Assembly (NCBI RefSeq): GCF_900170025.1
Contig: NZ_FWEX01000006.1
Coordinates: 2,819,236 to 2,883,235 of the forward strand
Direction of reading: 5' to 3'
From: Nitrospira sp. ND1
Lineage (GTDB): Bacteria; Nitrospirota; Nitrospiria; Nitrospirales; Nitrospiraceae
DNA length: 64,000 nt
Program-made: the position numbers and the translations under genes
The notes under the pieces: model-generated
What the model was told of the DNA's origin: nothing
What the model saw: the letters and a program-made list of their open reading frames with translations, nothing else
Databases searched by the model: none
Shown: in pieces, positions 1 through 64,000 of the stretch
Position numbering within the stretch: the first letter of the stretch is position 1
Layout of the letters: each line of letters begins with the position of its first letter

Positions 1-1
1 G

Positions 2-217
2 GTCATCTACGAACAGTCCGTCGGGTATGATCGCGAGGCCTACGTGAAGGCCTTGAAGAGTTATGCGTCCCTGTTGAGGCGTCGGCAGCGGTCCGGCGAA
101 GCCGAGCGTCTGGAGGAGCGAGCCAAGGCGGTCTTGAAGCGTCTCTCACTGGAGAGTCAGAGCCAAGGGAAAACTGCTGCGGATGTTCCACTTGCTCCGG
201 TTTCGCCGTTGCCATAG
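2..217 (+). CDS. C-terminal fragment of a probable TPR protein (5' end outside window)
   Basis: An open frame runs from the first bases of the window to a TAG stop and encodes 71 residues without a start codon here, so it is the tail of a longer gene. The visible part has a tetratricopeptide-like helix pair (YVKALKSYASLLRR, then GEAERLEERAKAVLKRL), followed by a low-complexity Ala/Pro-rich tail. The alternation Y..AL..YA.LLR...R..EA..LE.RA is typical of the last repeat of TPR proteins. No catalytic motif is visible, and the function cannot be stated from the fragment. Confidence 0.6.
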   Translation, partial: VIYEQSVGYDREAYVKALKSYASLLRRRQRSGEAERLEERAKAVLKRLSLESQSQGKTAADVPLAPVSPLP

Positions 218-619
218 GAGGGACACTGCGCTGCTCGTTTCTGCCGCTTCCCAGTGCTGAAAACTTCTGCTCCGTATAACCCCTGAACGTTCGTCCCATA
301 CTCGATCTATCGCTCAGCTCTCGTATTGAGGATCAGGCCAAGGCTGATACCCGCCTGAAGTATGGCACTAGGGAGTACGCCTAATCCCCGGACATTGTGG
401 CCGTGAACTGCTCAGCTAATTTCCCCAAAGACACCTCTTCGAATCGTATTTCGCACGGCGCAGTTTGTGCGGAAGCGCTCAATCTCGATGCGAGAATGGC
501 ACAATCCCGCAGGAAGTTCAGAATTGCGGTAGGCGTATGGATTGCATTGCAGGGATGCGTACTGATTCGAGGATGCCTAACTCGGCAAGCGTGCGCCCAC
601 TTCATCAAGCCAATCGAAT
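218..619. other. Intergenic region, nothing recognised
   Basis: About 400 bases between the TPR-like tail and the SGNH hydrolase. Short open frames cross it on both strands, but none has a convincing ribosome binding site, conserved-looking composition or recognisable domain. No strong hairpin with a T-run was seen. Confidence 0.5.
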
Positions 620-1723
620 ATGGCAACAGGGTCTCGATTTTTCACTTCAATCAGCTGCCTGCTACTCCTACTGATTTCGATCGTCGCTCTATGCGTCGGA
701 CTTTTGTGGATATGGGAAATCGAGCTTGATCGAGCACATGATCGGGAGTGGACAGAGAAGTCCAAGCAGACCCAACCCTATTATTGGTGGCAATTCCTGA
801 CCCATGATGGTCACGATATCGGCTATGAGCATAAAGGTCCGTTGAAACTAGCCTTGCACCCCTATGCCGTGTATTCCAACTTCCCTAACCAGTTGTCGGA
901 TCACTTTTCCATCGATAAGCGGGGGTTTCGGTCTAACGGCCAGGGGCCTCAGCGTGAGGGAAAAAAGCGCGTGTTGTTGGTGGGAGGCTCAACGGCGTTC
1001 GGGACCGGCCTGGAAAGTGATAGGGAGACTGTCGCCGCGCAACTTTCACGGCTTTTGGACGTGGAGGTTATCAACGCTGCGGTCATCGGCCACGGTTCCG
1101 GGCAAGAGCTCACTTATCTGTTGACGGAGTTGGTGGATCTTCGGCCCGATGTGGTTCTGGCGCTGGATGGCTGGAATGATTATTATAAGAGGCTGGAATT
1201 GCACGATCCGCGGCTGCTTGGCATGAATGGGTTTGATGAGATCGAGTCACAACTCGTCGCTTTGGCGGGATTGGCAGATCCGTCCTTACTGAAACGCCTC
1301 ACCAATTTGCCCCGGCTTTTGTTCCCACGCATCAGCCATCGGGTGAAATATTCCAGGATCGGGCTCTGGGCGGGATGGCTGGATCGGAGGGAAGCGCCCC
1401 CGCCCTCCATCGATCTTGCCGCCCATCATTATGTGGACAACCTCACCAAAATGCAGAAAGTCGGAACCGCGTTCCATTACCGCTTTCTCGTTGCCATGCA
1501 GCCGGATGTAGATCATTCTAGCGACTATCGGCATTTTCGAGAAACAGCCGTGTCCGCATTGAGACGCGGGGGCATACGAGTTCTTGACCTGGGTGCGCGC
1601 AAGGAATTCGCCCCGCACATGTTCATGGATCAAATGCATCTCAATGCCGACGGGCATCGCGTGATGGCGGAGATTATTGCCGAGGTGATCAGGGAGGCGC
1701 ACCTGCTTGCCCAGTGGCAGTAG
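620..1723 (+). CDS. Membrane-anchored SGNH/GDSL-like hydrolase
   Basis: The protein has 367 residues. Residues about 11-32 form one hydrophobic segment, so the rest is probably held outside the inner membrane. The SGNH blocks are visible in order: GGSTAFG with the candidate nucleophile Ser124, a Gly in the AVIGHGSGQE stretch (about 155-163), GWND with Asn186, and DQMHLNADGH with the Asp337/His340 pair. SGNH enzymes are esterases, lipases or acetyl-transfer partners acting on lipids or polysaccharides; the substrate cannot be read from sequence. A lipoprotein gene follows after 26 bases on the same strand, so the two may be cotranscribed. The start has only a weak ribosome binding site. Confidence 0.75.
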   Translation: MATGSRFFTSISCLLLLLISIVALCVGLLWIWEIELDRAHDREWTEKSKQTQPYYWWQFLTHDGHDIGYEHKGPLKLALHPYAVYSNFPNQLSDHFSIDKRGFRSNGQGPQREGKKRVLLVGGSTAFGTGLESDRETVAAQLSRLLDVEVINAAVIGHGSGQELTYLLTELVDLRPDVVLALDGWNDYYKRLELHDPRLLGMNGFDEIESQLVALAGLADPSLLKRLTNLPRLLFPRISHRVKYSRIGLWAGWLDRREAPPPSIDLAAHHYVDNLTKMQKVGTAFHYRFLVAMQPDVDHSSDYRHFRETAVSALRRGGIRVLDLGARKEFAPHMFMDQMHLNADGHRVMAEIIAEVIREAHLLAQWQ

Positions 1724-1749
1724 TCATACACGAAAGGGAATGAGCAGGC

Positions 1750-2502
1750 ATGCATCGTATCGTGATTCTGATCGTTGGGTTGTGCCTTTTCGGTGTCGTT
1801 GGTTGTGCAGGAAAATCTCCGAAGAAACAGTTTCAGCGCCTGGCGGGTGAATTTGTCTCTCCGGTTCACATCACGAAGCCGGTCGATCAGCAGAGTGCGG
1901 TTCTCGGGATCACGATCAAGAGTCCGGCCTGGGTACCCAACACCGAAGATCGGTTGTATTTGGTGAAGGTCGAGAACGAGCGTGATCTCTTCGAAGGTTC
2001 CAAGCTGATTCCAACCAGCATTCTGGCTCCGCCTCCAGGGGCCGGGGGAGGCGGGACGGTCTATGTGCAAAATGTCCCGCCCGGGCGGTATGCGGCCGTG
2101 GCATTCAGCACCTCGGAGAAGGGATTCGGCAAGGTACGCGAAGTCACGTTATTCCTATTACCCAAGACAGTCGTGAAGCAAAGCGATACGACGGTGGTTC
2201 CCGGCAGTATCAGTTTTATGGGGGAATATGAAGTCGGCGCCTCGACGATGGTCCTGCAGGAGAAGGTGGCCGATCCGGTGCAGGAACATTATTTCGAAGC
2301 ATTTTGGGGCAAGCCGCTGGCCCAGGTCATAGCCGAACTGCAGATGATCGGTACCCCGGCGTATTTCGCCGTGCACACGGTCAGCGTCAAGCAGGGGAGT
2401 CGGGACGCCGCCGCCGAAGAGCGGTTCCTGGCTGCCGCCAAGCGCGACCTCGAACCGGCCTGGGCGCCGGTGATCGAACGGCGTCGAACCGCGGCGAAGT
2501 AG
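1750..2502 (+). CDS. Putative lipoprotein of unknown function
   Basis: The protein has 250 residues. The N-terminus has a short basic start, a hydrophobic core (IVILIVGLCLFGVVGC) and a lipobox-like GVVGC, which predicts lipidation at the cysteine near residue 19. The mature part looks like mixed alpha/beta with a Gly-rich patch (PPPGAGGGGT) near residue 95 and a PPGRYAAVAF segment that suggests a beta-sandwich. No family was recognised. It follows the SGNH hydrolase closely and may work with it in the cell envelope. Confidence 0.65.
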   Translation: MHRIVILIVGLCLFGVVGCAGKSPKKQFQRLAGEFVSPVHITKPVDQQSAVLGITIKSPAWVPNTEDRLYLVKVENERDLFEGSKLIPTSILAPPPGAGGGGTVYVQNVPPGRYAAVAFSTSEKGFGKVREVTLFLLPKTVVKQSDTTVVPGSISFMGEYEVGASTMVLQEKVADPVQEHYFEAFWGKPLAQVIAELQMIGTPAYFAVHTVSVKQGSRDAAAEERFLAAAKRDLEPAWAPVIERRRTAAK

Positions 2503-2741
2503 GGCTTACTGACGCATGCATCTCATGCAACGCCTCACCGGTGCTATGTAAGCCCTGATCGTGTGATGGTCTGAGTCGATGCCCCTGCGTACGGGCGAAG
2601 GGGCGCCATCCAGCCGAATGGAACCCTCGCCTGCGGCGATTCCGGCCTGTTAACGAAAAATTTACCTTGTCCGGACGTGCTTGTGACCCTTGAACCCTAG
2701 ACTGATAGTGAGAAGTCCACTATCCAGCACAGGAGGGGAGC

Positions 2742-2957
2742 ATGCGACTCGTAACACAAGGCGTTCAGATGTATCGGTCTCGTCCGCGCCGCCAGGATAT
2801 TTTGTCTCTCCGCCAGACAAGGCCGAGGATCAACGGTCTGTGCCTGGAGTGTCGGAAGGAGATTCCCTTCATACAACTGAGACACCGGCCGCACGCGACC
2901 TTGTGCACAAACTGCGTTCAAGAACGTCTCGACTGTCTGTCTGCGGATGCGCTCTAG
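2742..2957 (+). CDS. Small DksA/TraR-type C4 zinc-finger protein
   Basis: The protein has 71 residues. A strong ribosome binding site (GGAGGGGAG) lies just before the ATG. The C-terminal half carries CLEC-x17-CTNC (Cys34, 37, 55, 58) in the context CxxCRKEIPFIQLRHRPHATLC, which matches the zinc finger of DksA/TraR proteins. The long coiled coil and acidic tip through which DksA enters the RNA polymerase secondary channel are absent; only about 30 residues precede the finger. It may bind polymerase, DNA or another protein, which sequence does not decide. A clear paralogue lies about 620 bases downstream in convergent orientation. Its stop codon falls inside the left arm of a 19-bp inverted repeat. 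Confidence 0.75.
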   Translation: MRLVTQGVQMYRSRPRRQDILSLRQTRPRINGLCLECRKEIPFIQLRHRPHATLCTNCVQERLDCLSADAL

Positions 2958-3134
2958 CCCGGACTATTCATGAATACCTACTGCGTCGTCCGATCCTCTC
3001 GCCCGGCGGGGCTGTTCTCGTTCGGCCTCCTCGACGGACTGCAAGTACGCCTGCGTCGGCCTCACGTGCGAGAAGCCCCGCGGGACTTCGGTCTCGAACG
3101 CCTCGCGACGGCATGCATGAATAGTCCGGGCTAG
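2954..3134. repeat. Long imperfect palindrome with 19-bp perfect terminal inverted repeats
   Basis: The sequence CTAGCCCGGACTATTCATG at 2954-2972 is the exact reverse complement of 3116-3134. The inner parts are also partly self-complementary: CCCGGCGGGGCTGTTCTCG near 3000 pairs imperfectly with CGAGAAGCCCCGCGGG near 3070. The whole could fold into one cruciform or long hairpin of about 180 bases. It starts inside the stop codon of the upstream zinc-finger gene. No transposase is encoded. It resembles a REP- or MITE-like element, and no second full copy was seen in the window. Confidence 0.6.
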
Positions 3135-3577
3135 TCGCGAGGGCAACCGCTCGTCTGAATATCGGCTTGTACCTGTTCCGGTATACGCTGGATCGTTGCG
3201 TGCCGTCAGGTAGCCTGCTAGAGGCATCGTGCCGGGGGTAGGAAGCGTCAGGCCTTCATGCCGAGGCTTCTGAGCTGGTTCGTGCCGATTGTGCCGCGGA
3301 CACTGGAGGTTGCGGATTGCATGCGGCAATCGCCACGGAATCTCGCGTGGCCAATCACCGCTCCCGGGTCATTCCAATCTTTCTTTTCCTGATTGTTTCT
3401 CCCTTACAACGATGGTGTGATCGGGCTGGGCTGTAAGGGGCCGGGGGATCGGCCCCCTATGAGCGCGGTTTCGGGTCAAAATGGTGGGCTGTTCCGCTCC
3501 GGCTCAGAAGAGGGGAACAGCCCGGGAGAGAGGTGCGGAGAGGTGGCGCAGCTCAACTCCCAATCGGTAGCCGGCTT
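3135..3577. other. Intergenic region between two convergent zinc-finger genes
   Basis: No convincing gene. It contains two further hairpins. One is GGGGCC/GGCCCC with an 8-base loop at 3437-3456. The other is GGGCTGTTCC paired with GGAACAGCCC, with an 18-base loop, at 3486-3523. Neither has a clear T-run on either side, so I do not call them intrinsic terminators, though they could limit read-through between the converging genes. Confidence 0.45.
3486..3523. other. 10-bp inverted repeat (hairpin)
   Basis: GGGCTGTTCC at 3486-3495 is the perfect reverse complement of GGAACAGCCC at 3514-3523. It sits about 55 bases beyond the stop codon of the minus-strand zinc-finger gene, where a terminator or RNA-processing site would be expected. 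There is no downstream T-tract on either strand. Confidence 0.5.
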
Positions 3578-3844
3578 TCAGGATCGGTAAACCGCTTCTG
3601 CGGAGGTGTCGGGCCTCCATGCCGCGCGTCGTACCGAAGCCCGTTCTTCAGACAATTGCTTGCATGTGAAACAGAGCGTCGCATCAGGTTGTGCGCGTAG
3701 TCGCGGCAGAGGGATGTCCGCTCGGCAGCGATGGCAGATGCCGTACGAAGTGTCGAGCATGCGGCGGCTTCGAAGCAGGTGTGTGCGTAACGACGCGAAT
3801 GCTTGGTGGTGTGGATGGAGTCGAATGCCCTGCGCGACGCTCAT
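3578..3844 (-). CDS. Second small DksA/TraR-type C4 zinc-finger protein
   Basis: The protein has 88 residues and is a paralogue of the gene at 2742-2957. It has CHRC-x17-CFTC (Cys37, 40, 58, 61) in the context IPLPRLRAQPDATLC, the classic DksA/TraR finger signature. The N-termini of the two also align (QGVQMYRSRPRRQ against QGIRLHPHHQAF). The ribosome binding site is GAGGAGGGGAG, almost the same as that of the paralogue. It too lacks the DksA coiled coil and has a longer basic tail. It lies head to head with the ppk gene's downstream region and converges with its paralogue. Function is unknown; a role in transcription or stress control is inference from the family only. Confidence 0.75.
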   Translation of the reverse strand: MSVAQGIRLHPHHQAFASLRTHLLRSRRMLDTSYGICHRCRADIPLPRLRAQPDATLCFTCKQLSEERASVRRAAWRPDTSAEAVYRS

Positions 3845-3957
3845 GGTACTCCCCTCCTCGTTGTCGAGCCCGCAGCATAGAGGGCTGACGTGACAACCGG
3901 ATCAGCAACCGGTTAAGGAGGGGTTAATAATGACGAGTGGTTGCGCCTACCAGGAGG

Positions 3958-6096
3958 TTAGGTGACGAGCTTGTTCATGAGCCATTGCTGGGACGAACGA
4001 GCGGCTCTGCGTCCCGGTGTTTGACGCCGGTAGGTGCCATCCCGATGGAGAATCCAGGCGTGCGTATTATCTTCGAGGTAGGGGCGGAGGCCCTCGTCGA
4101 TCACGCGTTGCCGCAATGTTTTATCCAGCACAGGAAACGCCACTTCGATGCGTCGAAAGAAATTGCGATCCATCCAATCGGCGCTGGAGAGAAAGACCCG
4201 GTCGTCGCCGTCGTTCAGAAAATAGAAGATCCGGCTATGTTCGAGAAACCGTCCGATGATCGAACGTACGCGGATATGTTCCGAGAGGCCCGCGATGCCG
4301 GGTCGCAAGGCGCAGGGACCTCGGACGATCAAGTCGATTTTCACCCCGGCCTGAGAGGCCTTGTAGAGGGCCCGAATGATTTGAGGCTCCAGGAGCGCAT
4401 TCATCTTCGCGATGATGTGGGCCGGTCGGCCCTGCTTGGCCCTATCGGTTTCACGGCCGATCCATTTCAGCAAGGTGGCGTGCAATGTAAACGGCGATTG
4501 GAGAAGGTGTTTGAGCCGTCCCGGACGTCCGAGGGAGGTGAGTTGCTGGAACACCGTGCGCACGTCCCGCCCGATCGCCGCATCGCAAGTGAGCAGTCCG
4601 AAATCGGTATAAAGCCGTGCATTGCGGGCGTGATAGTTGCCGGTTCCTAGATGCGTATAGCTCCGCAGCATCCGGCCTTCCCGTCGGAGTACGAGACTCA
4701 TTTTGGCGTGGGTTTTATGTCCGACCACGCCGTACACCACATGGGCGCCGGCCTCTTCCAGATCATGCGCCAGCTCGATGTTCGCCTCTTCGTCGAAACG
4801 GGCCCGTAGTTCGATCACCACGGTCACTTCTTTTCCGCCTCGGGCTGCGTCCACCAGGGATTGCACGATAGCGGAATCCGCCCCTGTGCGATACAGGGTC
4901 TGCTTGATGGTGAGGACGTGCGGGTCCGTGGCCGCCTGGCGGAGGAACTCGGTCACCGGCGCGAAGGACTGATAGGGATGATGCAGCAGGATGTCGCCCT
5001 GCCTGATGGCGTCGAACCAGTCTTCGCTCGGTACAGGCGTCGTGGGAATGCCGGGGGTGAAGGGCTGAAATTTTAGATCAGGCCGATCCACCAGGTCGGG
5101 CACGGCCATCAGTCGATGCAGATTGACCGGTCCGTGGCACTGATACACGTCGCGCGCATCGAGATGGAATTGTTCGCGCAAAAAATAGACCAGGTCAGGC
5201 GGGCAGTTGTCCGCCACTTCAAGCCGCACTTCGTCGCCGAATCGCCGTTCGGGAAGCTGACCTTCGAGCGCCCGCCGGAGGTCGTCCACGTCTTCTTCGT
5301 CCACGAAAAGATTGCTGTTCCGTGTGACGCGGAATTGATAACAACCGGTGACGTGCATGCCGGGAAAGAGCTGGTGCACGAACGCATGGATCACCGACGA
5401 CAAGAACGCAAAATCGTGGGGCCAGGCGGCGTTGCGCACCGGCAGGTGAATCACGCGCGGGAGCGACCGCGGGACCTGCACGATCGCGGTTCCGTTGGGG
5501 CGGCCGAAGGCATCGGTCCCTTCGAGCGTCACCAGAAAGTTGAGACTCTTGTTGAGCAGTTTGGGAAAAGGATGCGCGGGATCCAGGCCAACCGGACTCA
5601 GGAGCGGGAGCAGTTCGCGCGAAAAAAACCGGCGCATCCACCGAATGTGCGACGGCATCCAATCGGCGCGTTTGAGAAAACGGATACGTTGGTCGGCCAG
5701 CTGAGGGATGAGTGATTGATTCAGGACGACGTATTGCTCATGAACCAGCTGGTGCGTCAGCGCGGCGATGCGAGCCAGGAGTTCCGACGGGGTCAGTCCG
5801 TCGGCGCCCCGTTGTTCGACTCCATGGGTCACCTGTTCCTTGAGTCCCGCCACGCGGACTTCGAAGAACTCGTCGAGATTGGAGCTCACGATGCAGAGAA
5901 ACTTCAACCGTTCCAGCAGTGGAACCTTCTGATCTTTCGCCAGATCGAGGACGCGCCGGTTGAATTCCAGGAGGCTGAGCTCGCGGTTCAGGTACCATTC
6001 CGGCCGGGAGAGGTCACTCGTGGCCGGCCGGTGAGCCCTCGCCTTCGGCGTCGATGCGTGGGGCTGAGTCTCTGAAGGTGTCTGCGGCGATGACAT
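3958..6096 (-). CDS. ppk1: Polyphosphate kinase 1
   Basis: About 712 residues from the ATG at 6096; a TTG at 6144 would add 16. It makes long-chain polyphosphate from ATP. The N-terminal domain carries LSLLEFNRRVL and SSNLDEFFEVRVAGL. The middle has HHPYQSFAPV and TIKQTLYRTG. The kinase part has VGHKTHAKMSLVLRREG with the candidate autophosphorylated His, followed by THLGTGNYH and ARLYTDFGLLT. DWMDRNFFRRIEVAFPV near the end is also characteristic. The length is normal for PPK1. Neither start candidate has a good ribosome binding site; I prefer ATG because the extra N-terminal residues are not family-like. Polyphosphate serves as energy and phosphate reserve and in stress responses. Confidence 0.95.
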   Translation of the reverse strand: MSSPQTPSETQPHASTPKARAHRPATSDLSRPEWYLNRELSLLEFNRRVLDLAKDQKVPLLERLKFLCIVSSNLDEFFEVRVAGLKEQVTHGVEQRGADGLTPSELLARIAALTHQLVHEQYVVLNQSLIPQLADQRIRFLKRADWMPSHIRWMRRFFSRELLPLLSPVGLDPAHPFPKLLNKSLNFLVTLEGTDAFGRPNGTAIVQVPRSLPRVIHLPVRNAAWPHDFAFLSSVIHAFVHQLFPGMHVTGCYQFRVTRNSNLFVDEEDVDDLRRALEGQLPERRFGDEVRLEVADNCPPDLVYFLREQFHLDARDVYQCHGPVNLHRLMAVPDLVDRPDLKFQPFTPGIPTTPVPSEDWFDAIRQGDILLHHPYQSFAPVTEFLRQAATDPHVLTIKQTLYRTGADSAIVQSLVDAARGGKEVTVVIELRARFDEEANIELAHDLEEAGAHVVYGVVGHKTHAKMSLVLRREGRMLRSYTHLGTGNYHARNARLYTDFGLLTCDAAIGRDVRTVFQQLTSLGRPGRLKHLLQSPFTLHATLLKWIGRETDRAKQGRPAHIIAKMNALLEPQIIRALYKASQAGVKIDLIVRGPCALRPGIAGLSEHIRVRSIIGRFLEHSRIFYFLNDGDDRVFLSSADWMDRNFFRRIEVAFPVLDKTLRQRVIDEGLRPYLEDNTHAWILHRDGTYRRQTPGRRAARSSQQWLMNKLVT

Positions 6097-6198
6097 AACC
6101 AGTGGGTCGGCAGTGTATCTCAGCCGTGCGAAACGGCGGATCAAGAAACGGTTAAATTTTTCACCATGCTGCCCGGACTATCCAGGTGGCAACCGGTG

Positions 6199-7107
6199 TC
6201 ACCGGGCGCATCCGATGCGAGCGGTGGAGACCACGAAGTTGTCGAAGTATCGCTGTTGAATTTGAGCAAACGGGACGGAGGTCCAATACTGCTCCAGGTA
6301 CACCGCGTTAATGCCGTAGTCGCGATAGGTGCCGATCCAATTGATTCCGGTGCGTTGCGCGTCGAGACGATCGTCGATCCAATACTCAAGCACGCCGTCG
6401 TCGGCATCGCCGTTGTTCAGCTTCATGTGGACTTCGATGCACAACCACTTCCCGATGTTGGGCGGGCTGAACAGGGAAGTCTGCCCGCCTGCCGCGCCGA
6501 GCCAGCGTAGGCGGAGGAAATCGTTATACGTGGTCGTGCGCAAAACACCGAATTCGTCGGTGCCGGACGCCGGATCGAGATAAAGCCGCTCTGGATCCGA
6601 ATCGGGTGAGCTTCCGCTCCAGAGATGGCCGATGGCGGCCTGCGCAAACCGGTCGCTGGAGAGAATTGTGGCTCTCGTCAATTTGTCGGCGCCACCGCCG
6701 GTCCAGCCTGGCTGAAGTCGCAGATCGAATCGCCAATAGATGTCGCGATACGTTGCGGTCCCGGCATCGACCGGTTTGATGTAGGCGCTGGGAGTTTTGC
6801 CGAATGCCAGGTGGAGGGAGCCTCCGTGGGGATCGCCGGGCAGGTATTCCGCGCGCATGCCGGTTGAGTGGCCGACTCCTGCTCCGGCCTCGCGGACGAA
6901 ACGACCATGCCGGATGTCGTACTCGAAATAACTCTCTAGCCGGTCGACTTCGAAATCGTCACACCAGAGCCATTCCGGATGACGGCTGTGCCAGTCGGCG
7001 CAAGCGGCTTCGGAACGCTCAGCCGCACCGACGGAACGGCCTGCCTCGACGAAGCAGGCGGCGACGAACATCGTCGCCGCGAGACTCCATCGAAGCAGGA
7101 TGCCCAT
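6199..7107 (-). CDS. Secreted protein with probable jelly-roll (polysaccharide-lyase-like) fold
   Basis: The protein has 302 residues. An N-terminal signal peptide is visible (WSLAATMFVAACFVEAG, then a likely cleavage near GAA). The mature part is rich in Trp, Tyr and alternating hydrophobic strands. GKWLCIEVHMKLNN, GVLEYWIDDRL and YFDNFVVST are typical of concanavalin-A-like jelly-roll proteins, including heparin-lyase-like family members. I cannot identify catalytic residues with certainty. It starts two bases after the ilvD stop, so it is very likely in the same transcript, an odd pairing with an amino-acid biosynthesis gene. It could be a glycan-binding or glycan-cleaving protein. Confidence 0.6.
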   Translation of the reverse strand: MGILLRWSLAATMFVAACFVEAGRSVGAAERSEAACADWHSRHPEWLWCDDFEVDRLESYFEYDIRHGRFVREAGAGVGHSTGMRAEYLPGDPHGGSLHLAFGKTPSAYIKPVDAGTATYRDIYWRFDLRLQPGWTGGGADKLTRATILSSDRFAQAAIGHLWSGSSPDSDPERLYLDPASGTDEFGVLRTTTYNDFLRLRWLGAAGGQTSLFSPPNIGKWLCIEVHMKLNNGDADDGVLEYWIDDRLDAQRTGINWIGTYRDYGINAVYLEQYWTSVPFAQIQQRYFDNFVVSTARIGCAR

Positions 7108-7109
7108 GA

Positions 7110-8783
7110 CTAGGTCGTCACCGCACCTTCCGATGCGGAGGAGACGTGGCGGGCGTATTTCCCCATGACGCCGGACAGGTACCGAGGGGACGGATGCTTC
7201 ACCTTCTTCAGGCGCGCGGCCAGTTCCTTCTGAGTCACGTTGACGTCGAGGCGTCGCTTCGTGATGTCGAAGGTGATGATGTCGCCGGTCTTCACCGCCG
7301 CGATCGGACCGCCCTTGATGGCTTCCGGCGCGACATGTCCGGCCATTAAGCCATGCGTGGCTCCGGAGAACCGTCCGTCTGTGAGCAGGGCGACGGAGTC
7401 GCCAAGCCCTGCTCCGACGATGGCGGCCGTGACCCCCAGCATCTCCCGCATGCCCGGTCCACCGGACGGCCCTTCGTACCGAATGACGACCACATCACCG
7501 GCTTTGATTTTTCCGGCCTGCACGGCCTTGAAGGCATCTTCCTCGCGCTCATAGACCTTGGCCGGTCCGCTGAAATGCAGAATGGAGTGGCCGGCGACTT
7601 TCACGACGCACCCTTCCGGAGCGAGGTTGCCCTTGAGGATCACCAGACCTCCCGTCGGCTTGATGGGCTTGGACAGGGGACGCAGCACCTGTTGGTCCGG
7701 CTTCTCCGTGGCGGCCTTAGCTTCCTCACCGATCGTGCGTCCCGTGACCGTGATCTGATCCGGATGCAGGATCTTCGCATCGATCAAACGTTTGGCGACC
7801 AGGGTTGTGCCACCGGCGGCATACAAGTCCGCCGCGGTGAATCGGCCGCCAGGTTTGAGATCGGCCAGCAACGGCACCTTCCGGTTGATCTTGTCGAAAT
7901 CGTCGATGCTGAGCCGCACGCCCATTTCCCGCGCCACGGCCAACAGGTGCAAGACGGCATTCGTCGATCCACCGGTCGTCGCGACTGCCGCGATCGCATT
8001 TTCGATGGAGCGGCGCGTGATGATCTGCTTGGGCCGAATGTCTTTCTTGAGCAGATCCATGACCAGTTTGCCGCATTCGAACGCCACATCGTCCTTACGC
8101 TGATCCATGGCCGGGACGCCGTTTCGGCCCATCGGCGAGATGCCGAGAAATTCGAAGGCGATGGCCATGGTGTTGGCAGTGAACTGGCCGCCGCAGGCAC
8201 CGGGGCCCGGACAGGCATGGTCTTCGAGATCCTTGAGTTCCGCATTCGTCATGGTGCCGGCCGCATGTTTGCCGACCGCTTCGAACACGTCTTGAATCGT
8301 GACGTCGTGTCCCTGGAACTGTCCCGGCATGATGGAGCCGCCGTAGATCATGAGTGAAGGGACGTTCAAGCGGCAGAGGGCCATGACGGTGCCGGGAATC
8401 GTCTTGTCGCAACCGGACAGGGCGACGACTCCGTCGAACAAGTGTCCACGTGCGACCAGTTCGATGGAGTCGGCAATGACTTCCCGGCTGATGAGCGAGG
8501 CCTTCATGCCTTCGGTGCCCATGGAAATGCCGTCCGACACCGCGATGGTGTTGTATTCGATCGGGGTGCCGCCTGCCGCGCGAATTCCGGCCTTCACCCG
8601 TTCCGATAAACGGCGGAGGTGGAAATTGCAGGGCATGACCTCGATCCAGGTGTTGGCGACGCCGATCAAAGGGCGTTCGAGGTCGGCATCGGTGAAGCCG
8701 ACGGCCTTGAGCATGGCGCGGGCCGGTGCGCGGCCTGGTCCGTCGAGCAAGTTGTGGCTTTTGTGTCGTGGGTCGATCGTCAT
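7110..8783 (-). CDS. ilvD: Dihydroxy-acid dehydratase
   Basis: The protein has 557 residues. It dehydrates 2,3-dihydroxy-isovalerate and -methylvalerate to the 2-keto acids in valine, leucine and isoleucine synthesis. An Fe-S cluster is expected, with visible cysteine motifs [10 protein letters not shown] and [17 protein letters not shown]. Further family signatures are [36 protein letters not shown] and [23 protein letters not shown] chose the ATG at 8783 because AAGGAG lies 7 bases upstream; the frame stays open 15 codons further but without a ribosome binding site. It is followed directly by the secreted jelly-roll protein gene. Confidence 0.97.
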
Positions 8784-9014
8784 GGAAACTCCTTCATTTA
8801 CGGGAACGGGGGGGGTACCGCTTCGCACAGCGCGCGTTCTGATGGATCGTAAACTTTCGCATAGATAGGCTCAGAGGGTCAATCCGCCGGTCCTGAGATC
8901 GGCTGCCGCTAGGCTTGGGAATGGCACGCAGGGGGAACGGGGGGCAGATGAATGGCACGGGTCGAGACGGTGCGGCAGGATCGCATCTGAAGGCGCGACC
9001 CCGCCGCAGGAACC

Positions 9015-9374
9015 TTAGTGCTTTTCTTTCTTGCCCTTCTTCTCGTGCTTCTCTTGTTTGGCTTCCTTATCGATGATGGTGCCGGTGCCCGCGTCGATAT
9101 GGACTTCCGTCATTTTGCCGTCGGCTCCCAGTATTTCGACTTCCCAGACCGTCTTGTCGTGCTTCTTTTCAAGCTCGGCTTCGACGGCCGTGCCTGGAAC
9201 CGCATCCAACGCGGTCTTGATGGCCTGGTCGATGGTGACCTTGGCATCCTTCACCAATTCGGCGGCGTCACACTTCTCGTCCTTGCCTTTGTGTCCCTTG
9301 TCACTCCAGGCAGGAGTGCTCGTGAAACAAAGTGCCGCGACCATCAGGGCAGGTACTGCAACGTGCTTGATCAT
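9015..9374 (-). CDS. Periplasmic PepSY-domain protein
   Basis: The protein has 119 residues, starting at the ATG with GGAGG upstream. Signal peptide: basic start, hydrophobic VAVPALMVAALCF, cleavage near PAWS. The mature part contains a PepSY-like unit: TIDQAIKTALDAVPG, then VWEVEILGADGKMTEVHIDAGTGTII. The ends are very rich in Lys, His and Glu (KGHKGKDEK and KHEKKGKKEKH), which suggests metal or polyanion binding. PepSY domains often act as small inhibitors or sensors in the envelope. It lies 32 bases after the Spy/CpxP-like gene and is probably cotranscribed with it. Confidence 0.8.
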   Translation of the reverse strand: MIKHVAVPALMVAALCFTSTPAWSDKGHKGKDEKCDAAELVKDAKVTIDQAIKTALDAVPGTAVEAELEKKHDKTVWEVEILGADGKMTEVHIDAGTGTIIDKEAKQEKHEKKGKKEKH

Positions 9375-9406
9375 GTGTGACCTCCGGTTCTGTGCAACGT
9401 GCACGG

Positions 9407-10006
9407 TTACTGGGGCTTCGCCTCACCGTGCGGGTTGGCGCCGTGCGGATTGCTGCTATGCGGATTCTTGCCGTGGGGAGCGGCCTGGCCTGCGCCCTTG
9501 TGCTGCTGCATCATCTTCTCATGTTCGGCTTGCTCTTTGGCCCGCTGTTCCGGGGTCAGCAATGCCAGGGCTTCCCGCCTAGTCTTGATCGACAGGACGC
9601 GGAGCCCGATCTGCACGTCGGCGCTTTGCTTGAGCTTGGCTTCGATGGCGGACAGGTCCGACTTCTCATCGTCGTTCAGTGCCTTCACTTCCCGTTCGGC
9701 GACCTGGATGTCGGCTTCCATTTTGATCCGGTTCTTATCGAGGTTGAGCTGGAGGTCCTTGAGCTTGGTGACTTGGTCGGCGCTCAATCCGATGTCCTTT
9801 TCATGCTTCAGGAGGTGGCGGATGAGGTGGCCTGCGCCCCCGTGCATCATCATTTCCATCATCGCGGCGCCCATGCCGTGCTGGCCCTTCTCGTAGCCGC
9901 CGCTGTGTCCGCCATATCCACCTTCGGGGTTGGCCCAGGCGGGGGAGATCGTCAGCGCGCAGGCGATGGCCGAAGCGGTGGCAAATGTGAACAGTTTCGT
10001 CGTCAT
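9407..10006 (-). CDS. Periplasmic Spy/CpxP-like protein, Met/His-rich
   Basis: The protein has 199 residues with an excellent ribosome binding site (AAGGAGG) and a signal peptide ending near SPAWA. The mature N-terminus is Gly/His/Met-rich (GHSGGYEKGQHGMG, MMEMMMHGGAGH). The helical middle contains LSADQVTKLKDL and LTPEQRAKEQ, the LTxxQ-type motifs of the Spy/CpxP/ZraP/CnrX group. The C-terminus repeats NPHG units. Members of this group are envelope chaperones or metal sensors, and the Met/His richness suggests copper, zinc or nickel binding. It is upstream of the PepSY gene and downstream of marC on the same strand. Confidence 0.75.
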   Translation of the reverse strand: MTTKLFTFATASAIACALTISPAWANPEGGYGGHSGGYEKGQHGMGAAMMEMMMHGGAGHLIRHLLKHEKDIGLSADQVTKLKDLQLNLDKNRIKMEADIQVAEREVKALNDDEKSDLSAIEAKLKQSADVQIGLRVLSIKTRREALALLTPEQRAKEQAEHEKMMQQHKGAGQAAPHGKNPHSSNPHGANPHGEAKPQ

Positions 10007-10031
10007 TCGTTCCTCCTTCAGTTGAGAGCGA

Positions 10032-10679
10032 TTAATGTCCGGTCAACCCGCGTAACAGCCCTTGGTCTCCGGTGAGGGCATTCACCATAAATTGAACGGC
10101 CAGCGCGGCGAGCAACAAGCCCATAAGCCGCGAGATGATCTTCTCGGCGATGGGATTGAGCCACTTCGCGCTGCGTGCGCCGATCGCTAATATACTGTAA
10201 CTCGCCAACCCGATGAGTACAAGGCATCCCAATAATACGACGTGCAACATGAATGTGGTGGCCTGCGTCTCTAGTAGGATGACCGTCGAGATCGCGGCTG
10301 GCCCCGCCAGCATGGGGATGGCGAGCGGGGTGATGGCGATGTCGTCCTTGTTGGTGCCGGCCGCTGTTTCCGCAGCCGTTTCCTGCACCGTGGACCGTTG
10401 CGCCCGCAGCATGTCCAACGCCACAAGTAATAGGATCAGCCCGCCGGCGATCTGAACCGCCGGCAAGGTAATGCCTAACAATTTGAGGACGGTTTGCCCG
10501 AATAGGGCGAATCCCGCGAGGAGGGCGACGCTAACCAGACAGGCGACCCGCGCGGTCCGGAGCCGTTGCGCCACGGAATCCCGTGGGGTCATGGCGAGGA
10601 AAGCCGGGACCACGGCGATGGGATCGACGATCACGAAAAGCGAACTGAACGCGAGGAGCGCGTATTCGGCGATAGTCAT
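10032..10679 (-). CDS. MarC-family integral membrane protein
   Basis: The protein has 215 residues with about six hydrophobic segments. Family signatures are visible: LFVIVDPIAVVPAFLAMTP near residue 15 and TPLAIPMLAGPAAISTVILL near residue 120, the two half-site motifs of the inverted-repeat MarC/UPF0056 fold. Despite the old name, MarC is not an established multidrug resistance protein and its transport substrate is uncertain. The gene lies 25 bases upstream of the Spy-like gene. Confidence 0.88.
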   Translation of the reverse strand: MTIAEYALLAFSSLFVIVDPIAVVPAFLAMTPRDSVAQRLRTARVACLVSVALLAGFALFGQTVLKLLGITLPAVQIAGGLILLLVALDMLRAQRSTVQETAAETAAGTNKDDIAITPLAIPMLAGPAAISTVILLETQATTFMLHVVLLGCLVLIGLASYSILAIGARSAKWLNPIAEKIISRLMGLLLAALAVQFMVNALTGDQGLLRGLTGH

Positions 10680-10707
10680 AGAAGGGATTGGCCTGGGGCG
10701 GCGCTAC

Positions 10708-11739
10708 TCAGGATGAACTGCGTCTCGATGCGGCGATGATCTCGGCCCGGGGATCGCTGTGGCGGGCGCGGCCCAATTGTTCGTAGAGCGCCCGTTCTTC
10801 GTCGGAAATGGCGGTGGGCATGACGATTTTCAGCTTCAGGAAGAGATCTCCCTGCTCGCCGGTCGAGGTCGGGAGCCCCTTGCCCTTGAGGCGCAGTTTA
10901 CTGTCGGCTTTGCTACCGGGGGGAATTTTCACCTTCACCGGTTCCGTCAGGGTCGGAGCCATCACTTCAGCGCCCAGCGCCGCCTCCCATGGCCAGACAG
11001 GAAGGGTGACCTGAATATCGAATCCCTTTTGCCGAAAGACGCCGTTGGCCTGGATATGGACGCGCAGATAGAGGTCTCCCGGTTTGCCTCCATTGATGCC
11101 GGGTTGTCCCTTGCCCGCCAGGCGGACACGGGTCTCATTCTGCACACCGGCCGGAATGCGTACTTCGATCGTGCGTTTTTCAGCTTGGGTGCCGGCACCA
11201 CCGCACACGACACAGGGCCGGCCCCGTACGATGGCGCTGCCGCCGCAGGCCTTGCATACGACGCGTTCGGTGAGATCGATGCGTCGGCTGACTCCGGTTA
11301 GGACGTCGCGGATGGTAAGATGGACATCGGTTTCCAGATCTTCCCCATCGACGGCAAATCCTGGCGAGGTTCCCCCACCACGGCCCCGTCCGCCGAAAAA
11401 GGTTTCGAAGATATCGCCGAAGTCGCCGCTGAATCCGCCGGCCTGGCCGCCACGTCCCGCTTGGGCGTCGGCCTGTTGGCGCGCCTGCTCATAGGCTTCC
11501 GCCTGTTCCCAGTTCGAGCCGTACTGGTCGTATTTTTTTCGCTTGTCCGGGTCCGACAGTACCTCGTGCGCTTCGTTCAATTCTTTGAACTTCTTCTCCA
11601 TCTCCGTTTTTTTTGTGCCGGTATGGAGATCGGGATGGATTTCGCGGGCGCGCCGCCGAAAGGCCTTCTTGATGTCGTCGGCCGTCGCGTTCCGTGGCAC
11701 ACCGAGGATGTCGTAATAACCGCGTTGAGATGTGGCCAT
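10708..11739 (-). CDS. DnaJ/CbpA-type co-chaperone with reduced zinc finger
   Basis: The protein has 343 residues. The J domain (about 7-72) carries the HPD triad in REIHPDL, which stimulates DnaK ATPase. A Gly-rich linker follows (about 95-130). The cysteine region has only two motifs, CKACGGS and CVVCGGAG, where DnaJ has four CxxCxGxG repeats and CbpA none, so a single zinc site at most is expected. Two beta-barrel client-binding domains follow, including [19 protein letters not shown] and [10 protein letters not shown]. It is therefore intermediate between class A and class B J-proteins. No dnaK or grpE lies next to it here. Confidence 0.88.
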
Positions 11740-12312
11740 CAGGGTCTGTCCGTGGACAATAATCCGGTGCGCGTAGGCGAAGAGTGCAATCCTTTCCGGA
11801 GCTTACGAGGTCTCCGGATGCATTGCAAGCGAACTCACCGTTTTTCTCTTTTGCCTCCGTTGTCCTTATGACAGAGATAAGAGAGCCCGGGGCACAGTCA
11901 AGTGGGTGGGGCGGGGGGCGGAACCAAACGACGGGGATTGGTGAACCCATGGCGTACTATCCTGTTGTGCAGCGAGGCGAATGCTTGGCCGGTTATGCGT
12001 CTTGGTTGGGATGTCCTTCCACTGCTGACTAGCCGTGCCGATATTGGGTGCGCAGGCTGAACTATGTCACTTGCAGCGATGGGGCCTTGTCTTGTGCATT
12101 TGATGGGGGGCTGCTAGAACGGGCACGTGAGGTGCCGATCGTCTGGCATACCTCCAAAAGAACGAACCACAACTGCCGGTTTTGGACTCAGTGCTTGAAT
12201 GCAGACCTGACGCTTGCCACAGGGGAAGCCGTATACGATCAACATCGTTGGTGCAAAACCCGCCAATCAGCGCTCGAAGCAGAGCGCCGAAAGTAGAAGC
12301 GGTGATACACCG
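11740..12312. other. Intergenic/accessory region without recognised gene
   Basis: About 570 bases upstream of the dnaJ-like gene and before the frameshifted lipoprotein. Short open frames occur but have mixed composition and no ribosome binding sites or known motifs. Base composition is less GC-rich than the flanks, in keeping with the broken genes that follow. Confidence 0.45.
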
Positions 12313-12697
12313 ATGAAAATGTTTCTTGGGGCTCGGAGCACTCTTGTTGGCATGTTGTACACAAGTCCACTCCGAAGCAGATGCCCGCGAGCGAGCCAGC
12401 CGGGTCTTCCAAGAGTTCATTCTGAAAAAGAATTTGGACAAAGGGCAGTATAGTGGACCGCGAATAATCTACAACGCTGTTGTTGAAGTCTGGGAGGCTT
12501 CCTATGAGGGGAAAGGCCTGGCAGAAGCTTCGAACAGGGTGACTATTCTAGTCGATAAGTACGGACGTGCAGAACTTCATGTAGAGAAACCCCAGAGCGG
12601 TTTTCGTCTGAAGCCTTCTCGCGCGATGCGGCTCTGGCCGTGGGTGTGCTGCGCAACAAGCGCTGACCACGGCAAGAATCTTCAGGCACCCTTTTGA
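12313..12697 (+). pseudogene. Small lipoprotein gene interrupted by a +1 frameshift
   Basis: The ATG at 12313 starts MKMFLG, but the frame then diverges. The adjoining +1 frame continues as LGALLLACCTQVHSEADARERASRVFQEF and runs to a stop at 12697. Removing one G from the GGGG run at about 12327-12330 would give one reading frame with a basic start, hydrophobic core and an LLAC-type lipobox, which is strong evidence for one original gene. The mature part (ILKKNLDKGQYSGPRIIYNAVVEVWEASYEG, then RVTILVDKYGRAELHVEK) was not assigned to a family. It lies just before an Rhs/YD remnant, so an immunity-type role is a possible but unproven guess. A sequencing error in the G-run would also explain it. 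Confidence 0.5.
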
Positions 12698-12795
12698 GCC
12701 GTACCAATCTCACTTTTCCGAACGGCATCCAAACGACCTACACGTACGATTCGGTGAGTCAGGTCACCGATATTCTCCACCAACTGCCAGTGACG
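12697..12795 (+). pseudogene. Rhs/YD-repeat protein remnant
   Basis: About 33 codons in one frame read SRTNLTFPNGIQTTYTYDSV, then SQVTDILHQ. This is the consensus of an Rhs/YD repeat (R-x-NGxxTxYxYDxxxQ-xx). Neither a longer Rhs frame nor a toxin tip is present on either side, so only a fragment of a once larger gene remains. The frame continues to 12954 but loses YD similarity at about 12795. Confidence 0.55.
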
Positions 12796-12979
12796 AGCAC
12801 GCAGATCTATAAGGCCGGAAGGCCGACTACGTCCATACGGTCATCGCGCGAAGGCGGCAAGGATTACCCGAAAAACAGACCCCCCAACCCCTACATCCCT
12901 TCTGCGACCATGTTGTGCTCTTGCTTCACAGGCCGTTTCTCTTACGAATATTGATCTCTCCACCTTCACGGAGGTATGA

Positions 12980-13213
12980 TTGCGTAGTATGAGCCTATTG
13001 AGCCGTATCACGATCAATCCTGAGCAATGTGGGGGGCGTCCATGCATTCGTGGCATGCGGATGCGGGTGAAGGATCTCTTGGATCTCCTTGCGGCTGGAG
13101 TCTCTCAAGAAGACATCCTGCACGACTACCCGTATCTTGAGAAGGCGGATATTCAAGCAGTGCTTGAGTTTGCCGCTGCCCAATCCGATCACGTCATGCT
13201 TCGGGCTGGATGA
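12980..13213 (+). CDS. DUF433 antitoxin (VapB45-like)
   Basis: The protein has 77 residues. A GGAGG lies five bases before a TTG start; an ATG at 12989 would remove three residues. It has the DUF433 signature: ITINPEQCGGRPCIRGMRMRV, then a helix-turn-helix-like segment VKDLLDLLAAGVSQEDILHDYPYLEKADIQAVLEFAA. DUF433 proteins are antitoxins that usually neutralise a DUF5615 PIN-like partner and repress their own operon. The stop overlaps the start of the next gene (ATGA), the typical arrangement of this pair. Confidence 0.85.
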   Translation: MRSMSLLSRITINPEQCGGRPCIRGMRMRVKDLLDLLAAGVSQEDILHDYPYLEKADIQAVLEFAAAQSDHVMLRAG

Positions 13214-13542
13214 AATTTTTAGTCGACGCGCAACTCCCGCCGGCACTCGCTCGCCTTATCAACTCTTTCGGCCATCCGGCCGTTCATGTTCAAGACGCTC
13301 AGTTGCTTCTCGCAACGGACCTTGCTATATGGGCCTACGCGGTCAGCCAACAGCACGTGATCGTTACGAAAGACGAAGACTTTAAGAATATCCTCTTGCT
13401 GGCTACCGAACGAAAAACACCCGTTGTGTGGGTACGTATCAGAAATTGCTCCAATGCCGCACTCACACAGTGGTTCCAACCCCTCTTCCCTCAAATACTT
13501 GAACATCTGGAGCACGGCGAGTATTTGATCGAATTGTACTGA
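13210..13542 (+). CDS. DUF5615 PIN-like toxin (VapC45-like)
   Basis: The protein has 110 residues. It begins MKFLVDAQLPPALARLI, with the conserved Asp of the PIN-like fold, followed by HVQDAQL, TDLAIWAYA and HVIVTKDEDF with the acidic residues expected in the metal site. PVVWVRIRNCS is the usual last strand. DUF5615 proteins are predicted ribonucleases of type II toxin-antitoxin modules. It overlaps the antitoxin gene by four bases. The pair lies beside decayed accessory genes, which fits a mobile or stabilising module. Confidence 0.85.
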   Translation: MKFLVDAQLPPALARLINSFGHPAVHVQDAQLLLATDLAIWAYAVSQQHVIVTKDEDFKNILLLATERKTPVVWVRIRNCSNAALTQWFQPLFPQILEHLEHGEYLIELY

Positions 13543-13796
13543 TCGATAGTTGTGCCCCACACGCTTATCTGCGCTCCGGTTGGGCCCTCCCCCTCGCATC
13601 CTGTTCCACAGAAATGAGGTCACCGCCTCGCCACCCACTACGATCCCCACGGGTGCGTCGCTCAGTTTATGCGGATGACTGCGGCCATCTCTCTGGCGGC
13701 GCCGATTTCGGTACCGGCTTTATGAACGTGGACTGTGTTCCACACCGCCGCATCTGCTCGTTCGTTCTTGCGACGAGGGGAGACTTCCGGCCGTCC

Positions 13797-14897
13797 TCAA
13801 GCGGGTGGGGCGGTCGGTGTGTCGATCCGGCGGTGGTCGATGAAGAGATGCAGTTTATCGACTGGAAAAAAGAGTTTCACTGTTTGTCCCTGAATTTTGT
13901 CGGTGCGGCGGGCCGTACGGACCACGAGGCGAAGCTCACCGGCTCGGCAATGCAGAAGTAGGTCCGCCCCGAGATCCTCCACCAGTTCCACCGTTCCTGT
14001 TACCTGCAGCGTTTCAGGCAACTCCCGGAGCGCGATGTCTTCCGGGCGGATTCCGAGCGTGACGGCGGATTTCTTCGTCGAATGAGATGAGGCCAGCCCA
14101 GCCGGAAGCGGGAAGGTTAGGCCGTTGCCTTTGAGGACGGTCTTTCCGCCTTCTGTCATGAGGGCGCCTTCCCAGAGGTTCATCGGCGGTGTCCCGATGA
14201 AGGAGGCGACGAAGGGATCGGCCGGTGCGGCGTACGTGCGATGGGGCTCATCAGCTTGGCGGATGCGCCCGCCCTCGATGACCACGATGCGGTCGCCCAG
14301 CGTCATGGCTTCCACTTGATCGTGAGTGACATAGATCATGGTGGCCTGCAGGCGCTGTTGTAACTTCTTCAGTTCGATACGCATCGTGGTGCGGAGTTGG
14401 GCGTCCAAATTGGAGAGCGGTTCGTCGAACAGGAACAGCTTCGGTTTCCGCACGATCGCCCGCCCCATCGCGACCCGTTGCCGTTGCCCTCCAGACAGGT
14501 CTTTGGGCTTGCGGTCCAGGAGAGGCTCGATGTCCAAGAGTTGCGCGGCTTCGGCGATGCGCTCGTCGATCACCCGGCGCGGAGTTCGTCGGATCGTCAG
14601 GGCAAAGGCGAGATTCTCGCGGACCGAAAGGTGTGGGTAGAGCGCGTACTGCTGAAAGACCATGGCGATGTCGCGTTCGGCTGGGGGGAGATGATCGACT
14701 ACCGTACCGTCGATGCGCACCTGGCCTGCTGTCTGGCTATCGAGCCCGGCGATGATGCGCAGGAGCGTCGATTTGCCGCAACCGGAGGGGCCGAGCAGAA
14801 TCGTGAAGCTCCCATCCGGAACCTGCAGTGAGAGATCGCGCAGCACGGGCTGGTCACCAAACGATTTTGAGATGTTACGCAGTTCTAGTTCAGCCAC
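13797..14897 (-). CDS. Sugar ABC transporter ATP-binding protein (MalK/UgpC type)
   Basis: The protein has 366 residues. The nucleotide-binding domain has Walker A GPSGCGKST at 36-44, a Q-loop in MVFQQYALYPHLSV, the signature LSGGQRQR near 135, Walker B LFLFDEP followed by SNLDAQLR, and the switch His in YVTHDQVEAMTLGDR. A C-terminal TOBE/MalK regulatory domain of about 130 residues is present. It powers the CUT1-type importer whose permeases and binding protein lie upstream on the same strand. A 125-bp palindromic repeat sits between it and the second permease gene. Confidence 0.93.
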   Translation of the reverse strand: MAELELRNISKSFGDQPVLRDLSLQVPDGSFTILLGPSGCGKSTLLRIIAGLDSQTAGQVRIDGTVVDHLPPAERDIAMVFQQYALYPHLSVRENLAFALTIRRTPRRVIDERIAEAAQLLDIEPLLDRKPKDLSGGQRQRVAMGRAIVRKPKLFLFDEPLSNLDAQLRTTMRIELKKLQQRLQATMIYVTHDQVEAMTLGDRIVVIEGGRIRQADEPHRTYAAPADPFVASFIGTPPMNLWEGALMTEGGKTVLKGNGLTFPLPAGLASSHSTKKSAVTLGIRPEDIALRELPETLQVTGTVELVEDLGADLLLHCRAGELRLVVRTARRTDKIQGQTVKLFFPVDKLHLFIDHRRIDTPTAPPA

Positions 14898-14924
14898 AGG
14901 ACACCCTACCAGAAACAGTGCTCA

Positions 14925-15049
14925 CAGAATGTTCAAAAAGGCTGTCCAGCAAGGCCGCAGGAAGCACGGTGACTGAGGCGTACCCTTCGGGTATGTCGTA
15001 GGAAGACGTGCGACGAGAACGCCGCTGGCAGATCTTTTTCAACATTCTG
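14925..15049. repeat. Palindromic intergenic repeat, copy 1 (125 bp)
   Basis: Inverted termini CAGAATGTTcAAAAAg and the complement of TTTTTCAACATTCTG bound a 125-bp element. It contains the family core GTCCAGCAAGGCCGCAG and a central CGTACCCTTCGGGTA stem. It lies exactly between the second permease gene, whose stop begins at 15052, and the ATPase gene of an ABC operon. No coding capacity. Confidence 0.75.
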
Positions 15050-15865
15050 CTAGCCTTTTACCGCCCCGGCGGACAATCCGCTCACAATCCATCGTTGACA
15101 TAGCAGCACGACCACGATCAGTGGAAGGGTCGCCACCACGGAGGCTGCGGCCAGCTCTCCCCAGGGCATGGTGAATTCTCCCTGGAAGAGGGCGATGCCG
15201 ACAGGAAGGGTCTGTTGCTCCGGCTGGGTCAGGATCAGGAGGGCGAAGAAAAACTCGTTCCAGGCATAGATCAAGATCAGAATCGCGGCGGTGAAAATCC
15301 CCGGGGTCGCCAGCGGAAGCGTGATCCGGAACAGAGTTGTCCAGGGCCCGCAACCATCCACGCGTGCCGCATCTTCCAACTCCGGCGGCAATTCCTTGAA
15401 GAAGCTGGCCAGAATCCAGATCGCCAACGGCAGGGTGAGGGCCACATAGGGCAGCACGACGCCCCACCGGTGGTTGAGCCCGCCGATTGTGTCGAGCAGT
15501 CGCCAGACGGGTCCGGCAATGGCCATTTGAGGAAACATCGAGACGCAGAGCAACACGGCCAGAATACCTTGTTTGCCGGGGATGGTCAGCCGGGCTAATG
15601 CATAAGCTGCCGGGATGGCGAACAGGAGAGCCAGCACAGTTGTGGCGCCGGCCACGACGACGCTGTTCAGCACATAGTCGAAGAGATGATGGTCGAAGAG
15701 GGCTGAGCGATAGAATCCCAGGTTGCCTGAGGGCCACCAGGCGGGCGGCGCGACTTCGATCTCACCTTGCGACTTGAACGACGTGAGGACAAACCAGAGG
15801 AACGGCAGCAGACTGAGTCCCACCGTACCGAGGATGCCGAGTGCGAGAAGAATCCGACGATTCAT
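15050..15865 (-). CDS. Sugar ABC transporter permease (MalG-like)
   Basis: The protein has 271 residues from the ATG that overlaps the stop of the preceding permease (ATGA). It has six hydrophobic segments and the CUT1 signature: FKELPPELEDAARVDGCGPWTTLFRITLPLATPG, the EAA loop that contacts the ATPase. Its N-terminus MNRRILLALGILGTVGLSLLPFLWF is typical of MalG/UgpE/SugB proteins. A longer frame upstream lacks membrane-protein character and is not the start. Confidence 0.92.
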   Translation of the reverse strand: MNRRILLALGILGTVGLSLLPFLWFVLTSFKSQGEIEVAPPAWWPSGNLGFYRSALFDHHLFDYVLNSVVVAGATTVLALLFAIPAAYALARLTIPGKQGILAVLLCVSMFPQMAIAGPVWRLLDTIGGLNHRWGVVLPYVALTLPLAIWILASFFKELPPELEDAARVDGCGPWTTLFRITLPLATPGIFTAAILILIYAWNEFFFALLILTQPEQQTLPVGIALFQGEFTMPWGELAAASVVATLPLIVVVLLCQRWIVSGLSAGAVKG

Positions 15866-16773
15866 GTTCGCCTGCGCTCCAAGAGACTCGAGCCGATGGC
15901 GCGCAGGTACGTCAACGACAGCGCCAGGATCATCAGGAACACGGCTACGGAGACGGCAGAGCCGTATCCGATGCGGCCTTCCGTGAAGAGGGTTTGGTAG
16001 CCATAGAACTGAAGGACCTGCGTGGCGTCGCCCGGGCCGCCTTGGGTCATCACGAACACCAGATCGAAGACACGAAACGCATCCATGGTCCGAAATAAGA
16101 GCGCGAGCAATAGTGCCGGTTTCAGCAGCGGCAGGGTGATGTGCCAAAACCGCTGCCAGACGGTGGCCCCATCCACACGCGCCGCGTCATAGAGATCGTC
16201 GGGAATGACCTGGAGGCCGGCCAGGATCAGCAACGCGGCGAACGAGGATGTCTTCCAGACGTCCGCCAGTACGACGATGCCGAACGCCACGCCCGGATAG
16301 GCCAGCCAGGGGATATAGTCGGTGACCTGTTCGCCGAACAACAATAAGTTGGCGAACCCGTATTGGTCATTGAAGATATAGCGCCACAGTTGCGACGCGA
16401 CGACTGTCGGAATGGCCCAGGGAATCAGGATCGCCGCCCGCACGAGACCACGCCCGCGAAACCGCTCATGAATCACCAGCGCAATGATCAGTCCGCAGGC
16501 CAACTCCAGCAGTGTCGAGAGGATGACGAAGGCGAGGGTGACGGCCAGCGCCTGCTGTGCTACCGGATCGCGCACCAGCATCAGATAGTTGTCGAAGCCG
16601 ACGAACGGACTGCCGAGCTGCGGCAGCCCGATGAAAATATTGTGCAGGCTGAGCCAGAGCGAATCCAACACGGGGTACAGTGCGAAGACCATTGTTACGA
16701 GCAGCGCCGGTGCCACCATCGTCCAGGCCGCCAGGCTGTCGCGATTTCGCAGGATTGAGGCGGCGCGGATCAT
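15862..16773 (-). CDS. Sugar ABC transporter permease (MalF/UgpA-like)
   Basis: The protein has 303 residues. The first transmembrane helix is MVAPALLVTMVFALYPVLDSLWLSL, and the EAA loop reads DDLYDAARVDGATVWQRFWHITLPLLKP. Downstream, VFVMTQGGPGDATQVLQFYGYQ is a further CUT1 hallmark. It overlaps the binding-protein gene upstream and malG downstream by four bases each, so the three genes are translationally coupled. Confidence 0.93.
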   Translation of the reverse strand: MIRAASILRNRDSLAAWTMVAPALLVTMVFALYPVLDSLWLSLHNIFIGLPQLGSPFVGFDNYLMLVRDPVAQQALAVTLAFVILSTLLELACGLIIALVIHERFRGRGLVRAAILIPWAIPTVVASQLWRYIFNDQYGFANLLLFGEQVTDYIPWLAYPGVAFGIVVLADVWKTSSFAALLILAGLQVIPDDLYDAARVDGATVWQRFWHITLPLLKPALLLALLFRTMDAFRVFDLVFVMTQGGPGDATQVLQFYGYQTLFTEGRIGYGSAVSVAVFLMILALSLTYLRAIGSSLLERRRT

Positions 16774-18164
16774 GGCGCAGCCCTCGTGAGGGCGAGTAGC
16801 CGATCGATGTGGGCGTCGGTCACGGCCGCTTCCTGCGCAAGGTCGAGGTCGTCGATGGCAAGGGCACGGCTGAAATAGCGCTGCAGCAGATGCGACAAGG
16901 CGGGATAAATCGGAGACCGCGGGCGCGGCGTGGCGGCCTGCAGCACAGTCAGGTGGTTTCGGAGTTGCGGCGCTGCTGCCAGCAGGTCGGGATCGGAAAA
17001 CAGCGCCTGACGGGAGGGCGCGATGCCGGCCTCCTGGGTGAATTTCTTTTGCATGGCCTGGCTGGAGAGAAACTCGATGAGCGCCCAGGCCTCGTCTGGA
17101 TGCTGCGAGTAGGCGCTGATGCCGTAGAGCCAGCCGCCGAGTGCTGCGGCCGTGCGCCCCGGAGTGAACCCGGGAAGGGGCATCACCGCGACCTGTCCGG
17201 CGATGGTCGAGCGAGTCCGGTTGTTGGCCAGTTCCCAGGCATAGGGCCAGTTGCGGTGAAAGACTGCATGGCCTTGAAGAAAGACGGAGAGGGATTCCGG
17301 TTCTTGATAGGTCAACGCCGCGCGTGATGCAAGCCGGCCGATCACCCGGTCACGAACGAACTGCACGGCGGCCAGCGTTTCGGGTCTGCCCAGAGTGGAA
17401 TGTGTTCCATCCGACGTCAGCAGGCTCCCGCCGTGGCCGTCGATGAACTCCAGCAGGTTACAGACGAGGCCTTCATACTGTTTGAATTGTGCTGTGTAGC
17501 CGCGCAGGGTCGGATTGTTCCGTCGTTCCCCGGCGACGATGGCGTCAGCTTGTCGGGCGAGCTCGTCCCAGGTCGTCGGTGGTGAGAAGCCGTACTTGGC
17601 CAGCAAATCCGAGCGGTAGTAGAGCAGCCCGGCATCGATGCGACTCGGGACGCCGTAGAGATGGTCGGAGTATCGACCCACCTCGATGGTGGCGGGGAGA
17701 AACTCCTCACGCATGGCTGGAGTAAATCGCTCGTCGAGCCGTCGGGCCCACCCAGCTTCGGCAAACTCCGGCACCCAGATGACATCCATGAAAAAGACAT
17801 CGACCGTGGCATCACGATTCTTCAGCTTCTGCGTCAGGAGATCGTGATAGGCCGTCGAGCTGTGCGGGGCCAGTTCGCGCACGATCGAAATATGAGGATG
17901 AGCTTTCGTGAATTCGTCGAGGGCGTCGTCCCACACGCGCGGGTGATCGGGCTTCCAGGAGACGAAACGCAGCGTGATGGGGGTCGTCTGTCCCTTGGAT
18001 GGCGCTGCAGGTCCGCCGGCGATCGAATCGTTGAGCGGTGGACCGAAGAGAACCAACCAGAGCAGGAGTAGGGCCGCACGACGTTGGTGATTGGCACGCA
18101 ACGGATGGCGTGGTCCGGACTGAAGAAGTGAGCATGTGAAAAAGGCGCGCACAATGCGACGCAT
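16770..18164 (-). CDS. Extracellular solute-binding protein, family 1 (sugar)
   Basis: The protein has 464 residues. A rather long basic N-terminus precedes a hydrophobic export segment (AALLLLWLVLFG, about 30-42). The mature part has family-1 features: TLRFVSWKPDHPRVWDDALDEFTKAHP, DVFFMDVIWVPEFAEAGW, YGVPSRIDAGLLYYRSDLL and GGWLYGISAYSQHPDEAWALIEFL. This resembles maltose/trehalose-type binding proteins (LpqY, ThuE, MalE). It heads an operon with two permeases and, beyond a repeat, the ATPase. The actual sugar is not decided by sequence. Confidence 0.9.
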   Translation of the reverse strand: MRRIVRAFFTCSLLQSGPRHPLRANHQRRAALLLLWLVLFGPPLNDSIAGGPAAPSKGQTTPITLRFVSWKPDHPRVWDDALDEFTKAHPHISIVRELAPHSSTAYHDLLTQKLKNRDATVDVFFMDVIWVPEFAEAGWARRLDERFTPAMREEFLPATIEVGRYSDHLYGVPSRIDAGLLYYRSDLLAKYGFSPPTTWDELARQADAIVAGERRNNPTLRGYTAQFKQYEGLVCNLLEFIDGHGGSLLTSDGTHSTLGRPETLAAVQFVRDRVIGRLASRAALTYQEPESLSVFLQGHAVFHRNWPYAWELANNRTRSTIAGQVAVMPLPGFTPGRTAAALGGWLYGISAYSQHPDEAWALIEFLSSQAMQKKFTQEAGIAPSRQALFSDPDLLAAAPQLRNHLTVLQAATPRPRSPIYPALSHLLQRYFSRALAIDDLDLAQEAAVTDAHIDRLLALTRAAP

Positions 18165-18784
18165 GACAGCTCTAGCTTATACACAGTCCATCCGGTCTGT
18201 GCAAAGGCACAGGGCCTCAGCTGCAGTGGAGATGCGGCGGCCTGCCTCTTACGGGCAGTGTCTGCAGGTCGCATTGCCCTCAGATCCGAACCGTAGACAC
18301 GGCACGGGTCGGGCCCGTCCTGACGCGAGACCCTTGAACCTTTGCGCCGGCACCGCCTTGTCGACGGCTCGGCACTTGCGGATCTCATCATTTTTTCTCG
18401 CGCGACGGCGAGCACAAGCGTCTCTCCAGTGCAAGTCGGCTTCTCGTGGAACATGTGGTCGACGGAATGTACCAAGTTCCTTGAGCGGCAACACATCGAT
18501 AGGAGTCACCACCGCTTCCTCTTTCTCCGCACCGGAGACGAGGGGGCTGCGTGCACATTCTCTACCCGTCCTGAAGTCTCAACCCTACACCGGCCGCCCA
18601 AGCCGCGGCGGACATACACGTAAATCCTCACGAGATAGCACGATTTTCTCACGCACTTCAGCTTGGCATGATCACTGCTCTTAGAGTGTCTGGCTGGGGC
18701 AGTGGTTTGTGTCACGAGACGCGCGGTGAGCCGCTTTGCGATTGTCGAAGATGGTATTCCCTAATGTCGCACGTGGGAGGTCAT
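18165..18784. other. Divergent intergenic region between sugar operon and FN3 gene
   Basis: About 620 bases without a convincing gene. It contains a sigma-54-like promoter sequence (18663-18679) and a segment near 18181-18262 with a weak resemblance to part of a c-di-GMP-I riboswitch (GCAAAGgCACaGGGCC, then GGCCTGCC). The riboswitch is not supported: the P2 stem and the GGCAAACC half are missing. Confidence 0.45.
18663..18679 (+). promoter_or_regulatory. Candidate sigma-54 (-24/-12) promoter
   Basis: TTGGCATGATCACTGCT carries GG and GC separated by exactly ten bases, close to the sigma-54 consensus TGGCAC-N5-TTGC. It lies about 106 bases upstream of the ATG of the BACON-FN3 protein gene. No upstream activator site was identified. 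Confidence 0.4.
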
Positions 18785-19453
18785 ATGAAACGAGGTCTGC
18801 GCCAGTGGTTCTCTTCGCCTGTGGGTGTCCTACCTCGGATGCTGGTGACCCTTGCCGTGATGCTGATCGGAAGCGTGATGATGCTTTCCGAAGCCCATGC
18901 CTTACAAGCCAGTCCGACCAGTTTGAGCTTTCAGGCCGTGCAGGGTGGTCCCAATCCATCCAGTAAGACGGTGAAGGTCTACAAGAGCAGCAGTCGAAAG
19001 GTCAGTTGGAGCGGGAAGGACAATGCCGGTTGGCTGAGTCTCTCTCCTACGTCCGGCACGCTGGGAAGTTCCACGCAGGTGACGGTGTCCGTCAATATCA
19101 GCGGGCTGGCGGCCGGAACCTATTCCGGAACGGTGACGATCACGACCAGCAGGGGAAGCACCGTGGCGATTCCCGTGACACTGAAGCTCTCAGCTGCGAC
19201 TTCTTCAAGCACCACCGGCACGACGGCTGCTCTGGCGTGGAATGCCAATACCGAAAGCGACTTAGCCGGATACAAAGTCTATTCCGGAACCTCTTCCGGC
19301 CAGTATGGGGCATCGGTTGACGTGGGGAAGGCCACGTCCTATCAGTTTTCGAACCTGAAACTCGGAACGACCTACTACTTTGCCGTCACGGCGTATGATG
19401 TGAACGGGAATGAGAGCCTCCGTTCGAGTGAAGTGAGCAAGAGCATCTATTGA
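18785..19453 (+). CDS. Secreted BACON-like / fibronectin type III protein
   Basis: The protein has 222 residues with GGGAGGT as ribosome binding site. The signal peptide ends at about residue 42 (SEAHA). A first beta-sandwich (about 45-135) resembles BACON or related Ig-like domains: TSLSFQAVQGG, NAGWLSLSPTSGTLGSSTQVTVSV and GTYSGTVTIT. A Thr/Ser linker follows, then an FN3 domain: LAWNANTESDLAGYKVYSG, then LGTTYYFAVTAYDVNGNES. Such proteins are surface adhesins or carbohydrate-binding proteins. A longer upstream frame lacks a ribosome binding site. Confidence 0.8.
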   Translation: MKRGLRQWFSSPVGVLPRMLVTLAVMLIGSVMMLSEAHALQASPTSLSFQAVQGGPNPSSKTVKVYKSSSRKVSWSGKDNAGWLSLSPTSGTLGSSTQVTVSVNISGLAAGTYSGTVTITTSRGSTVAIPVTLKLSAATSSSTTGTTAALAWNANTESDLAGYKVYSGTSSGQYGASVDVGKATSYQFSNLKLGTTYYFAVTAYDVNGNESLRSSEVSKSIY

Positions 19454-19495
19454 CGGGAGCGTCAGCCGGACTATGACCAGGCGTTCAGGCCGAGC

Positions 19496-20434
19496 CTAAC
19501 GCGGGGTCGCGGTCTTGGCTTTCGCCATCATCTTGCAGTAGGTACAGATTTCCGCAGTGGTCGGTTGGCCGCAAGTCGTGCAGGGGTGGAGCGTTCGCTG
19601 ATCCTTCTCAGCCATGGATTCCGTGGCGGGCTCCGGCTTGGTCTGCTTCTCGAGAAACCCCCAGTAAAATCGTTGCTTCGTGCCGGGTGATTCCGTCTCC
19701 AGCCGGTTGAGGACCTCTTTATAGAGGATCATCTTGGATCCCTTGGCCATGGGGCATTCTTCGACGATGTAATCGATGCGATTGACGACCGCGTAGGCGG
19801 CGATCTCGCGTTCGGAAAGACGGCAAAGCGGTTTGACCTTCTTGGCGAATCCTTCGACGGAGGCCGGCAAGGTGGGGCTTTGCTTGTCCAGATATTCTTC
19901 CTGCCAGTGTAATACATTGCCCAAGAGACGCGCCGCCTCATCATCGAGATTATGGCCGGTGGCCATCACGTCATAGTCCTGTTCCACCGCAGCGCGATTG
20001 AACTGATACCGCTTGATGGTTCCGCACGTCGAACAGGTCGGGCGATGAAGGACGGTGGCCAATTCACGAATGCCGGCGCCGGCTTCCTGCTCGACGACAT
20101 GCACGATCAGTTTCGCGCCATGGGCGGCGGCCACGGTGTCGGCATAGCGGCGCACCTTCCGGTGCGATTCCTCGGAGTACGCGCCGATGCCGAGATTCAC
20201 ATACAGCGCGTCGGCGCGGTAGCCGAGGGTCAGCAGGATATGCCACAGGGCGAGGCTGTCTTTACCGCCCGAGACGGCCACAAGGATGCGGTCCTCGGGC
20301 GTAAACATCTTGAACGACTTTATCGCGCGCGCGACCTGCTCGTGCACAAAGGTCGTGAAGCAGCCTTTGCAGAAGGCGGCATTGTGTCGCGGAAGGCTGA
20401 TAACGGCTTTGGTCTTGCACTTGCCGCAATTCAT
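19496..20434 (-). CDS. ttuA: tRNA 2-thiouridine synthetase TtuA-type (TtcA/TtuA family)
   Basis: The protein has 312 residues. N-terminal zinc finger: Cys3, 6, 22 and 25 (CGKC, CKGC). PP-loop SGGKDS at 55-60 adenylates the target uridine. Three cysteines suited to hold the [4Fe-4S] cluster are present: Cys134 and 137 in TCSTC and Cys227 in EECPMAKG. TGHNLDDEA at about 159-167 is conserved. A C-terminal zinc finger (CTTC, CTYC) completes the TtuA architecture rather than that of classic TtcA. TtuA makes 2-thiouridine at tRNA position 54 with a ubiquitin-like sulfur carrier, and just such a gene lies 44 bases upstream. Confidence 0.85.
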   Translation of the reverse strand: MNCGKCKTKAVISLPRHNAAFCKGCFTTFVHEQVARAIKSFKMFTPEDRILVAVSGGKDSLALWHILLTLGYRADALYVNLGIGAYSEESHRKVRRYADTVAAAHGAKLIVHVVEQEAGAGIRELATVLHRPTCSTCGTIKRYQFNRAAVEQDYDVMATGHNLDDEAARLLGNVLHWQEEYLDKQSPTLPASVEGFAKKVKPLCRLSEREIAAYAVVNRIDYIVEECPMAKGSKMILYKEVLNRLETESPGTKQRFYWGFLEKQTKPEPATESMAEKDQRTLHPCTTCGQPTTAEICTYCKMMAKAKTATPR

Positions 20435-20478
20435 AACTGTTCCGTCAATCGTGAATGGTGAGAGGAGGATCGCACAGT

Positions 20479-20673
20479 TCAGCCGCCGGAGATGACCGGC
20501 CGGATTTCAATCTGGTCGGCGTCGGCAAGCATTTCATCTTCCGTGACGAGTTCATCGCCCCGGATGACGAGATGCGCCTCAATCACCAGATTGAGTTCGC
20601 GTAGCAACTCCTTGGTGCGTTTGGGCCCTTTGATTTCAACCTGGCGTTGCGGGTGACTGAGATGAACAAGCAT
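20479..20673 (-). CDS. Ubiquitin-like sulfur carrier (ThiS/MoaD/TtuB-like)
   Basis: The protein has 64 residues from the ATG at 20673. It has a beta-grasp pattern (VHLSHPQRQVEIKGPK, VIRGDELVTEDEMLADADQIEIRPVISGG) and ends in Gly-Gly, the site for adenylation and thiocarboxylate formation. It lies directly upstream of the TtuA-type gene, so it most likely donates sulfur to tRNA; a role in thiamine or molybdopterin synthesis is less likely without those genes nearby. The frame is open further upstream but the extra residues do not fit the fold. Confidence 0.8.
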   Translation of the reverse strand: MLVHLSHPQRQVEIKGPKRTKELLRELNLVIEAHLVIRGDELVTEDEMLADADQIEIRPVISGG

Positions 20674-20838
20674 GCGCGATGATACGGCTGAGTTGTGCGG
20701 GATTGCAATCCGGTCGGGATGCTGTTGCCTGGATGTGCGCTGGTGCGGTAGGCGATTTCGGATGGAAGGAAGGGCACGCACCGATGGAGCCGCAGCAGTA
20801 CGAACCTTCGCGCATAGGGTGCGACGATCTGCCGTTGG

Positions 20839-20991
20839 CTACTTGATGCCCGCGATGACTTGGTAAATCAGCAAGCCGACCACGCTGAGGAAGAGGAGGG
20901 CGGACCCGATTGCGAGACGCTTATATTTTTGATTTTGGAGATCCAGTTCACTGAACGTCTCGTCTTTCCATTCGAGGTTTTGCACTTTCAC
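20839..20991 (-). CDS. Small single-pass membrane protein (50 aa)
   Basis: A short frame starts at GTG with AGGAGG well placed upstream and encodes 50 residues. A charged N-terminal half ([21 protein letters not shown]) is followed by a basic KR, one hydrophobic helix ([21 protein letters not shown]) and a short tail. The good ribosome binding site and clean amphipathic-then-membrane layout argue that it is real. Topology would be N-terminus in the cytoplasm. Function unknown. Confidence 0.6.
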
Positions 20992-21295
20992 GATACCCTC
21001 CTACCTTCCTGGTGGTCGCTGCCTCCCCATCCCGTTACACGTGGATGAATGTCTGAATGTAGTGCGAGTGGGCGTTCGCCGTCCGGCGGCCCCCAATGCC
21101 CTGAAAAGATTACGTGGAATTTATACTTCGTCGTACTTGTGAATAGCAAGGAAAGATACTGGACAAAACTCACGTGTCACCGGAGATTTGTCCAATACGT
21201 TGTCCTTGAGGTATCGCACTCCAGAGGAACGTGAGGAAGTGATCGTACGGGAGCGGTGCCGCCGCACGATTTCCCTGGAGGCGATCCAGTGGGTG
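20992..21295. other. Intergenic region with an 8-bp inverted repeat
   Basis: No convincing gene. TGGACAAA at 21170-21177 is the exact reverse complement of TTTGTCCA at 21187-21194, a 25-base dyad that could be an operator. It lies about 180 bases upstream of the 50-residue membrane protein gene and downstream of galT. Confidence 0.4.
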
Positions 21296-22297
21296 CTAGA
21301 TTTCCGCGTCACGCAGGGCCTTCGCCGCTTCTTCCGGGGAGACCGGGTTGATGTAAAATCCGGTGCCCCATTCAAATCCGGCCACCTGGGTGAGTTTGGG
21401 GATGATCTCGATGTGCCAGTGATAGTAGTCCCCGGTTTTTTCGTGCAGCGGCGAGCTGTGCAGGATGAAGTTGTAGGCCGGTCGTGCCAGCACGGCATCC
21501 ATCCGGCGTAACGCTTCGCCCAGCATAGGCGCCAGAAATTCGAACTGGGCGCGTTGGCATTCTTCGAAATATCCTGCGTGACGCTTGGGGAGAATCCACA
21601 TTTCAAACGGAAAGCGGGGTGCGTAGGGGGTCACGCAGACAAACTCCGGGTTCTCCAGCACCACGCGGGTGCCCTCCGACGATTCCTGCCGCAGGATGTC
21701 GCAATAGATGCAGCGTTCCTTCTGCTGGAAATGCTGCCGGCATCCGTCGATTTCTTCGAGGACGCTGGTGGGCACGACCGGCAAGGCGATGAGCTGAGAG
21801 TGGCTATGCTCCAACGTGGCGCCCGCCGTGGCGCCCTGATTTTTAAAGATCAGAATATATCGCAGCCTCAGATCCTTCTTGAGGTCGAGAATCCGGTCGC
21901 GATAGGCCCAGAGTACATCCTCCACCCGCTTGGCCGGCAGGTCGGCGAGGTGTTCCTTGTGATTGGGGGTTTCGATGATGACTTCGTGGGCGCCGATCCC
22001 GTTCATGCGATCGTAGAGCCCGAGGCCTTCGCGTCCCATATCGCCTTCGACATGCAGCGCGGGAAACTTATTGGGGATGACCCGCACGGTCCAATTCGGG
22101 CTGTCCGGCTCCGAGGCATGGGGCCGATAGGCAAGGATCTCTTTCGGCGTCAGACGTTCCTGTCCCGGGCAAAACGGGCACATGGACGCAGAGGGAAGCG
22201 GCGCCGACGGCATAGACACGTCCTGGGGGCGTCCGCCCCGCTCGGTTGAAATAATGACCCAGCGGCCGACGATCGGGTCTCTTCTCAGTTCAGGCAT
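21296..22297 (-). CDS. galT: Galactose-1-phosphate uridylyltransferase
   Basis: The protein has 333 residues. It transfers UMP between UDP-glucose and galactose-1-phosphate. It begins MPELRRDPIVGRWVIIS; a zinc-binding CPFCPGQE follows near residue 40. The catalytic HxH region shows as LEHSHSQLIALPVVP, and the second motif is YHWHIEIIPKL with conserved His residues. The length is normal. It lies about 110 bases downstream of the GH57 gene on the same strand, which suggests joint use in glucan or nucleotide-sugar metabolism. Confidence 0.93.
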   Translation of the reverse strand: MPELRRDPIVGRWVIISTERGGRPQDVSMPSAPLPSASMCPFCPGQERLTPKEILAYRPHASEPDSPNWTVRVIPNKFPALHVEGDMGREGLGLYDRMNGIGAHEVIIETPNHKEHLADLPAKRVEDVLWAYRDRILDLKKDLRLRYILIFKNQGATAGATLEHSHSQLIALPVVPTSVLEEIDGCRQHFQQKERCIYCDILRQESSEGTRVVLENPEFVCVTPYAPRFPFEMWILPKRHAGYFEECQRAQFEFLAPMLGEALRRMDAVLARPAYNFILHSSPLHEKTGDYYHWHIEIIPKLTQVAGFEWGTGFYINPVSPEEAAKALRDAEI

Positions 22298-22408
22298 TAC
22301 TGCTCCTTGCGTCGCAAATGATCAATGATCAGTGGTGAACGGTGAATAGTGGAATCGAATAGACAGCGTTGAATTCATCATTGAGTACTGAGCATTGAAC
22401 ATCGTCGT

Positions 22409-24613
22409 TCACACTCGCCACATCGTGGCTTCAAAGTCGTCTCCCGGCCGGTTGAAGGTGGCCGGGCTGTGGTGAGGATACCGTGCGATTTCCATCCCAT
22501 GTTCCGACACCGTCAGGGTCAACCGTAATTCTATGCCGATCTCGATGCCCAGTTCTTTGAACGGTATGCCCAACTCCAGAATTTTTCGCCGGCAGATCGT
22601 GCGGTAGGAGGCCCTGTCGCGATAGAGGCCGGACTCGTCCGCCCTGGAGAGCAGGAAGCTGTCCGCGCCTTCGGCCGTGAGGGCAAACGACACCTTATAT
22701 TGCTGGATGCCCGAGCCGATGAACACGTCTGCAGTGCAGTGCTCCTGGCGTGTCTGGGATCGTTCATCGAGATCCAGCCGGAGGTAGAGATGTTCCCGGT
22801 CGAATCCGAAGAAAATGGAGGTGAAGAGTCCTTCGGACTTCCACATGGCCCCCAGCGGGGGCGTCGGATTGATAGTGCCGGCCCCGCGCCATTCGAAAAA
22901 ATTGGAGACCATGCCGTCGAGGGTCGGGGTGATGAGCGCCAGCGGGAGTTGCACCAGGTCCAGGCCTTGCGGCGTGCGCGCCTCGACCAGAGGCTGATTC
23001 AAGATGTCGGGCGGCGTCACCCCGGCATAGGTCCAGACGTTGCGCAGGTGCGTGCGGAACAGGCGGTCGAATTCCTGTTTGTAGTCGGTATCGAAATCGT
23101 CGCCGTACCACCAGAACCAGTCGCTGCCTTCGGCGGCATAAAGTTCGTCCCAGGCTGCGCGGGCCTTGTCCGGCGCCAACGAGGGCGTGAGATCTACGAG
23201 ACGGGCCCGCGTGTGCTGCAGGAGGTCCCAGCCGCGATTATCTTCCTGGTGGCCGATCCAGATTTTAAAGTCCTGGTTGATCCAGGAGCCGGAATGTAAC
23301 TGTTCGAGGCGTTGAGGGGGTGGAACGGCCTCCAGGGCCTTGCTCACGGTGTTCAATTGCACGCGAATGCCATGGCCGATATGCAGTCCGTCCTGTTCAA
23401 AGGCGCGAAATAACAGGGAGAGGAAGCGTTCACCGCCGTCGTGGTAGTGCTCCCAGGGATTCTCGCCGTCGAGAATCACGGCCAGAAGCCCGTTCTCCAG
23501 CGGAATGTCGTACGCAAGGCCTCGAATTCGCCGAAGTACATCGTCGGCGGCCGATTCCGGGGTCGTCTTGTGATAGACGAAACCGAAGGCATCGGAAATA
23601 TCCCGGTCGCGGAACACCATGGTGAGGGGCTGCTCCGCGGTGCCGACTGCGTAGGGCTGATAGAGATGATAATGACGATTCCAGGTCTGGTCGGCCATCT
23701 GAAGCGACCGGTAGAGGATACCTTCGTCCGTCGCCAGCCAGCGGATCCCGGTTTTGCCCAGGATGGGCAACAACTCAGGACAGACCGATCCTTCGGACGG
23801 CCAGAGCCCGGCCGGTGCACGGCCGAACGTGTGCATATGGTAGTCGATTGCCCGCCGCACCTGGGCTTCGGCATCGGCCGGAGCATGGAACCGAGCGGGC
23901 AGCGGCAGGTCCGGCCTGGCGCGGCGAGTGAATTCAGAGTCGATCACGAGCGGAAGAATCGGGTGGAAAAACGGCGTGGTGGTCAATTCGATCTGCCCAC
24001 GCTCCTGGAGCGCCGTATACATCGGAACAATCTGCCGGATTGCGGTCTGTTGCAGCGCCAGCACTTCCTGCTTGTCCTCTTCCGTAAATCCTCGATTCTT
24101 TGCGCGCAACTCCGCCAGACGTGGAAAGCGCTGCAGGCTGCCGTAGCCGAACCAGGCGAGATTGTGCCAGACCTGAAGGTCCAGAAATTCCTGCGTCGAA
24201 AACTGTCTGGCCAGACGATCGAGGTCTTGCCCATGGACGTCGACGCCACGCTTCACCAGCAGCTCCTGATAGCGGGGGAAAGGCCGCACCATAGTGGCCC
24301 AGTTGGCGGAAAAGAAATGACGGATCAGGAAGGCTTTTTCAGTCGGGGTCAGCTCGGCCGCCGGGCGCTGCGCATATTCCAGGAAGAGATCGCGGACGCG
24401 GCCGGTGGAGAACTCTTCCAGTTGCAGCAGCAGCGACGGCGTGAAGTTAAAGGTCGAGCGAGCCTCCGGAAATCGCTCCAGCAGGAAGGCCATGTCGAAG
24501 TAGGCCTTGGTGGCGTGCAGACGCACCCAGGGCATACTCGCGGACCCCGTGAGCGGGTCCGTGTAATACGGCTGATGCATATGCCAGAGGAAGCAGAGTT
24601 GAATGGTTTTCAT
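22409..24613 (-). CDS. Glycoside hydrolase family 57 protein
   Basis: The protein has 734 residues. The N-terminal beta/alpha barrel of GH57 is clear: LCFLWHMHQPYY at the start, TFNFTPSLLLQLEE, then GLWPSEGSVCPELLPIL with the candidate nucleophile Glu, and AVILDGENPWEHYHDGGERFLSLLF with the candidate Asp acid. A C-terminal region of about 200 residues is beta-rich and contains ERSQTRQEH and LSRADESGLYRDRASYR, resembling a CBM-like domain. GH57 includes amylases, glucanotransferases and branching enzymes acting on glycogen-like glucan; the precise activity is not settled here. Confidence 0.9.
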   Translation of the reverse strand: MKTIQLCFLWHMHQPYYTDPLTGSASMPWVRLHATKAYFDMAFLLERFPEARSTFNFTPSLLLQLEEFSTGRVRDLFLEYAQRPAAELTPTEKAFLIRHFFSANWATMVRPFPRYQELLVKRGVDVHGQDLDRLARQFSTQEFLDLQVWHNLAWFGYGSLQRFPRLAELRAKNRGFTEEDKQEVLALQQTAIRQIVPMYTALQERGQIELTTTPFFHPILPLVIDSEFTRRARPDLPLPARFHAPADAEAQVRRAIDYHMHTFGRAPAGLWPSEGSVCPELLPILGKTGIRWLATDEGILYRSLQMADQTWNRHYHLYQPYAVGTAEQPLTMVFRDRDISDAFGFVYHKTTPESAADDVLRRIRGLAYDIPLENGLLAVILDGENPWEHYHDGGERFLSLLFRAFEQDGLHIGHGIRVQLNTVSKALEAVPPPQRLEQLHSGSWINQDFKIWIGHQEDNRGWDLLQHTRARLVDLTPSLAPDKARAAWDELYAAEGSDWFWWYGDDFDTDYKQEFDRLFRTHLRNVWTYAGVTPPDILNQPLVEARTPQGLDLVQLPLALITPTLDGMVSNFFEWRGAGTINPTPPLGAMWKSEGLFTSIFFGFDREHLYLRLDLDERSQTRQEHCTADVFIGSGIQQYKVSFALTAEGADSFLLSRADESGLYRDRASYRTICRRKILELGIPFKELGIEIGIELRLTLTVSEHGMEIARYPHHSPATFNRPGDDFEATMWRV

Positions 24614-24770
24614 CGGGAAGTTTCTTGCAGACTCCAGGGCAGTATGTCATAGGGGTAGGAGTGTTGCAATGAAAGGGCCGGATTGAGGAGCGCCTGTTTT
24701 CTTTCCGCCCGGGTGAGAGCGATCATGCGGTACGGGATCGACTTTGGTGTGAAACGGGGAGCCTGGCAGA

Positions 24771-25214
24771 ATGGAATCGAATCAGATGGTTTCGCGCGAG
24801 ATCCGTACAGCGCCGCTGGTATCCCCTTTTTCGGTCCTGCGGTATTGGGGCCCGGTCTGTGTGTATGCCGGACTCATTTTCTTCGGGTCTTCTGTATCCA
24901 ATCCGCCGGAGTCCGTTTCGTCGCTAATGGAAAAGATCTCCGACAAGATCTTGCATCTCTGCGAATATGGAGTGTTTGGCGCCTTAGCCTATCGGGCGTG
25001 CCGGCACGGAGCGGGGGCCTGGGTGGCCCGGCATGCCGTCGTCGTGGCGGTGGCCGGTTGTGCGCTCTATGGCCTGAGTGATGAGATCCATCAATTGTTC
25101 GTGCCGCTTCGTCAGGGGGACCCGCTGGATCTGGTGGCCGATTCCGTGGGTGCCGCGCTCGGGGCCTGGACCTGGCGTCTCATGGAACGGCGTGCTGTTC
25201 AGTCATCTCTGTAG
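24771..25214 (+). CDS. VanZ-like membrane protein
   Basis: The protein has 147 residues. VanZ-type signature: the strand/helix YWGPVCVYAGLIFFGSSVSNP, then DKILHLCEYGVFGALAYRA, ALYGLSDEIHQLFVPLRQGDPLDLVADSVGAALGAW. The acidic DEIHQ..VP.R..D..D motif is diagnostic. About four hydrophobic segments are present. VanZ relatives are envelope proteins; linkage to teicoplanin resistance holds only for one member. It stands alone here, divergent from the GH57 gene. Confidence 0.85.
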   Translation: MESNQMVSREIRTAPLVSPFSVLRYWGPVCVYAGLIFFGSSVSNPPESVSSLMEKISDKILHLCEYGVFGALAYRACRHGAGAWVARHAVVVAVAGCALYGLSDEIHQLFVPLRQGDPLDLVADSVGAALGAWTWRLMERRAVQSSL

Positions 25215-25339
25215 CCTCGACGCGTTTCGCCCGATCCTGTCCCATCGATTCTTGCCGCGGTGTTTCTCCGATCCTGGCTCTTTTCCCTGCATGATGACGA
25301 TGCAGATGGTCCGCTGAGCCTGCCTTGCGTTTCCAGCTT

Positions 25340-26311
25340 CTACCAGGCGTAGGCCTCGGGGGCTGCGCCGCCGGGGCCGGGAAAGATGGTGTCCAATGTC
25401 TTGAGGCTGTCCGGAGTCAGCGTCAACTCCAGCGCCGGAAGTGCGGTTGTCAGTTGCTCCATGGTGCGTGGGCCGATGATGGGGGCCGTCACAGCCGGTT
25501 GATGAAGAAGCCAGGCGAGGGCGACGGTGGCCGGCGTGGCATTCACGGTCTTGCAGAACTGCTCATAGGCTTCTAGCTTTGCGCGATGGGTCTCGATGTC
25601 TTTCCGGACGTCTTCGTCTGCACGCCGCCCGGTTGTGTGCGTGCTCAGCGCCCCTCCCAGCAGGCCTCGCGCCAGGGGGCTCCAGGGAATGATGCCGATC
25701 CCATAGGCCTGACAGGCCGGGATGACCTCCAGTTCGACGGTTCGCTCCAGGAGATTGAAGAGACTTTGTTCCGAGATGAGCCCGAGAAAGTGGCGCGACT
25801 TCGCCATCTCTTGCGCCTGCGCGATGTGCCAGCCGGCGAAATTGCTGCTGCCGACGTACAGCACCTTCCCTTCGCGGCAGAGTTGTTCCATCGCCTGCCA
25901 GATTTCCTCCCAGGGGCATTCACGATCGATGTGATGCATCTGGTAGAGGTCGAGATGGTCTGTCTGCAGACGCCGGAGACTCTCTTCGCACGCGCGTTTG
26001 ATATGCAAGGCAGACAGGCGCGACTGGTTGGGCCAGTCGCCCATGCGGCCATAGACCTTCGTGGCCAGCACAATTTTCTCTCGTCGCCCGCCGCCTTGGG
26101 AAAGCCAACGGCCGACAATCTGCTCCGTCACCCCTTCGCCGACTTTCCATCCATACACGTTGGCGCTGTCGAAAAAGTTGATGCCCCGTTCGAGTGCCTG
26201 GTCCATGATCGCAAAACTGTCGGTTTCGGAGGTCTGCGGTCCGAAGTTCATGGTGCCGAGACAGAGGCGGCTGACGCGTACTCCTGAACGGCCGAGATGA
26301 ACGTAGTGCAT
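25340..26311 (-). CDS. Aldo/keto reductase
   Basis: The protein has 323 residues forming a TIM-barrel oxidoreductase using NADPH. Visible motifs: CLGTMNFG near the start, GINFFDSANVYG with the catalytic Asp and Tyr, the lysine strand VLATKVYGRM, LDLYQMHHIDRECPWEE with the active His, and the C-terminal PAVTAPIIGPRTMEQL cofactor motif. Substrate cannot be predicted. It converges with vanZ and is divergent from amgK. Confidence 0.93.
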   Translation of the reverse strand: MHYVHLGRSGVRVSRLCLGTMNFGPQTSETDSFAIMDQALERGINFFDSANVYGWKVGEGVTEQIVGRWLSQGGGRREKIVLATKVYGRMGDWPNQSRLSALHIKRACEESLRRLQTDHLDLYQMHHIDRECPWEEIWQAMEQLCREGKVLYVGSSNFAGWHIAQAQEMAKSRHFLGLISEQSLFNLLERTVELEVIPACQAYGIGIIPWSPLARGLLGGALSTHTTGRRADEDVRKDIETHRAKLEAYEQFCKTVNATPATVALAWLLHQPAVTAPIIGPRTMEQLTTALPALELTLTPDSLKTLDTIFPGPGGAAPEAYAW

Positions 26312-26431
26312 AGGCGTCTCCTTCGTGTAGAGAGGATAGGATACCGGCCCGTGGTCGAGGCTGACAACCGCTCGGCGGACGAGGGTGCATGCAGGAGGTG
26401 ACTTTCTGCTGGCAGTTCAGCAAGGTTTGGC

Positions 26432-26437
26432 TATAAT
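26432..26437 (+). promoter_or_regulatory. Strong -10 box of amgK; near-leaderless transcript expected
   Basis: A perfect TATAAT ends ten bases before the ATG at 26447, so transcription would begin within about three bases of the start codon. The -35 region (CTGGCA with 17-base spacing) is weak. No ribosome binding site precedes the ATG, in agreement with a leaderless mRNA. Confidence 0.45.
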
Positions 26438-26446
26438 GCCGATCGT

Positions 26447-27553
26447 ATGACAACGACAAATCCTGCCGCTCCCGCGGCACCGCTTGCCCCGCCGGATCTT
26501 GCACGAATCGCCAAGACAGTTGCGACCAAGCTGCCGTTTCGCGGCGATGTGACGGGGTTGACCCCGCTCGCCGGTGACGCATCGAATCGCCGATACTTCC
26601 GGGTCGCCTTGAAGGGGAAGCCCTCGGCATTGATCCTCATGCAGTTGGCCGATCCGGAAGGATTCAAGAAATCGGAAGAAGCCGTCAGCGGCGCGTCCGT
26701 GCAAATTGCAGAACTGCCCTTTACCAACGTGCTCGCGCATCTGCAGCGGACCGGTGTCACCGTCCCGCAGTTGCACTATTACGATCGGGAGGCCGGCCTC
26801 CTGTACTTGGAGGATTTCGGGGATCTGACGTTGGCAGAAGCCTGCCGCGATGCGGATCGTGCCCGGTTGGTTTCGCTCTATCGTCAGGCGATCGATCAAT
26901 TGGTGCTGCTTCAAGTGAAGGGGACGCAACCGCCCGCCCCCGGCTGTATCGCTTTTCACCGGCGATTCGATGTGTCGTTGTTGATGTGGGAGTTCGACCA
27001 CTTTCTGGAATACGGGATTGCCGCGCGGTTGGGGCAGCCTATGAAACCGGCCGATGACGCGGCCGTGCGCGCGGCGTTTCAGCGTATCGCCGAATTGCTG
27101 GCCGGGCAGCCGCAGGTGTTCGTCCATCGCGATTACCATTCACGCAATCTCATGGTCGATGGAGCCCGCCTCGGTATCATCGATTTTCAGGATGCCCTCA
27201 TGGGCCCGGCGACCTACGATCTGGCCTCGTTGCTGAAAGATGCCTACATCGAGTTGGATGATGCGGTGGTGGATGGGCTGGTCGATCATTTCCTCGATGG
27301 CCTTGCCGCCCAGGGGCAGGGCTGGGCGGATCGGGCGGCGTTACGCCGCCTGTTCGACTTCACCAGTATTCAACGCAACCTCAAGGCCGCCGGCCGGTTT
27401 GTCTATATCGACCGGGTCAAACACAACCCGAAATTTCTCGCCGACATCCCTCGCGTTCTAGGCTACGTGAAACGGAATTTATCCAAATACCCCGAGCTGG
27501 CCACATTACGTCAGCACTTGGCGCCCTACGTAGCCGAGCTGCAAGAGGCGTGA
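26447..27553 (+). CDS. amgK: N-acetylmuramate/N-acetylglucosamine kinase AmgK-like
   Basis: The protein has 368 residues in the aminoglycoside phosphotransferase fold. Visible: LAGDASNRRYFRV (nucleotide loop), LLYLEDFGDLTL, the catalytic Brenner motif VHRDYHSRNLMV with Asp and Asn, and IIDFQDALMGPATYDLASL with the metal-binding Asp. The next gene, 73 bases on, is a MurU-like nucleotidyltransferase. Together AmgK and MurU convert MurNAc to UDP-MurNAc and bypass de novo synthesis. A simple phosphotransferase of other substrate is possible, but the pairing makes the recycling role likely. Confidence 0.85.
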   Translation: MTTTNPAAPAAPLAPPDLARIAKTVATKLPFRGDVTGLTPLAGDASNRRYFRVALKGKPSALILMQLADPEGFKKSEEAVSGASVQIAELPFTNVLAHLQRTGVTVPQLHYYDREAGLLYLEDFGDLTLAEACRDADRARLVSLYRQAIDQLVLLQVKGTQPPAPGCIAFHRRFDVSLLMWEFDHFLEYGIAARLGQPMKPADDAAVRAAFQRIAELLAGQPQVFVHRDYHSRNLMVDGARLGIIDFQDALMGPATYDLASLLKDAYIELDDAVVDGLVDHFLDGLAAQGQGWADRAALRRLFDFTSIQRNLKAAGRFVYIDRVKHNPKFLADIPRVLGYVKRNLSKYPELATLRQHLAPYVAELQEA

Positions 27554-27588
27554 AACGGGCTGTTGAAGAACGATCCCGTATTGCGGCG

Positions 27589-27617
27589 CTTCACGTTTCA
27601 CGAGTCACGCTTCACGG
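27589..27617. repeat. Heptamer repeat cluster (TTTCACG/TTCACGC)
   Basis: CTTCACGTTTCACGAGTCACGCTTCACGG contains four imperfect copies of the heptamer GTGAAAC/GTGAAGC on the complementary strand, between amgK and murU. The same heptamer recurs at 28383, 37271 and 45780. Confidence 0.55.
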
Positions 27618-27626
27618 TTACTCCAA

Positions 27627-28400
27627 ATGAAAGCCATGATCCTCGCCGCGGGCCTTGGAACCAGGTTGAGGCCCCTCACCGACGTGACGCCGAAGCCGCT
27701 CCTCCCGGTGGCCGGCACGCCGATGATCGTCTGGAATCTGCTCCTCTTGAAACGGCATGGTATTCGCGAGGTGGTGATCAACCTGCATCATCTGGGTGCG
27801 ATGATCCCGCAGGCGCTGGGCGACGGCTCAGCCTTCGGGATGCGACTCATCTATTCGAATGAGCCCGTGATTCTCGGTACCGGTGGCGGGATCAAGCAGG
27901 CGGCGCCACATTTTCACGGCGAGCCCGTGTTGATTCTGAACGGCGACACGCTGTTCGAACTGGATCTCGGCGCATTGATCGCGTTTCATGTGGCGCAACA
28001 GGCTGCGGCGACCCTGGTGCTGCGGCAGGACCCCGAAGCCGCACGGTGGGGGCTGGTCGAGGTGACGGACCGCGGTGAGGTGGTTCGGATCACCGGGCGC
28101 GGTCGTACGGAGACGATACCGACGACCGGCCGCATGTTTGCCGGCATCCATATTCTGCATCCGCGTTTGTTGCGTGATGTGCCGGTGGGGAAGGAATCTT
28201 CGATCATCGATGCCTATGTGCGTGGCATTCAGGAAGGGGAACGAATCCTCGGGTACGATTTCAGTGGCTACTGGAGCGATGTCGGCACGCCTGAACGGTA
28301 TGCGCAAGCAGAACGGGATGCGGCAGCCGGGTTGCTGACTCTCGCCTCCAGAACGTCGGATGGTTTGCCTGGCGGAATGTCCGTGAAGCGTGAAGCGTGA
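27627..28400 (+). CDS. murU: N-acetylmuramate-1-phosphate uridylyltransferase MurU-like
   Basis: The protein has 257 residues. It carries the sugar-nucleotidyltransferase signature AGLGTRLRPLTDVTPKPLLPVAG near the N-terminus, then EPVILGTGGGIKQA, ILNGDTLFELDL with the metal-binding Asp, and SGYWSDVGTPERYAQAE near the end. Lengths and order with amgK match the AmgK-MurU pathway. The last residues (SVKREA) are encoded by a GTGAAGC heptamer repeat that also supplies the stop codon, so the natural C-terminus may have been remodelled by the repeat. Confidence 0.87.
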   Translation: MKAMILAAGLGTRLRPLTDVTPKPLLPVAGTPMIVWNLLLLKRHGIREVVINLHHLGAMIPQALGDGSAFGMRLIYSNEPVILGTGGGIKQAAPHFHGEPVLILNGDTLFELDLGALIAFHVAQQAAATLVLRQDPEAARWGLVEVTDRGEVVRITGRGRTETIPTTGRMFAGIHILHPRLLRDVPVGKESSIIDAYVRGIQEGERILGYDFSGYWSDVGTPERYAQAERDAAAGLLTLASRTSDGLPGGMSVKREA

Positions 28401-28410
28401 AGCGTGAAGC
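28383..28410. repeat. Four perfect tandem GTGAAGC heptamers
   Basis: GTGAAGC occurs four times head to tail without a mismatch, overlapping the last three codons and stop of murU. It belongs to the heptamer family found at three other sites here. Confidence 0.8.
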
Positions 28411-28501
28411 GTATCTCGTTGGGGATGGGAGCCTGTGGCTCGCGACAGGAGCGGAGCTGTTCAGTAGGATCCATGTCGCGTCGCTGTACGTTTTCGGTGA
28501 A

Positions 28502-28626
28502 GCAGGATGGTCAAAACGGCCGTTCAGCAAGGCCGCAGCGAGCGAAGGGCCAAGGCGTACCCTTGCGGTACGTTGAGGTTCTGAATGAGGCGAGAACGAA
28601 GCTGACGGTCGTTTTCACCATCCTGC
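28502..28626. repeat. Palindromic intergenic repeat, copy 2 (125 bp)
   Basis: Terminal GCAGGATGGTcAAAACG and the complement of CGTTTTCACCATCCTGC match at 16 of 17 positions. The interior contains the core TTCAGCAAGGCCGCAGCGAG and a CGTACCCTTGCGGTACG stem. It lies between the convergent murU and NtrC-family genes. Exact length equals copy 1. Confidence 0.8.
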
Positions 28627-28630
28627 CTGG

Positions 28631-30007
28631 TTACTCGTCGGGAGTGGACTTTCGCTGCTTAATCAGTCGCGCAAGATAGGTTCGCTGCAGGTCTAGAAAC
28701 TCCGCCGCTTTCGTCTGGTTCCCCGCCGCTTTTTCCAATGCCCGCTCAATGATATAGGCACTGTGGGCTTCCATGGACTCATGGTACGTGAGGTTCAGGT
28801 AGGGAAGCCCGTGTTCCGAGCTACCTTTCCCTGCTGCGTCGTCGGGAGACAGGGCCAGAAATTCAGGTTCGATGACGTCGCTGGGACTGAGCACCACGGC
28901 GCGTGAGAGGACGTTATCGAGTTCGCGGATGTTGCCGGGCCAGGGATAATGGGTCAACGCGGCGCGCGCCGCAGGGCTCAGCGAGACTCCGGGACGCTTT
29001 GCCTCGTAGGCATGGCGCTTGAGGAAGAACTCGGCCAGCCGCACGATATCTTCGCTCCGTTCCCGTAACGGCGGGAGCGTAAAGCTGACGACGTTGAGCC
29101 GGAAAAAGAGATCTTCCCGGAACTGCCCCGCCTTGACGGCCTGCTTGAGATCCTTGTTGGTCGCGGCGACGAAGCGAATGTTGACGGAGACCGAGCGGGT
29201 GCCGCCGACTCGTTGAAATTCCTTGTCTTGCAGCACGCGCAGGAGCTTAGCCTGCAGCGGCAACGGCATGTCCCCGATTTCGTCGAGAAACACCGTTCCC
29301 CCCTCCGCCATTTCGAGCTTGCCCTTTTGAAGCCGATCTGCGCCGGTGAAGGCGCCGCGCTCGTGGCCGAACAGTTCGTTTTCGAGCAGCGTTTCCGTGA
29401 GCGCCACACAATTGATGACGACCATGGGCATGCTCTGGCGCGGACTCCATTGGTGGATGGAGCGCGCGAAGAGTTCCTTGCCGGTGCCGCTTTCCCCGAG
29501 GAGGAGAATGCTGGCGTCCGAGTTGGCGGCGCGACGCGCGGATTCGATGATGGTCTTGATCTTCGGGCTGTCGCCGACGATGGTGGCATACCGGTTCTGC
29601 ACGTCCGATTGAAGGGCGGCCACCTGCCGCTTCAGGGAGTCCCGCTCCAGCGCTTTTTGAATCACGATCAGGAGATGGTCTTTTTCGAGCGGCTTCGTCA
29701 GGAAGTCGTAGGCCCCGTGGCGCATGGCTTCCACGGCGTCAGGGATCGTGCCGGCGGCGGTCATGACAATGACGGGGATGTCCTCGGATTGCTTGTTTTG
29801 GGCCATGCGCTTGAGCACGTCCATGCCCTTGAGACGGGGCAGGTAGAGGTCCAGCAGCACCAGGTTCGGGGATTCCTGCTCGATGAGCTCGATGCCGCGC
29901 AGGCCGTCGGAGGCCGTCAGCGTTTTATAGCCGCCCGCGTCGAGACGATCCTGCAACATCGTGACGATGTCCTGGTCGTCGTCGACTATGAGAACCTTGG
30001 CCTTCAT
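28631..30007 (-). CDS. Sigma-54-dependent response regulator (NtrC family)
   Basis: The protein has 458 residues. The receiver domain has the phospho-acceptor Asp53 in LVLLDLYLPRLKG and the conserved Thr and Lys (VMTAAG, LTKPLEK). The AAA+ domain has Walker A GESGTGKE at 171-178, GAFTGA at 218-223 that contacts sigma-54, Walker B TVFLDEIGDM and the arginine-rich LRERSEDI. The C-terminal Fis-type helix-turn-helix reads KAAGNQTKAAEFLDLQRTYLARLIK. A histidine kinase partner is not adjacent. It shows that sigma-54 promoters are in use, as also suggested upstream of the FN3 gene. Confidence 0.95.
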   Translation of the reverse strand: MKAKVLIVDDDQDIVTMLQDRLDAGGYKTLTASDGLRGIELIEQESPNLVLLDLYLPRLKGMDVLKRMAQNKQSEDIPVIVMTAAGTIPDAVEAMRHGAYDFLTKPLEKDHLLIVIQKALERDSLKRQVAALQSDVQNRYATIVGDSPKIKTIIESARRAANSDASILLLGESGTGKELFARSIHQWSPRQSMPMVVINCVALTETLLENELFGHERGAFTGADRLQKGKLEMAEGGTVFLDEIGDMPLPLQAKLLRVLQDKEFQRVGGTRSVSVNIRFVAATNKDLKQAVKAGQFREDLFFRLNVVSFTLPPLRERSEDIVRLAEFFLKRHAYEAKRPGVSLSPAARAALTHYPWPGNIRELDNVLSRAVVLSPSDVIEPEFLALSPDDAAGKGSSEHGLPYLNLTYHESMEAHSAYIIERALEKAAGNQTKAAEFLDLQRTYLARLIKQRKSTPDE

Positions 30008-30053
30008 CGGTATCGCGACCCGTCAGAGACGATCAGCTGTGCGCTGTTCGCCG

Positions 30054-31376
30054 TCATCCTTCCATCACATTCATGACCAAACCGGTGAGCGGCTTGGGGA
30101 AGAAGTAGGTCGACTTGTGCGGCATCCGCTCGCCTGCGGAGGCGACGGCCTTCACTTCGGCGACTTTGGTCGGGTTCAGCAGCAATGCAGCGGTGCCGGT
30201 CCCCTGGCGCACCCAATTCAGAGCTTCGTGATCGTCTTTCGAATACAGCATCGCTTCCTGTTCCTGCTGGGTGGGGCAGAGCGTAGCGACGACATGCTGC
30301 TGCAGCAGGGACACATCGAGCCGGTCGCGCGGTGAGGCGGAGGCCGTCGGGCGATGTGCTTCTCGCAAGGTCAACAGGTAGTACTGCGGATCGTTTTTCA
30401 GTGCCAGCCCGAACATCGGGACGGACTGTCCGCGGCTGCGCAGGGTTTCGATAAATTGTCCCCGTACCTGCGCCTCATTGCCGGCCTGAAAAGGCAGCGT
30501 CGTCACTTCGAATACAGGATCAAGCATGCGCAGCAAATCTTTCGGGGCCGGGACGCCCGTCGTGAGCACACGGTGCGTCGGCAGCACGGTCAGGCCCTTG
30601 TCCTCAAGGCTGGCGAATAGCATCAGGACATTGTCGTAGGGCTGAGGCCCCGAGGGTGCGCCCGCCTGCTGGCGTCGCGCTCGGCGATAGTTGAGCGCCG
30701 TTTCATAGCGATGATGGCCGTCGGCGATGAAGAGCTGTTTGGTGTGCATGATTTCGACGACCTTGGCGAGCACAGCGGGATCGGTCACGCTCCACAGCCG
30801 CTGGCGGAAGCCGACATCGTCCTGAAAGTCGATGCGTGGTTTGTCGGAGGCGATGGACCGCTCGATCAACGTGAGCACGTCGTTCTGCGGATCAGAATAA
30901 AGCGAAATGATCGCACTGAAGTTTGCGCGGCAGGCTTCGAGCAGATTGAACCGGTCGGTTTTGGCTGCGGCGCGTGTATTCTCGTGCGGGTAGATCTTGC
31001 CGGACCCGAACTCTTCCAGCTCCACGGTTGAGAGAAAACCTTTGAAGACTTTGGTGGGGGTGCCCGGCGCCGAATAGGGCGGCTGGTATTCGATGGTGTG
31101 GTAGTAGATGGCCGGCTTGTCGTCCCGACGCAAGGCGCCGGACTTGAGCCACTCCTTGAGGGCACCCGCGGCGCGGAGGTACTTGTTGTCGCCGGTGGTA
31201 TCGCCCGGCTGTTCATAGCCGAGTTCCAGGCGAATGACGTTGTTCGGATGGCGATCGTGCAAGGTCTTCTGCAACGTCGCGTCGATAATATCGTATGGGG
31301 GTGCCACCACCTGGCGGACGTCGCCGACGGTCGCAGGATTATAGAGTGTACCGTGAAAGGGAATGACGTGTGCCAT
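30054..31376 (-). CDS. DUF1015 family protein (SerK-related)
   Basis: The protein has 440 residues. Family signatures: FHGTLYNPATVGDVRQVVAPPYDII at the N-terminus, NVIRLELGYEQPGD, PAIYYHTIEYQ, KIYPHENTRAAAKTDRFNLLEACRANFS, then FIADGHHRYETALNYRR and VLPTHRVL. Some archaeal members act as ADP-dependent free serine kinases (SerK), but whether this bacterial protein does so is not decided by sequence. It lies between the regulator and the polyprenyl synthase on the same strand. Confidence 0.85.
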   Translation of the reverse strand: MAHVIPFHGTLYNPATVGDVRQVVAPPYDIIDATLQKTLHDRHPNNVIRLELGYEQPGDTTGDNKYLRAAGALKEWLKSGALRRDDKPAIYYHTIEYQPPYSAPGTPTKVFKGFLSTVELEEFGSGKIYPHENTRAAAKTDRFNLLEACRANFSAIISLYSDPQNDVLTLIERSIASDKPRIDFQDDVGFRQRLWSVTDPAVLAKVVEIMHTKQLFIADGHHRYETALNYRRARRQQAGAPSGPQPYDNVLMLFASLEDKGLTVLPTHRVLTTGVPAPKDLLRMLDPVFEVTTLPFQAGNEAQVRGQFIETLRSRGQSVPMFGLALKNDPQYYLLTLREAHRPTASASPRDRLDVSLLQQHVVATLCPTQQEQEAMLYSKDDHEALNWVRQGTGTAALLLNPTKVAEVKAVASAGERMPHKSTYFFPKPLTGLVMNVMEG

Positions 31377-31505
31377 GCGGGTTCCTATCCTTTTCTCTCG
31401 TGGGTGCGGTGTGGTCCTGTTCGCCCGGCGGTGAGCCGGGTGTGTCGCTGAACGAGTACGCGCTGTCAGCAGAGCGTGGGCGTTGTGAAGCCGGGCGGCG
31501 GCAAC

Positions 31506-32510
31506 TCAGCGGTCGCGAGTCACCATGTAATCGGCGGCGATGGCCAGGGCGCGCTTGGCGGTGTTGTCGTGGAACAGGTCGAGATCGCGTTTGGCGGCGG
31601 CGACGAACGCGCGTGCCCGCTCCATGGCGTAGGCGATGGACCCATACTCCTGCATCAAGCCGACGATGCGGCGGAGTTCCTCGTCCGTCAGGGTGCGAGT
31701 CTCCATGCGATCCTTGATCAGCTGCCGATCCGGCTCCGAGCAGTGCTGCAGGAGGTGCAGCAGCGGCAGGGTCGCTTTCCCTTGCCGCAGGTCCTGCCCG
31801 AGTGTTTTGCCCAGGTGTTCACCGTTGGCGGTATAGTCCAGCGTATCGTCCGCCAGTTGGAATGCAATGCCCAGCCGCTGCCCGAACCGGAACAGCGCTT
31901 CTTGTAACTCTTCCGTGGCGCCACCGACGATCGCGCCGATTTTGCAAGACGCCGCAATCAATCCGGCGGTCTTATGTTCGATGATGCGGAGATATTCCGA
32001 CTCCGGCATCAGCGGATTGCCGTTGTAATACAGTTGCAGCACTTCGCCTTCGGCCATCTTGCGGCATGCTTCCGAGAGTGCCTCGTTGATCCCTTGATTG
32101 CGGAAGTCGACGATCTGACAGATCGCGCGCGAATAGAGATAGTCGCCCACGAGAATACTGATTTGGTTGCCCCAGACTTTGCTCGCGGTCCGGCGCCCCC
32201 GGCGCAGGTCGGCGTCATCGACGACGTCGTCGTGCAGCAGGGTGGCGGTATGGATGAATTCAACCAGGCTACCGAGTGCTTGATGGTCCTGGCCGGCATA
32301 TCCGCAGAGATGGGCGCTGAGGAGCACGAAGAGGGGACGGACGCGTTTGCCGCCGCTGTTCAGGATGTGGGCGGCTACGGTGTTGACGAGAGCGACGCTG
32401 GAGTCGAGATTTTTCCGGATCTGTTCCTCGACCCCCTCGAGTTCTTCGCGATACACATCCCACACATCGGCCATGCTGTGGAGCGTGAGGGTGGTCGGTC
32501 CGTTCGACAT
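31506..32510 (-). CDS. Polyprenyl (octaprenyl-type) diphosphate synthase
   Basis: The protein has 334 residues. Both aspartate-rich motifs are present: first LHDDVVDDADLRRG, second QLADDTLDYTANGEHLGKTLGQDLRQGKATLP. Also GGKRVRPLFVLLSAHL near residue 55. It elongates allylic diphosphates with isopentenyl diphosphate, most likely for the quinone side chain (menaquinone or ubiquinone type). The product chain length cannot be read securely. Confidence 0.93.
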   Translation of the reverse strand: MSNGPTTLTLHSMADVWDVYREELEGVEEQIRKNLDSSVALVNTVAAHILNSGGKRVRPLFVLLSAHLCGYAGQDHQALGSLVEFIHTATLLHDDVVDDADLRRGRRTASKVWGNQISILVGDYLYSRAICQIVDFRNQGINEALSEACRKMAEGEVLQLYYNGNPLMPESEYLRIIEHKTAGLIAASCKIGAIVGGATEELQEALFRFGQRLGIAFQLADDTLDYTANGEHLGKTLGQDLRQGKATLPLLHLLQHCSEPDRQLIKDRMETRTLTDEELRRIVGLMQEYGSIAYAMERARAFVAAAKRDLDLFHDNTAKRALAIAADYMVTRDR

Positions 32511-32591
32511 GGAGCGGATAGTAGGGCAGGAAAGTCCACTAAGTCAAGCTCCTGCCGATGCGTTTCTCGCGTCGATCGCGTGGTCGTTCTC

Positions 32592-32621
32592 TTGACAGTT
32601 TCCAGCCCCATCCAGTAAGGT
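32592..32621 (+). promoter_or_regulatory. Possible promoter of gltB
   Basis: A perfect -35 TTGACA at 32592-32597 is followed after 18 bases by TAAGGT, a weak -10. It lies 126 bases before the gltB ATG. The -35 match is good but the -10 is poor. Confidence 0.3.
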
Positions 32622-32747
32622 GACTCCTCGCTGAATTCCCCGAATGAATGATAGCAGTCACCGGTGGTCGTTCGACAGCTTCAACGTCCCCGTGAGGGGA
32701 GTCTGTTCCCCAGGTAATTGCCTTCCAGCTTGACGAGAACACGTGTC

Positions 32748-35700
32748 ATGAATGTACCAGGGCTTCCTCCCAAACAAGGGTTATATGATCCTCAGCACGA
32801 AAAAGATGCGTGCGGGGTCGGGTTTGTCGTCGATATCAAGGGCCAGCGCTCGCACCAGATCGTGCAGCAGGGCCTGCAGGTATTGGAGAGTCTGACTCAT
32901 CGAGGGGCGCAAGGCTGCGATCCCTGCACCGGCGACGGCGCAGGCATTCTCCTTCAAGTGCCGCATGAGTTTTTTAAGCGCGCGGCAAAAGACTGCGGGA
33001 TCAAGCTGCCCGGCGCGGGCGAGTACGGCGTGGGTATGGTGTTCCTGCCGCCCGATGCCGATGCCCGTGTGCAGTGCGAGACGGTGTTTAACCGCGTCAT
33101 CAAAGACGCCAACGCCAAGTTGCTCGGCTGGCGCGATGTGCCGGTCAAGAGCGACGCAATCGGTGAGCTGGCTCGCACGACCGAACCATTCATGCGGCAG
33201 GTGTTCATCGCCCGGGGAATTTTCACGGACGACGAATTCGAGCGCCGTTTGTATGTGATCCGGAAGTGCGCAGAGCGGGCGGTGCGGGAATCCGCCATCG
33301 AAGGGCGTGAGTACTTCTATATCCCGAGCCTGTCCAGCAGCACCATCGTGTATAAGGGGCTGTTACTTCCGCATCAGATTCCCCAGTACTATCAAGACCT
33401 GACCGACAGCAGCGTGACGAGCGGCCTGGCCCTCGTGCACTCGCGATTCAGCACGAATACCTTCCCGACCTGGCCGCTGGCCCATCCCTATCGCTACATT
33501 TGCCACAACGGCGAAATCAACACGTTGAAGGGCAATGTGAATTGGATGCGCGCACGGCAAGGGCGGCTGAACACCGAACTGTTCGGCGAGGACATGCAGA
33601 AACTGTTTCCCATCGTGTACGAGAACCAGAGCGATTCGGCCTGTTTGGACAACGCGCTCGAATTTCTGGTGCTCGGCGGGCGGTCGTTGCCGCACGCGAT
33701 GATGATGTTGATTCCCGAACCCTGGGTCGCCAATCCGCAGATGGACCTGGATCGCCGTGGATTCTACGAGTACCACGCGGCCATGCAGGAACCCTGGGAC
33801 GGACCGGCGGCCGTTTGCTTTACCGACGGCAAGCTGATCGGCGCCACGCTGGATCGGAACGGACTCCGTCCGTGCCGCTATCAGGTGACCACCGACGGTC
33901 TGGTGGTGCTGGCGTCCGAAGCGGGCGTGCTTCCGATGGACCCGCAGCGGATTCGTCAGAAGGGCCGTTTGATGCCAGGACGGATGTTCCTCGTGGACAC
34001 CGTGCAAGGCCGCATCATCGACGACGAAGAAGTCAAAGCCGATATCGTGCGTCGCAAGCCCTATCGTTCCTGGGTGGCTCAATATCGGATTTCGCTCGAT
34101 GAGTTGCCGGATCCGATCAACGTGCCGCAGCCTGATCATCCCACGATCCGGCAGCGCCAGCAGGCGTTCGGCTACACCGTCGAAGAACTGAAGATGGTCA
34201 TCACGCCTATGGTGGTGGAAGGGCAGGAAGCGATCTCGTCGATGGGCACGGACACGCCGCTGGCGGTGTTGTCGGATCGGCCGCAATTGCTGTTCAAATA
34301 CTTCAAGCAACTGTTTGCGCAGGTCACGAATCCGCCGATCGATCCGATCCGCGAAGAACTCGTGATGTCGCTCACGACCAGCATCGGGCCCAAGCCCAAT
34401 CTGATGGATGAAAATCCGGAGTCCTGCCGGCGTATCCGGGTGAAGCAGCCGATCCTGACGAACGCCGATCTGCAGAAGATCCGCGAGATTAACGACCCCA
34501 ATTTCAAGAGCAAGACGCTGAAGATGTTGTTCCGCGTCGCCGAAGGCCCGGAAGGGTTGGGCGCGGCGGTGGACGATCTCTGCCGCCAGGCCTCGCAGGC
34601 GATTCGTGAAGGATACAAGTTCCTCATCCTCAGCGACCGCGGGGTCAATGCGGACTACGCCCCGATTCCGAGTCTGCTCGGCGTCGCGGCGGTGCACCAT
34701 CACCTGGTGCGGGAATGCACGAGAACCGAAGTCGGCCTGACGGTGGAAACCGGCGAGCCGCGCGATGTCCATCACTTCGCTTGTCTGATCGGTTTCGGAG
34801 CCGGGACGGTGAATCCCTACCTGGTGTTCGAGTCGCTGGTGGACTTGGAGCGTGACGGCTATTTCCCCGAAGGGCTCGACGCACCGACCGCGGAAGGCAA
34901 GTTCATCAAAGCCATTAACAAAGGCTTGCTCAAGATTTTCTCGAAGATGGGCATCTCCACGGTCCAATCCTATTGCGGCGCGCAGATTTTCGAAGCGATC
35001 GGACTCAATCACGAATTGATCGACCGCTATTTCACCGGCACGCCGTCGCGGATCGAAGGCATCAGCATCCGCGAAATCGGTGAAGAGACATTGCGCCGTC
35101 ACCGCGTGGCCTACGAGCCGGCCCCGATCCGGCAGTTGGATTTCGGCGGCGAGATTCACTATCGCATCCAGGGCGAGCACCATAACTGGAATCCGGACAC
35201 CATCTATAAGTTGCAGCATGCGACGAAGAATAACGACCCCAAGACCTTTGCCGAGTTCTCCCAATTGGTGAACGACGAAAGCAGGCGCCGGTCGAATCTG
35301 CGCGGTCTGCTGGAGTTCAAGTTCCAGCCTGAGGCGATTCCCCTCGACGAGGTGGAGCCGGCGAAGGACATCGTGAAGCGCTTCACGACCGGCGCGATGT
35401 CGTTCGGGTCGATCAGCAAAGAGGCCCACGAGACGCTGGCGATCGCGATGAACCGGCTGGGCGCGAAGAGCAACACCGGCGAAGGCGGCGAAGATCCCGA
35501 GCGGTTTGCGCCGCTGCCGAACGGCGATTCCAGAAACAGCTATATCAAACAGGTGGCGTCGGCACGGTTCGGAGTCACGAGCCACTACCTCGTGAATGCC
35601 AAGGAACTCCAGATCAAGATGGCCCAGGGGGCCAAGCCGGGTGAAGGCGGACAGCTTCCCGGTCATAAGGTGGATGAGAACATTGCGCGACTGCGGTATT

Positions 35701-37268
35701 CGACACCGGGCGTGCAGCTGATTTCCCCGCCGCCGCACCATGACATTTATTCGATCGAAGACCTGGCGCAGCTGATCTTTGACTTGAAGAATGCGAACTC
35801 CGATGCGGCCGTCTCGGTCAAGCTGGTCTCTGAAGTCGGAGTGGGCACGGTGGCCGCCGGTGTGGCGAAGGCCCATGCGGACAAGGTCCTGATCAGCGGC
35901 GACTCCGGCGGAACCGGGGCTTCTCCGCTCTCGTCCATCAAGTATGCCGGTGTGCCCTGGGAACTGGGATTGGCGGAAACGCATCAGACGCTCGTCCTCA
36001 ACGACCTGCGCGGCCGGATCCGGGTCGAAACCGACGGCCAGATGAAGACCGGACGCGACGTGGCCATTGCCGCCCTCTTGGGCGCGGAAGAGTATGGATT
36101 TGCGACGGCCCCGCTCATCATCGAAGGCTGCATCATGATGCGGAAGTGCCACCTCAATACCTGCCCAGTCGGCATTGCCACGCAGGACCCGGTGTTGCGC
36201 AAAAAGTTCACCGGCCAGCCGGAACATGTCGTCAATTTCTTCTTCTTCATCGCGGAAGAGTTGCGGCAGATCATGGCGAAGCTGGGATTCCGGACCATCA
36301 ACGAGATGGTCGGCCGCGTGGACAAACTGAAGATTCACAAGGCCGTCGAACATTGGAAGGCCAAGGGGCTGGATTTGACGCCGCTGCTCAAGATGCCGGA
36401 AGTCGGTCCTGAGGTTTCCCGCTACTGCGTGCAGAAGCAGGATCACGGGATTGCGGACATTTTGGATCGGAAGCTCATTGAGCAATGCCGACCGGCGATC
36501 GATCGCGGCGAAAAGGTCACGCTCGAACTGCCGATCCGGAATTTGAATCGCACCGTCGGGACGATGCTCTCCAGCCAGATCGCAAAGAAATACGGCTTGG
36601 AAGGGTTGCCCGCCGATACGATTACGATCAAGTTCAACGGGTCAGCCGGACAATCGTTCGGAGCCTTTCTCTCGCGCGGCATCACGCTGGTGCTGGAAGG
36701 TGAGTCGAACGATTACATCGGCAAGGGCCTCTCGGGCGGCAAGATCATCGTCTTCCCGCCGAAGAACGCGATTTACACGCCGGAAGAAACCATCCTGGTC
36801 GGCAATACCTCCCTGTACGGTGGAACGCAGGGCGAAGCCTATTTCTACGGCATGGCCGGGGAACGGTTCGCGGTGCGGAACAGTGGCGTGAGGGCTGTCG
36901 TCGAAGGGACCGGCGACCATGGCTGCGAATACATGACCGGCGGCGCGGTGGCGGTATTGGGCCGCACGGGCAGGAATTTCGCCGCGGGTATGTCCGGCGG
37001 CGTGGCGTTTGTGCTGAACGAACTGGATAAATTCCAGTCGCGCTGCAACCTGGGCATGGTGGAGTTGGAGCAGGTCACGAGCGACGACGATAAAAAGTTG
37101 TTGCACGACATGATCACCTCCCACTTCATGTATACCGGCAGTCGGAATGCCAAGCGTATCCTGGATGGCTGGGAAGTGATCCTGCCGAAGTTCGTGAAGG
37201 TGATGCCGATTGACTACAAGCGTGTGCTGGCCGAACGGAAAGCGGCGGCGGCTAAAGTAGCCAAGTAA
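32748..37268 (+). CDS. gltB: Glutamate synthase, large subunit
   Basis: The protein has 1506 residues from the ATG at 32748; a TTG ten codons upstream is less likely. It turns glutamine plus 2-oxoglutarate into two glutamates. The N-terminal Ntn amidotransferase begins at Cys22 in DACGVGFV after a short propeptide. The FMN-binding synthase domain (about 800-1200) includes [27 protein letters not shown] and [13 protein letters not shown]. The 3Fe-4S cysteines are Cys1128, 1134 and 1139 in [12 protein letters not shown]. The C-terminal GXGXG beta-helix domain follows ([16 protein letters not shown]). gltD follows after 86 bases. The pair assimilates ammonium with glutamine synthetase. Confidence 0.97.
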
Positions 37269-37270
37269 CC

Positions 37271-37298
37271 GTGAAACGTGATGCGGTGTTCGTGAAGC
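37271..37298. repeat. Degenerate GTGAAAC/GTGAAGC heptamers
   Basis: GTGAAACGTGATGC, then GTGAAGCGCGTGCGTG lie between gltB and gltD, a further site of the heptamer family. Confidence 0.45.
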
Positions 37299-37354
37299 GC
37301 GTGCGTGATTGAAAAGTCTTGAACGAGATACGAACGACGAAAGACGATTAAGCG

Positions 37355-38788
37355 ATGGGTGATCCAAAAGGCTTTCTAAAATACGCGCGTGAGGGACCGA
37401 AGCGGAAACCGGTCGAGTTGCGTGTGCTCGATTGGAAGGAAATGTACGAGCCGATCGCTGAGGACAAGCTTAAGGTCCAGGGCGCCCGTTGCATGGATTG
37501 CGGTGTGCCCTTTTGTCAGGGCAATACCGGTTGTCCGGTCGTGAACCTGATCCCGGAGTGGAACGATCTCGTCTACCGCGGGCGCTGGAAAGATGCGCTC
37601 AAAGCCCTGCACACCACGAATAATTTTCCCGAGTTCACCGGTCGGCTCTGCCCCGCGCCCTGCGAAGGGGCCTGCGTATTGGGTATCAACAGCGATCCCG
37701 TGTCGATCCGTGTGCTGGAATGGAACATCATCGACCGTGGCTTCAACGAAGGCCTGGTCGAACCGGCCATGCCGGTCAGAAAAACCGGCAAGACCGTCGC
37801 GATCATCGGTTCAGGACCGGCCGGTTTGGCGGCGGCGCAACAGCTGGCGCGGGCGGGACACACGGTGACGGTGTTCGAGAAGTCCGATCGCATCGGCGGG
37901 TTGTTGCGCTACGGGATTCCCGATTTCAAAATGGAAAAGTGGGTGATCGACCGGCGGCTGGAACAGATGAAGGCCGAAGGGGTGGAGTTCAAGACCGGCG
38001 TCACCGTGGGTAAAGATATGACTGGCGAGCAGTTACGCCAACAGTTCGACGCAGTCGGGCTGACCATGGGCGCCGAGATGGCGCGTGACCTGCCGGTCCC
38101 CGGTCGGGAACTCAAGGGCATCCATTTCGCCATGGAGTATCTGACCCAACAAAATAAGCGAACGGCAGGCATTTCCGTCTCCGAGGAACCAATCACCGCC
38201 AAGGGCAAACGGGTCATCATCATCGGCGGCGGCGATACCGGGTCCGATTGTCTGGGAACCGCACATCGTCAGGGGTGCAGCGAAGCCCACCAGTTTGAAG
38301 TGTTGCCGGAGCCGCCCCCGTCGCGTTCGACTTCGACGCCCTGGCCGCTTTGGCCCATGCAACTCCGCACGTCGCATGCGCACGAAGAAGGCTGCGATCG
38401 CCAGTGGAGCGTCTCCACCACCAAGTTTACCGGCCATAACGGCCATGTCACCAAGCTGCATGCCAATCGCGTCAAGTTCGAGGGCGGCAAGTTCGTGTCG
38501 ATGCCGAATACGGACTTTGAATTGGATGCGGACCTCGTGTTGCTCGCCATGGGTTTCACGGGCCCGGTCAGAAACGGTTTTCTCGACAGCCTCGGCGTCA
38601 CCTATGATGCGCGCGGTTGCGTCACCGTGGACGACAACTTCATGACCAACCTCGACGGCGTCTTTGCCGGCGGCGATACCAAGCGCGGCGCCTCCCTCAT
38701 CGTCTGGGCCATCGCCGAAGGGCGCAAGATGGCGGCAGGCGTGGATAAGTATCTGCAAGCGAATAAGTCTGTGAAGACTGGCCGCTGA
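37355..38788 (+). CDS. gltD: Glutamate synthase, small subunit
   Basis: The protein has 477 residues. N-terminal cysteine clusters for the two 4Fe-4S centres are visible: ARCMDCGVPFCQGNTGCPV and RLCPAPCEGACVLG. An FAD-binding GSGPAGLAAAQQLARAG follows near residue 150, the NADPH-binding IIGGGDTGSDCLG near 290, and the closing GVFAGGDTKRGASLIVWAIAEGR. It passes electrons from NADPH to the large subunit. A copy of the palindromic repeat begins at its stop codon. Confidence 0.97.
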   Translation: MGDPKGFLKYAREGPKRKPVELRVLDWKEMYEPIAEDKLKVQGARCMDCGVPFCQGNTGCPVVNLIPEWNDLVYRGRWKDALKALHTTNNFPEFTGRLCPAPCEGACVLGINSDPVSIRVLEWNIIDRGFNEGLVEPAMPVRKTGKTVAIIGSGPAGLAAAQQLARAGHTVTVFEKSDRIGGLLRYGIPDFKMEKWVIDRRLEQMKAEGVEFKTGVTVGKDMTGEQLRQQFDAVGLTMGAEMARDLPVPGRELKGIHFAMEYLTQQNKRTAGISVSEEPITAKGKRVIIIGGGDTGSDCLGTAHRQGCSEAHQFEVLPEPPPSRSTSTPWPLWPMQLRTSHAHEEGCDRQWSVSTTKFTGHNGHVTKLHANRVKFEGGKFVSMPNTDFELDADLVLLAMGFTGPVRNGFLDSLGVTYDARGCVTVDDNFMTNLDGVFAGGDTKRGASLIVWAIAEGRKMAAGVDKYLQANKSVKTGR

Positions 38789-38887
38789 AAAATCCTCCCA
38801 GCCTCGTCTCGCTTCGCTCAAACCCTCAACGTACCTCAACCCGTACGCTTCGGGCTTTTGCTCGCTGCGGCCTAGCTGGATAGGCTA
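38788..38887. repeat. Palindromic intergenic repeat, copy 3 (degenerate ends)
   Basis: In reverse orientation this segment contains the family core (ATCCAGCTAGGCCGCAGCGAG) and a CGTACGGGTTGAGGTACG region followed by GAGCGAAGCGAGACGAGGCTGGGAGGATTTTTC. The terminal inverted repeat is largely lost on one side. It lies directly after gltD and marks the left flank of the Hachiman island. Confidence 0.65.
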
Positions 38888-39105
38888 TTAGAGCGGCCTG
38901 GGCTGCATAAAGATCCTTCGTTGAGACCCCAACCCGGCTGCTAATTGTCCTCTGATCCGCTAGAATGGCGCCGTGCATCAATGATGTTCTAGGCAAATTC
39001 AGCGGACCGCAAAAGTTTAGAAAGGACTCCCGCTACATTTTCTGCGGCTCTCGCCAGCGTGCCAAAACCGCAATCAGGATCGCGGTTTATTGATCGGGGG
39101 ACGAC
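38888..39105. other. Upstream region of the Hachiman operon
   Basis: No gene. A -10-like TAGAAT occurs at 38961-38966, without a convincing -35. The base composition and short A/T-rich patches differ from the flanking glt genes. The GTG start of hamA is preceded by a G-rich stretch (TCGGGGGACGAC). Confidence 0.4.
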
Positions 39106-39888
39106 GTGGGGCTGTATGAGAGGTGGTGCAAGTCCACAAAAAAAACGGACAAGCGCAAGCACTACTGGACCTATGTTGAGAAGGATGGCGGCCGCATTGA
39201 GATCCGCAATGATCTCGCCGAAACCATCCGCTCGCACTACGACCGACTCGAACGCATCGCCGAGGATGTAAATCGACTTGGATACAAGGTCGCCAGTGGA
39301 ATACTCAGCACGGCAATGCCTCAAACTGCCAAGGGCCGTTCCGGCGACTTCGGCGAAATTCTCGCGACCGAACTGGTCGAGGAAGAGATCGGGCTTCGAG
39401 TCCCCGTGCGTCGTCTCCGTTACAAGGACGGCCGTAACATGGCCATGCGCGGTGACGACTTCATCGGTGCTGGATACGATGGAGACGGCGAGAAGCTCTG
39501 GCTCCTGAAGGGTGAGGCCAAGAGCAACAAGGTACTCGGCAAGGCCACGATCATGAGCGCCCGCAAGGTGCTCAACCGCGACAATGGCCGTTGTACGCCC
39601 GACTCACTGCTGTTCGTCGCCAATCGCTTGTTGGAGAGTAATGACCCGGTGGACAACGAGCTAGGCCGCAGCCTTCGTGACGAAGTAGGTCTAAAGTCCC
39701 TCCGTGCCGATCGCATCGACCACATGCTCTTTACGGTGTCTGGTAACGGTCCCCACGCCTCGCTGGAGAAGGACCTCGACACCATCGGGACCAACCGGGA
39801 CCATTATGTCGTGAACATCCACGTCGAAGACCACCAAGACTTCATCGCGGCCATGTACCTGGAGGCAGAAGACCTTGGAGACGATTGA
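39106..39888 (+). CDS. hamA: Hachiman anti-phage system protein HamA (DUF1837 nuclease)
   Basis: The protein has 260 residues, GTG start, with an in-frame stop 15 bases upstream fixing the N-terminus. The DUF1837 core shows GDFGEILATELVEEEIG at 80-96 and a PD-(D/E)xK-like site: Asp117/118 in RGDDFIGAG, then GEAKSNK with Glu137 and Lys139. In studied Hachiman systems HamA is the effector that degrades DNA once released by HamB, and these are the positions expected for catalysis. The stop overlaps the start of hamB. The assignment rests on family motif plus the neighbouring helicase. Confidence 0.82.
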   Translation: MGLYERWCKSTKKTDKRKHYWTYVEKDGGRIEIRNDLAETIRSHYDRLERIAEDVNRLGYKVASGILSTAMPQTAKGRSGDFGEILATELVEEEIGLRVPVRRLRYKDGRNMAMRGDDFIGAGYDGDGEKLWLLKGEAKSNKVLGKATIMSARKVLNRDNGRCTPDSLLFVANRLLESNDPVDNELGRSLRDEVGLKSLRADRIDHMLFTVSGNGPHASLEKDLDTIGTNRDHYVVNIHVEDHQDFIAAMYLEAEDLGDD

Positions 39889-42800
39889 CGAACTGACGGC
39901 GTTCCTGACGACTGCGACCGTAGACGGTATCCTTGGGCGTCTCCTCTATCGTGGCGCGGCCTGGTCGCTCATGCGGGCAGAGGGCAAACTGCCGCCCAAT
40001 GCGCCGCCCCTTGGGGGGGCAATTGACACTGATCTCGCCGAACACGGCTTTGCCCTGCTCCGAGGCGCGATGGCCCTGCGTGCTCAAGCTGGTGCTTCGG
40101 AGCTGACCAGCAAGGCTTTCGAGCGTGCTGCCAATGCGTTTGAAGCCCTAGTGCGCAACGCTGACCCCGAGGCGCCTGATCGCGGGTTCCGCCGTACCAT
40201 AGCCGCCTGTGCGTACCATCTGGCCGGCTTCTCGGCCGTCGCCTATTCGCTCTTCAACGAGACGGCAGGCGACCTCAACACATCGCCGGGCGAAAAGGCG
40301 ATCCGCCATCTGATCCTGCGAGATCTTGACCAGTTGCGTGGCTTCGTTCGCGGATGGCTGGACGACGAGGCTCATGGTGACGAGCAGATCGCTCAAGCCT
40401 TGCGGGGCGAAGAACCCGACGTTGACGAGGTGCTGTCGACCATCCTCAATACGACGATCTGTCGGGCCCTGCTGTTCTTCGATTTCGCGCTTGAGACGGG
40501 CGAATACCAGCCGATTGAAAGCGCACGGGCTTTGCTTGCCACGGCAGTTAGCCTGGCAGACAACGCTGGGAATGTTCCGCTGTGGTGGATTTCGAACCTC
40601 TGCCGCCACCTAATCGACGATCTGTGGCAGCACTCGTTGCACCAGAACCTGCCGACCGAGCCGCCCAAAGGCACAGAGGAAACATATCCGGACCTGCGGC
40701 GACTGTTCATTTCTTCGCTCTATGCTCGCAAGACTTCGGAGGTGGAGCTATGGCCGTCACAACGTGAAGCCGCCCGACGTTCCACGGACGTCACGGACGA
40801 TTTAGTCGTTGCCCTACCAACTAGCGCGGGAAAGACTCGGGTGGCTGAGATCGCCGCCCTGATGACCCTGTCCTACGCACGACGGGTGCTGATCGTCACG
40901 CCGCTGCGCGCCTTATCGGCTCAGGCCGAGAGGTCCTTCAGAAAGACCTTTGCGCCTCTCGGCTTCAAGGTCTCCTCGCTCTACGGCGCCAGCGGCCTTT
41001 CGGCCGGTGATGAAGACGCTCTACGCATCTGCGAGATCATAATTGCGACGCCCGAAAAGCTCGACTTCGCACTAAGAAGTGATCCGTCACTGATCGACAA
41101 TGTAGGGCTTATCGTCCTCGATGAAGGGCACATGATCGGTCCGAGTGAGCGCGAAATCCGCTACGAGACTCTGGTGCAGCGTTTACTTCGGCGTTCAGAC
41201 GCGGCCGAACGCCGGATCGTCTGTCTTTCCGCAATCTTGCCGAGCGGCGACGAACTCGACGACCTCACGGCCTGGATTCGTGCCGACGAACCAGGTGAAC
41301 CGGTGCGTTCTGGCTGGCGTCCCACGCGACAGCGGTTTGGTGCGCTCACTTGGCGCGGCAAGGACGCGCTCCTACAGTTCGACCTCGACGACGATGGTCC
41401 TTTTCTCGACAGGTTCGTTGTGGAGAAACCAGCGCTAGGGACGGAGCGGAAGCCTTATCCACGGGCGAACTCCCATCTAGCTTTGTTCGCAGCATGGGAG
41501 TTCGCGAGGCAGGGCAAGCGCACCCTGATTTTCTCCACCCAGGCGAACTGGGTCGAGGGGTATGGCAAACAGGTCGTGGATCTTTGTAAACGCGGTTATC
41601 TGGACTCGTTGCTAGATGACAAGATGTCGATCGCCCGCGCTCTGGAGGTCGGCAAGGAATGGCTAGGCGAGGATCATCCCGCTGTGGCTAGCCTGAAGGC
41701 GGGCGTCGCAATCCACCATGGCCGACTCCCGAGCCCGTTCCTGCGTGAGCTGGAGATTCTTCTGTCCGAGGGCGTGCTGAAGGTGATCGTCGCCTCGCCC
41801 ACGCTCTCGCAGGGTCTCAACCTCAACGCCGCTGTCCTGCTGGTGCCCGCGCTCCATCGGTCGAGCAAGAAGATCAAAGGCGAGGAGTTCGCTAACGTTG
41901 CTGGCCGTGCGGGTCGTGCGTTCGTCGACGTCGAGGGGCTGATCGTCCATGTTATGTTCGACAAGATTAGATGGCGCAAGAAAGAATGGAGGGGGCTGGT
42001 CGCCTCCGCCAAGGCTCGCACGCTAAAAAGCGGTCTTATCCAGATCGTTGCTGAGATTCTTAACCGTCTGACGCGCGAGGGTGTTCTGGATCGAGAGGAC
42101 GCTTGGGAATATCTCGCCAATTCCCGCGAAGCCTGGCGATCGCCTGACGAAGAAGCTGTGGTGGCTGATCGTCTGACTCCTGCCGTGGAATACAGTGCGG
42201 AAGACGATGCCGAAGAAGGCAGTAGCGGCGACGAAGAGGATAGCATCGACGAAAGGCCTCTGTCCCATCTCGTCGAACGCCTCGATTCAACCGTGTTTGG
42301 TCTGATCGAAGCATTGGATGCTGATCGAGCTGACCTACCGAAGCTCTTGGACGAAGCACTTAAGGGATCGCTCTGGGCTCGTCAGATCGCCCGTGAAGAA
42401 GAGGATGTCGCCCCTCTGCACAGAAAGGTGCTCGGCGCACGCGCCGACCTCATCTGGAGGACGACCATAGCGCAAGCACGGCGCGGACATTTCGCTATGG
42501 GAGTCGGGCTAGAAGCTGGCCTAACCATCGACGCCATGGCCGACGAGTTGGCCGAACTTGTCGACCGGGCCGACGCCGCCGCGCTGGGCGGTGACGTCGA
42601 CGAACTCGCCCACGCGCTTAGCAGTCTCGGCGAACGCCTTCTATTTATGCGGCCATTCATCCCCGACAAGGCGAACGCGTTGCCGGAAAATTGGAAGGCT
42701 ATCCTTCGCAGTTGGGTGTCCGGGGAGGAAGTCTCCAAAATCGGACAGCAGAACATGCGGTCAGTCGAAGAGTCCTTCACCTATCGCTTAGTCTGGGCGC

Positions 42801-43378
42801 TGGAAGCCGTTCGCACCCGTAGAATGTCCCTTGGTTGGTCGCCGGAAACGGTGGCGGGCGGCGCAGCGGCTGCGATCGAAACCGGCGTCCCGCAGTTCAT
42901 GATGGCGATGCTGATCCGCGCGGGCCTTCCGTCAAGGCGGGCGGCTATGGCGGCGATCGAGAATGCGAAGCCTGTCTTCGTCACGCCTGCGGAGATGCGG
43001 GCGTGGCTCGAGTCCGACGAGATCACAGCCTACACCGACGCTGGCGGGTGGCCCACGGCCGACACCGCCGCACTATGGGCACGATTCCGAACCGAAGCCC
43101 TCAACGTCGGCATTCAGAAATGGTCAGTCGAACACTACAAGCGGTTGCTCGACGCTGAGGCCCCCCCGCCCTCCGGCCTCTACCGCATCGTCACCGACGA
43201 GGGTGATGGACGGACTTGGCTCACAACCCCCGACTACCAACCGGTCGCAGCATTCAAGAAGCCAGCTGTCGACCCTAAACCCAGCCTCTTCTCGGGCCGG
43301 CTGCCAGAAAAGGGTAGGCTCGTGGAAGCCTTGCGCGTCGGCCGCGGAAAACTGAGCTGGCCGCGCGCCGATCCGTAA
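39875..43378 (+). CDS. hamB: Hachiman anti-phage system helicase HamB
   Basis: The protein has 1167 residues. TTG start with GGAGG nine bases upstream, overlapping hamA by 14 bases, so the genes are translationally coupled. About 310 helical residues precede the SF2 helicase core: Walker A PTSAGKT at 315-321, DEGH box at 416-419 (a DEAH variant), SAILPSG near 452, SPTLSQGLNLNAAV and motif VI NVAGRAGRA at 674-682. An acidic insert (EDDAEEGSSGDEED) lies near 775. A helical C-terminal part of about 400 residues ends with a proline-rich tail. HamB senses abnormal or invading DNA and controls HamA. Confidence 0.85.
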   Translation: METIDELTAFLTTATVDGILGRLLYRGAAWSLMRAEGKLPPNAPPLGGAIDTDLAEHGFALLRGAMALRAQAGASELTSKAFERAANAFEALVRNADPEAPDRGFRRTIAACAYHLAGFSAVAYSLFNETAGDLNTSPGEKAIRHLILRDLDQLRGFVRGWLDDEAHGDEQIAQALRGEEPDVDEVLSTILNTTICRALLFFDFALETGEYQPIESARALLATAVSLADNAGNVPLWWISNLCRHLIDDLWQHSLHQNLPTEPPKGTEETYPDLRRLFISSLYARKTSEVELWPSQREAARRSTDVTDDLVVALPTSAGKTRVAEIAALMTLSYARRVLIVTPLRALSAQAERSFRKTFAPLGFKVSSLYGASGLSAGDEDALRICEIIIATPEKLDFALRSDPSLIDNVGLIVLDEGHMIGPSEREIRYETLVQRLLRRSDAAERRIVCLSAILPSGDELDDLTAWIRADEPGEPVRSGWRPTRQRFGALTWRGKDALLQFDLDDDGPFLDRFVVEKPALGTERKPYPRANSHLALFAAWEFARQGKRTLIFSTQANWVEGYGKQVVDLCKRGYLDSLLDDKMSIARALEVGKEWLGEDHPAVASLKAGVAIHHGRLPSPFLRELEILLSEGVLKVIVASPTLSQGLNLNAAVLLVPALHRSSKKIKGEEFANVAGRAGRAFVDVEGLIVHVMFDKIRWRKKEWRGLVASAKARTLKSGLIQIVAEILNRLTREGVLDREDAWEYLANSREAWRSPDEEAVVADRLTPAVEYSAEDDAEEGSSGDEEDSIDERPLSHLVERLDSTVFGLIEALDADRADLPKLLDEALKGSLWARQIAREEEDVAPLHRKVLGARADLIWRTTIAQARRGHFAMGVGLEAGLTIDAMADELAELVDRADAAALGGDVDELAHALSSLGERLLFMRPFIPDKANALPENWKAILRSWVSGEEVSKIGQQNMRSVEESFTYRLVWALEAVRTRRMSLGWSPETVAGGAAAAIETGVPQFMMAMLIRAGLPSRRAAMAAIENAKPVFVTPAEMRAWLESDEITAYTDAGGWPTADTAALWARFRTEALNVGIQKWSVEHYKRLLDAEAPPPSGLYRIVTDEGDGRTWLTTPDYQPVAAFKKPAVDPKPSLFSGRLPEKGRLVEALRVGRGKLSWPRADP

Positions 43379-43638
43379 ATGGGAAACGCAAGAATGAAAG
43401 TGTGAGGTTGTGGCCTGACTGTGCATCTTGTTGAGCAGGGAGAATAAAGTAATCAGGCTGCTGTGTCTCTAAGAACCGGTGATAAATGGTCGATAGGGCG
43501 CAACTCACTGGACTACCCTCGATTATGAAGTACTGCTCACGATCATTGAAGGTGTGGTGAGCGTGTAGAAAATGGCAGACTCGGTTCTTATTTGGATCCG
43601 CCTAAGCATTGTTACGCGCCCGAGGAAGGAGATAGTAC
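43379..43638. other. Intergenic, nothing recognised
   Basis: About 260 bases of lower GC between hamB and the broken HNH gene. No gene, repeat or terminator was recognised. Confidence 0.4.
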
Positions 43639-44040
43639 ATGGAGGCAGGCGACGAAGACTTAGACCCACAGCTTGTGCGCGGTTGGTTCGACACATTCTT
43701 GGAACATCGCTGCATTTGCCAGTACTGCGGATTCGACGGTAGCTGAACGCCAGAAGATTGGGTACAGCTTCAAGGCGACCATCTCATTCCTCGCAACATT
43801 GCGGGGGAGCATGCCGAGGCCCCTTTGAACCGAGTCACCTCTTGTTACTATTGCAATAGCCGCAAGCGTCGCTACGATTCCGCGCATGGACATTTTACGA
43901 AAATACCAAGCCGAGAAGTCCAGCGAGAACTAATTCAAGATGCTCGAAAAGAGATCCAGCGGCGGAAGGCTGATATTTGGAAGTATGGCGGTGGCCTCGA
44001 GCAGAGTTACAGGTTCATGATGCAGCGTCTTCGTCCATGA
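43639..44040 (+). pseudogene. HNH endonuclease gene with an in-frame UGA stop
   Basis: A frame of 133 codons starts at ATG with GGAG eight bases upstream. It would encode MEAGDEDLDPQLVRGW, then CICQYCGFDGS, a TGA stop at codon 36 (43744-43746), then TPEDWVQLQGDHLIPRNIAG and NRVTSCYYCNSRKRRYD up to the normal TGA at 44040. The parts before and after the stop join into one HNH fold: two CxxC zinc pairs, the catalytic DH of GDHLIPR and the N of CNSRK. One base change (for example CGA to TGA) would explain it. No other frameshift is seen, so decay looks recent. It lies in the same island as Hachiman and probably came with it. Confidence 0.75.
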
Positions 44041-44213
44041 AAAGTTGTACCAAATATGTGGCCAACAGGCGCTTTCAGGTGACGCACTCGAGCTCGTGCG
44101 CGGCTGAAAGCGTGGCGATTTATTCGCAAAGGGTGATACTGGGAGGTAGGGATCAGTGGCGACCTATCAGCGCTCATCGTCTCTTCTAGACTTCTTTCCT
44201 CCTGCTCTGTATC

Positions 44214-44239
44214 TTCTCCGGAATCACCATTCTGGAGAA
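44214..44239 (+). promoter_or_regulatory. Hairpin that buries the DUF5069 ribosome binding site
   Basis: TTCTCCGGAAT at 44214-44224 pairs along its full length (ten Watson-Crick pairs and one G-U) with ATTCTGGAGAA at 44229-44239, loop CACC. The 3' arm contains the GGAG ribosome binding site, seven to ten bases before the ATG at 44247. In the mRNA this stem would block ribosome entry, so translation may depend on temperature, a protein or another RNA. Confidence 0.6.
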
Positions 44240-44246
44240 TCTACAA

Positions 44247-44684
44247 ATGACTCAACCAGCCTATCCCCGCAGTCCCAAAGTCCTCCTCGGAGGCATCGCC
44301 CACTTGGGCCGGTTTATCGACAAGGTTCGCTTGCGGCATGCAGGCAAGATTCAGGACTATAACTACATCACGGTCGGGTTCGATAAGTACCTGATCGACT
44401 TTCTGCAGATCGACCCGAAAGCCTTCGAGCAGCAGGTGTTGGCTGGTGGAAGCGATGAGTCGTTACTGGCTTGGGTCAAGACTCACGGCCGTAAGCATTC
44501 GGAACAAGAAATTGCCGAGTGGTCGAAGGGCATCCTCACCGGTGGCCCCAAAGACGACGCGGCCAGGCAGCGGTATCAGGGCCGCCTGCAGGACATCGCC
44601 ACAAAGCGAGGCGTACCGGTGACCGCGCTCCCTCCCGCAACCACCTGGGTCCATGCGATCGAGCTGGACGAAGGCCGGATGTAA
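44247..44684 (+). CDS. DUF5069 domain protein
   Basis: The protein has 145 residues. DUF5069 traits: YPRSPKVLLGGIAHLGRFIDKVRLRHAGKIQDYNY at the start, then YITVGFDKYLIDFLQIDPKAFEQQV, and HSEQEIAEWSKGILTGG. Small soluble protein of unknown biochemical role. Its ribosome binding site is inside a stable hairpin. It marks the right border of the accessory island. Confidence 0.85.
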   Translation: MTQPAYPRSPKVLLGGIAHLGRFIDKVRLRHAGKIQDYNYITVGFDKYLIDFLQIDPKAFEQQVLAGGSDESLLAWVKTHGRKHSEQEIAEWSKGILTGGPKDDAARQRYQGRLQDIATKRGVPVTALPPATTWVHAIELDEGRM

Positions 44685-44712
44685 GATTGCGGCCGAGGCG
44701 CGTGGCGAGTTG

Positions 44713-45354
44713 CTATCGCACCTCGGTCCATCCGGTTGATTGCGACTTGAAGATGACGGTGCGGGACGAGGTGCGGACGACCATGCCGTTTTGACTGCCG
44801 TCGACGGACAGCACCCGCTCATCCGGCGTCCAGGCGATGTTAAAAAAACCGCCGGTGTAGGTCGAAAATCCCAGCGCGCGTTCACTGGTGATGGCGACGG
44901 CCACATGCCCGTGACCCCGCAGCTGGACAACTTTTTCGTTTGGCCCAAGTGACAGCTCCGTCCAGTGCCCCCGCGTTTCTTGAAATCCGTACACCTGTTG
45001 ATTGCTGTGGGCAAGAATCAGAAACGGCAGCAGTTGATGTCGTACGATCCGCTCCTCGACTCCCAGCGACACTTCACGCCATTGCCGCAGGCCGGCAGAA
45101 AATCCTAGCAGTCGATTCGACGTCTGCACGAACCCTGTGTGTCCGCGCGCGCCTGACGTGACGACGGATTCCCCCGGTTGCAGTGACTCTTCAACTCCGC
45201 CACCCACGGCCGACCAGGCAATGACCTTATCGGCGGTCGGCGTGACGGTCACTTGCCCACCTCCGCCCCGGCTCTGCGAGAGAGTAGGCATCAGCAGCAA
45301 GCCGGCGATGGAGACCATGATCATGGCCGGCATGAGAGCGATCGATCGACGCAT
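44713..45354 (-). CDS. Exported repeat protein of unknown function
   Basis: The protein has 213 residues from the ATG with GGAGAA upstream. A signal peptide (IALMPAMIMVSIAGLLLMP) is clear. The mature part has about four related units of roughly 45 residues of the type GFSAGLRQWREVSLGVEERIV, GFQETRGHWTELSLGPNEKVV and GFSTYTGGFFNIAWTPDERVL, which suggests a small beta-propeller or WD/tectonin-like fold. No known family was recognised. Confidence 0.6.
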   Translation of the reverse strand: MRRSIALMPAMIMVSIAGLLLMPTLSQSRGGGGQVTVTPTADKVIAWSAVGGGVEESLQPGESVVTSGARGHTGFVQTSNRLLGFSAGLRQWREVSLGVEERIVRHQLLPFLILAHSNQQVYGFQETRGHWTELSLGPNEKVVQLRGHGHVAVAITSERALGFSTYTGGFFNIAWTPDERVLSVDGSQNGMVVRTSSRTVIFKSQSTGWTEVR

Positions 45355-45520
45355 GGATGTTCTCCCTGCGTCCCAACCTACCACAGCTCTCCCTGAAGGC
45401 GAAGGTTGAATCATTCGGTCCGTTCGCGTTGTGTCAGATCAGTACAGTGAGGGTAGGTTGCTTCATGGTGCGGTCATGGTAGAAATGGTCGTCCCTCACA
45501 GGCAGAAAAGAGGTGGTCAG

Positions 45521-46726
45521 GTGAGATCCCGGTGGGTCATCCTCTCATGGTCCCTGGCGCTTGGCGCTGGACTGCCGCTACTCGGTGTCTGGTGGGCTGG
45601 TAGGCCCATCGCGTCTTATCTCGAATTTCCACCGACGACGCGGTTCGTTGCCCACGAGCCCTTTTCCTGGCCGATCTTTACTGGAATGGCCGCGATGATC
45701 ATCGGGCTACTGACCCCGTTTTGGTCGTACGTTTTGCGGATGCAACGATCTGACTTCCCAGCAACGGCCGATCCGAGCCACGTTTCACGTGTTACGTTTC
45801 ACGAACGACGCGCATCCATGGGCCGCTTCCCCTGGTGGGGATGGCTCGCGCTGTTCTGGAGCTCGGGCTGTTGGTTCCTGGCCTGGACCCGATTCGAGTG
45901 GATGCAGGCAGTGCAGGCCCATACGTTTGCCCCCCTCTGGATAGGTTACATCGTAGTGGTGAATGCGCTGACGTATCGTCGCACCGGCCGTTGCATGCTG
46001 CTGCACCGTCCGCGCTACGTTCTGTCTCTCTTTCCGCTCAGTGCCTGCTTCTGGTGGTTCTTCGAATATCTGAATCGCTTTGTTCAGAACTGGCACTACG
46101 TCGGTGGAGGAGAGTTAAGCGCGTGGGAGTATCTGGTGCGCGCGACGCTACCCTTCTCCACGGTGCTGCCCGCGGTACTTGGTACGGCAGAATGGTTGTC
46201 GTCATTTCCGAGGTTATCGGCAGGGCTGGATCGGTTTGTGACGTTCGAATTCAAGAACCATACGACGTGGGGGTGGGGGCTCTTGATCGGTTCGGCCGTC
46301 GGGCTTTTCGGAATTGGTCTGTGGCCTGACTATCTCTTCTCGCTGGTGTGGGTCGCGCCGCTGTTGCTGATCACGTCGCTGCAATTGATTCGGGATGAGC
46401 CGACGATCTGCAGCGGCACGGCGCAAGGCGATTGGAGAACCCTTTGGGCAGCGGCGCTTGCGGCGTTGATCTGCGGCTGGTTCTGGGAGATGTGGAACTT
46501 TTACAGCCTGGCCCGATGGGAATATGCGGTGCCGTTCGTGCAACGGTTCAAATTGTTTGAGATGCCGCTGCTCGGGTATGCCGGCTACCTGCCGTTCGGG
46601 CTGGAATGTCTGGCTGTGGCGGACTTGTGCTTGTCGAGAAAGTTTTCGGGAGTCGTGGCCTATTACGGTGCGGCTGAAGGCGGCACCGATTTGGCACAAC
46701 GAAAGCCCACGGTGGCGGAGCGCTGA
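45521..46726 (+). CDS. Multi-pass membrane protein with an internal heptamer insertion
   Basis: About 401 residues from GTG at 45521, which has an AGGTGG upstream and gives MRSRW followed by a transmembrane helix; longer starts at 45476 and 45431 are possible. About nine hydrophobic segments. Motifs such as FEYLNRFVQNWHYV, CGWFWEMWNFYSLARWEY and PLLGYAGYLPFGLE are Trp-rich. No family recognised. Codons near 45780-45807 read HVSRVTFHERR and are made of the heptamer repeat, so a short repeat appears to have been tolerated in a cytoplasmic loop. Confidence 0.6.
   Translation: MRSRWVILSWSLALGAGLPLLGVWWAGRPIASYLEFPPTTRFVAHEPFSWPIFTGMAAMIIGLLTPFWSYVLRMQRSDFPATADPSHVSRVTFHERRASMGRFPWWGWLALFWSSGCWFLAWTRFEWMQAVQAHTFAPLWIGYIVVVNALTYRRTGRCMLLHRPRYVLSLFPLSACFWWFFEYLNRFVQNWHYVGGGELSAWEYLVRATLPFSTVLPAVLGTAEWLSSFPRLSAGLDRFVTFEFKNHTTWGWGLLIGSAVGLFGIGLWPDYLFSLVWVAPLLLITSLQLIRDEPTICSGTAQGDWRTLWAAALAALICGWFWEMWNFYSLARWEYAVPFVQRFKLFEMPLLGYAGYLPFGLECLAVADLCLSRKFSGVVAYYGAAEGGTDLAQRKPTVAER
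45780..45807. repeat. TTTCACG heptamer repeat inside a coding sequence
   Basis: ACGTTTCACGTGTTACGTTTCACG is a copy of the heptamer family found between other genes, here inside the frame of the membrane protein. The repeat length keeps the frame open. Confidence 0.6.
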
Positions 46727-47607
46727 TCGGCAGGTGCGCCGCTGCGGGTGGCGGTCCTGAGCATGATCGGCCGGCTTTTCCAGGACCCGCCGCGCAGGCT
46801 TTTGTACCGGCCGCTGGTCGGTCCGGGCGGATTGCGTTCCGGCATGTAGGCGTAATAATCGAAGCCGAACCAGTCGTTGACCCATTCGGCGACATTCCCC
46901 GCCATGTGGTGGACTCCGTAGTAACTTTTCCCCGCCTCGCCGCTGCTCACAGGCGCCAGAATCGGGATTTCATGCACGTGATGTTGCCCGAACATGGCGA
47001 GTGTACTGTCGGGGAGGGTGTCCCCCCAGGGGAAGCGATTTCCGTCCGGCCCGCGCGCGGCTTTCTCCCATTCCGCTTCGGTCGGCAGGCGTTTGCCCAA
47101 TGAGCGGCACAGGCTGTCGGCTTCTTTCCAGGTCACGTATAAGGCGGGCCACTGGGCCAGCGTCTCATCGGTGACGGAGTGCACTGTGATCACGTGCCAG
47201 ATCAGGTGCTGGAGGTCCTTTGAGGGATGCAGCTTGTGAGCGAATAGATAGGAGAGATATTCACCGAGGCTGATTTCGTCGCGGTCGATTTCGTAGGCAT
47301 CCATCCAGACCCGGTGCTGTGGAAGTTCCGTATCGTCGAACTGTGTGCCCATCCCATAGGGATCGTCATCCACCCGGACGCTGCCTAGCAGGAACGGCCC
47401 TTCGGGAATTCGAATGGTAGGCGAACCGGTCGTGAGTTTGGCGATTGATGTCAGGTGCTTGGCCAGTTCAGCAGAAGGTGGAGGACTGGGGGCTCGGTTG
47501 GCAGCGGGGAAACTCGGGCTGGACCAGGCTGAGATGAGGAACAGGATTGCAAGGCCTACGTAGCGTGGAATGGAAGCCATTCCCGGTAAGACGGAACGTG
47601 CAGGCAT
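46663..47607 (-). CDS. Formylglycine-generating-enzyme-like (SUMF1/PvdO) protein
   Basis: The protein has 314 residues with an N-terminal hydrophobic export segment (VGLAILFLISAWSS). The FGE-sulfatase fold is seen in: IPEGPFLLGSV, VWMDAYEIDRDEISLGEYL, LPTEAEWEKAARGPDGNRFPWGD, HHMAGNVAEWVNDWF and SLRGGSWKSRPIMLRTATRSGAPADQRSATVGFRC. The two cysteines of true FGE are not evident, so it is likely not a sulfatase activator. Its start overlaps the stop of the next gene upstream (TAATG), so the two are coupled. Confidence 0.88.
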   Translation of the reverse strand: MPARSVLPGMASIPRYVGLAILFLISAWSSPSFPAANRAPSPPPSAELAKHLTSIAKLTTGSPTIRIPEGPFLLGSVRVDDDPYGMGTQFDDTELPQHRVWMDAYEIDRDEISLGEYLSYLFAHKLHPSKDLQHLIWHVITVHSVTDETLAQWPALYVTWKEADSLCRSLGKRLPTEAEWEKAARGPDGNRFPWGDTLPDSTLAMFGQHHVHEIPILAPVSSGEAGKSYYGVHHMAGNVAEWVNDWFGFDYYAYMPERNPPGPTSGRYKSLRGGSWKSRPIMLRTATRSGAPADQRSATVGFRCAKSVPPSAAP

Positions 47608-48362
47608 TACAGTTTACTCGGCGAGGCGACGGCTTTTCCGATTTCGGCAATCAGCCGGCGTTCGATCTCCGCGGTTTCCTCCGCATCCACCGCCAGGATG
47701 CGACCGCCCTGCGCCAGGCGTTCAAAGTCGGCTTTGACGCTCAACCGAGTGACGTTGGACGGCAGGGCTTGGAGCGACACCACATACTGATTGCGCGAGC
47801 CTGAGGTTTCCAGCGAGGTCGGGGTGGTGACTTTGCGTTCGGTGACGTAGATCGTTTTCTGGTCGGTCTTGACGCTGACTTTCACGCGGTAGCCGTTGCG
47901 CGCCAGGGCTTCTTCGGCGGCTTTTCCGACTGCAACCAGCGGGCGCGGGAGGTCCTCGACCTGCGAGCCCTTCTCTTCGACGCGGATATTGTCCGTGGCC
48001 TGGGCCGCTTTTGCGGCCGTTCGCTGAATCTCTCCCGACAGCTTTTTCGACTCGGCCAGTTGGGAGTCGAGTTTGGTCCCGAGCGCCTTGGCTTCGGCCT
48101 GCAGCGCCTTTGCCTCGGCTTGAGCATGCTCCGCCTGCTTCTTGGCGTCACGTAATTCCTGGTTCAGCAGATCGATCTGTTGCTGCATGACCTTGTTGCC
48201 GTCCTGCAGCGAATTCATGACCGACTCCTGCTTCGCCAATTGCTTGCGGAGGCTTTCGTTTTCCTGGCGAAACGGCGACTCGTCCGGTGTGCATCCGACA
48301 CACCACGATAGTACTGCGAGGCTGAAGAGAGCTGCGAGCGATCGCTGGGGAGGCTTGATCAT
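47607..48362 (-). CDS. Coiled-coil lipoprotein
   Basis: The protein has 251 residues. The N-terminus has an export segment ending in LSWCVGC, which is a plausible lipobox (Cys near 24). Residues about 28-115 are a long coiled coil (NESLRKQLAKQESVMNSLQDGNKVMQQ, EHAQAEAKALQAEAKALG). The C-terminal half is a small alpha/beta domain with GSRNQYVVSLQALPSNVTRLSVKADFERLAQGG. It precedes and overlaps the SUMF-like gene. Confidence 0.65.
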   Translation of the reverse strand: MIKPPQRSLAALFSLAVLSWCVGCTPDESPFRQENESLRKQLAKQESVMNSLQDGNKVMQQQIDLLNQELRDAKKQAEHAQAEAKALQAEAKALGTKLDSQLAESKKLSGEIQRTAAKAAQATDNIRVEEKGSQVEDLPRPLVAVGKAAEEALARNGYRVKVSVKTDQKTIYVTERKVTTPTSLETSGSRNQYVVSLQALPSNVTRLSVKADFERLAQGGRILAVDAEETAEIERRLIAEIGKAVASPSKL

Positions 48363-48472
48363 AGTTTGGGTAAGACCATCAGACCAATACCAGAGTTTGG
48401 CCCCCCTTGTCCATCTTCATTCATGTTCCCGCCGGTTTGACCCATCACGAAACAAGCGGCTATTCTGTGGTC

Positions 48473-49138
48473 ATGGCGTTCTGGTGCAAGGTGGTTTTGC
48501 TCGTCAGTCTGGCGCTGTGTCAACCAGCGACAGCCGTGGTGTTTGCCGCGGCAACGCCCGAGCAGCCGGAGTCCGTGCCTGCCGACGAGTATCCGTTTTA
48601 TGACCTCGCCGTCGAGGCAAAGTTCCTGACCTCTCGTACCAGACTGGTCATCATCGAACGCATGACGTCCACCCGTCTGCATCCGGAGGAGCCGCAGTTG
48701 CCGACGGTGGCCTGGTTTGCCGAGCAGGGATTTTTCGATGGCCGGTTGCCTCAGGATCTCATTCGGGATTTCGTGGCGAAGGCTCAGCGGCCGGCTCGAT
48801 TGGATGCCCGTTTTACCTTCGGGGTACGCTACCGGTTCGTGTCCGGCGAAGGGGTGCCGGAGACTGAAGCTGCTGTCCCGGTTGTTCCCGCTGCTTGGCC
48901 TATTGAGGAGGATGGTGACGAGGATGCTCTCGAGACCCTCGACCGGCTGGCCTTCTCCCGTGTGGGACTGACATTGCGGGGCGACCAGGCCTTGCTCTAT
49001 GTGGCGAATCAGCGGCCTAATGCGACCGGTGCCGGATTTTTGTTCTGGTTCGTGCGCCGACAGGGGCGTTGGGAGATTTACGATACGGACGTGTTGTGGG
49101 TTGCGCAGCCGGACCAGAATCCTTCAGGCCGTCGATAG
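48473..49138 (+). CDS. Exported protein of unknown function
   Basis: About 221 residues from the ATG at 48473 (longer starts are possible). A signal peptide (CKVVLLVSLALCQPATA) is present. The mature part contains TRLVIIERMTS and ends VANQRPNATGAGFLFWFVRRQGRWEIYDTDVLWVA, which suggests an extended beta-sheet domain. Glu/Asp-rich in its middle. No family recognised. Confidence 0.6.
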   Translation: MAFWCKVVLLVSLALCQPATAVVFAAATPEQPESVPADEYPFYDLAVEAKFLTSRTRLVIIERMTSTRLHPEEPQLPTVAWFAEQGFFDGRLPQDLIRDFVAKAQRPARLDARFTFGVRYRFVSGEGVPETEAAVPVVPAAWPIEEDGDEDALETLDRLAFSRVGLTLRGDQALLYVANQRPNATGAGFLFWFVRRQGRWEIYDTDVLWVAQPDQNPSGRR

Positions 49139-49188
49139 CAGGGGGGCAGGTGCGTCGTGGTACTCGTTTGGTTCACTGAGGAGTGTGC

Positions 49189-49818
49189 ATGATTCGCAAG
49201 ACCTTTTCCGTTCCGCCGCTCGGTTGTAACTGTTCGATCATCGGAGATCCGATCACGAAACAAGCGATTGTGGTCGATCCGGGCGGGGCACCCGAGCGCA
49301 TTCTGCAGGAAGTCCGCGCGATGGGGTTGACGGTGGTGAGCATTGTGCACACCCATGCGCATTTCGATCACTTTCTCGCATCGGGAGCGATGAAGCAGGC
49401 GACCGGCGCCGCACTCTGCCTGCATCCCGATGATCGTCCTCTGTGGGACATTCTGGAGATGCAGTGCCGCATGTTCGGCGTGCCCTATGTCCCGGCGCCA
49501 CCGCCGGACTATTGGTTGAAGGATGAGGAGCGGTTGGCGATCGGCGAGTTGGAAGGGATCGCGTTGCACACGCCCGGGCATACCCCCGGTTCCATGTGTT
49601 TTCACTTTCCTGCTGCGAAGCTGGTGGTGGCCGGTGACACCTTGTTTCGCGGATCCATCGGCCGCACCGATCTCTGGGGCGGAGATTTTGATGTCATCGA
49701 ACAGTCGATCCGGGAACGACTGTATACGCTCGACGAACAGACTGCCGTGGTCACCGGGCACGGGCCCGAGACGGAGATTGGCCGGGAGCGGGAGACCAAT
49801 TCCTTTGTGCGAGCCTAG
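49189..49818 (+). CDS. MBL-fold hydrolase (glyoxalase II-like)
   Basis: The protein has 209 residues with GAGGAG just upstream of the ATG. The metal motif HTHAHFDH is intact, followed by the second His in HTPGHTPGSMCFHFP, the bridging Asp in VVAGDTLFRGSIGRTDL, and the last His in VVTGHGPETEIGRERETN. The pattern is that of single-domain hydroxyacylglutathione-hydrolase-like proteins (YcbL type). It probably cleaves a thioester. A palindromic repeat begins at its stop. Confidence 0.93.
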   Translation: MIRKTFSVPPLGCNCSIIGDPITKQAIVVDPGGAPERILQEVRAMGLTVVSIVHTHAHFDHFLASGAMKQATGAALCLHPDDRPLWDILEMQCRMFGVPYVPAPPPDYWLKDEERLAIGELEGIALHTPGHTPGSMCFHFPAAKLVVAGDTLFRGSIGRTDLWGGDFDVIEQSIRERLYTLDEQTAVVTGHGPETEIGRERETNSFVRA

Positions 49819-49945
49819 CAGGATGCGGAAAAAGTCCGTCCAGCGGCGTTCTCGCTTCGTTCAGAGGATCACCGGACGGCGCAGAGTACGATTCACCTCT
49901 TCGCTCGCTGCGGCCTCGCTGGACGGCCTTTTTGCGCATCCTGCT
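49817..49945. repeat. Palindromic intergenic repeat, copy 4 (129 bp)
   Basis: Terminal AGCAGGATGCGgAAAAAG and the complement of TTTTTGCGCATCCTGCT match almost perfectly. The core is in reverse orientation (GTCCAGCGAGGCCGCAGCGAG). It overlaps the MBL stop codon and separates that gene from the DUF151 gene. Confidence 0.8.
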
Positions 49946-50069
49946 GGCGATTCTGACGCTGCCATGGCATGCGAGCTGTCCGGGATGTATTACGCAAGAA
50001 TTGACTTTTCCACAGTTTGGTAGCAGCGGGGGCTCATAGCAGCTTCCATGTGAACCACAGGAGGGAACC

Positions 50070-50585
50070 ATGAGCGCGACGACACGATTTTGGTTGGTGT
50101 TTCCGCTCCTCTCACTGGTGCTGGCGTTGTCCGTTTCCGATCCCCAAGCCCGTGCCGGCGAGGCCGGCAGTTCTCCCAATGTGACCATCAGCGATGTGCG
50201 TGTGCGGCTCTCCGATCACGGCCCCGTGGTCCTGCTCTCGGCGGACGGCAAAACCATTCCCGTCTTTGTCGATCACACGGTTGCCGCCTCCATTCAAGCG
50301 GCCTTGACCGGTGAGAAATTGCCCCGCCCGCTTTCCCACGACCTGATGCATACCATTCTCGAGTCGCTCGGTGGTCGTGTGGTCCGGACCGTGATTACCC
50401 TCAAAGCGGGAACGTATTACGGAAGTTTGACTGTGGCGTTCCAGGGGCAGGAAAAGGTCTTCGACAGCCGGTCCTCAGACTCCATTGCCTTGGCGATTCA
50501 CTTCCAGGCGCCCATTCTCGTGGGACGAGATATGTTGGATGCGGTCGGCACGTCGATAGGGGAACCCAAGCCGGAAGCCCTGTAG
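50070..50585 (+). CDS. Exported DUF151 (bifunctional nuclease-like) protein
   Basis: The protein has 171 residues with AGGAGGG upstream. Unlike usual DUF151 proteins it carries a signal peptide (FWLVFPLLSLVLALSV, cleavage near ARA). The DUF151 core follows: VVLLSADGKTIPVFVDHTVAASIQAALTG, RPLSHDLMHTILESLGGRVV, TYYGSLTV and SRSSDSIALAIHFQAPILV. Cytoplasmic homologues have been called bifunctional DNase/RNase. Its presence outside the cytoplasm implies another substrate or role. Confidence 0.85.
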   Translation: MSATTRFWLVFPLLSLVLALSVSDPQARAGEAGSSPNVTISDVRVRLSDHGPVVLLSADGKTIPVFVDHTVAASIQAALTGEKLPRPLSHDLMHTILESLGGRVVRTVITLKAGTYYGSLTVAFQGQEKVFDSRSSDSIALAIHFQAPILVGRDMLDAVGTSIGEPKPEAL

Positions 50586-50745
50586 CGTCGCGAAGCCTGC
50601 CTGCACGATGTGCGCAGTTCGCCCTGCTCTTCGCTAGACCCTTCCTGCCAAGAAACGGGCAGTGCTGGCGTTTTACGGGCTTCTGGCCTATCGTACGAGT
50701 GATGCGAAGCACCGTCTGTCGACGGGCACGGAGGCCGAATTCACA

Positions 50746-51069
50746 ATGAAGAATCAACGCAAGCATGAACGTGTTCACGTTCAGTTTCGCAGTCATTTTT
50801 CGATGAAGGGGAAGATGCTGGCCGGAGACGGGGATCTGACCGACCTGTCTCCCGGCGGCTGTCGTATTCTCAGCTCGGTGCAGGTTCTGGTCGGCGCCGA
50901 GGTGGAGCTGTGCATTTTCCCGGGGGACAGTGCCAACCCCATTCTCATCGATGGGGCCACCGTGCGCTGGTGTCAGCCGAACGAATTCGGTCTCTCGTTT
51001 ACGAAGATCCGAGTGCCTGTGCAGCGCCAACTGACCGATGTCTGGCGCAAACTCGCCAAACCCGCCTAG
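50746..51069 (+). CDS. PilZ domain protein
   Basis: The protein has 107 residues starting at the ATG at 50746 with GGAGG 11 bases upstream. PilZ motifs for c-di-GMP binding: RKHERVHV (R-x3-R) at the N-terminus and DLSPGGCRI (DxSxxG). FGLSFTKI near the end completes the beta-barrel. Single-domain PilZ protein, a likely c-di-GMP effector in motility, adhesion or polysaccharide control. Confidence 0.87.
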   Translation: MKNQRKHERVHVQFRSHFSMKGKMLAGDGDLTDLSPGGCRILSSVQVLVGAEVELCIFPGDSANPILIDGATVRWCQPNEFGLSFTKIRVPVQRQLTDVWRKLAKPA

Positions 51070-51113
51070 CAGGCTGTCTTTCCAGCGGGCGTCCTCGCCG
51101 GCGCCACGATCAC

Positions 51114-52103
51114 TTAGATCTTCATGGCGTCGCGCACTTCGGCCATGGTCTGGGATGAGACGGCCGTGGCGCGGCGGCGCCCGTCTTCGGCGATCTCGTC
51201 CAGGCGCGACGGATGCTGGGTAAGGGTGGCGCGGGCGTCCCACATCGGTGCCAGGCGCTCCACCACCCGATCGGCCACCAGCTTCTTGCAATCGATGCAA
51301 CCGATAGCCGCCTTGCGACAGTCTTGGTTGACCTGCTCGATCACCGGCAGCGGTGAGAAAATCTTGTGAAAGTCGTAGACGGGGCAGACATCCGGGTTGC
51401 CGGGGTCGTGGCGTCGCACCCGCGCCGGATCGGTGATCATGGTCTTGATTTTCTGCCGGACGACGGGTTCCTGATCGGAGAGGTTGATGGCGTTGCCGTA
51501 GCTCTTGCTCATCTTGCGCCCGTCGGTGCCCAGGACCTTCGCAAACTTGGTGAGGTGTTCCTGCGGGTCTGGAAACACCGGACGATAAAGGCTGTTGAAA
51601 CGGCGCGCGAGTTCGCGAGTGAGTTCGAGGTGCGGCAACTGGTCTTTGCCGACCGGCACGAAATCGGGCTTGTAGAGGAGGATGTCCGCGGCCTGCAGGA
51701 CCGGGTAGCCCAGAAAGCCGTAGGTGCTCAGGTCGCGCTCCTTGATCTCTTCCTGTTTCTCCTTGTAGGTCGGGTTTCGTTCCAGCCAGGAGACCGGAAT
51801 GATCATGGAAAACAACAGATGGAGAATGGCATGGTCCGGCACCTGGGACTGGACGAAAACGGTGGCGCGCTTCGGGTCGATCCCGGCTGCCAGCCAATCG
51901 ATCAGCAGTTCCCGCACATATTCTTTGATGCGGCTGGTGTCGGCGTAGTTGGAGGATAAGGCATGCCAGTCCGCCACGAAGAAGAAGCACTCGTACTGCT
52001 CCTGCAGCGCGTTCCAGTTCTCCAGCGCGCCCAACCAATTGCCAAGATGGAGCAGGCCGCTCGGCTGCATCCCGCTGAGTACCCGTTTCTGACCCGTTGT
52101 CAT
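51114..52103 (-). CDS. trpS: Tryptophanyl-tRNA synthetase
   Basis: The protein has 329 residues. Class I synthetase motifs: HIGH variant LHLGN within SGMQPSGLLHLGNWLGAL, and GRKMSKSYGNAI as KMSKS loop. Also DWHALSSNYAD and FSMIIPVSWLERNP in the tryptophan-binding part. The length matches bacterial TrpRS. It charges tRNA-Trp with tryptophan. Confidence 0.97.
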   Translation of the reverse strand: MTTGQKRVLSGMQPSGLLHLGNWLGALENWNALQEQYECFFFVADWHALSSNYADTSRIKEYVRELLIDWLAAGIDPKRATVFVQSQVPDHAILHLLFSMIIPVSWLERNPTYKEKQEEIKERDLSTYGFLGYPVLQAADILLYKPDFVPVGKDQLPHLELTRELARRFNSLYRPVFPDPQEHLTKFAKVLGTDGRKMSKSYGNAINLSDQEPVVRQKIKTMITDPARVRRHDPGNPDVCPVYDFHKIFSPLPVIEQVNQDCRKAAIGCIDCKKLVADRVVERLAPMWDARATLTQHPSRLDEIAEDGRRRATAVSSQTMAEVRDAMKI

Positions 52104-52124
52104 GCCATCACTCCTGTATTCTTG

Positions 52125-52217
52125 CAGGATGCTGAAAGAGCCCGCCGGCCTCGTCCTCGCTTTGCCTCGGTGCTTCGCTCGCTGCGGCCTTGCTGGACGG
52201 CCCTGGTGAGCATCCTG
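52125..52217. repeat. Palindromic intergenic repeat, copy 5 (about 93 bp)
   Basis: CAGGATGCTGAAAGAG at the left and TGAGCATCCTG at the right are inverted copies. The core in reverse is GTCCAGCAAGGCCGCAGCGAG. The central stem of the longer copies has been lost. It lies just upstream of trpS. Confidence 0.75.
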
Positions 52218-52282
52218 AGTCGCTGGTCGATCTCGCCTGAAATTTCAATGGATCGATTTTCTTTCCACCGGCACCGCACCCG

Positions 52283-54277
52283 TCAGTCCAGTGGGACGAA
52301 CCTTCCCTGTTTGACTTGAATCAGAAAGACGCGGCGATTGAGTGTGCCGTCGGGACTGAACCCGCTCGGGCCGCTCAAGGTCGGCAGGTCATGTTGCATC
52401 ATTAAGAAGTCGCGGACGCCTTCGCCGGTGGTCGCCCCCCGCTTGATGGCTTCCACAGCCAATCGTGCGGCGTCATAGCCCTGGGCAGCGAACAGCGAAG
52501 GGGTCGCTTGAAACCGTTTGCGATACCGCTCCACAAATTCCTGTACGATCGGGCTGCTGCTCTCTGCAAAGAAGCCATCGACAAAGACACTGCCTTCGAC
52601 GGTTCGATCGGCGACCCGCGCGAAATCCGGAGTGTTCCATCCGTTGGCCCCAAGCAACGGAACCGCGATGTCAAAAAACGCCAATTGGGCTGCCAGCAGT
52701 CCCACATCCAGCGAACGTCCAGGGATGAACACGGCGTCGAACCCCGGTGAGTAGAGCAGGCGCTTGCCTTTCTTGCCTCCCTGTCTGATCCCGGTTTTGG
52801 CCGGATCGTTGTCGACTTGCACTTCCACGCCGTATTTCTTCAGATCCTCGGCTTTGAGCTTGCCGATCACGGCGCGAAAGTCGCTGTCGCCTTCCTTGTA
52901 GGGCTCGCTCACGATCAGTTCTCCGTCCTGTTGCCGGACTTCTTGCGCGAACAAGCGGGCCAGGTCGCGGCCGTAGGCGGTATCGGGATAGAGAATGGCG
53001 ACGCGTTTGTACTGCTGTTCCCGGATCGCATAGTCCGCCACGCGTTTGGCCTGGTGGCCATAGGTAAGCGCTGTGCTGAAGACGTAGCTGCCGAATCGTC
53101 GAAGGTTCGGGGCGGTGGCGCTGGGCGTGATCAGCGGAATGCGTGTCCGTTCGGCCATTTCAGCCATCACCGGCAGGTTCTTGGACAGGAGCGGGCCGAT
53201 CACGGCGAGCGGGCGATCGTCGGACAATACGCCGGAGAGTTCATCCAGAAAGGCGGCACGGTCAGATTCCGTATCCTTGACGATCAGGCCGATCGAGGGT
53301 GTCTCGCCGCCGTCTTTGGAGCGTTCGAGGGCCAGCTGGATGCCGTTCAATACCTCGGCTCCGAAAGGGGCCAGCTTTCCGGACATGGGAAAGATGGCGG
53401 CGATGGAGTAGGGATGTGATTTGAACTTTGTCCGCACCACCGCCTGGAGGTCGGCCGCTTTTGCGGCATAGGGATGGTTGGGGAAGCGGCTCAGGAAGAG
53501 GCGCAAATCCCGTTCGACCAGATGATCTTCTCCGGCGGCGGTATGGAGTTCGATGAGCTTGATGGAGGCCAGATCTCCCGGAAATGATTTCGGGTAGGCC
53601 TCGCGGACGCGCACGAGCGCCGGAGCGTCGAGTTGCTCATTGACGAGTTGCCGGATCTGGCCTTCGGTTTCATGGGCCTGGTCGCCGGCATCCAGCGGAA
53701 TCTCATCCAGCCAGGCTTGGATGGCCCGGAGGTAGTCTTTCTTCTGCGCCTGGAATTCGCCCGTGAGCCGCAGCGCATCGCGCTTGATGGCGGGATCGGC
53801 GGAGAGGCTGCGGACCTCGGAGAGCAGCGGGAGCGCCAGGTCGAGGTTGCCCGCGCGCGCGTGAGTTTTGGCGAGCAGCAGTTTGGCCCGATCGGCCAGG
53901 TCAGAGCTGGGAAATTCGCCGAGCAGCTGATTGACGTAGCGGACGGTTTCCGCATGTTCTTTCATGCCGAACATGGCCGCGGCCATCAACAAGTAGGCAT
54001 CGTCGAGGAGGTCGGGAGGGGGACCGCTTTCGATGAAGCGTCGCAGCATGACCGCTGCGGCTTCCGGTTGTTCCGAGTCGATCAGACGTTTGGCCTGGTC
54101 GAGCACGGACTGGCCGGCGGCAGTCGGCGATTTCGATTGCTCTGTGCGGGACGGCGCTGGATTCTTTTTGGCAGGGGCTGCCTCACCGAGCGTGACTAGG
54201 CCCGCGAGGAACGCCACCGCGAGGGCGACGCTGCACGCGCGGAGATGCGGGGCGCGGGGTACTGATCGAGGAACCAT
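52283..54277 (-). CDS. LpoA-like penicillin-binding-protein activator: TPR plus periplasmic-binding domain
   Basis: The protein has 664 residues from the ATG with AGGAG upstream. A signal peptide (SVALAVAFLAGLVTLG) is present. Residues about 60-290 are TPR-like helices (SEQPEAAAVMLRRFIESG, YVNQLLGEFPSSDLADRAKLLLAK). Residues about 300-650 form a type I periplasmic-binding domain (IAAIFPMSGKLAPFGAEVLNGIQLALE, VIGPLLSKNLPVMAEMAERTRIPLITPSA, VAILYPDTAYGRDLARLF). This combination is that of LpoA, which activates PBP1a; an amino-acid binding role is the alternative. No lipobox cysteine was identified, unlike E. coli LpoA. Confidence 0.8.
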   Translation of the reverse strand: MVPRSVPRAPHLRACSVALAVAFLAGLVTLGEAAPAKKNPAPSRTEQSKSPTAAGQSVLDQAKRLIDSEQPEAAAVMLRRFIESGPPPDLLDDAYLLMAAAMFGMKEHAETVRYVNQLLGEFPSSDLADRAKLLLAKTHARAGNLDLALPLLSEVRSLSADPAIKRDALRLTGEFQAQKKDYLRAIQAWLDEIPLDAGDQAHETEGQIRQLVNEQLDAPALVRVREAYPKSFPGDLASIKLIELHTAAGEDHLVERDLRLFLSRFPNHPYAAKAADLQAVVRTKFKSHPYSIAAIFPMSGKLAPFGAEVLNGIQLALERSKDGGETPSIGLIVKDTESDRAAFLDELSGVLSDDRPLAVIGPLLSKNLPVMAEMAERTRIPLITPSATAPNLRRFGSYVFSTALTYGHQAKRVADYAIREQQYKRVAILYPDTAYGRDLARLFAQEVRQQDGELIVSEPYKEGDSDFRAVIGKLKAEDLKKYGVEVQVDNDPAKTGIRQGGKKGKRLLYSPGFDAVFIPGRSLDVGLLAAQLAFFDIAVPLLGANGWNTPDFARVADRTVEGSVFVDGFFAESSSPIVQEFVERYRKRFQATPSLFAAQGYDAARLAVEAIKRGATTGEGVRDFLMMQHDLPTLSGPSGFSPDGTLNRRVFLIQVKQGRFVPLD

Positions 54278-54368
54278 TGACTCCTGTGCATGGCGAACGC
54301 TCTCGCCGCAAGTGAGGCTACTATAGGAAACAGGTGCGGGGGTGTCAAGGTAACTCGAGGTCGATGCG

Positions 54369-54397
54369 TTGTGTTCGGAAGGAGGCTTGGCTATAGT
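54369..54397 (+). promoter_or_regulatory. Candidate promoter of xerC/D
   Basis: TTGTGT at 54369-54374 and TATAGT at 54392-54397 are separated by 17 bases. The -10 matches at five of six positions, the -35 at three. It ends 44 bases before the ATG at 54441. Confidence 0.45.
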
Positions 54398-54440
54398 CGA
54401 TGCAGCCTGTTCCTCGTCGCATTCAGCAAGGGTGTTTCCC

Positions 54441-55391
54441 ATGAGCCGTGAGTCGGAGGATCTGTCTGCGCCGGTCCCGGAGCGACTCCCGCTGGAGCCG
54501 TTCATCGAGCGCTACTGGGATCATGTGCGGATCGCGCGGGGCTTGTCACGCAATACGCTGCTGGCATATCAGCGGGACGTCGCGACGTTTCAGCGCTATC
54601 TCCGGGATCGGCAGGTCTCTGATGTGCGGGAGATGTCGCCTCCGCTGCTGGCCGGATTTCTCGATCATCTGCATCGGTCAGGCCTCGCGTCGTCGTCCCG
54701 CGCGCGCGCGCTTGCCGCGGTCAGGAGTCTGTTCCGCTTTCTGAAGCAGGAGGGGATGATTGCCGCCAACCCGACCGTGAGTTTGCGCAGCACCTCGCGC
54801 GCCCGACGGTTGCCGAAAACGCTCAGTCCCGAGGAGGTGACGCGTCTTCTGGATCTGCCGCCCCGTCCATTGCCGGAAGATCATCGTGATCGCGCGATGG
54901 TGGAGGTGCTCTATGCCGCCGGGGTGCGTGTGTCCGAATTGATCTCGCTGCGGATTGACCAGTGCAATCTGGATGTCGGCTATGTCGGTATCACTGGCAA
55001 GGGCGATAAACAGCGTGTCGTGCCGATCGGACGTCCGGCGATTGAGGCGTTGCAGGCCTATCTCCTCGCTGCGCGACCGGCGCTGCTGAAACAGCGGTCG
55101 TCACGATTTGTGTTCGTGAGCCGTCGTGGCACGCCGCTCACGAGGCAGGCTTTCTGGAAATTGCTCCGCGCGCGTGCGCACCGGGCCGGCATCAAGAGGA
55201 TTCCTTCGCCTCATATGCTGCGACATTCCTTCGCCACGCACTTGTTGCAACGGGGCGCTGACTTGCGATCCGTGCAGGCGATGTTAGGGCATGCCGACAT
55301 CGCGACGACGCAAATTTATACGCATGTGGACTCGTCACAGTTGAAAAAAGTCCACACTGCGTGTTTCCCGCGCAACAGATCGCGCCGATGA
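54441..55391 (+). CDS. Tyrosine recombinase XerC/XerD
   Basis: The protein has 316 residues from the ATG at 54441. An N-terminal SAM-like core-binding domain (about 18-105: RGLSRNTLLAYQRDVATFQRYL) precedes the catalytic domain, with Arg163 (GVRVSEL), Lys in GKGDKQ, His258 and Arg261 (HMLRHSFATHLL), His284 (LGHADI) and the nucleophile Tyr293 (TTQIYTHV). Size and lack of extra domains fit chromosome-dimer resolution rather than a phage integrase, though it lies beside tRNA genes. Confidence 0.92.
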   Translation: MSRESEDLSAPVPERLPLEPFIERYWDHVRIARGLSRNTLLAYQRDVATFQRYLRDRQVSDVREMSPPLLAGFLDHLHRSGLASSSRARALAAVRSLFRFLKQEGMIAANPTVSLRSTSRARRLPKTLSPEEVTRLLDLPPRPLPEDHRDRAMVEVLYAAGVRVSELISLRIDQCNLDVGYVGITGKGDKQRVVPIGRPAIEALQAYLLAARPALLKQRSSRFVFVSRRGTPLTRQAFWKLLRARAHRAGIKRIPSPHMLRHSFATHLLQRGADLRSVQAMLGHADIATTQIYTHVDSSQLKKVHTACFPRNRSRR

Positions 55392-55477
55392 GGGGTGACA
55401 CTCGCTACCTCTACTGGAAGCTCCCGGAGAAATTTTCGCATTGCGAGAATCTTGCAAGAATAATGCATGATTCCTGG

Positions 55478-55506
55478 TTGACACTGCTTTGTGGAGTTGA
55501 TAGCAT
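55478..55506 (+). promoter_or_regulatory. Promoter of the tRNA genes
   Basis: A perfect -35 TTGACA at 55478-55483 and TAGCAT at 55501-55506 are separated by 17 bases. Transcription would start about 25 bases before the 5' end of tRNA-Val. Confidence 0.7.
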
Positions 55507-55536
55507 CCCGAAAATCTGCCGAGAGCGAGAAAAATC

Positions 55537-55612
55537 GGGCGGATAGCTCAATTGGGAGAGCGCTGCCCTTACAAGGCAGAGGTCACAGGTTCGATCCCTG
55601 TTCCGCCTACCA
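55537..55612 (+). tRNA. tRNA-Val (UAC)
   Basis: A 76-base cloverleaf. The acceptor GGGCGGA pairs with TCCGCCT (one G-U), the anticodon arm CTGCC-TTACAAG-GGCAG carries TAC at positions 34-36, the T loop is GTTCGATCC, and CCA is encoded. Confidence 0.95.
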
Positions 55613-55746
55613 ATGAAGAAATGCAGGGAATTGCGCGCAAGGCATTGCCTTATCCATTAGTAGTGATGTACAAGAGTACACTCTACCGTATTTAGACTGT
55701 TTGATTCTGAAGATCTGAATTCTTCTTCCGCCATCTTGGGTTGCGT

Positions 55747-55824
55747 GGGGCCGTCGTTCAGCCTGGTTAGGACGCCAGATTGTCAATCTGGAAGTCGCGG
55801 GTTCAAATCCCGTCGGCCCCGCCA
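55747..55824 (+). tRNA. tRNA-Asp (GUC)
   Basis: A 78-base cloverleaf with encoded CCA. The acceptor GGGGCCG pairs with CGGCCCC, the anticodon stem CCAGA/TCTGG carries GTC, and the T loop is GTTCAAATCC. It lies 134 bases after tRNA-Val and just before the tol operon. Confidence 0.95.
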
Positions 55825-55835
55825 TTCCCCCAGCT

Positions 55836-55846
55836 TTTGGTACAAT
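55836..55846 (+). promoter_or_regulatory. Extended -10 promoter candidate for the tol operon
   Basis: TTTTGGTACAAT carries a TG-n-TACAAT extended -10 at 55838-55846, 52 bases before the tolQ ATG. It lies just beyond tRNA-Asp. There is no good -35, as is usual for extended -10 promoters. Confidence 0.45.
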
Positions 55847-55897
55847 CCATGCTTACCGTTTTCATGCGACGCCATGTGAAGGGAAAGGTCTAGGCTC

Positions 55898-56620
55898 ATG
55901 TTCCAATCAGGCGTAATGGGGTTGGTGGGCTCACTGGGGGCGGTCTCGAAAATCGTTCTTCTACTGCTCTTTGTCGCTTCGATTCTCTCCTGGGGTGTGA
56001 TTTTCTACAAATGGCGGACTTTCAAAGCGGCGGATCGCGAGGATCAGCGGTTCTTCAGCGCGTTTACGAAGATTCGCGATCTCGATGAACTGTATCGCCA
56101 ATCCAAGCGGGCCGACGGCAGCCCGAGCGCGCGTGTATTTCAGGGCATTATGGATCGCGTCCTGACGGTGTCCGGGGATGGCACAGTGAGTGCGTCTCAA
56201 CCGGCCAGTGCCTCGAAGGATCCGGTGGCTGCGATCGATCATCAATATATGGACAAGACCGTGGCCTATCTGGTGCAGAACCAAGTCTCGCATTTGGAAT
56301 CGTACCTGCCCGTGCTGGCCACGACGGGGAACATTACCCCCTTCATCGGATTGCTGGGGACGGTGTTGGGTATCATCGACTCGTTTCGTGAGATCGGGAC
56401 TCAGGGAACTGCGAGCATCGCGGCTGTGGCTCCCGGCGTGTCTGAAGCGTTGGTGGCGACCGCGGCCGGATTGTTTACCGCTATTCCTGCCGTGATCTTC
56501 TACAACTATTATCTGACCCGCATTCGTAAGACCGTGTTCCGGATCGAATCGTTCACAGTGGAGGCGATGCGTTCATTGCAGACCCGGATGAAGCAGGCCG
56601 CAGTTGGGGGGCAGTTGTGA
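55898..56620 (+). CDS. tolQ: TolQ
   Basis: The protein has 240 residues. Three transmembrane helices are visible: about 15-37 (IVLLLLFVASILSWGVIFYKW), about 140-165 (GNITPFIGLLGTVLGIIDSF) and about 180-205 (ALVATAAGLFTAIPAVIFYNYY). The MotA/TolQ/ExbB motif is clear. Forms the proton-driven motor of the Tol-Pal system with TolR in the inner membrane. Overlaps tolR by four bases. Confidence 0.95.
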   Translation: MFQSGVMGLVGSLGAVSKIVLLLLFVASILSWGVIFYKWRTFKAADREDQRFFSAFTKIRDLDELYRQSKRADGSPSARVFQGIMDRVLTVSGDGTVSASQPASASKDPVAAIDHQYMDKTVAYLVQNQVSHLESYLPVLATTGNITPFIGLLGTVLGIIDSFREIGTQGTASIAAVAPGVSEALVATAAGLFTAIPAVIFYNYYLTRIRKTVFRIESFTVEAMRSLQTRMKQAAVGGQL

Positions 56621-57069
56621 CGTCGGAGACCAGACACCGGCGCTTCATGGCGGAGATCAACGTGATCCCGCTGGTGGACGTGGTGTTGGTGTTGCTCGTG
56701 ATTTTCATGGTGACCGCCCCCATGTTGTATCGCGGGATGGATATCAATCTTCCCAAGTCCGCCAGCAATACGATTAAGCCTGAAGCGAGAGCGGTTTTGT
56801 CCATTGAGCGCGATCAGCGTTTGTATTTGGATAAGGACGCGGTGAGTGTCGTGCAACTCGAGCGGAAGCTTCGGGCCTTGAAAGATCAAAGCCCCGATGT
56901 CTCGCTCTATCTCCGCGCCGATCGGGACGTGCCTTACGGGATCGTGGTGCAGGTGATGGACAGTGTGAAGAAAGCCGGGATTGAGAAGCTTGGTATGGTG
57001 ACGGAGCCTACAGGTGCCGAACGCGTGAGTGAGTCGGTCGCGACCCCCGCGCAGCCACGCAAAAGGTAG
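56617..57069 (+). CDS. tolR: TolR
   Basis: The protein has 150 residues with GTG start overlapping tolQ. One transmembrane helix near residue 20-40 (AEINVIPLVDVVLVLLVIFMV) contains the essential Asp, and the periplasmic ExbD/TolR domain follows (DINLPKSASNTIKPEARAVLSI, VSLYLRADRDVPYGIVVQVMD). Works with TolQ. Confidence 0.95.
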   Translation: MTSETRHRRFMAEINVIPLVDVVLVLLVIFMVTAPMLYRGMDINLPKSASNTIKPEARAVLSIERDQRLYLDKDAVSVVQLERKLRALKDQSPDVSLYLRADRDVPYGIVVQVMDSVKKAGIEKLGMVTEPTGAERVSESVATPAQPRKR

Positions 57070-57110
57070 CGGCGCCGCGACTCGCGCGCCACACGGTCGT
57101 ATCGCAAGTC

Positions 57111-58337
57111 ATGACGTTCCAAGCCCTGCCAAGACATACCGCGCTCTTTCTGATCGGGGATGTGGGTGAAGCCGGAAGCCGCCGTCTTCGCAAGACGGTT
57201 GTGGTGTCCCTGGTGCTCCACCTCTGCCTCCTATCCGTGATTATGGGTGCCAAGTTCTTTAAGAAAACAGAACGTCCGCTCTCGGCGGTGGAAGTCTCGC
57301 TGGTCACGTTGCCGCCTGTGGAAGCGAAGCCCGAGCCGAAGGTTGAGAAGGCGGTTCCCCATCCCACACCCAAGCCGGTGCAATCTGCTCCGATGCCCGT
57401 GCCTCCCAAGACGGTGCAGACCCCAACACCGCCTCCGATTCCGCCTCCGGTCCAGGCCGCTCCGGTGGCCAAGTCGGCGCCACCAGCTCCGGCACCGGCT
57501 CCTGCGCCTCGTTTGCAGGCTCCTGTGCTGGCGGCGCCACAGCCCGTTCCGCAGGCTGCGAAGTCGCCTTCTTCCGCCCCCGTGACCAACCGGGCGGATG
57601 TGCTTCGGGATGTGATGAAAGATATCGAGTTGCCGCCGAATGCGCCCCAGTATGGCGATCTGGCCCCGATGAAACCGGCGGAGGTGAAAAAGTCTGCTCA
57701 GCCGAAAGTGGGTGGACCTGAGCGATCAGACCTGGATGCGATGCTGAAGAAATTGAACGTGCCTGAGATGGCCGCCGCCCAAACCGCGCCTCCGCAGGAA
57801 CCTCCCAAGTCGGCTGTCACTCCCACGAAGCGCGCCTCTCTCTCTGAAGAGATGAATAACGACCTTGATCGCGAGCTGCAGGATTTGAAGAAACTGCCAT
57901 CCCTTTCGCCGGTCAAAGCGACTGAGCCGGTGCGGGAGGTGAAGCCGATGTTCCGCGAACCGCAGCCGGTTGCGAGTGCTCCGCCGGTGACGGCCAGTGT
58001 CCCCCGTAGCAAGCCTGAAACCCGGTTGCGCGTGGCAGGGATGCCGGGATCGAATCAATACCTGGCCCGTGTGCAGGCCAGGATCAGCAGTTTCTGGACG
58101 GCACCGCCGGTCGATATTTCGGGCAAGGTCCTGACCGTCACCGTGCGGTTCCGCTTGGAGCGCGATGGCCGGGTGGGGTCGGTCATCATCGAACAGTCGT
58201 CCGGCAACGATTACTATGATATGGCTGCGCAACGGGCCGTGCAGAGCGCGATTCCGTTGCCACCCTTTCCGCCGGATTTGACGGATTCTTATTTTGATGC
58301 CCACTTTACTTTTGCCGTAGGCGAGGCTGCAGGATGA
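57111..58337 (+). CDS. TolA/TonB-like energy transducer
   Basis: The protein has 408 residues. One N-terminal transmembrane helix (about 27-45: TVVVSLVLHLCLLSVIMGAKFF), then a long Pro/Ala/Lys-rich periplasmic stretch (about 60-165), and a C-terminal TonB/TolA fold: YLARVQARISSFWTAPPVDISGKVLTVTVRFRLERDGRVGSVIIEQSSGNDYYDMAAQRAVQSAIPLPPFP. Position between tolR and tolB makes it the TolA of this system. It overlaps tolB by four bases. Confidence 0.9.
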   Translation: MTFQALPRHTALFLIGDVGEAGSRRLRKTVVVSLVLHLCLLSVIMGAKFFKKTERPLSAVEVSLVTLPPVEAKPEPKVEKAVPHPTPKPVQSAPMPVPPKTVQTPTPPPIPPPVQAAPVAKSAPPAPAPAPAPRLQAPVLAAPQPVPQAAKSPSSAPVTNRADVLRDVMKDIELPPNAPQYGDLAPMKPAEVKKSAQPKVGGPERSDLDAMLKKLNVPEMAAAQTAPPQEPPKSAVTPTKRASLSEEMNNDLDRELQDLKKLPSLSPVKATEPVREVKPMFREPQPVASAPPVTASVPRSKPETRLRVAGMPGSNQYLARVQARISSFWTAPPVDISGKVLTVTVRFRLERDGRVGSVIIEQSSGNDYYDMAAQRAVQSAIPLPPFPPDLTDSYFDAHFTFAVGEAAG

Positions 58338-59665
58338 ATCGTGTGATCATTGGTCTTATGATTGCTCTCTGTGTCGTGGTGGGAGCCGGGCTCTTCGGGA
58401 TTCTGGATTCCCGCGCGACCGATGTGTTTCTGGAGGCAACCCGGCCGGACTTTCAAAAGATTCCCATTGGAGTATTCGGTTTTCAGAACGGCGGCGGTCC
58501 CGAATGGCTCGGGGGCCGTATCGAGGAAGTGCTGAAGGCGGACCTTCAGCGGTCTCTGGTCTTTTCGTTGGTGGATCTACCTGCCATCGGGGTGAAGGCG
58601 CGCGAAGTGTCGACCACCGACAAGGCGATCTTTAAGCAGGCGGCAGAGAACGGCGTCTCCGTGCTGGTCTGGGGGAAGTCGGGCCAGAAGAACGGCAGCA
58701 AAGAGAGTGAGCTGTTGATGGACGGCTTCGTCTACGACAGCGGCAGCGATGAGGTCGTCGGTGGAAAGCGTTATGTGGGTTCGACCTCGGTCGTGCGGTT
58801 GATGGCGCACCGGTTTGCCGATGAATTGGTGTTTCGTTATACCGGAGAGCCGGGCATCGCCAGGACCAAAATTGTATATGTCGCGGAGCATGGCAATGCC
58901 CGTGAATTGTTCGTGATGGACTACGATGGATATGAGCCCAAGCAGATTACGGCGGACGGCTTTCTGAATCTGATGCCGCGCTGGTCGCCCGATCGCCGGT
59001 TCATTGTGTTCACAGCCTATCGGAGCCGGAATACCCAGGACATCGATATCCTGGAACTGGCGACCGGCAAACGGTGGACGCTAGTCTCAATGGCGGGGCT
59101 GAACATTACGCCTGCCTTGTCGCCAGACGGGAATTTTCTGGCGTTTGCCAGCAGTCAGGACGGCAATTCCGAGATTTATAAACTCGACACCCGTACCAAG
59201 ACTCCGCAGCGGCTGACGGTGAATCAGGGGGGCGATCTCTCGCCGACCTGGTCGCCCACCGGCCGCGAGATTGCGTTTACCTCGGACCGCGGAGGTGCTC
59301 CTCAACTTTTTGTCATGAGCGCAGACGGGTCCAACGTTCGTCGCCTGACCTACGAAGGCGACTACAATGCCGCTCCGGCCTGGTCGCCGCGCGGCAACTG
59401 GATTGCGTATGTCTGCCGGACCGCTCAGCGGTTGTATAAGATCTGTATCCTATCCCCCGACGGACAGAAGCGGGTTCAGGTCACGACGGGGCCCGGGATC
59501 GATGACTCGCCGTCCTGGTCTCCCGACGGCCGGCATATCACGTTCAGTTCGACCGTCGACGGAAAAAGCCACATCTATATGGTGGATACGGACGGAAAAG
59601 GGTTGGAACGCATCACGTTCGGTGGCACGCACAATAGTTCGCCGTCCTGGTCCCCGGCGCTGTAG
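58334..59665 (+). CDS. tolB: TolB
   Basis: The protein has 443 residues. N-terminal signal region (IIGLMIALCVVVGAGLFG), then an alpha/beta domain (about 40-165), and six WD-like beta-propeller repeats with the TolB signature: LMPRWSPDRRFIVF, ITPALSPDGNFLAF, LSPTWSPTGREIAFTSDR, AAPAWSPRGNWIAY, DSPSWSPDGRHITF, SSPSWSPAL. It binds Pal in the periplasm. Confidence 0.95.
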   Translation: MNRVIIGLMIALCVVVGAGLFGILDSRATDVFLEATRPDFQKIPIGVFGFQNGGGPEWLGGRIEEVLKADLQRSLVFSLVDLPAIGVKAREVSTTDKAIFKQAAENGVSVLVWGKSGQKNGSKESELLMDGFVYDSGSDEVVGGKRYVGSTSVVRLMAHRFADELVFRYTGEPGIARTKIVYVAEHGNARELFVMDYDGYEPKQITADGFLNLMPRWSPDRRFIVFTAYRSRNTQDIDILELATGKRWTLVSMAGLNITPALSPDGNFLAFASSQDGNSEIYKLDTRTKTPQRLTVNQGGDLSPTWSPTGREIAFTSDRGGAPQLFVMSADGSNVRRLTYEGDYNAAPAWSPRGNWIAYVCRTAQRLYKICILSPDGQKRVQVTTGPGIDDSPSWSPDGRHITFSSTVDGKSHIYMVDTDGKGLERITFGGTHNSSPSWSPAL

Positions 59666-59734
59666 GTACGATCATCAGGCAATACCCGAGTCTACGATAT
59701 ATTAACCATTCACCAATCCATGAGGAGTCACGAT

Positions 59735-60478
59735 ATGAGGATACCGGTAGCGACAATGGGCCTGACACTGACAGTCGGGATGCTGTTGGTCATGCAGGGT
59801 GGGTGCTCGAAGAAGTCTATTCAGTCGGGTGGTGACGCGCAGTCAACGGAGCGTGGTATGGCCAAGTCGGGCGGGCCTGCTCCGGCTCCACTCGCGTCAA
59901 CCGGGGGGATGGATGCTCCCAGTGCGACATTCCCGGACTTGTCTCTCTCCAGCAAGCCGGATGATTTGGAGACCGGCGGATTGCGTGGGTTTGATTCGGT
60001 GTCGGGTGGAAAAGCGCCGTCCGAAGAACGCCTGGGCGGCGGGGGCACGATGTTGGCCAAGGTCGAGCCGTCGGAGAGCACGGCGCGCCAGATCGAGGAC
60101 ATTCGTCGCGAGCAAGCCAAGGAACAAGCGGCATCCGCAGAAGCCGGATTGCGCGACGTGTTCTTTGGTTATGACAGCTGGACCATCACCGAAGAGGGAC
60201 GGCAATCCTTGACGCAGGATGCGCAGTGGATCAAGGCGAATGCAGGTGCACTCGTGAAGATCGAAGGCCATTGCGACGAACGCGGCACGCTGGCCTACAA
60301 TCTGGTGTTGGGCGAAAAGCGCGCCAAGGCCGTGCGGAACTATCTGGTCGAGCTTGGTGTGGGCGCCAACCGGTTGGCAGTGGTGTCCTACGGCAAGGAA
60401 CGGCCATTCTGCAACGAACGGAGCGAAAGCTGCTATCAACAGAACCGTCGCGGTCACGTGGTCGTGCGGTCGAAATAA
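59735..60478 (+). CDS. pal: Pal lipoprotein
   Basis: The protein has 247 residues from the ATG at 59735, which has GAGGAG seven bases upstream; the ATG at 59720 overlaps that site and is not used. Export segment with lipobox LVMQGGC. The C-terminal OmpA-like domain (about 145-247) has FFGYDSWTITEEGRQSL and the peptidoglycan-binding IEGHCDERGTLAYNLVLGEKRA. A Gly/Ser/Pro-rich linker precedes it. It anchors the outer membrane to peptidoglycan. Confidence 0.95.
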   Translation: MRIPVATMGLTLTVGMLLVMQGGCSKKSIQSGGDAQSTERGMAKSGGPAPAPLASTGGMDAPSATFPDLSLSSKPDDLETGGLRGFDSVSGGKAPSEERLGGGGTMLAKVEPSESTARQIEDIRREQAKEQAASAEAGLRDVFFGYDSWTITEEGRQSLTQDAQWIKANAGALVKIEGHCDERGTLAYNLVLGEKRAKAVRNYLVELGVGANRLAVVSYGKERPFCNERSESCYQQNRRGHVVVRSK

Positions 60479-60542
60479 CTGTTCCGATCAGGGATGATGT
60501 GACATGATTCTCCGGAGCAACGCCGGTAAAGGGAGACCTGTC

Positions 60543-62219
60543 ATGGACAGTGGATGGCCAGATCGAAGTGAAATGGTAACGAACCCATCATTCGGGCGCC
60601 TCGGAGCGGTCGGCGGCAAAGCTGCGCCGGCCCGACTCGGTGTGCTCGTGCTGGTCGCGTCTGGGTTGACCTTGTTGTCGGGATGTGTGGCGCAGCAGGC
60701 TGACCTGAAACAGACGGAGCGTGAACTGCAGCGTCGTATCAAGCAGACGACGGAGGAGCAGGCTCAGACAAGGGCGCGTCAAAACCAGGAAATCGTCTCA
60801 CTACGTGAGCAGGAAATTCCTAAGTTGAGTGGCGATGTGGGGGAGGCCATTCACCGCACGAAGGCCCTGGACGCGCGGCTGGATGACTTGATGGCGAAAT
60901 TGGCCTCTCAGGATTCGAAGCTCAGTCAGCGAATGAGCGAGGGGGAGAAACGCTCCGCTGAAGAAAGCAAGCGATTGGGTTGGGTCGAAAAGCAGCTGGT
61001 CGATCAGGATGCCTTGCTCAAAGGCGAGCGGGACCGGAATCGGGCGGAACTCGCGTCGGTGACGGCTCGTTTGGATCAAGTCACCGCTCACATGGACGCC
61101 ATTCAGAAAAACGTTCTGGATGCCATGCAGAAGACCACGACGGTGCTCGCGCAAAAAGTCGATTCGCGCCTGGACGATCAGCAAAAGGTCTTGCACGGTC
61201 TCGAAACGCGGTCCCAGAATGTGGCGCAGCTCGATTCACAGAACAAGGTGTTGGCCGACCAGGTTTCCAGGCTCAACCAGGCATTGGTGGATTTCAAGCA
61301 GGCGTTGGGTAACTTGGGAGAACGCGTCGTTCAGCAGGACCAGGCGGTGAAGCATCTGGCCGCGTCGCTGGACCAGGACACCGTGGCGTTGAATAAACGG
61401 ACGGATGCATTGGCTGGAAAAATCGAGGCGGACAACAAGGTGACGGCGGAACACTTGAACGAAGTGAACCGGAGCGTGGCCTCGGTGGCGAAGGCGTTGG
61501 AAAATGCCGGCGGTAAATTCGTATCCCGCGAAGATGACCATGAGCGCCGTATCGATGAGACGACGCGCGAACTGGGTCATGTGCAGGCGCAAATCCAGAC
61601 CCTGGACAAAAACTTGGAGAATCAACACGCGTTCTTGAAGCAGGTCGAGCAGCATCTGTCGGCTTTGCGCGTCAGCGCGTCGCAGCGGGCCGAGCAGGCG
61701 CCGGCCGTCGCGGAAGTGGCGCCGCTTGCACAGTCGCAGGCCATGCCGTCGCCGGAAGCCGTCTCGCCGCCAACCTCGTCTCCTGTCCCGTCAAGCGGGT
61801 CGATGTCTCGCTCGGAAAATCGTAGCGCAGCCCTGATGGCGGATCGCGAGTCGTACGAGCGGACGTTGACCCGGTTTAAGGACGGCGATTTGGACGGGGC
61901 GCGCCAGGGCTTCGCGGAATTTCTCCTGCAACATCCCCACTCGGACCTGGCTCCCAATGCGCGGTTCTGGCTGGGCGAGTCCTATTACGGGAAGAAAGAT
62001 TTCTCGCGCGCCATCGATGCCTACGATCAAGTGCAGTTGAACCATCCCGCCAGCGAAAAAGTGCCGGCTGCCCTCTTGAAGAAGGGCTATGCTTATCTCG
62101 CGCTCAAAGATCGAAAGAAAGCCGCCTCGGCGCTCAAGCAGGTCATCGACCTGTATCCAAAATCTCCGGAAGCCAATAAGGCGATGGACAAACTGAATCA
62201 ACTAAAGGAGTTGCACTAA
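60543..62219 (+). CDS. YbgF/CpoB-like lipoprotein with greatly extended coiled coil
   Basis: About 558 residues from the ATG at 60543 (GGGAG seven bases upstream; start at 60504 also possible). The lipobox is LTLLSGC (about residue 40). About 330 residues of coiled coil follow with many Gln, Lys and Asp, then a Pro/Ser-rich linker, and a C-terminal TPR domain (about 440-558) with ARFWLGESYYGKKDFSRAIDAYDQV and KVPAALLKKGYAYLALKDRKKAASALKQVIDLYPKS, typical of YbgF/CpoB. Classical CpoB is about half as long. It is the first of two YbgF paralogues in tandem. Confidence 0.85.
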   Translation: MDSGWPDRSEMVTNPSFGRLGAVGGKAAPARLGVLVLVASGLTLLSGCVAQQADLKQTERELQRRIKQTTEEQAQTRARQNQEIVSLREQEIPKLSGDVGEAIHRTKALDARLDDLMAKLASQDSKLSQRMSEGEKRSAEESKRLGWVEKQLVDQDALLKGERDRNRAELASVTARLDQVTAHMDAIQKNVLDAMQKTTTVLAQKVDSRLDDQQKVLHGLETRSQNVAQLDSQNKVLADQVSRLNQALVDFKQALGNLGERVVQQDQAVKHLAASLDQDTVALNKRTDALAGKIEADNKVTAEHLNEVNRSVASVAKALENAGGKFVSREDDHERRIDETTRELGHVQAQIQTLDKNLENQHAFLKQVEQHLSALRVSASQRAEQAPAVAEVAPLAQSQAMPSPEAVSPPTSSPVPSSGSMSRSENRSAALMADRESYERTLTRFKDGDLDGARQGFAEFLLQHPHSDLAPNARFWLGESYYGKKDFSRAIDAYDQVQLNHPASEKVPAALLKKGYAYLALKDRKKAASALKQVIDLYPKSPEANKAMDKLNQLKELH

Positions 62220-62221
62220 CG

Positions 62222-63001
62222 ATGAAGCTCCGATTCGTGGAGGCATTGCAGGTAGGGGCGGGGCTGACCTGCGGACTGGTGTTGGCAGGGTGTGCGAAGC
62301 ACGCCGATTTCCTGGAGATCCGGGATCAGGTCTCGATCATCGCCCGGACGCAGGATCAGGAACAGAAGCGATTCGAGGCGATGCAGCGCCGACTGGAGTC
62401 GCTCGAACGCGTTCGGGAGCCGGAGGGCGGAAAGCTGCGGCTCGACGATGCGTTGGCCCGCCTTCAGAAGCTCGAGGGACGTCTGGCCAAGATTGAAGAA
62501 ACTCAACTGGCCCAAGCCGCCTCCATTCGGTCGGACCTCGCGCTTGCCGAAGCCAATCGTCAGGCGCGTGTCTCGAAGCCGTCCGGGCCCATTGAGCCGG
62601 CGACCATCATGCCCGGAGTGCCGTCGATTACGCCGACCTCGGCCTTCAATCTCGCCTATAACGACTACCTCAACGGCAAGTTCGATCTTGCCGTGACCGG
62701 GTTTCAGCGGTTCATCAAGGATTTTCCCTCGACCTCGCTGACGCCGAACGCGCACTATTGGCTCGGAGAATCGTACTACGGCCAGAAGGATTATATTCGG
62801 GCGATGCAGTCGTTCGAGCACGTCGTGAACGAGTATGCGGGCAATGAAAAGGTTCCCGCCGCGCTCTTCAAGCTGGGCTTGTCGGCCGCCGAAACCGGCG
62901 ATACCGCAAAATCGCGCAAGTATCTGAAGCGGGTCATCGAGGAATATTCGACGTCCGATGAAGCCAAGCTCGCGAAAGCGAAGATGGCCGAAATTCGATG
63001 A
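62222..63001 (+). CDS. YbgF/CpoB-like Tol-Pal coordinator lipoprotein
   Basis: The protein has 259 residues. Lipobox LVLAGC near residue 24, a short coiled coil (DFLEIRDQVSIIARTQDQEQKRFEAMQRRLESLERV), and a C-terminal TPR domain: AFNLAYNDYLNGKFDLAVTGFQRFIKDFPS, AHYWLGESYYGQKDYIRAMQSFEHVV, EKVPAALFKLGLSAAETGD. Normal length for YbgF/CpoB, which coordinates Tol-Pal with peptidoglycan synthesis. It starts two bases after the stop of its longer paralogue. Confidence 0.9.
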   Translation: MKLRFVEALQVGAGLTCGLVLAGCAKHADFLEIRDQVSIIARTQDQEQKRFEAMQRRLESLERVREPEGGKLRLDDALARLQKLEGRLAKIEETQLAQAASIRSDLALAEANRQARVSKPSGPIEPATIMPGVPSITPTSAFNLAYNDYLNGKFDLAVTGFQRFIKDFPSTSLTPNAHYWLGESYYGQKDYIRAMQSFEHVVNEYAGNEKVPAALFKLGLSAAETGDTAKSRKYLKRVIEEYSTSDEAKLAKAKMAEIR

Positions 63002-63073
63002 CCTTGGGCCTGCTGCACGGTCCTCTCTCCATCCGCTCATCCTCGGTTCGAATCTCAGGGAGCGTTTCTTCCC

Positions 63074-64000
63074 ATGGACATAGCGAGTAGTGTGGGAAAG
63101 ATTCAGGTTCTGCCGAGCGATGTCATCGGCCGCATTGCGGCAGGGGAGGTGGTCGAGCGTCCGGCTGCGGTCGTAAAAGAGCTCGTTGAAAACAGCCTGG
63201 ACGCCGGCAGCAGCACGATCACCGTCGAGGTCAAAGACGGAGGCCTCGGGCTGATTCGTGTCACCGACGACGGCGAGGGCATGTCTCGACGTGATGCTTC
63301 TCTCGCTTTTGAGCGGCACGCCACCAGTAAATTGCAGTCGGATCAGCAGCTCGGCACCATTTGCACCATGGGCTTTCGCGGGGAGGCGTTGCCCAGCATC
63401 GCAGCCGTATCGAAAGTCCGGCTCACGACGTTGTCTCGCCAGGAACAGGTGGGCACGCAGCTCTGGCTCACGGCGGGGACCATCACGCGGGTCGAAGATG
63501 CCGCGGCGATTCCCGGGACATCCATCGAGGTTTCGGAGCTCTTCTACAATACGCCCGCCCGCAGGAAATTTCTCAAATCGACCACGACAGAGTTCTCCCA
63601 TATCAGCCATGTGGTGCAGCAGGCCGCGTTAGCGTCGCCGCAGGTACACGTGCGGTTGATTCATAACGGCTATGAGGTCTTCGCACTGCCGGCCGTGTCC
63701 TCGCCTCGCGATCGTGTGCTGCAGGTGTATCGCGCCGCATTCGGTGACCGGGCGCTGGCCGTCGATGTTCAGCAGAACGGTTTGTCCCTGAGGGGCTTCA
63801 TCATCGATCCGGTGCGGGCGCGCGCCGGGCGGACGCCGCAAGAACTCTTCGTCAATCGCAGGCCGATCAAAAACAGCACCGTGCAACATGCGGTTGTGGA
63901 TGGCTACAGTTCGTTTCTCGCGAAGGGCCATGCTCCGCTGTTTGTGCTCTTTCTTGATGTCGAGCCCCAGCGGGTCGATGTCAACGTGCATCCGACTAAA
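63074..64000 (+). CDS. mutL: DNA mismatch repair protein MutL (3' part beyond window)
   Basis: The first 309 residues are present. The GHKL ATPase motifs are clear: ENSLDAGSSTITVEV with the catalytic Glu and Asn, DDGEGM, FERHATSKLQ and TMGFRGEAL with the Gly lid. LFYNTPARRKFLKS and LFVNRRPIKNS follow, and the window ends in VDVNVHPTK. The C-terminal dimerisation/endonuclease part is outside, so endonuclease activity cannot be judged. Confidence 0.95.
   Translation, partial: MDIASSVGKIQVLPSDVIGRIAAGEVVERPAAVVKELVENSLDAGSSTITVEVKDGGLGLIRVTDDGEGMSRRDASLAFERHATSKLQSDQQLGTICTMGFRGEALPSIAAVSKVRLTTLSRQEQVGTQLWLTAGTITRVEDAAAIPGTSIEVSELFYNTPARRKFLKSTTTEFSHISHVVQQAALASPQVHVRLIHNGYEVFALPAVSSPRDRVLQVYRAAFGDRALAVDVQQNGLSLRGFIIDPVRARAGRTPQELFVNRRPIKNSTVQHAVVDGYSSFLAKGHAPLFVLFLDVEPQRVDVNVHPTK

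Follow-up and report, generated by a model that had tools for sequence, protein, structure and literature searches.

The DNA of Nitrospira sp. ND1 analysed here, a stretch of 64,000 nucleotides that we call the window, raises a simple question: What is the palindrome of about 125 bp that lies between two convergent genes at positions 28502-28626 (+), and how did it come to be repeated elsewhere in the same stretch? The initial annotation had described a dispersed family of five intergenic copies, and this description holds, for a profile of the family matches exactly the five sites listed (E-values for the 64-kb window from 3.5e-37 to 2.3e-16), all of them intergenic, and has zero matches in 20 dinucleotide-shuffled windows. 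The repeats have a direction, three of the five copies lying on the minus strand. Besides the noted copy (profile 28503-28625, E 3.5e-37), they comprise the hairpins at 14924-15050 (+; profile 14925-15049, E 7.3e-26), at 38777-38901 (-; profile 38779-38900, E 7.2e-26), the arms of which have diverged, and at 52124-52218 (-; profile 52125-52217, E 2.3e-16), which is reduced to 95 bp by deletion of the central loop, as well as a near full-length element of 209 bp at 49815-50023 (-; full-element profile 49794-50033, E 2.5e-62) that includes a 125-bp hairpin part at 49818-49944 (-; profile 49819-49943). The half-copy suggested at 51067-51110 did not stand up: since the profile misses it and no more than 11 bases there match the left end (CTAGCAGGCTG at 51066-51076, +), that site is at best a possible relic of the element.

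The palindrome is part of a larger unit. When the copies are aligned with their flanks, a subset has about 79 extra common bases on the left, starting CTAGCAGGCTGCGGAAAAAC, which is the right end in inverted form. The full element measures about 209 bp between its target copies and consists of a CTAG-flanked left end, a spacer of about 55 nt and the 125-bp imperfect hairpin, the right arm of which is the inverted right end of the element; its terminal inverted repeats are CAGGCTGCGGAAAAAC on the left and TTTTTCCGCATCCTG. The edges of homology are sharp and lie about 209 bp apart between unrelated loci, and one genome (G014) has about a dozen near-identical copies of 208-209 bp, each in different flanks. 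The element is short, within the size range of MITEs (below about 500 bp), and carries no transposase gene. The length of 125 bp given at the outset is thus right for the hairpin part and not for the entire element, as can be seen in the copy at 49815-50023, which keeps a second, outer left end; its right-end target copy, CTAG, lies at 49815-49818, and the left-end target copy at 50020-50023 has decayed. The other four window copies have retained the hairpin and not the left part, which is unrecognisable at 28502-28626, and a clear left end is absent from most copies in this genome; in all, 34 of 95 copies have the outer left end at -76 to -80 from the hairpin, and 2 have it at other distances. 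Movement of the 125-bp hairpin alone was considered and dropped, because the right flank shows a YTAR preference and the left flank none, and clear insertions are of the full unit. At eight loci (L081, L082, L087, L097, L098, L099, L102 and L174), extra palindromes (CCCGCCCACCCCGAGCCTGCCAAGACAGGCTC..., GTTCACGACGCGCGGAATAACGCGCGTC...) in the hairpin loop produce hairpins of 235-240 bp; these may be small mobile repeats of another kind that are nested within it.

Does this unit move? The 4-mers at the ends of 58 full elements are mostly CTAG, and seven elements have an identical 4-mer other than CTAG at both ends, against 0.62 expected by shuffling: The target is a 4-bp YTAR site, mostly CTAG, that is duplicated on insertion. 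A duplication of TA only is disfavoured, since CTAA, TTAG and CTAT pairs are concordant. In a search for empty sites, a check that the initial annotation had proposed, the flanks of twelve full elements were joined and compared with relatives, and uninterrupted sites that lack precisely the unit and keep one YTAR were found in several of them (L162-L164 for the element of L017, L165 for that of L029 and L166 for that of L121). What we see as repeats are very probably the copies, whole or in remnants, of a non-autonomous transposon of the MITE type; the empty sites, the 4-bp YTAR duplication and ends equal to those of IS5-family insertion sequences of about 1.3 kb argue for this, and the inverted ends, the many copies and the presence of these same-ended insertion sequences in sister genomes likewise bear out the "MITE-like" reading first put forward.

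Which transposase, then, serves an element without a gene of its own? In G023, a DDE_Tnp_1 locus is bounded by the element ends, TTAGCAGGCTGCGGAAAAAC ... GTTTTTCCGCAGCCTGTTAG, at a distance of 1.32 kb and with a TTAG on either side, and its transposase is of the IS5 family (NCBIfam transpos_IS5_4, 278.9 bits vs. a cut-off of 140; Pfam DUF772 and DDE_Tnp_1). IS5-family elements of about 1.3 kb that have these ends and a duplication of this kind occur in G023, G001 and G019, and relatives of the G023 insertion sequence, with identical or variant ends, are present in G001, G019, G030, G015, G022, G024 and G025. One variant end of G030, TTGAAAAAC, is found on both an insertion sequence (L244) and a mini-element (L062), and a second end type, TTGACAAAC, on a group of insertion sequences (L246-L249) and on the mini-elements L411, L437, L270 and L352, with L317 one base off. 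Across the order the element ends are variable, matching three IS5 end types. Judging from these identical ends, an IS5-family transposase is likely to be the partner that moves the mini-elements; in the window's own genome the partner transposase has no match at E<=1e-20. The G023 copy of the insertion sequence may be inactive, since the frame upstream of its 342-aa transposase frame (L189:940-1000) seems to be a continuation of the latter but is broken by a TGA; the copies in G001 have an open frame of 375 aa. Two other candidates for the partner were rejected, namely IS630 (PF13358), the transposases of which are not bounded by element ends, and RAYT or Y1-type (PF01797), which is neither linked to the elements nor bounded by their ends.

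RAYT proteins also belong to a different reading of the family, in which the repeats would be of REPIN type, moved by a RAYT tyrosine transposase that processes the hairpin as ssDNA. Like REP and REPIN sequences, the family consists of dispersed intergenic palindromes in a genome with one RAYT-like gene, and one strand folds better than the other as a single strand, as discussed below; but the elements show no systematic adjacency to RAYT genes in nine genomes, and the inverted ends, the 4-bp target duplication, the unit of about 209 bp and the full ends in common with IS5-type elements set the family apart from that group, so that we consider a REPIN origin very improbable. The single RAYT-like gene (L009:1024-1860; G000:C5:725832-726155) has a C-terminal helix-turn-helix and scores barely over the NCBIfam cut-off, and no family copy was found in its vicinity.

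The genome-wide search advised in the initial annotation did find further copies. From the searches and the genome stretches fetched around their matches, we count 42 blastn matches to the 125-bp copy in this genome and at least 53 good profile copies. The family was matched in 54 of the 61 searched genomes of the order and in all 19 genera sampled, and a core-derived pattern found at least 118 stretches over 84,980 species genomes; among the matches listed, 80 titled stretches bear the label Nitrospira, Nitrospiraceae or Nitrospirota/Nitrospirae, with one exception, labelled Nitrosospira NOB2. Over 4 kb, this uncultured record (L281, CAADGJ010000380.1) has the same sequence as one of the genomes in the window's genus, and its label is therefore probably wrong. 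DNA similar to the repeat was not found among the plasmids and phages searched, nor was this repeat found described in Nitrospira in a literature search of incomplete coverage.

The initial annotation would have taken the same copies at the same loci across distant genera as a sign of conservation instead of mobility. Recent copies do not behave in this way, having empty sites, but the place of the 28502 copy is occupied in most of the genus; the family is mobile, and some loci have nonetheless kept it. Of 29 genomes of the genus, 24, this genome included, have a family hairpin at the orthologous locus, and five are without it. The place has therefore long been occupied, through retention, conversion or re-insertion. 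The arms at this locus are of two types, CATCCTGC and CCTCCGG, and among the orthologues two are clear chimaeras and several contain insertions or deletions. In L386 and L390, the left arm GCAGGATGGT is of one type and the right arm, GCCTCCGG or GCTTCCGG, of the other; such mixed arms point to conversion or recombination between the two types of repeat, and their inability to pair fully at the foot indicates that pairing is not strictly required.

Throughout the order, the hairpin core is conserved and the ends are not. The order-wide set of 29 sequences has 96.6% paired cells, a value that becomes much lower when the pairing is slid, with double changes in 19 pairs vs. 7.5 in shuffles and 27 invariant columns, among them GGCCGCA and AGAAC of the inner loop. 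Counted by cells, which overstates independent events because the copies have common ancestry, there are 57 double changes in this set vs. 12.8 in shuffles and, among 93 copies, 244 compensatory changes that involve 26 pairs. In the window, the loop-deleted copy at 52124-52218 reaches a z of only -1.3, and the other four copies fold far more stably than shuffles (z -5.1 to -6.5 for the + strand of the element), among them the copy at 28502-28626 (RNA fold of -65.5 kcal/mol, z -5.9). The better fold is on the strand beginning GCAGGATGNTCAAAAAGG in 86 of the 93 copies, and single-side changes give G-U 147 times vs. 57 for A-C (57 vs. 10 by copies), while C>T and G>A are balanced in unpaired columns (84 and 88). 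Together, the compensatory changes, the G-U excess and this balance suggest that the strand beginning GCAGGATGNTCAAAAAGG has been selected to fold as a single strand, be it RNA or ssDNA. A stem flanked by A- and T-tracts, as expected of a bidirectional intrinsic terminator, is visible in the sequence, but its loop would be large and a simple scan predicted no terminator; the T-tract belongs to the transposon end and changes with the end type (TTTGTC in L411).

The position of the copies with respect to genes is equally uneven. The 53 copies of this genome are distributed over 31 tandem, 18 convergent and 2 divergent gaps, with 2 unresolved and none inside genes, vs. 43 tandem, 4 convergent and 17 divergent among copy-free gaps of at least 60 bp in the same stretches. 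Copies often sit at stop codons, as had been remarked at the outset: 23 of the 53 lie exactly on one. In 18 of these the right end lines up exactly with the stop codon of the gene that faces it, and about 5 more have a stop codon at the left end. The corresponding P values, which are approximate given that genes were called with a simple codon-based script and baseline intervals were drawn from the neighbourhoods of copies, are 1e-4 for convergent enrichment and 9e-4 for divergent depletion (Fisher), 1.6e-4 for the 23 stop-codon copies relative to the 20.7% of non-genic YTAR sites that serve as baseline, and 0.017 for the 18 right-end cases alone relative to the same baseline. Within the window, the right end of the copy at 14924-15050 is in register with the stop of gene 15050-16147 (-), which faces it, and the TAG stop of the gene upstream of copy 49818-49944, at 49183-49818 and with a metallo-beta-lactamase fold, sits exactly in the CTAG. 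Copies in tandem gaps have the same orientation as the genes in 16 cases and the opposite one in 15, so the strand-specific G-U bias is not accounted for by placement.

There are two rival readings of the core. It is possible, although we lean against it, that the core itself is a functional RNA or regulatory element, such as a terminator, an RNase III site or a small RNA, which the transposon ends merely spread: It is unchanged across the order while the ends differ, it has compensatory changes and a strand-specific G-U excess, and it is placed at 3' ends; yet Rfam models match neither the window nor any of six loci, truncated or chimaeric copies occur among orthologues, and the hairpin is missing at the 28502 locus in the five genomes mentioned above. 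We find it somewhat unlikely that the core is kept for transposition, as an enhancer-like or transposase-binding part, and not for the host. The inner left arm resembles a transposon end and pairs with the right end, the sequence of which it tracks better than does the outer left end (L044, L051), and wherever the element has spread its core has stayed conserved; against this, the hairpin outlasts the left end, and so persists once the unit can no longer move, and insertion sequences move without such a core.

Returning to the MITE mobilised by an IS5-family transposase, its history could have run as follows. The transposase, acting in trans, would recognise the ends and insert the unit of about 209 bp into a 4-bp YTAR site, duplicating the site; since YTAR includes TAA or TAG, as judged from sequence, insertion at a gene's own stop codon would keep the stop intact. 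Insertions at stops and gene 3' ends generally would survive and those in genes or divergent promoter regions would be lost, after which the left part would decay and the hairpin core remain recognisable, possibly giving the transcripts of one or both neighbouring genes a structured 3' end or a terminator. The gap context (18 convergent, 2 divergent) and the conserved base pairs suit such a role, for which the RNA-stabilising hairpin and the bidirectional terminator of the initial annotation are candidates. We hold with good confidence to this explanation as a whole, namely an IS5-mobilised MITE that survives at stops and 3' ends, with its hairpin perhaps working at transcript ends; the role of the retained hairpin at those ends, taken by itself, is a tentative proposal that we rate a little short of even. 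A bolder version, which we regard as doubtful, is that one structured core, selected to fold as an RNA or ssDNA strand, crossed the whole order via the ends of different IS5-family transposons, inserting at stops as a ready-made transcript end. If true, this would amount to a mobile 3'-end module on borrowed transposon ends, more than an ordinary MITE.

How does the family compare with known systems? MITEPsy1 of Pseudomonas syringae, according to the portion of its published description used here, is gene-less and has inverted ends with CTGAAAAAG, a tentative IS5-type assignment, a CTAG or YTAA target and a 4-nt duplication (PMC3189936). The Nitrospira family is like it in lacking genes, in inverted ends containing CTGAAAAAG, in a CTAG/YTAA-type target with 4-nt duplication and in a possible IS5 origin. 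Unlike our family, MITEPsy1 is 100 nt long, has few copies and has been demonstrated to transpose, and the same portion reports no long hairpin core conserved throughout an order (PMC3189936). QMITE2 of Coxiella burnetii, of 150-190 bp, lies mainly in 3' untranslated and intergenic regions, is a source of small RNA and is kept between strains (PMC5896051); it is similar to our family in size and in placement mainly at gene 3' ends or between genes, but has variable duplications of 7-11 nt and a GTAG REP inside, and no sequence was noted in common. ERIC sequences are intergenic imperfect palindromes of about 127 bp (PMC2759123), present in tens to hundreds of copies in Enterobacteriaceae and Vibrionaceae (PMC10969869). 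Size, intergenic habit and imperfect palindrome are alike in the Nitrospira family, and the hosts differ. ERIC sequences have TA as target, and we know of no partner transposase for them. The conserved order-wide core with exchangeable ends could be the part of our family that goes beyond known kinds of MITE. In nitrite-oxidising Nitrospira and the rest of the order, the intergenic palindromes, tens of them in each genome, become one defined mobile family with a visible partner, a test case for transposon life at stop codons; should the core turn out to function as a terminator or RNA, the family would be a case of a mobile element that distributes transcript ends through the genome.

Two minor observations concern the surroundings of particular copies. 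At L022:6647-7034 (G000:C5), three family hairpins lie in direct tandem with a spacing of about 130 bp. Just downstream of the copy at 38777-38901, a Hachiman-type anti-phage defence pair occupies positions 39106-43378 (+) of the window, with HamA (PADLOC HamA1, E 3.6e-109) as its first gene and the HamB helicase (1619 bits) as its second.

What the first reader, a model, noticed from the sequence alone, without database searches (positions are those of the whole stretch)
39106..43378. Hachiman-type defence pair HamA-HamB between gltD and a DUF5069 gene
Two overlapping genes encode a DUF1837 protein with a D117/118...E137-x-K139 nuclease-like site and a 1167-residue SF2 helicase with PTSAGKT, DEGH and NVAGRAGRA motifs. 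Order, overlap and sizes fit Hachiman. They sit on about 5 kb of accessory DNA between conserved genes, flanked on the left by a palindromic repeat. HamB has about 310 residues before the helicase core, which may be a distinct sensing or HamA-binding module.
Basis: partly seen in the sequence, partly recalled or inferred. Interest (0 to 1): 0.75.

Follow-up and report, generated by a model that had tools for sequence, protein, structure and literature searches.

The report
Imported Hachiman anti-phage defence gene pair
This is an intact, horizontally acquired copy of Hachiman, a known bacterial defence pair in which a helicase senses damaged DNA and releases a nuclease that destroys all DNA in the infected cell; it is an ordinary member of a well-studied family, found in an unusual host lineage and in a variable chromosomal slot.

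Summary
Window 39106-39888 encodes HamA (Pfam HamA 2.3e-23; PADLOC HamA1 3.6e-109) and 39875-43378 encodes HamB (PADLOC HamB1 1619 bits). HamB aligns with solved E. coli HamB (8vx9_B, E 4.6e-239) over residues 3-1098. The catalytic residues map one to one: E137/K139 to E138/K140, and D416 of DEGH to D431. dN/dS is about 0.08, so the pair is under purifying selection. The '310 residues before the core' are not a new module; they align with the known HamA-binding N-terminal helical bundle. The pair is nested among proteobacterial HamAB (up to about 90% identity), absent from the 28 congeners searched, and rare in its phylum (7 of 396 genomes). It was acquired as a nearly bare 4.3-kb two-gene module inside a pre-existing variable slot between gltD and the DUF5069 gene (0.25-5.5 kb among relatives, with other toxin/defence-type genes). 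The left palindrome is a degenerate copy of a genome-wide repeat, also at gltD in relatives without hamAB; it does not mark the insertion. Verdict: genuine Hachiman, a new member of a known kind, of low general interest. The slot and its duplicated gltD 3' ends are the only less ordinary features. No defence phenotype could be tested.

The parts
39106..39888 (+). hamA, 260 aa, effector nuclease of Hachiman (DUF1837/HamA)
   Evidence: Pfam HamA 2.3e-23; PADLOC PDLC00159 3.6e-109; 8vx9_A E=1.3e-32 with E137/K139 aligned to E138/K140
39875..43378 (+). hamB, 1167 aa, Ski2-like SF2 sensor helicase of Hachiman, TTG start overlapping hamA by 14 nt
   Evidence: PADLOC PDLC00174 1619.5 bits over 1-1163; 8vx9_B E=4.6e-239 over 3-1098; overlap conserved in 74 of 80 loci
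39881..40780 (+). part of hamB encoding the N-terminal alpha-helical (NAH) HamA-binding region (roughly residues 3-302; approximate limits)
   Evidence: aligned throughout to the N-terminus of solved HamB 8vx9_B; NAH described in PMC12278908
38976..43395 (+). maximum extent of the imported segment: resident DNA shared with congeners ends at 38975 and resumes at about 43396; DNA homology to proteobacterial hamAB loci runs from 39047 (at the furthest) to 43388
38935..38975 (+). resident 41-nt element (83-90% identical in four congeners, where it ends at or near the GTG start of a nucleotidyltransferase gene); possible captured promoter (inference; the sigma-70 scan did not score it)
   Evidence: alignments to L032, L034, L036, L040
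38789..38905 (+). degenerate copy of a genome-wide palindromic interspersed element (about 126 bp); present in relatives without hamAB, so not an insertion mark
43639..44040 (+). HNH-endonuclease pseudogene (one in-frame TGA at codon 36), resident cargo of the same slot, intact in congener L043

Best explanation
This is a complete type-1 Hachiman system (HamA1-HamB1). By homology to the solved and tested E. coli ECOR31 complex, HamB holds HamA inactive on intact double-stranded DNA. When a 3' single-stranded end, made by phage replication, recombination or host-genome breakdown, enters the helicase, ATP hydrolysis frees or activates HamA, which degrades phage and host DNA and aborts infection. 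Shown here: near full-length homology, intact catalytic and helicase motifs, conserved operon overlap, purifying selection, horizontal acquisition and patchy distribution. Inferred from published work on relatives: HamA-HamB binding, DNA-damage sensing, DNA clearance and phage defence in this host. The pair was imported as a two-gene module with at most a few tens of bp of flank shared with proteobacterial relatives. It entered a variable slot between gltD and the DUF5069 gene, where a nucleotidyltransferase gene lies in several congeners.
For: HMM and PDB matches. One-to-one mapping of residues shown essential for defence in ECOR31 (E138/K140, D431; PMC12278908). 135 of 136 near-invariant HamA positions are kept, and all but six of 622 in HamB apart from the start codon. 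dN/dS 0.07-0.12 against four relatives. hamA-hamB overlap conserved in 74 of 80 loci. Nested among proteobacterial HamAB: SH-aLRT 100 for a 55-row clade in which every other row is proteobacterial, nearest by path Pseudomonas sp. PIC25. Absent in 28 congeners, 7 of 396 in the phylum. Carried on plasmids elsewhere, one typed as conjugative. Insertion limits bounded on both sides.
Against: No phenotype was tested. No promoter could be scored upstream of hamA on its strand. The window's terminal branch is longer than the median (0.14 against 0.038), so some drift is possible. One genome per species is held, so presence or absence within the species is unknown.
Confidence: 0.95

Rival explanations
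1. A decaying or non-functional Hachiman remnant: the genes were imported but are no longer selected or expressed.
For: A neighbouring HNH gene in the same slot is a pseudogene; the window branch is long; no clear promoter was found.
Against: Both ORFs are full length; catalytic and helicase motifs are intact; dN/dS is about 0.08.
Confidence: 0.05
2. A related nuclease-helicase pair of another kind, such as AbpAB or a DNA-repair Ski2/Hel308 system, rather than Hachiman.
For: HamB also matches Hel308 models and other helicase-based defence models, at much lower scores; AbpA carries a HamA-like C-terminal domain (PMC12278908).
Against: HamA is a stand-alone 260-aa protein with its own active-site residues and no N-terminal Cap4-like nuclease. 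HamB scores 1619 bits for HamB1, while all Hel308 models are far below their cut-offs. Distribution is patchy, unlike a housekeeping repair gene.
Confidence: 0.01

Closest known systems
Hachiman HamAB of E. coli ECOR31 (PDB 8vx9, 8vxa, 8vxc, 8vxy; PMC12278908)
   Same: Gene order, HamA length (260 vs 259 aa in the deposited chain), HamB length (1167 vs 1174), N-terminal HamA-binding helical bundle, catalytic residues, helicase motifs.
   Different: Moderate sequence divergence; host is a different, unnamed lineage; no experimental test of this copy.
Proteobacterial HamAB of the PDLC00159/PDLC00174 subfamily (e.g. Pseudomonas sp. PIC25 L112, P. flexibilis L148, Thauera L113, Sinorhizobium plasmid L196)
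   Same: 85-92% protein identity in the nearest ones, same 14-nt overlap and TTG start, alignable at DNA level (about 80-86%).
   Different: No shared DNA beyond about 60 bp upstream of hamA and 10 bp downstream of hamB; chromosomal slot differs.
AbpAB
   Same: Nuclease plus Ski2-like helicase, activated by DNA damage (PMC12278908).
   Different: AbpA has an extra Cap4-like nuclease and an inactive HamA-like domain; not the case here.

Membership tests
Hachiman (HamA-HamB) | HamA (DUF1837) nuclease domain over its curated cut-off | tested here: met
   Pfam PF08878 83.7 bits (cut-off 25), PADLOC HamA1 362 bits
Hachiman (HamA-HamB) | HamA active-site residues E138/K140 (ECOR31 numbering) | tested here: met
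   E137/K139 aligned without gap, invariant in 64 relatives; essential in ECOR31
Hachiman (HamA-HamB) | Adjacent HamB Ski2-like helicase with Walker and DEGH motifs | tested here: met
   PDLC00174 1619 bits; PTSAGKT 315-321, DEGH 416-419
Hachiman (HamA-HamB) | HamB-specific N-terminal helical bundle (NAH) that binds HamA | tested here: met
   sequence alignment to 8vx9_B from residue 3 onward; the structure itself was not predicted
Hachiman (HamA-HamB) | Formation of a HamA-HamB heterodimer activated by DNA ends | not testable with these tools
   needs biochemistry
Hachiman (HamA-HamB) | Anti-phage phenotype | not testable with these tools
   needs phage challenge
AbpAB | N-terminal Cap4-like nuclease fused to a catalytically dead HamA-like domain | tested here: not met
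   HamA is a single 260-aa domain with intact catalytic residues

The most novel reading that the evidence does not exclude
The gltD-DUF5069 interval is a previously undescribed accretion hotspot in this genus, in which small toxin/defence gene modules are added or swapped through repeated copies of the gltD 3' end plus adjacent palindrome, without an integrase in the interval. hamAB entered by this route, replacing a nucleotidyltransferase gene and possibly using its promoter.
Probability: 0.2. Interest if true: 0.4.

Novelty: new member of a known kind. Interest (0 to 1): 0.2.

Why it matters
It adds a clean example of Hachiman crossing from Proteobacteria into a distant lineage as a nearly bare two-gene unit, and it points to a recurrent chromosomal slot for toxin/defence genes in this genus. 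It does not change the understanding of how Hachiman works.

Tried and rejected
(1) Left palindrome as island boundary or att site: rejected. It is a genome-wide repeat, present at gltD in relatives lacking hamAB, and the window copy itself folds no better than shuffles (z 0.49), while the family consensus does (z -4.99). (2) New sensing module in the HamB N-terminus: rejected (PMC12278908). (3) Third system component: the downstream HNH gene is a pseudogene whose intact relative sits at the same site in a congener without HamA, so it is resident cargo, not part of Hachiman. (4) HamA-SAVED fusion suggested by annotation of Manganitrophus plasmids: the gene is an ordinary HamA-sized ORF followed by a helicase, so the label is probably a misannotation. 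(5) Phage carriage: no match in 50,697 phage records, one viral contig. (7) Structure prediction was not run because the solved relative already aligns nearly full length.

Full report
What was checked. The first matches Pfam HamA/DUF1837 at 83.7 bits against a cut-off of 25 and PADLOC HamA1 at 3.6e-109 over its full length. The second matches PADLOC HamB1 at 1619.5 bits over residues 1-1163. Generic Hel308 and other helicase models match it only far below their cut-offs.

Comparison with the solved complex. HamA aligns to 8vx9_A (E 1.3e-32, residues 2-251). The ungapped alignment around the active site pairs E137 and K139 with E138 and K140 of ECOR31 HamA, the residues that read A in 8vxy_A. 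Their double mutation abolishes defence in ECOR31 (PMC12278908). HamB aligns to 8vx9_B at E 4.6e-239 over residues 3-1098. D416 of DEGH corresponds to D431, whose mutation also abolishes ECOR31 defence. The roughly 300 residues before the helicase core align with the N-terminus of solved HamB, where the paper describes the NAH helical bundle that binds HamA and is common to HamB orthologs.

Is it intact? Over 64 complete relatives the window differs at one of 136 near-invariant HamA positions and at six of 622 in HamB besides the start codon, which is read as M; none of these lies in a catalytic or helicase motif. dN/dS against four proteobacterial relatives is 0.07-0.12 for HamA and 0.07-0.10 for HamB. 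The gene pair has clearly been under purifying selection over the branches compared. This cannot exclude loss of function very recently.

Where it came from. A genome scan returned 80 relatives, almost all Proteobacteria, HamA 61-92% identical. 74 of 80 have the same overlap; a TTG start of hamB is the rule. A tree of 65 concatenated pairs puts the window inside a clade (SH-aLRT 100) in which every other row is proteobacterial, nearest by path Pseudomonas sp. PIC25; its exact position is not strongly resolved, and the root is only a midpoint. HamA is absent from the 28 congeners searched and present in 7 of 396 genomes of the phylum, the others with much more divergent HamA. Close relatives sit on rhizobial plasmids, one of them typed as conjugative with a Tn3-family transposase upstream of hamAB. 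No phage record carries it. Horizontal acquisition from Proteobacteria is the straightforward reading.

How much was imported. DNA similarity to proteobacterial loci begins between 39047 and 39107 in most cases and ends between 43360 and 43388. Resident DNA shared with congeners runs up to 38975 on the left and resumes at about 43396 on the right. The import is therefore about 4.3-4.4 kb: hamAB and little else. Among proteobacterial pairs, several with over 90% DNA identity also share no more than about 150 bp of flank, though others share kilobases. So bare transfer is a recurrent but not universal pattern. In four congeners the left 41-nt element ends at or near the GTG start of a nucleotidyltransferase ORF. 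In the window that ORF body is missing and hamAB follows. Capture of a resident promoter is possible but only inferred; the sigma-70 scan did not score it.

The chromosomal slot. Among 19 relatives with gltD and the DUF5069 gene on one fetched stretch, the interval measures 249 to 5,074 bp; the window has 5,461. Other cargo includes a HEPN AbiU2-like gene, PIN-domain genes, a DUF6036 nucleotidyltransferase, a RelA/SpoT-domain gene next to a ParA-like ATPase, a MUG113/T5orf172 gene and an HNH gene. The window keeps a copy of that HNH gene with one in-frame stop. Several relatives carry second copies of the gltD 3' end inside the interval; the longest is 341 bp at 90% identity in L036. The mechanism that makes these duplicates was not determined.

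The left palindrome. The region 38789-38905 is a degenerate member of a dispersed family of about 126 bp with around 40 detected copies in this genome. The family consensus has long terminal inverted repeats and folds far better than shuffles (z -4.99); the window copy does not (z 0.49). Congeners without hamAB have it at gltD too. It is not the boundary of the Hachiman insertion.

Limits. Nitrospira is my guess from general knowledge of DUF5069-bearing genomes; it was not tested. Expression, complex formation and phage defence are inferred from work on relatives. Verdict: a real, intact, horizontally acquired Hachiman system; a new member of a known kind.

Noticed in passing
window 38789-38905; also 28525-28604; G000 genome-wide: Dispersed palindromic element of about 126 bp (consensus CAGGATGCTGAAAAAG...CTTTTTGAGCATCCTG), around 40 detected copies in the genome.
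   Followed up: partly
L036, L032, L034, L040, L041, L044 (gltD-DUF5069 interval): Second, partial copies of the gltD 3' end with the adjacent palindrome lie inside the interval, between cargo genes; cause unknown.
   Followed up: partly
window 43639-44040; L043 16748-17146: HNH endonuclease gene with a single in-frame TGA in the window; an intact 91% identical copy lies at the same site in a congener.
   Followed up: yes
L035, insert between gltD and DUF5069 gene: RelA/SpoT-domain protein next to a ParA-like ATPase and a third small protein of no known family; looks like an uncharacterised toxin or defence operon.
   Followed up: no
L194, L195 (Candidatus Manganitrophus plasmids CP114559, CP114554): HamA annotated as a SAVED-domain protein, followed by a helicase and an XamI-type restriction-modification pair; probably a misnamed Hachiman.
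   Followed up: partly
L196 (Sinorhizobium fredii conjugative plasmid): hamAB directly downstream of an AbiEii-family toxin pair and a Tn3-family transposase, a likely vehicle for spread.
   Followed up: no
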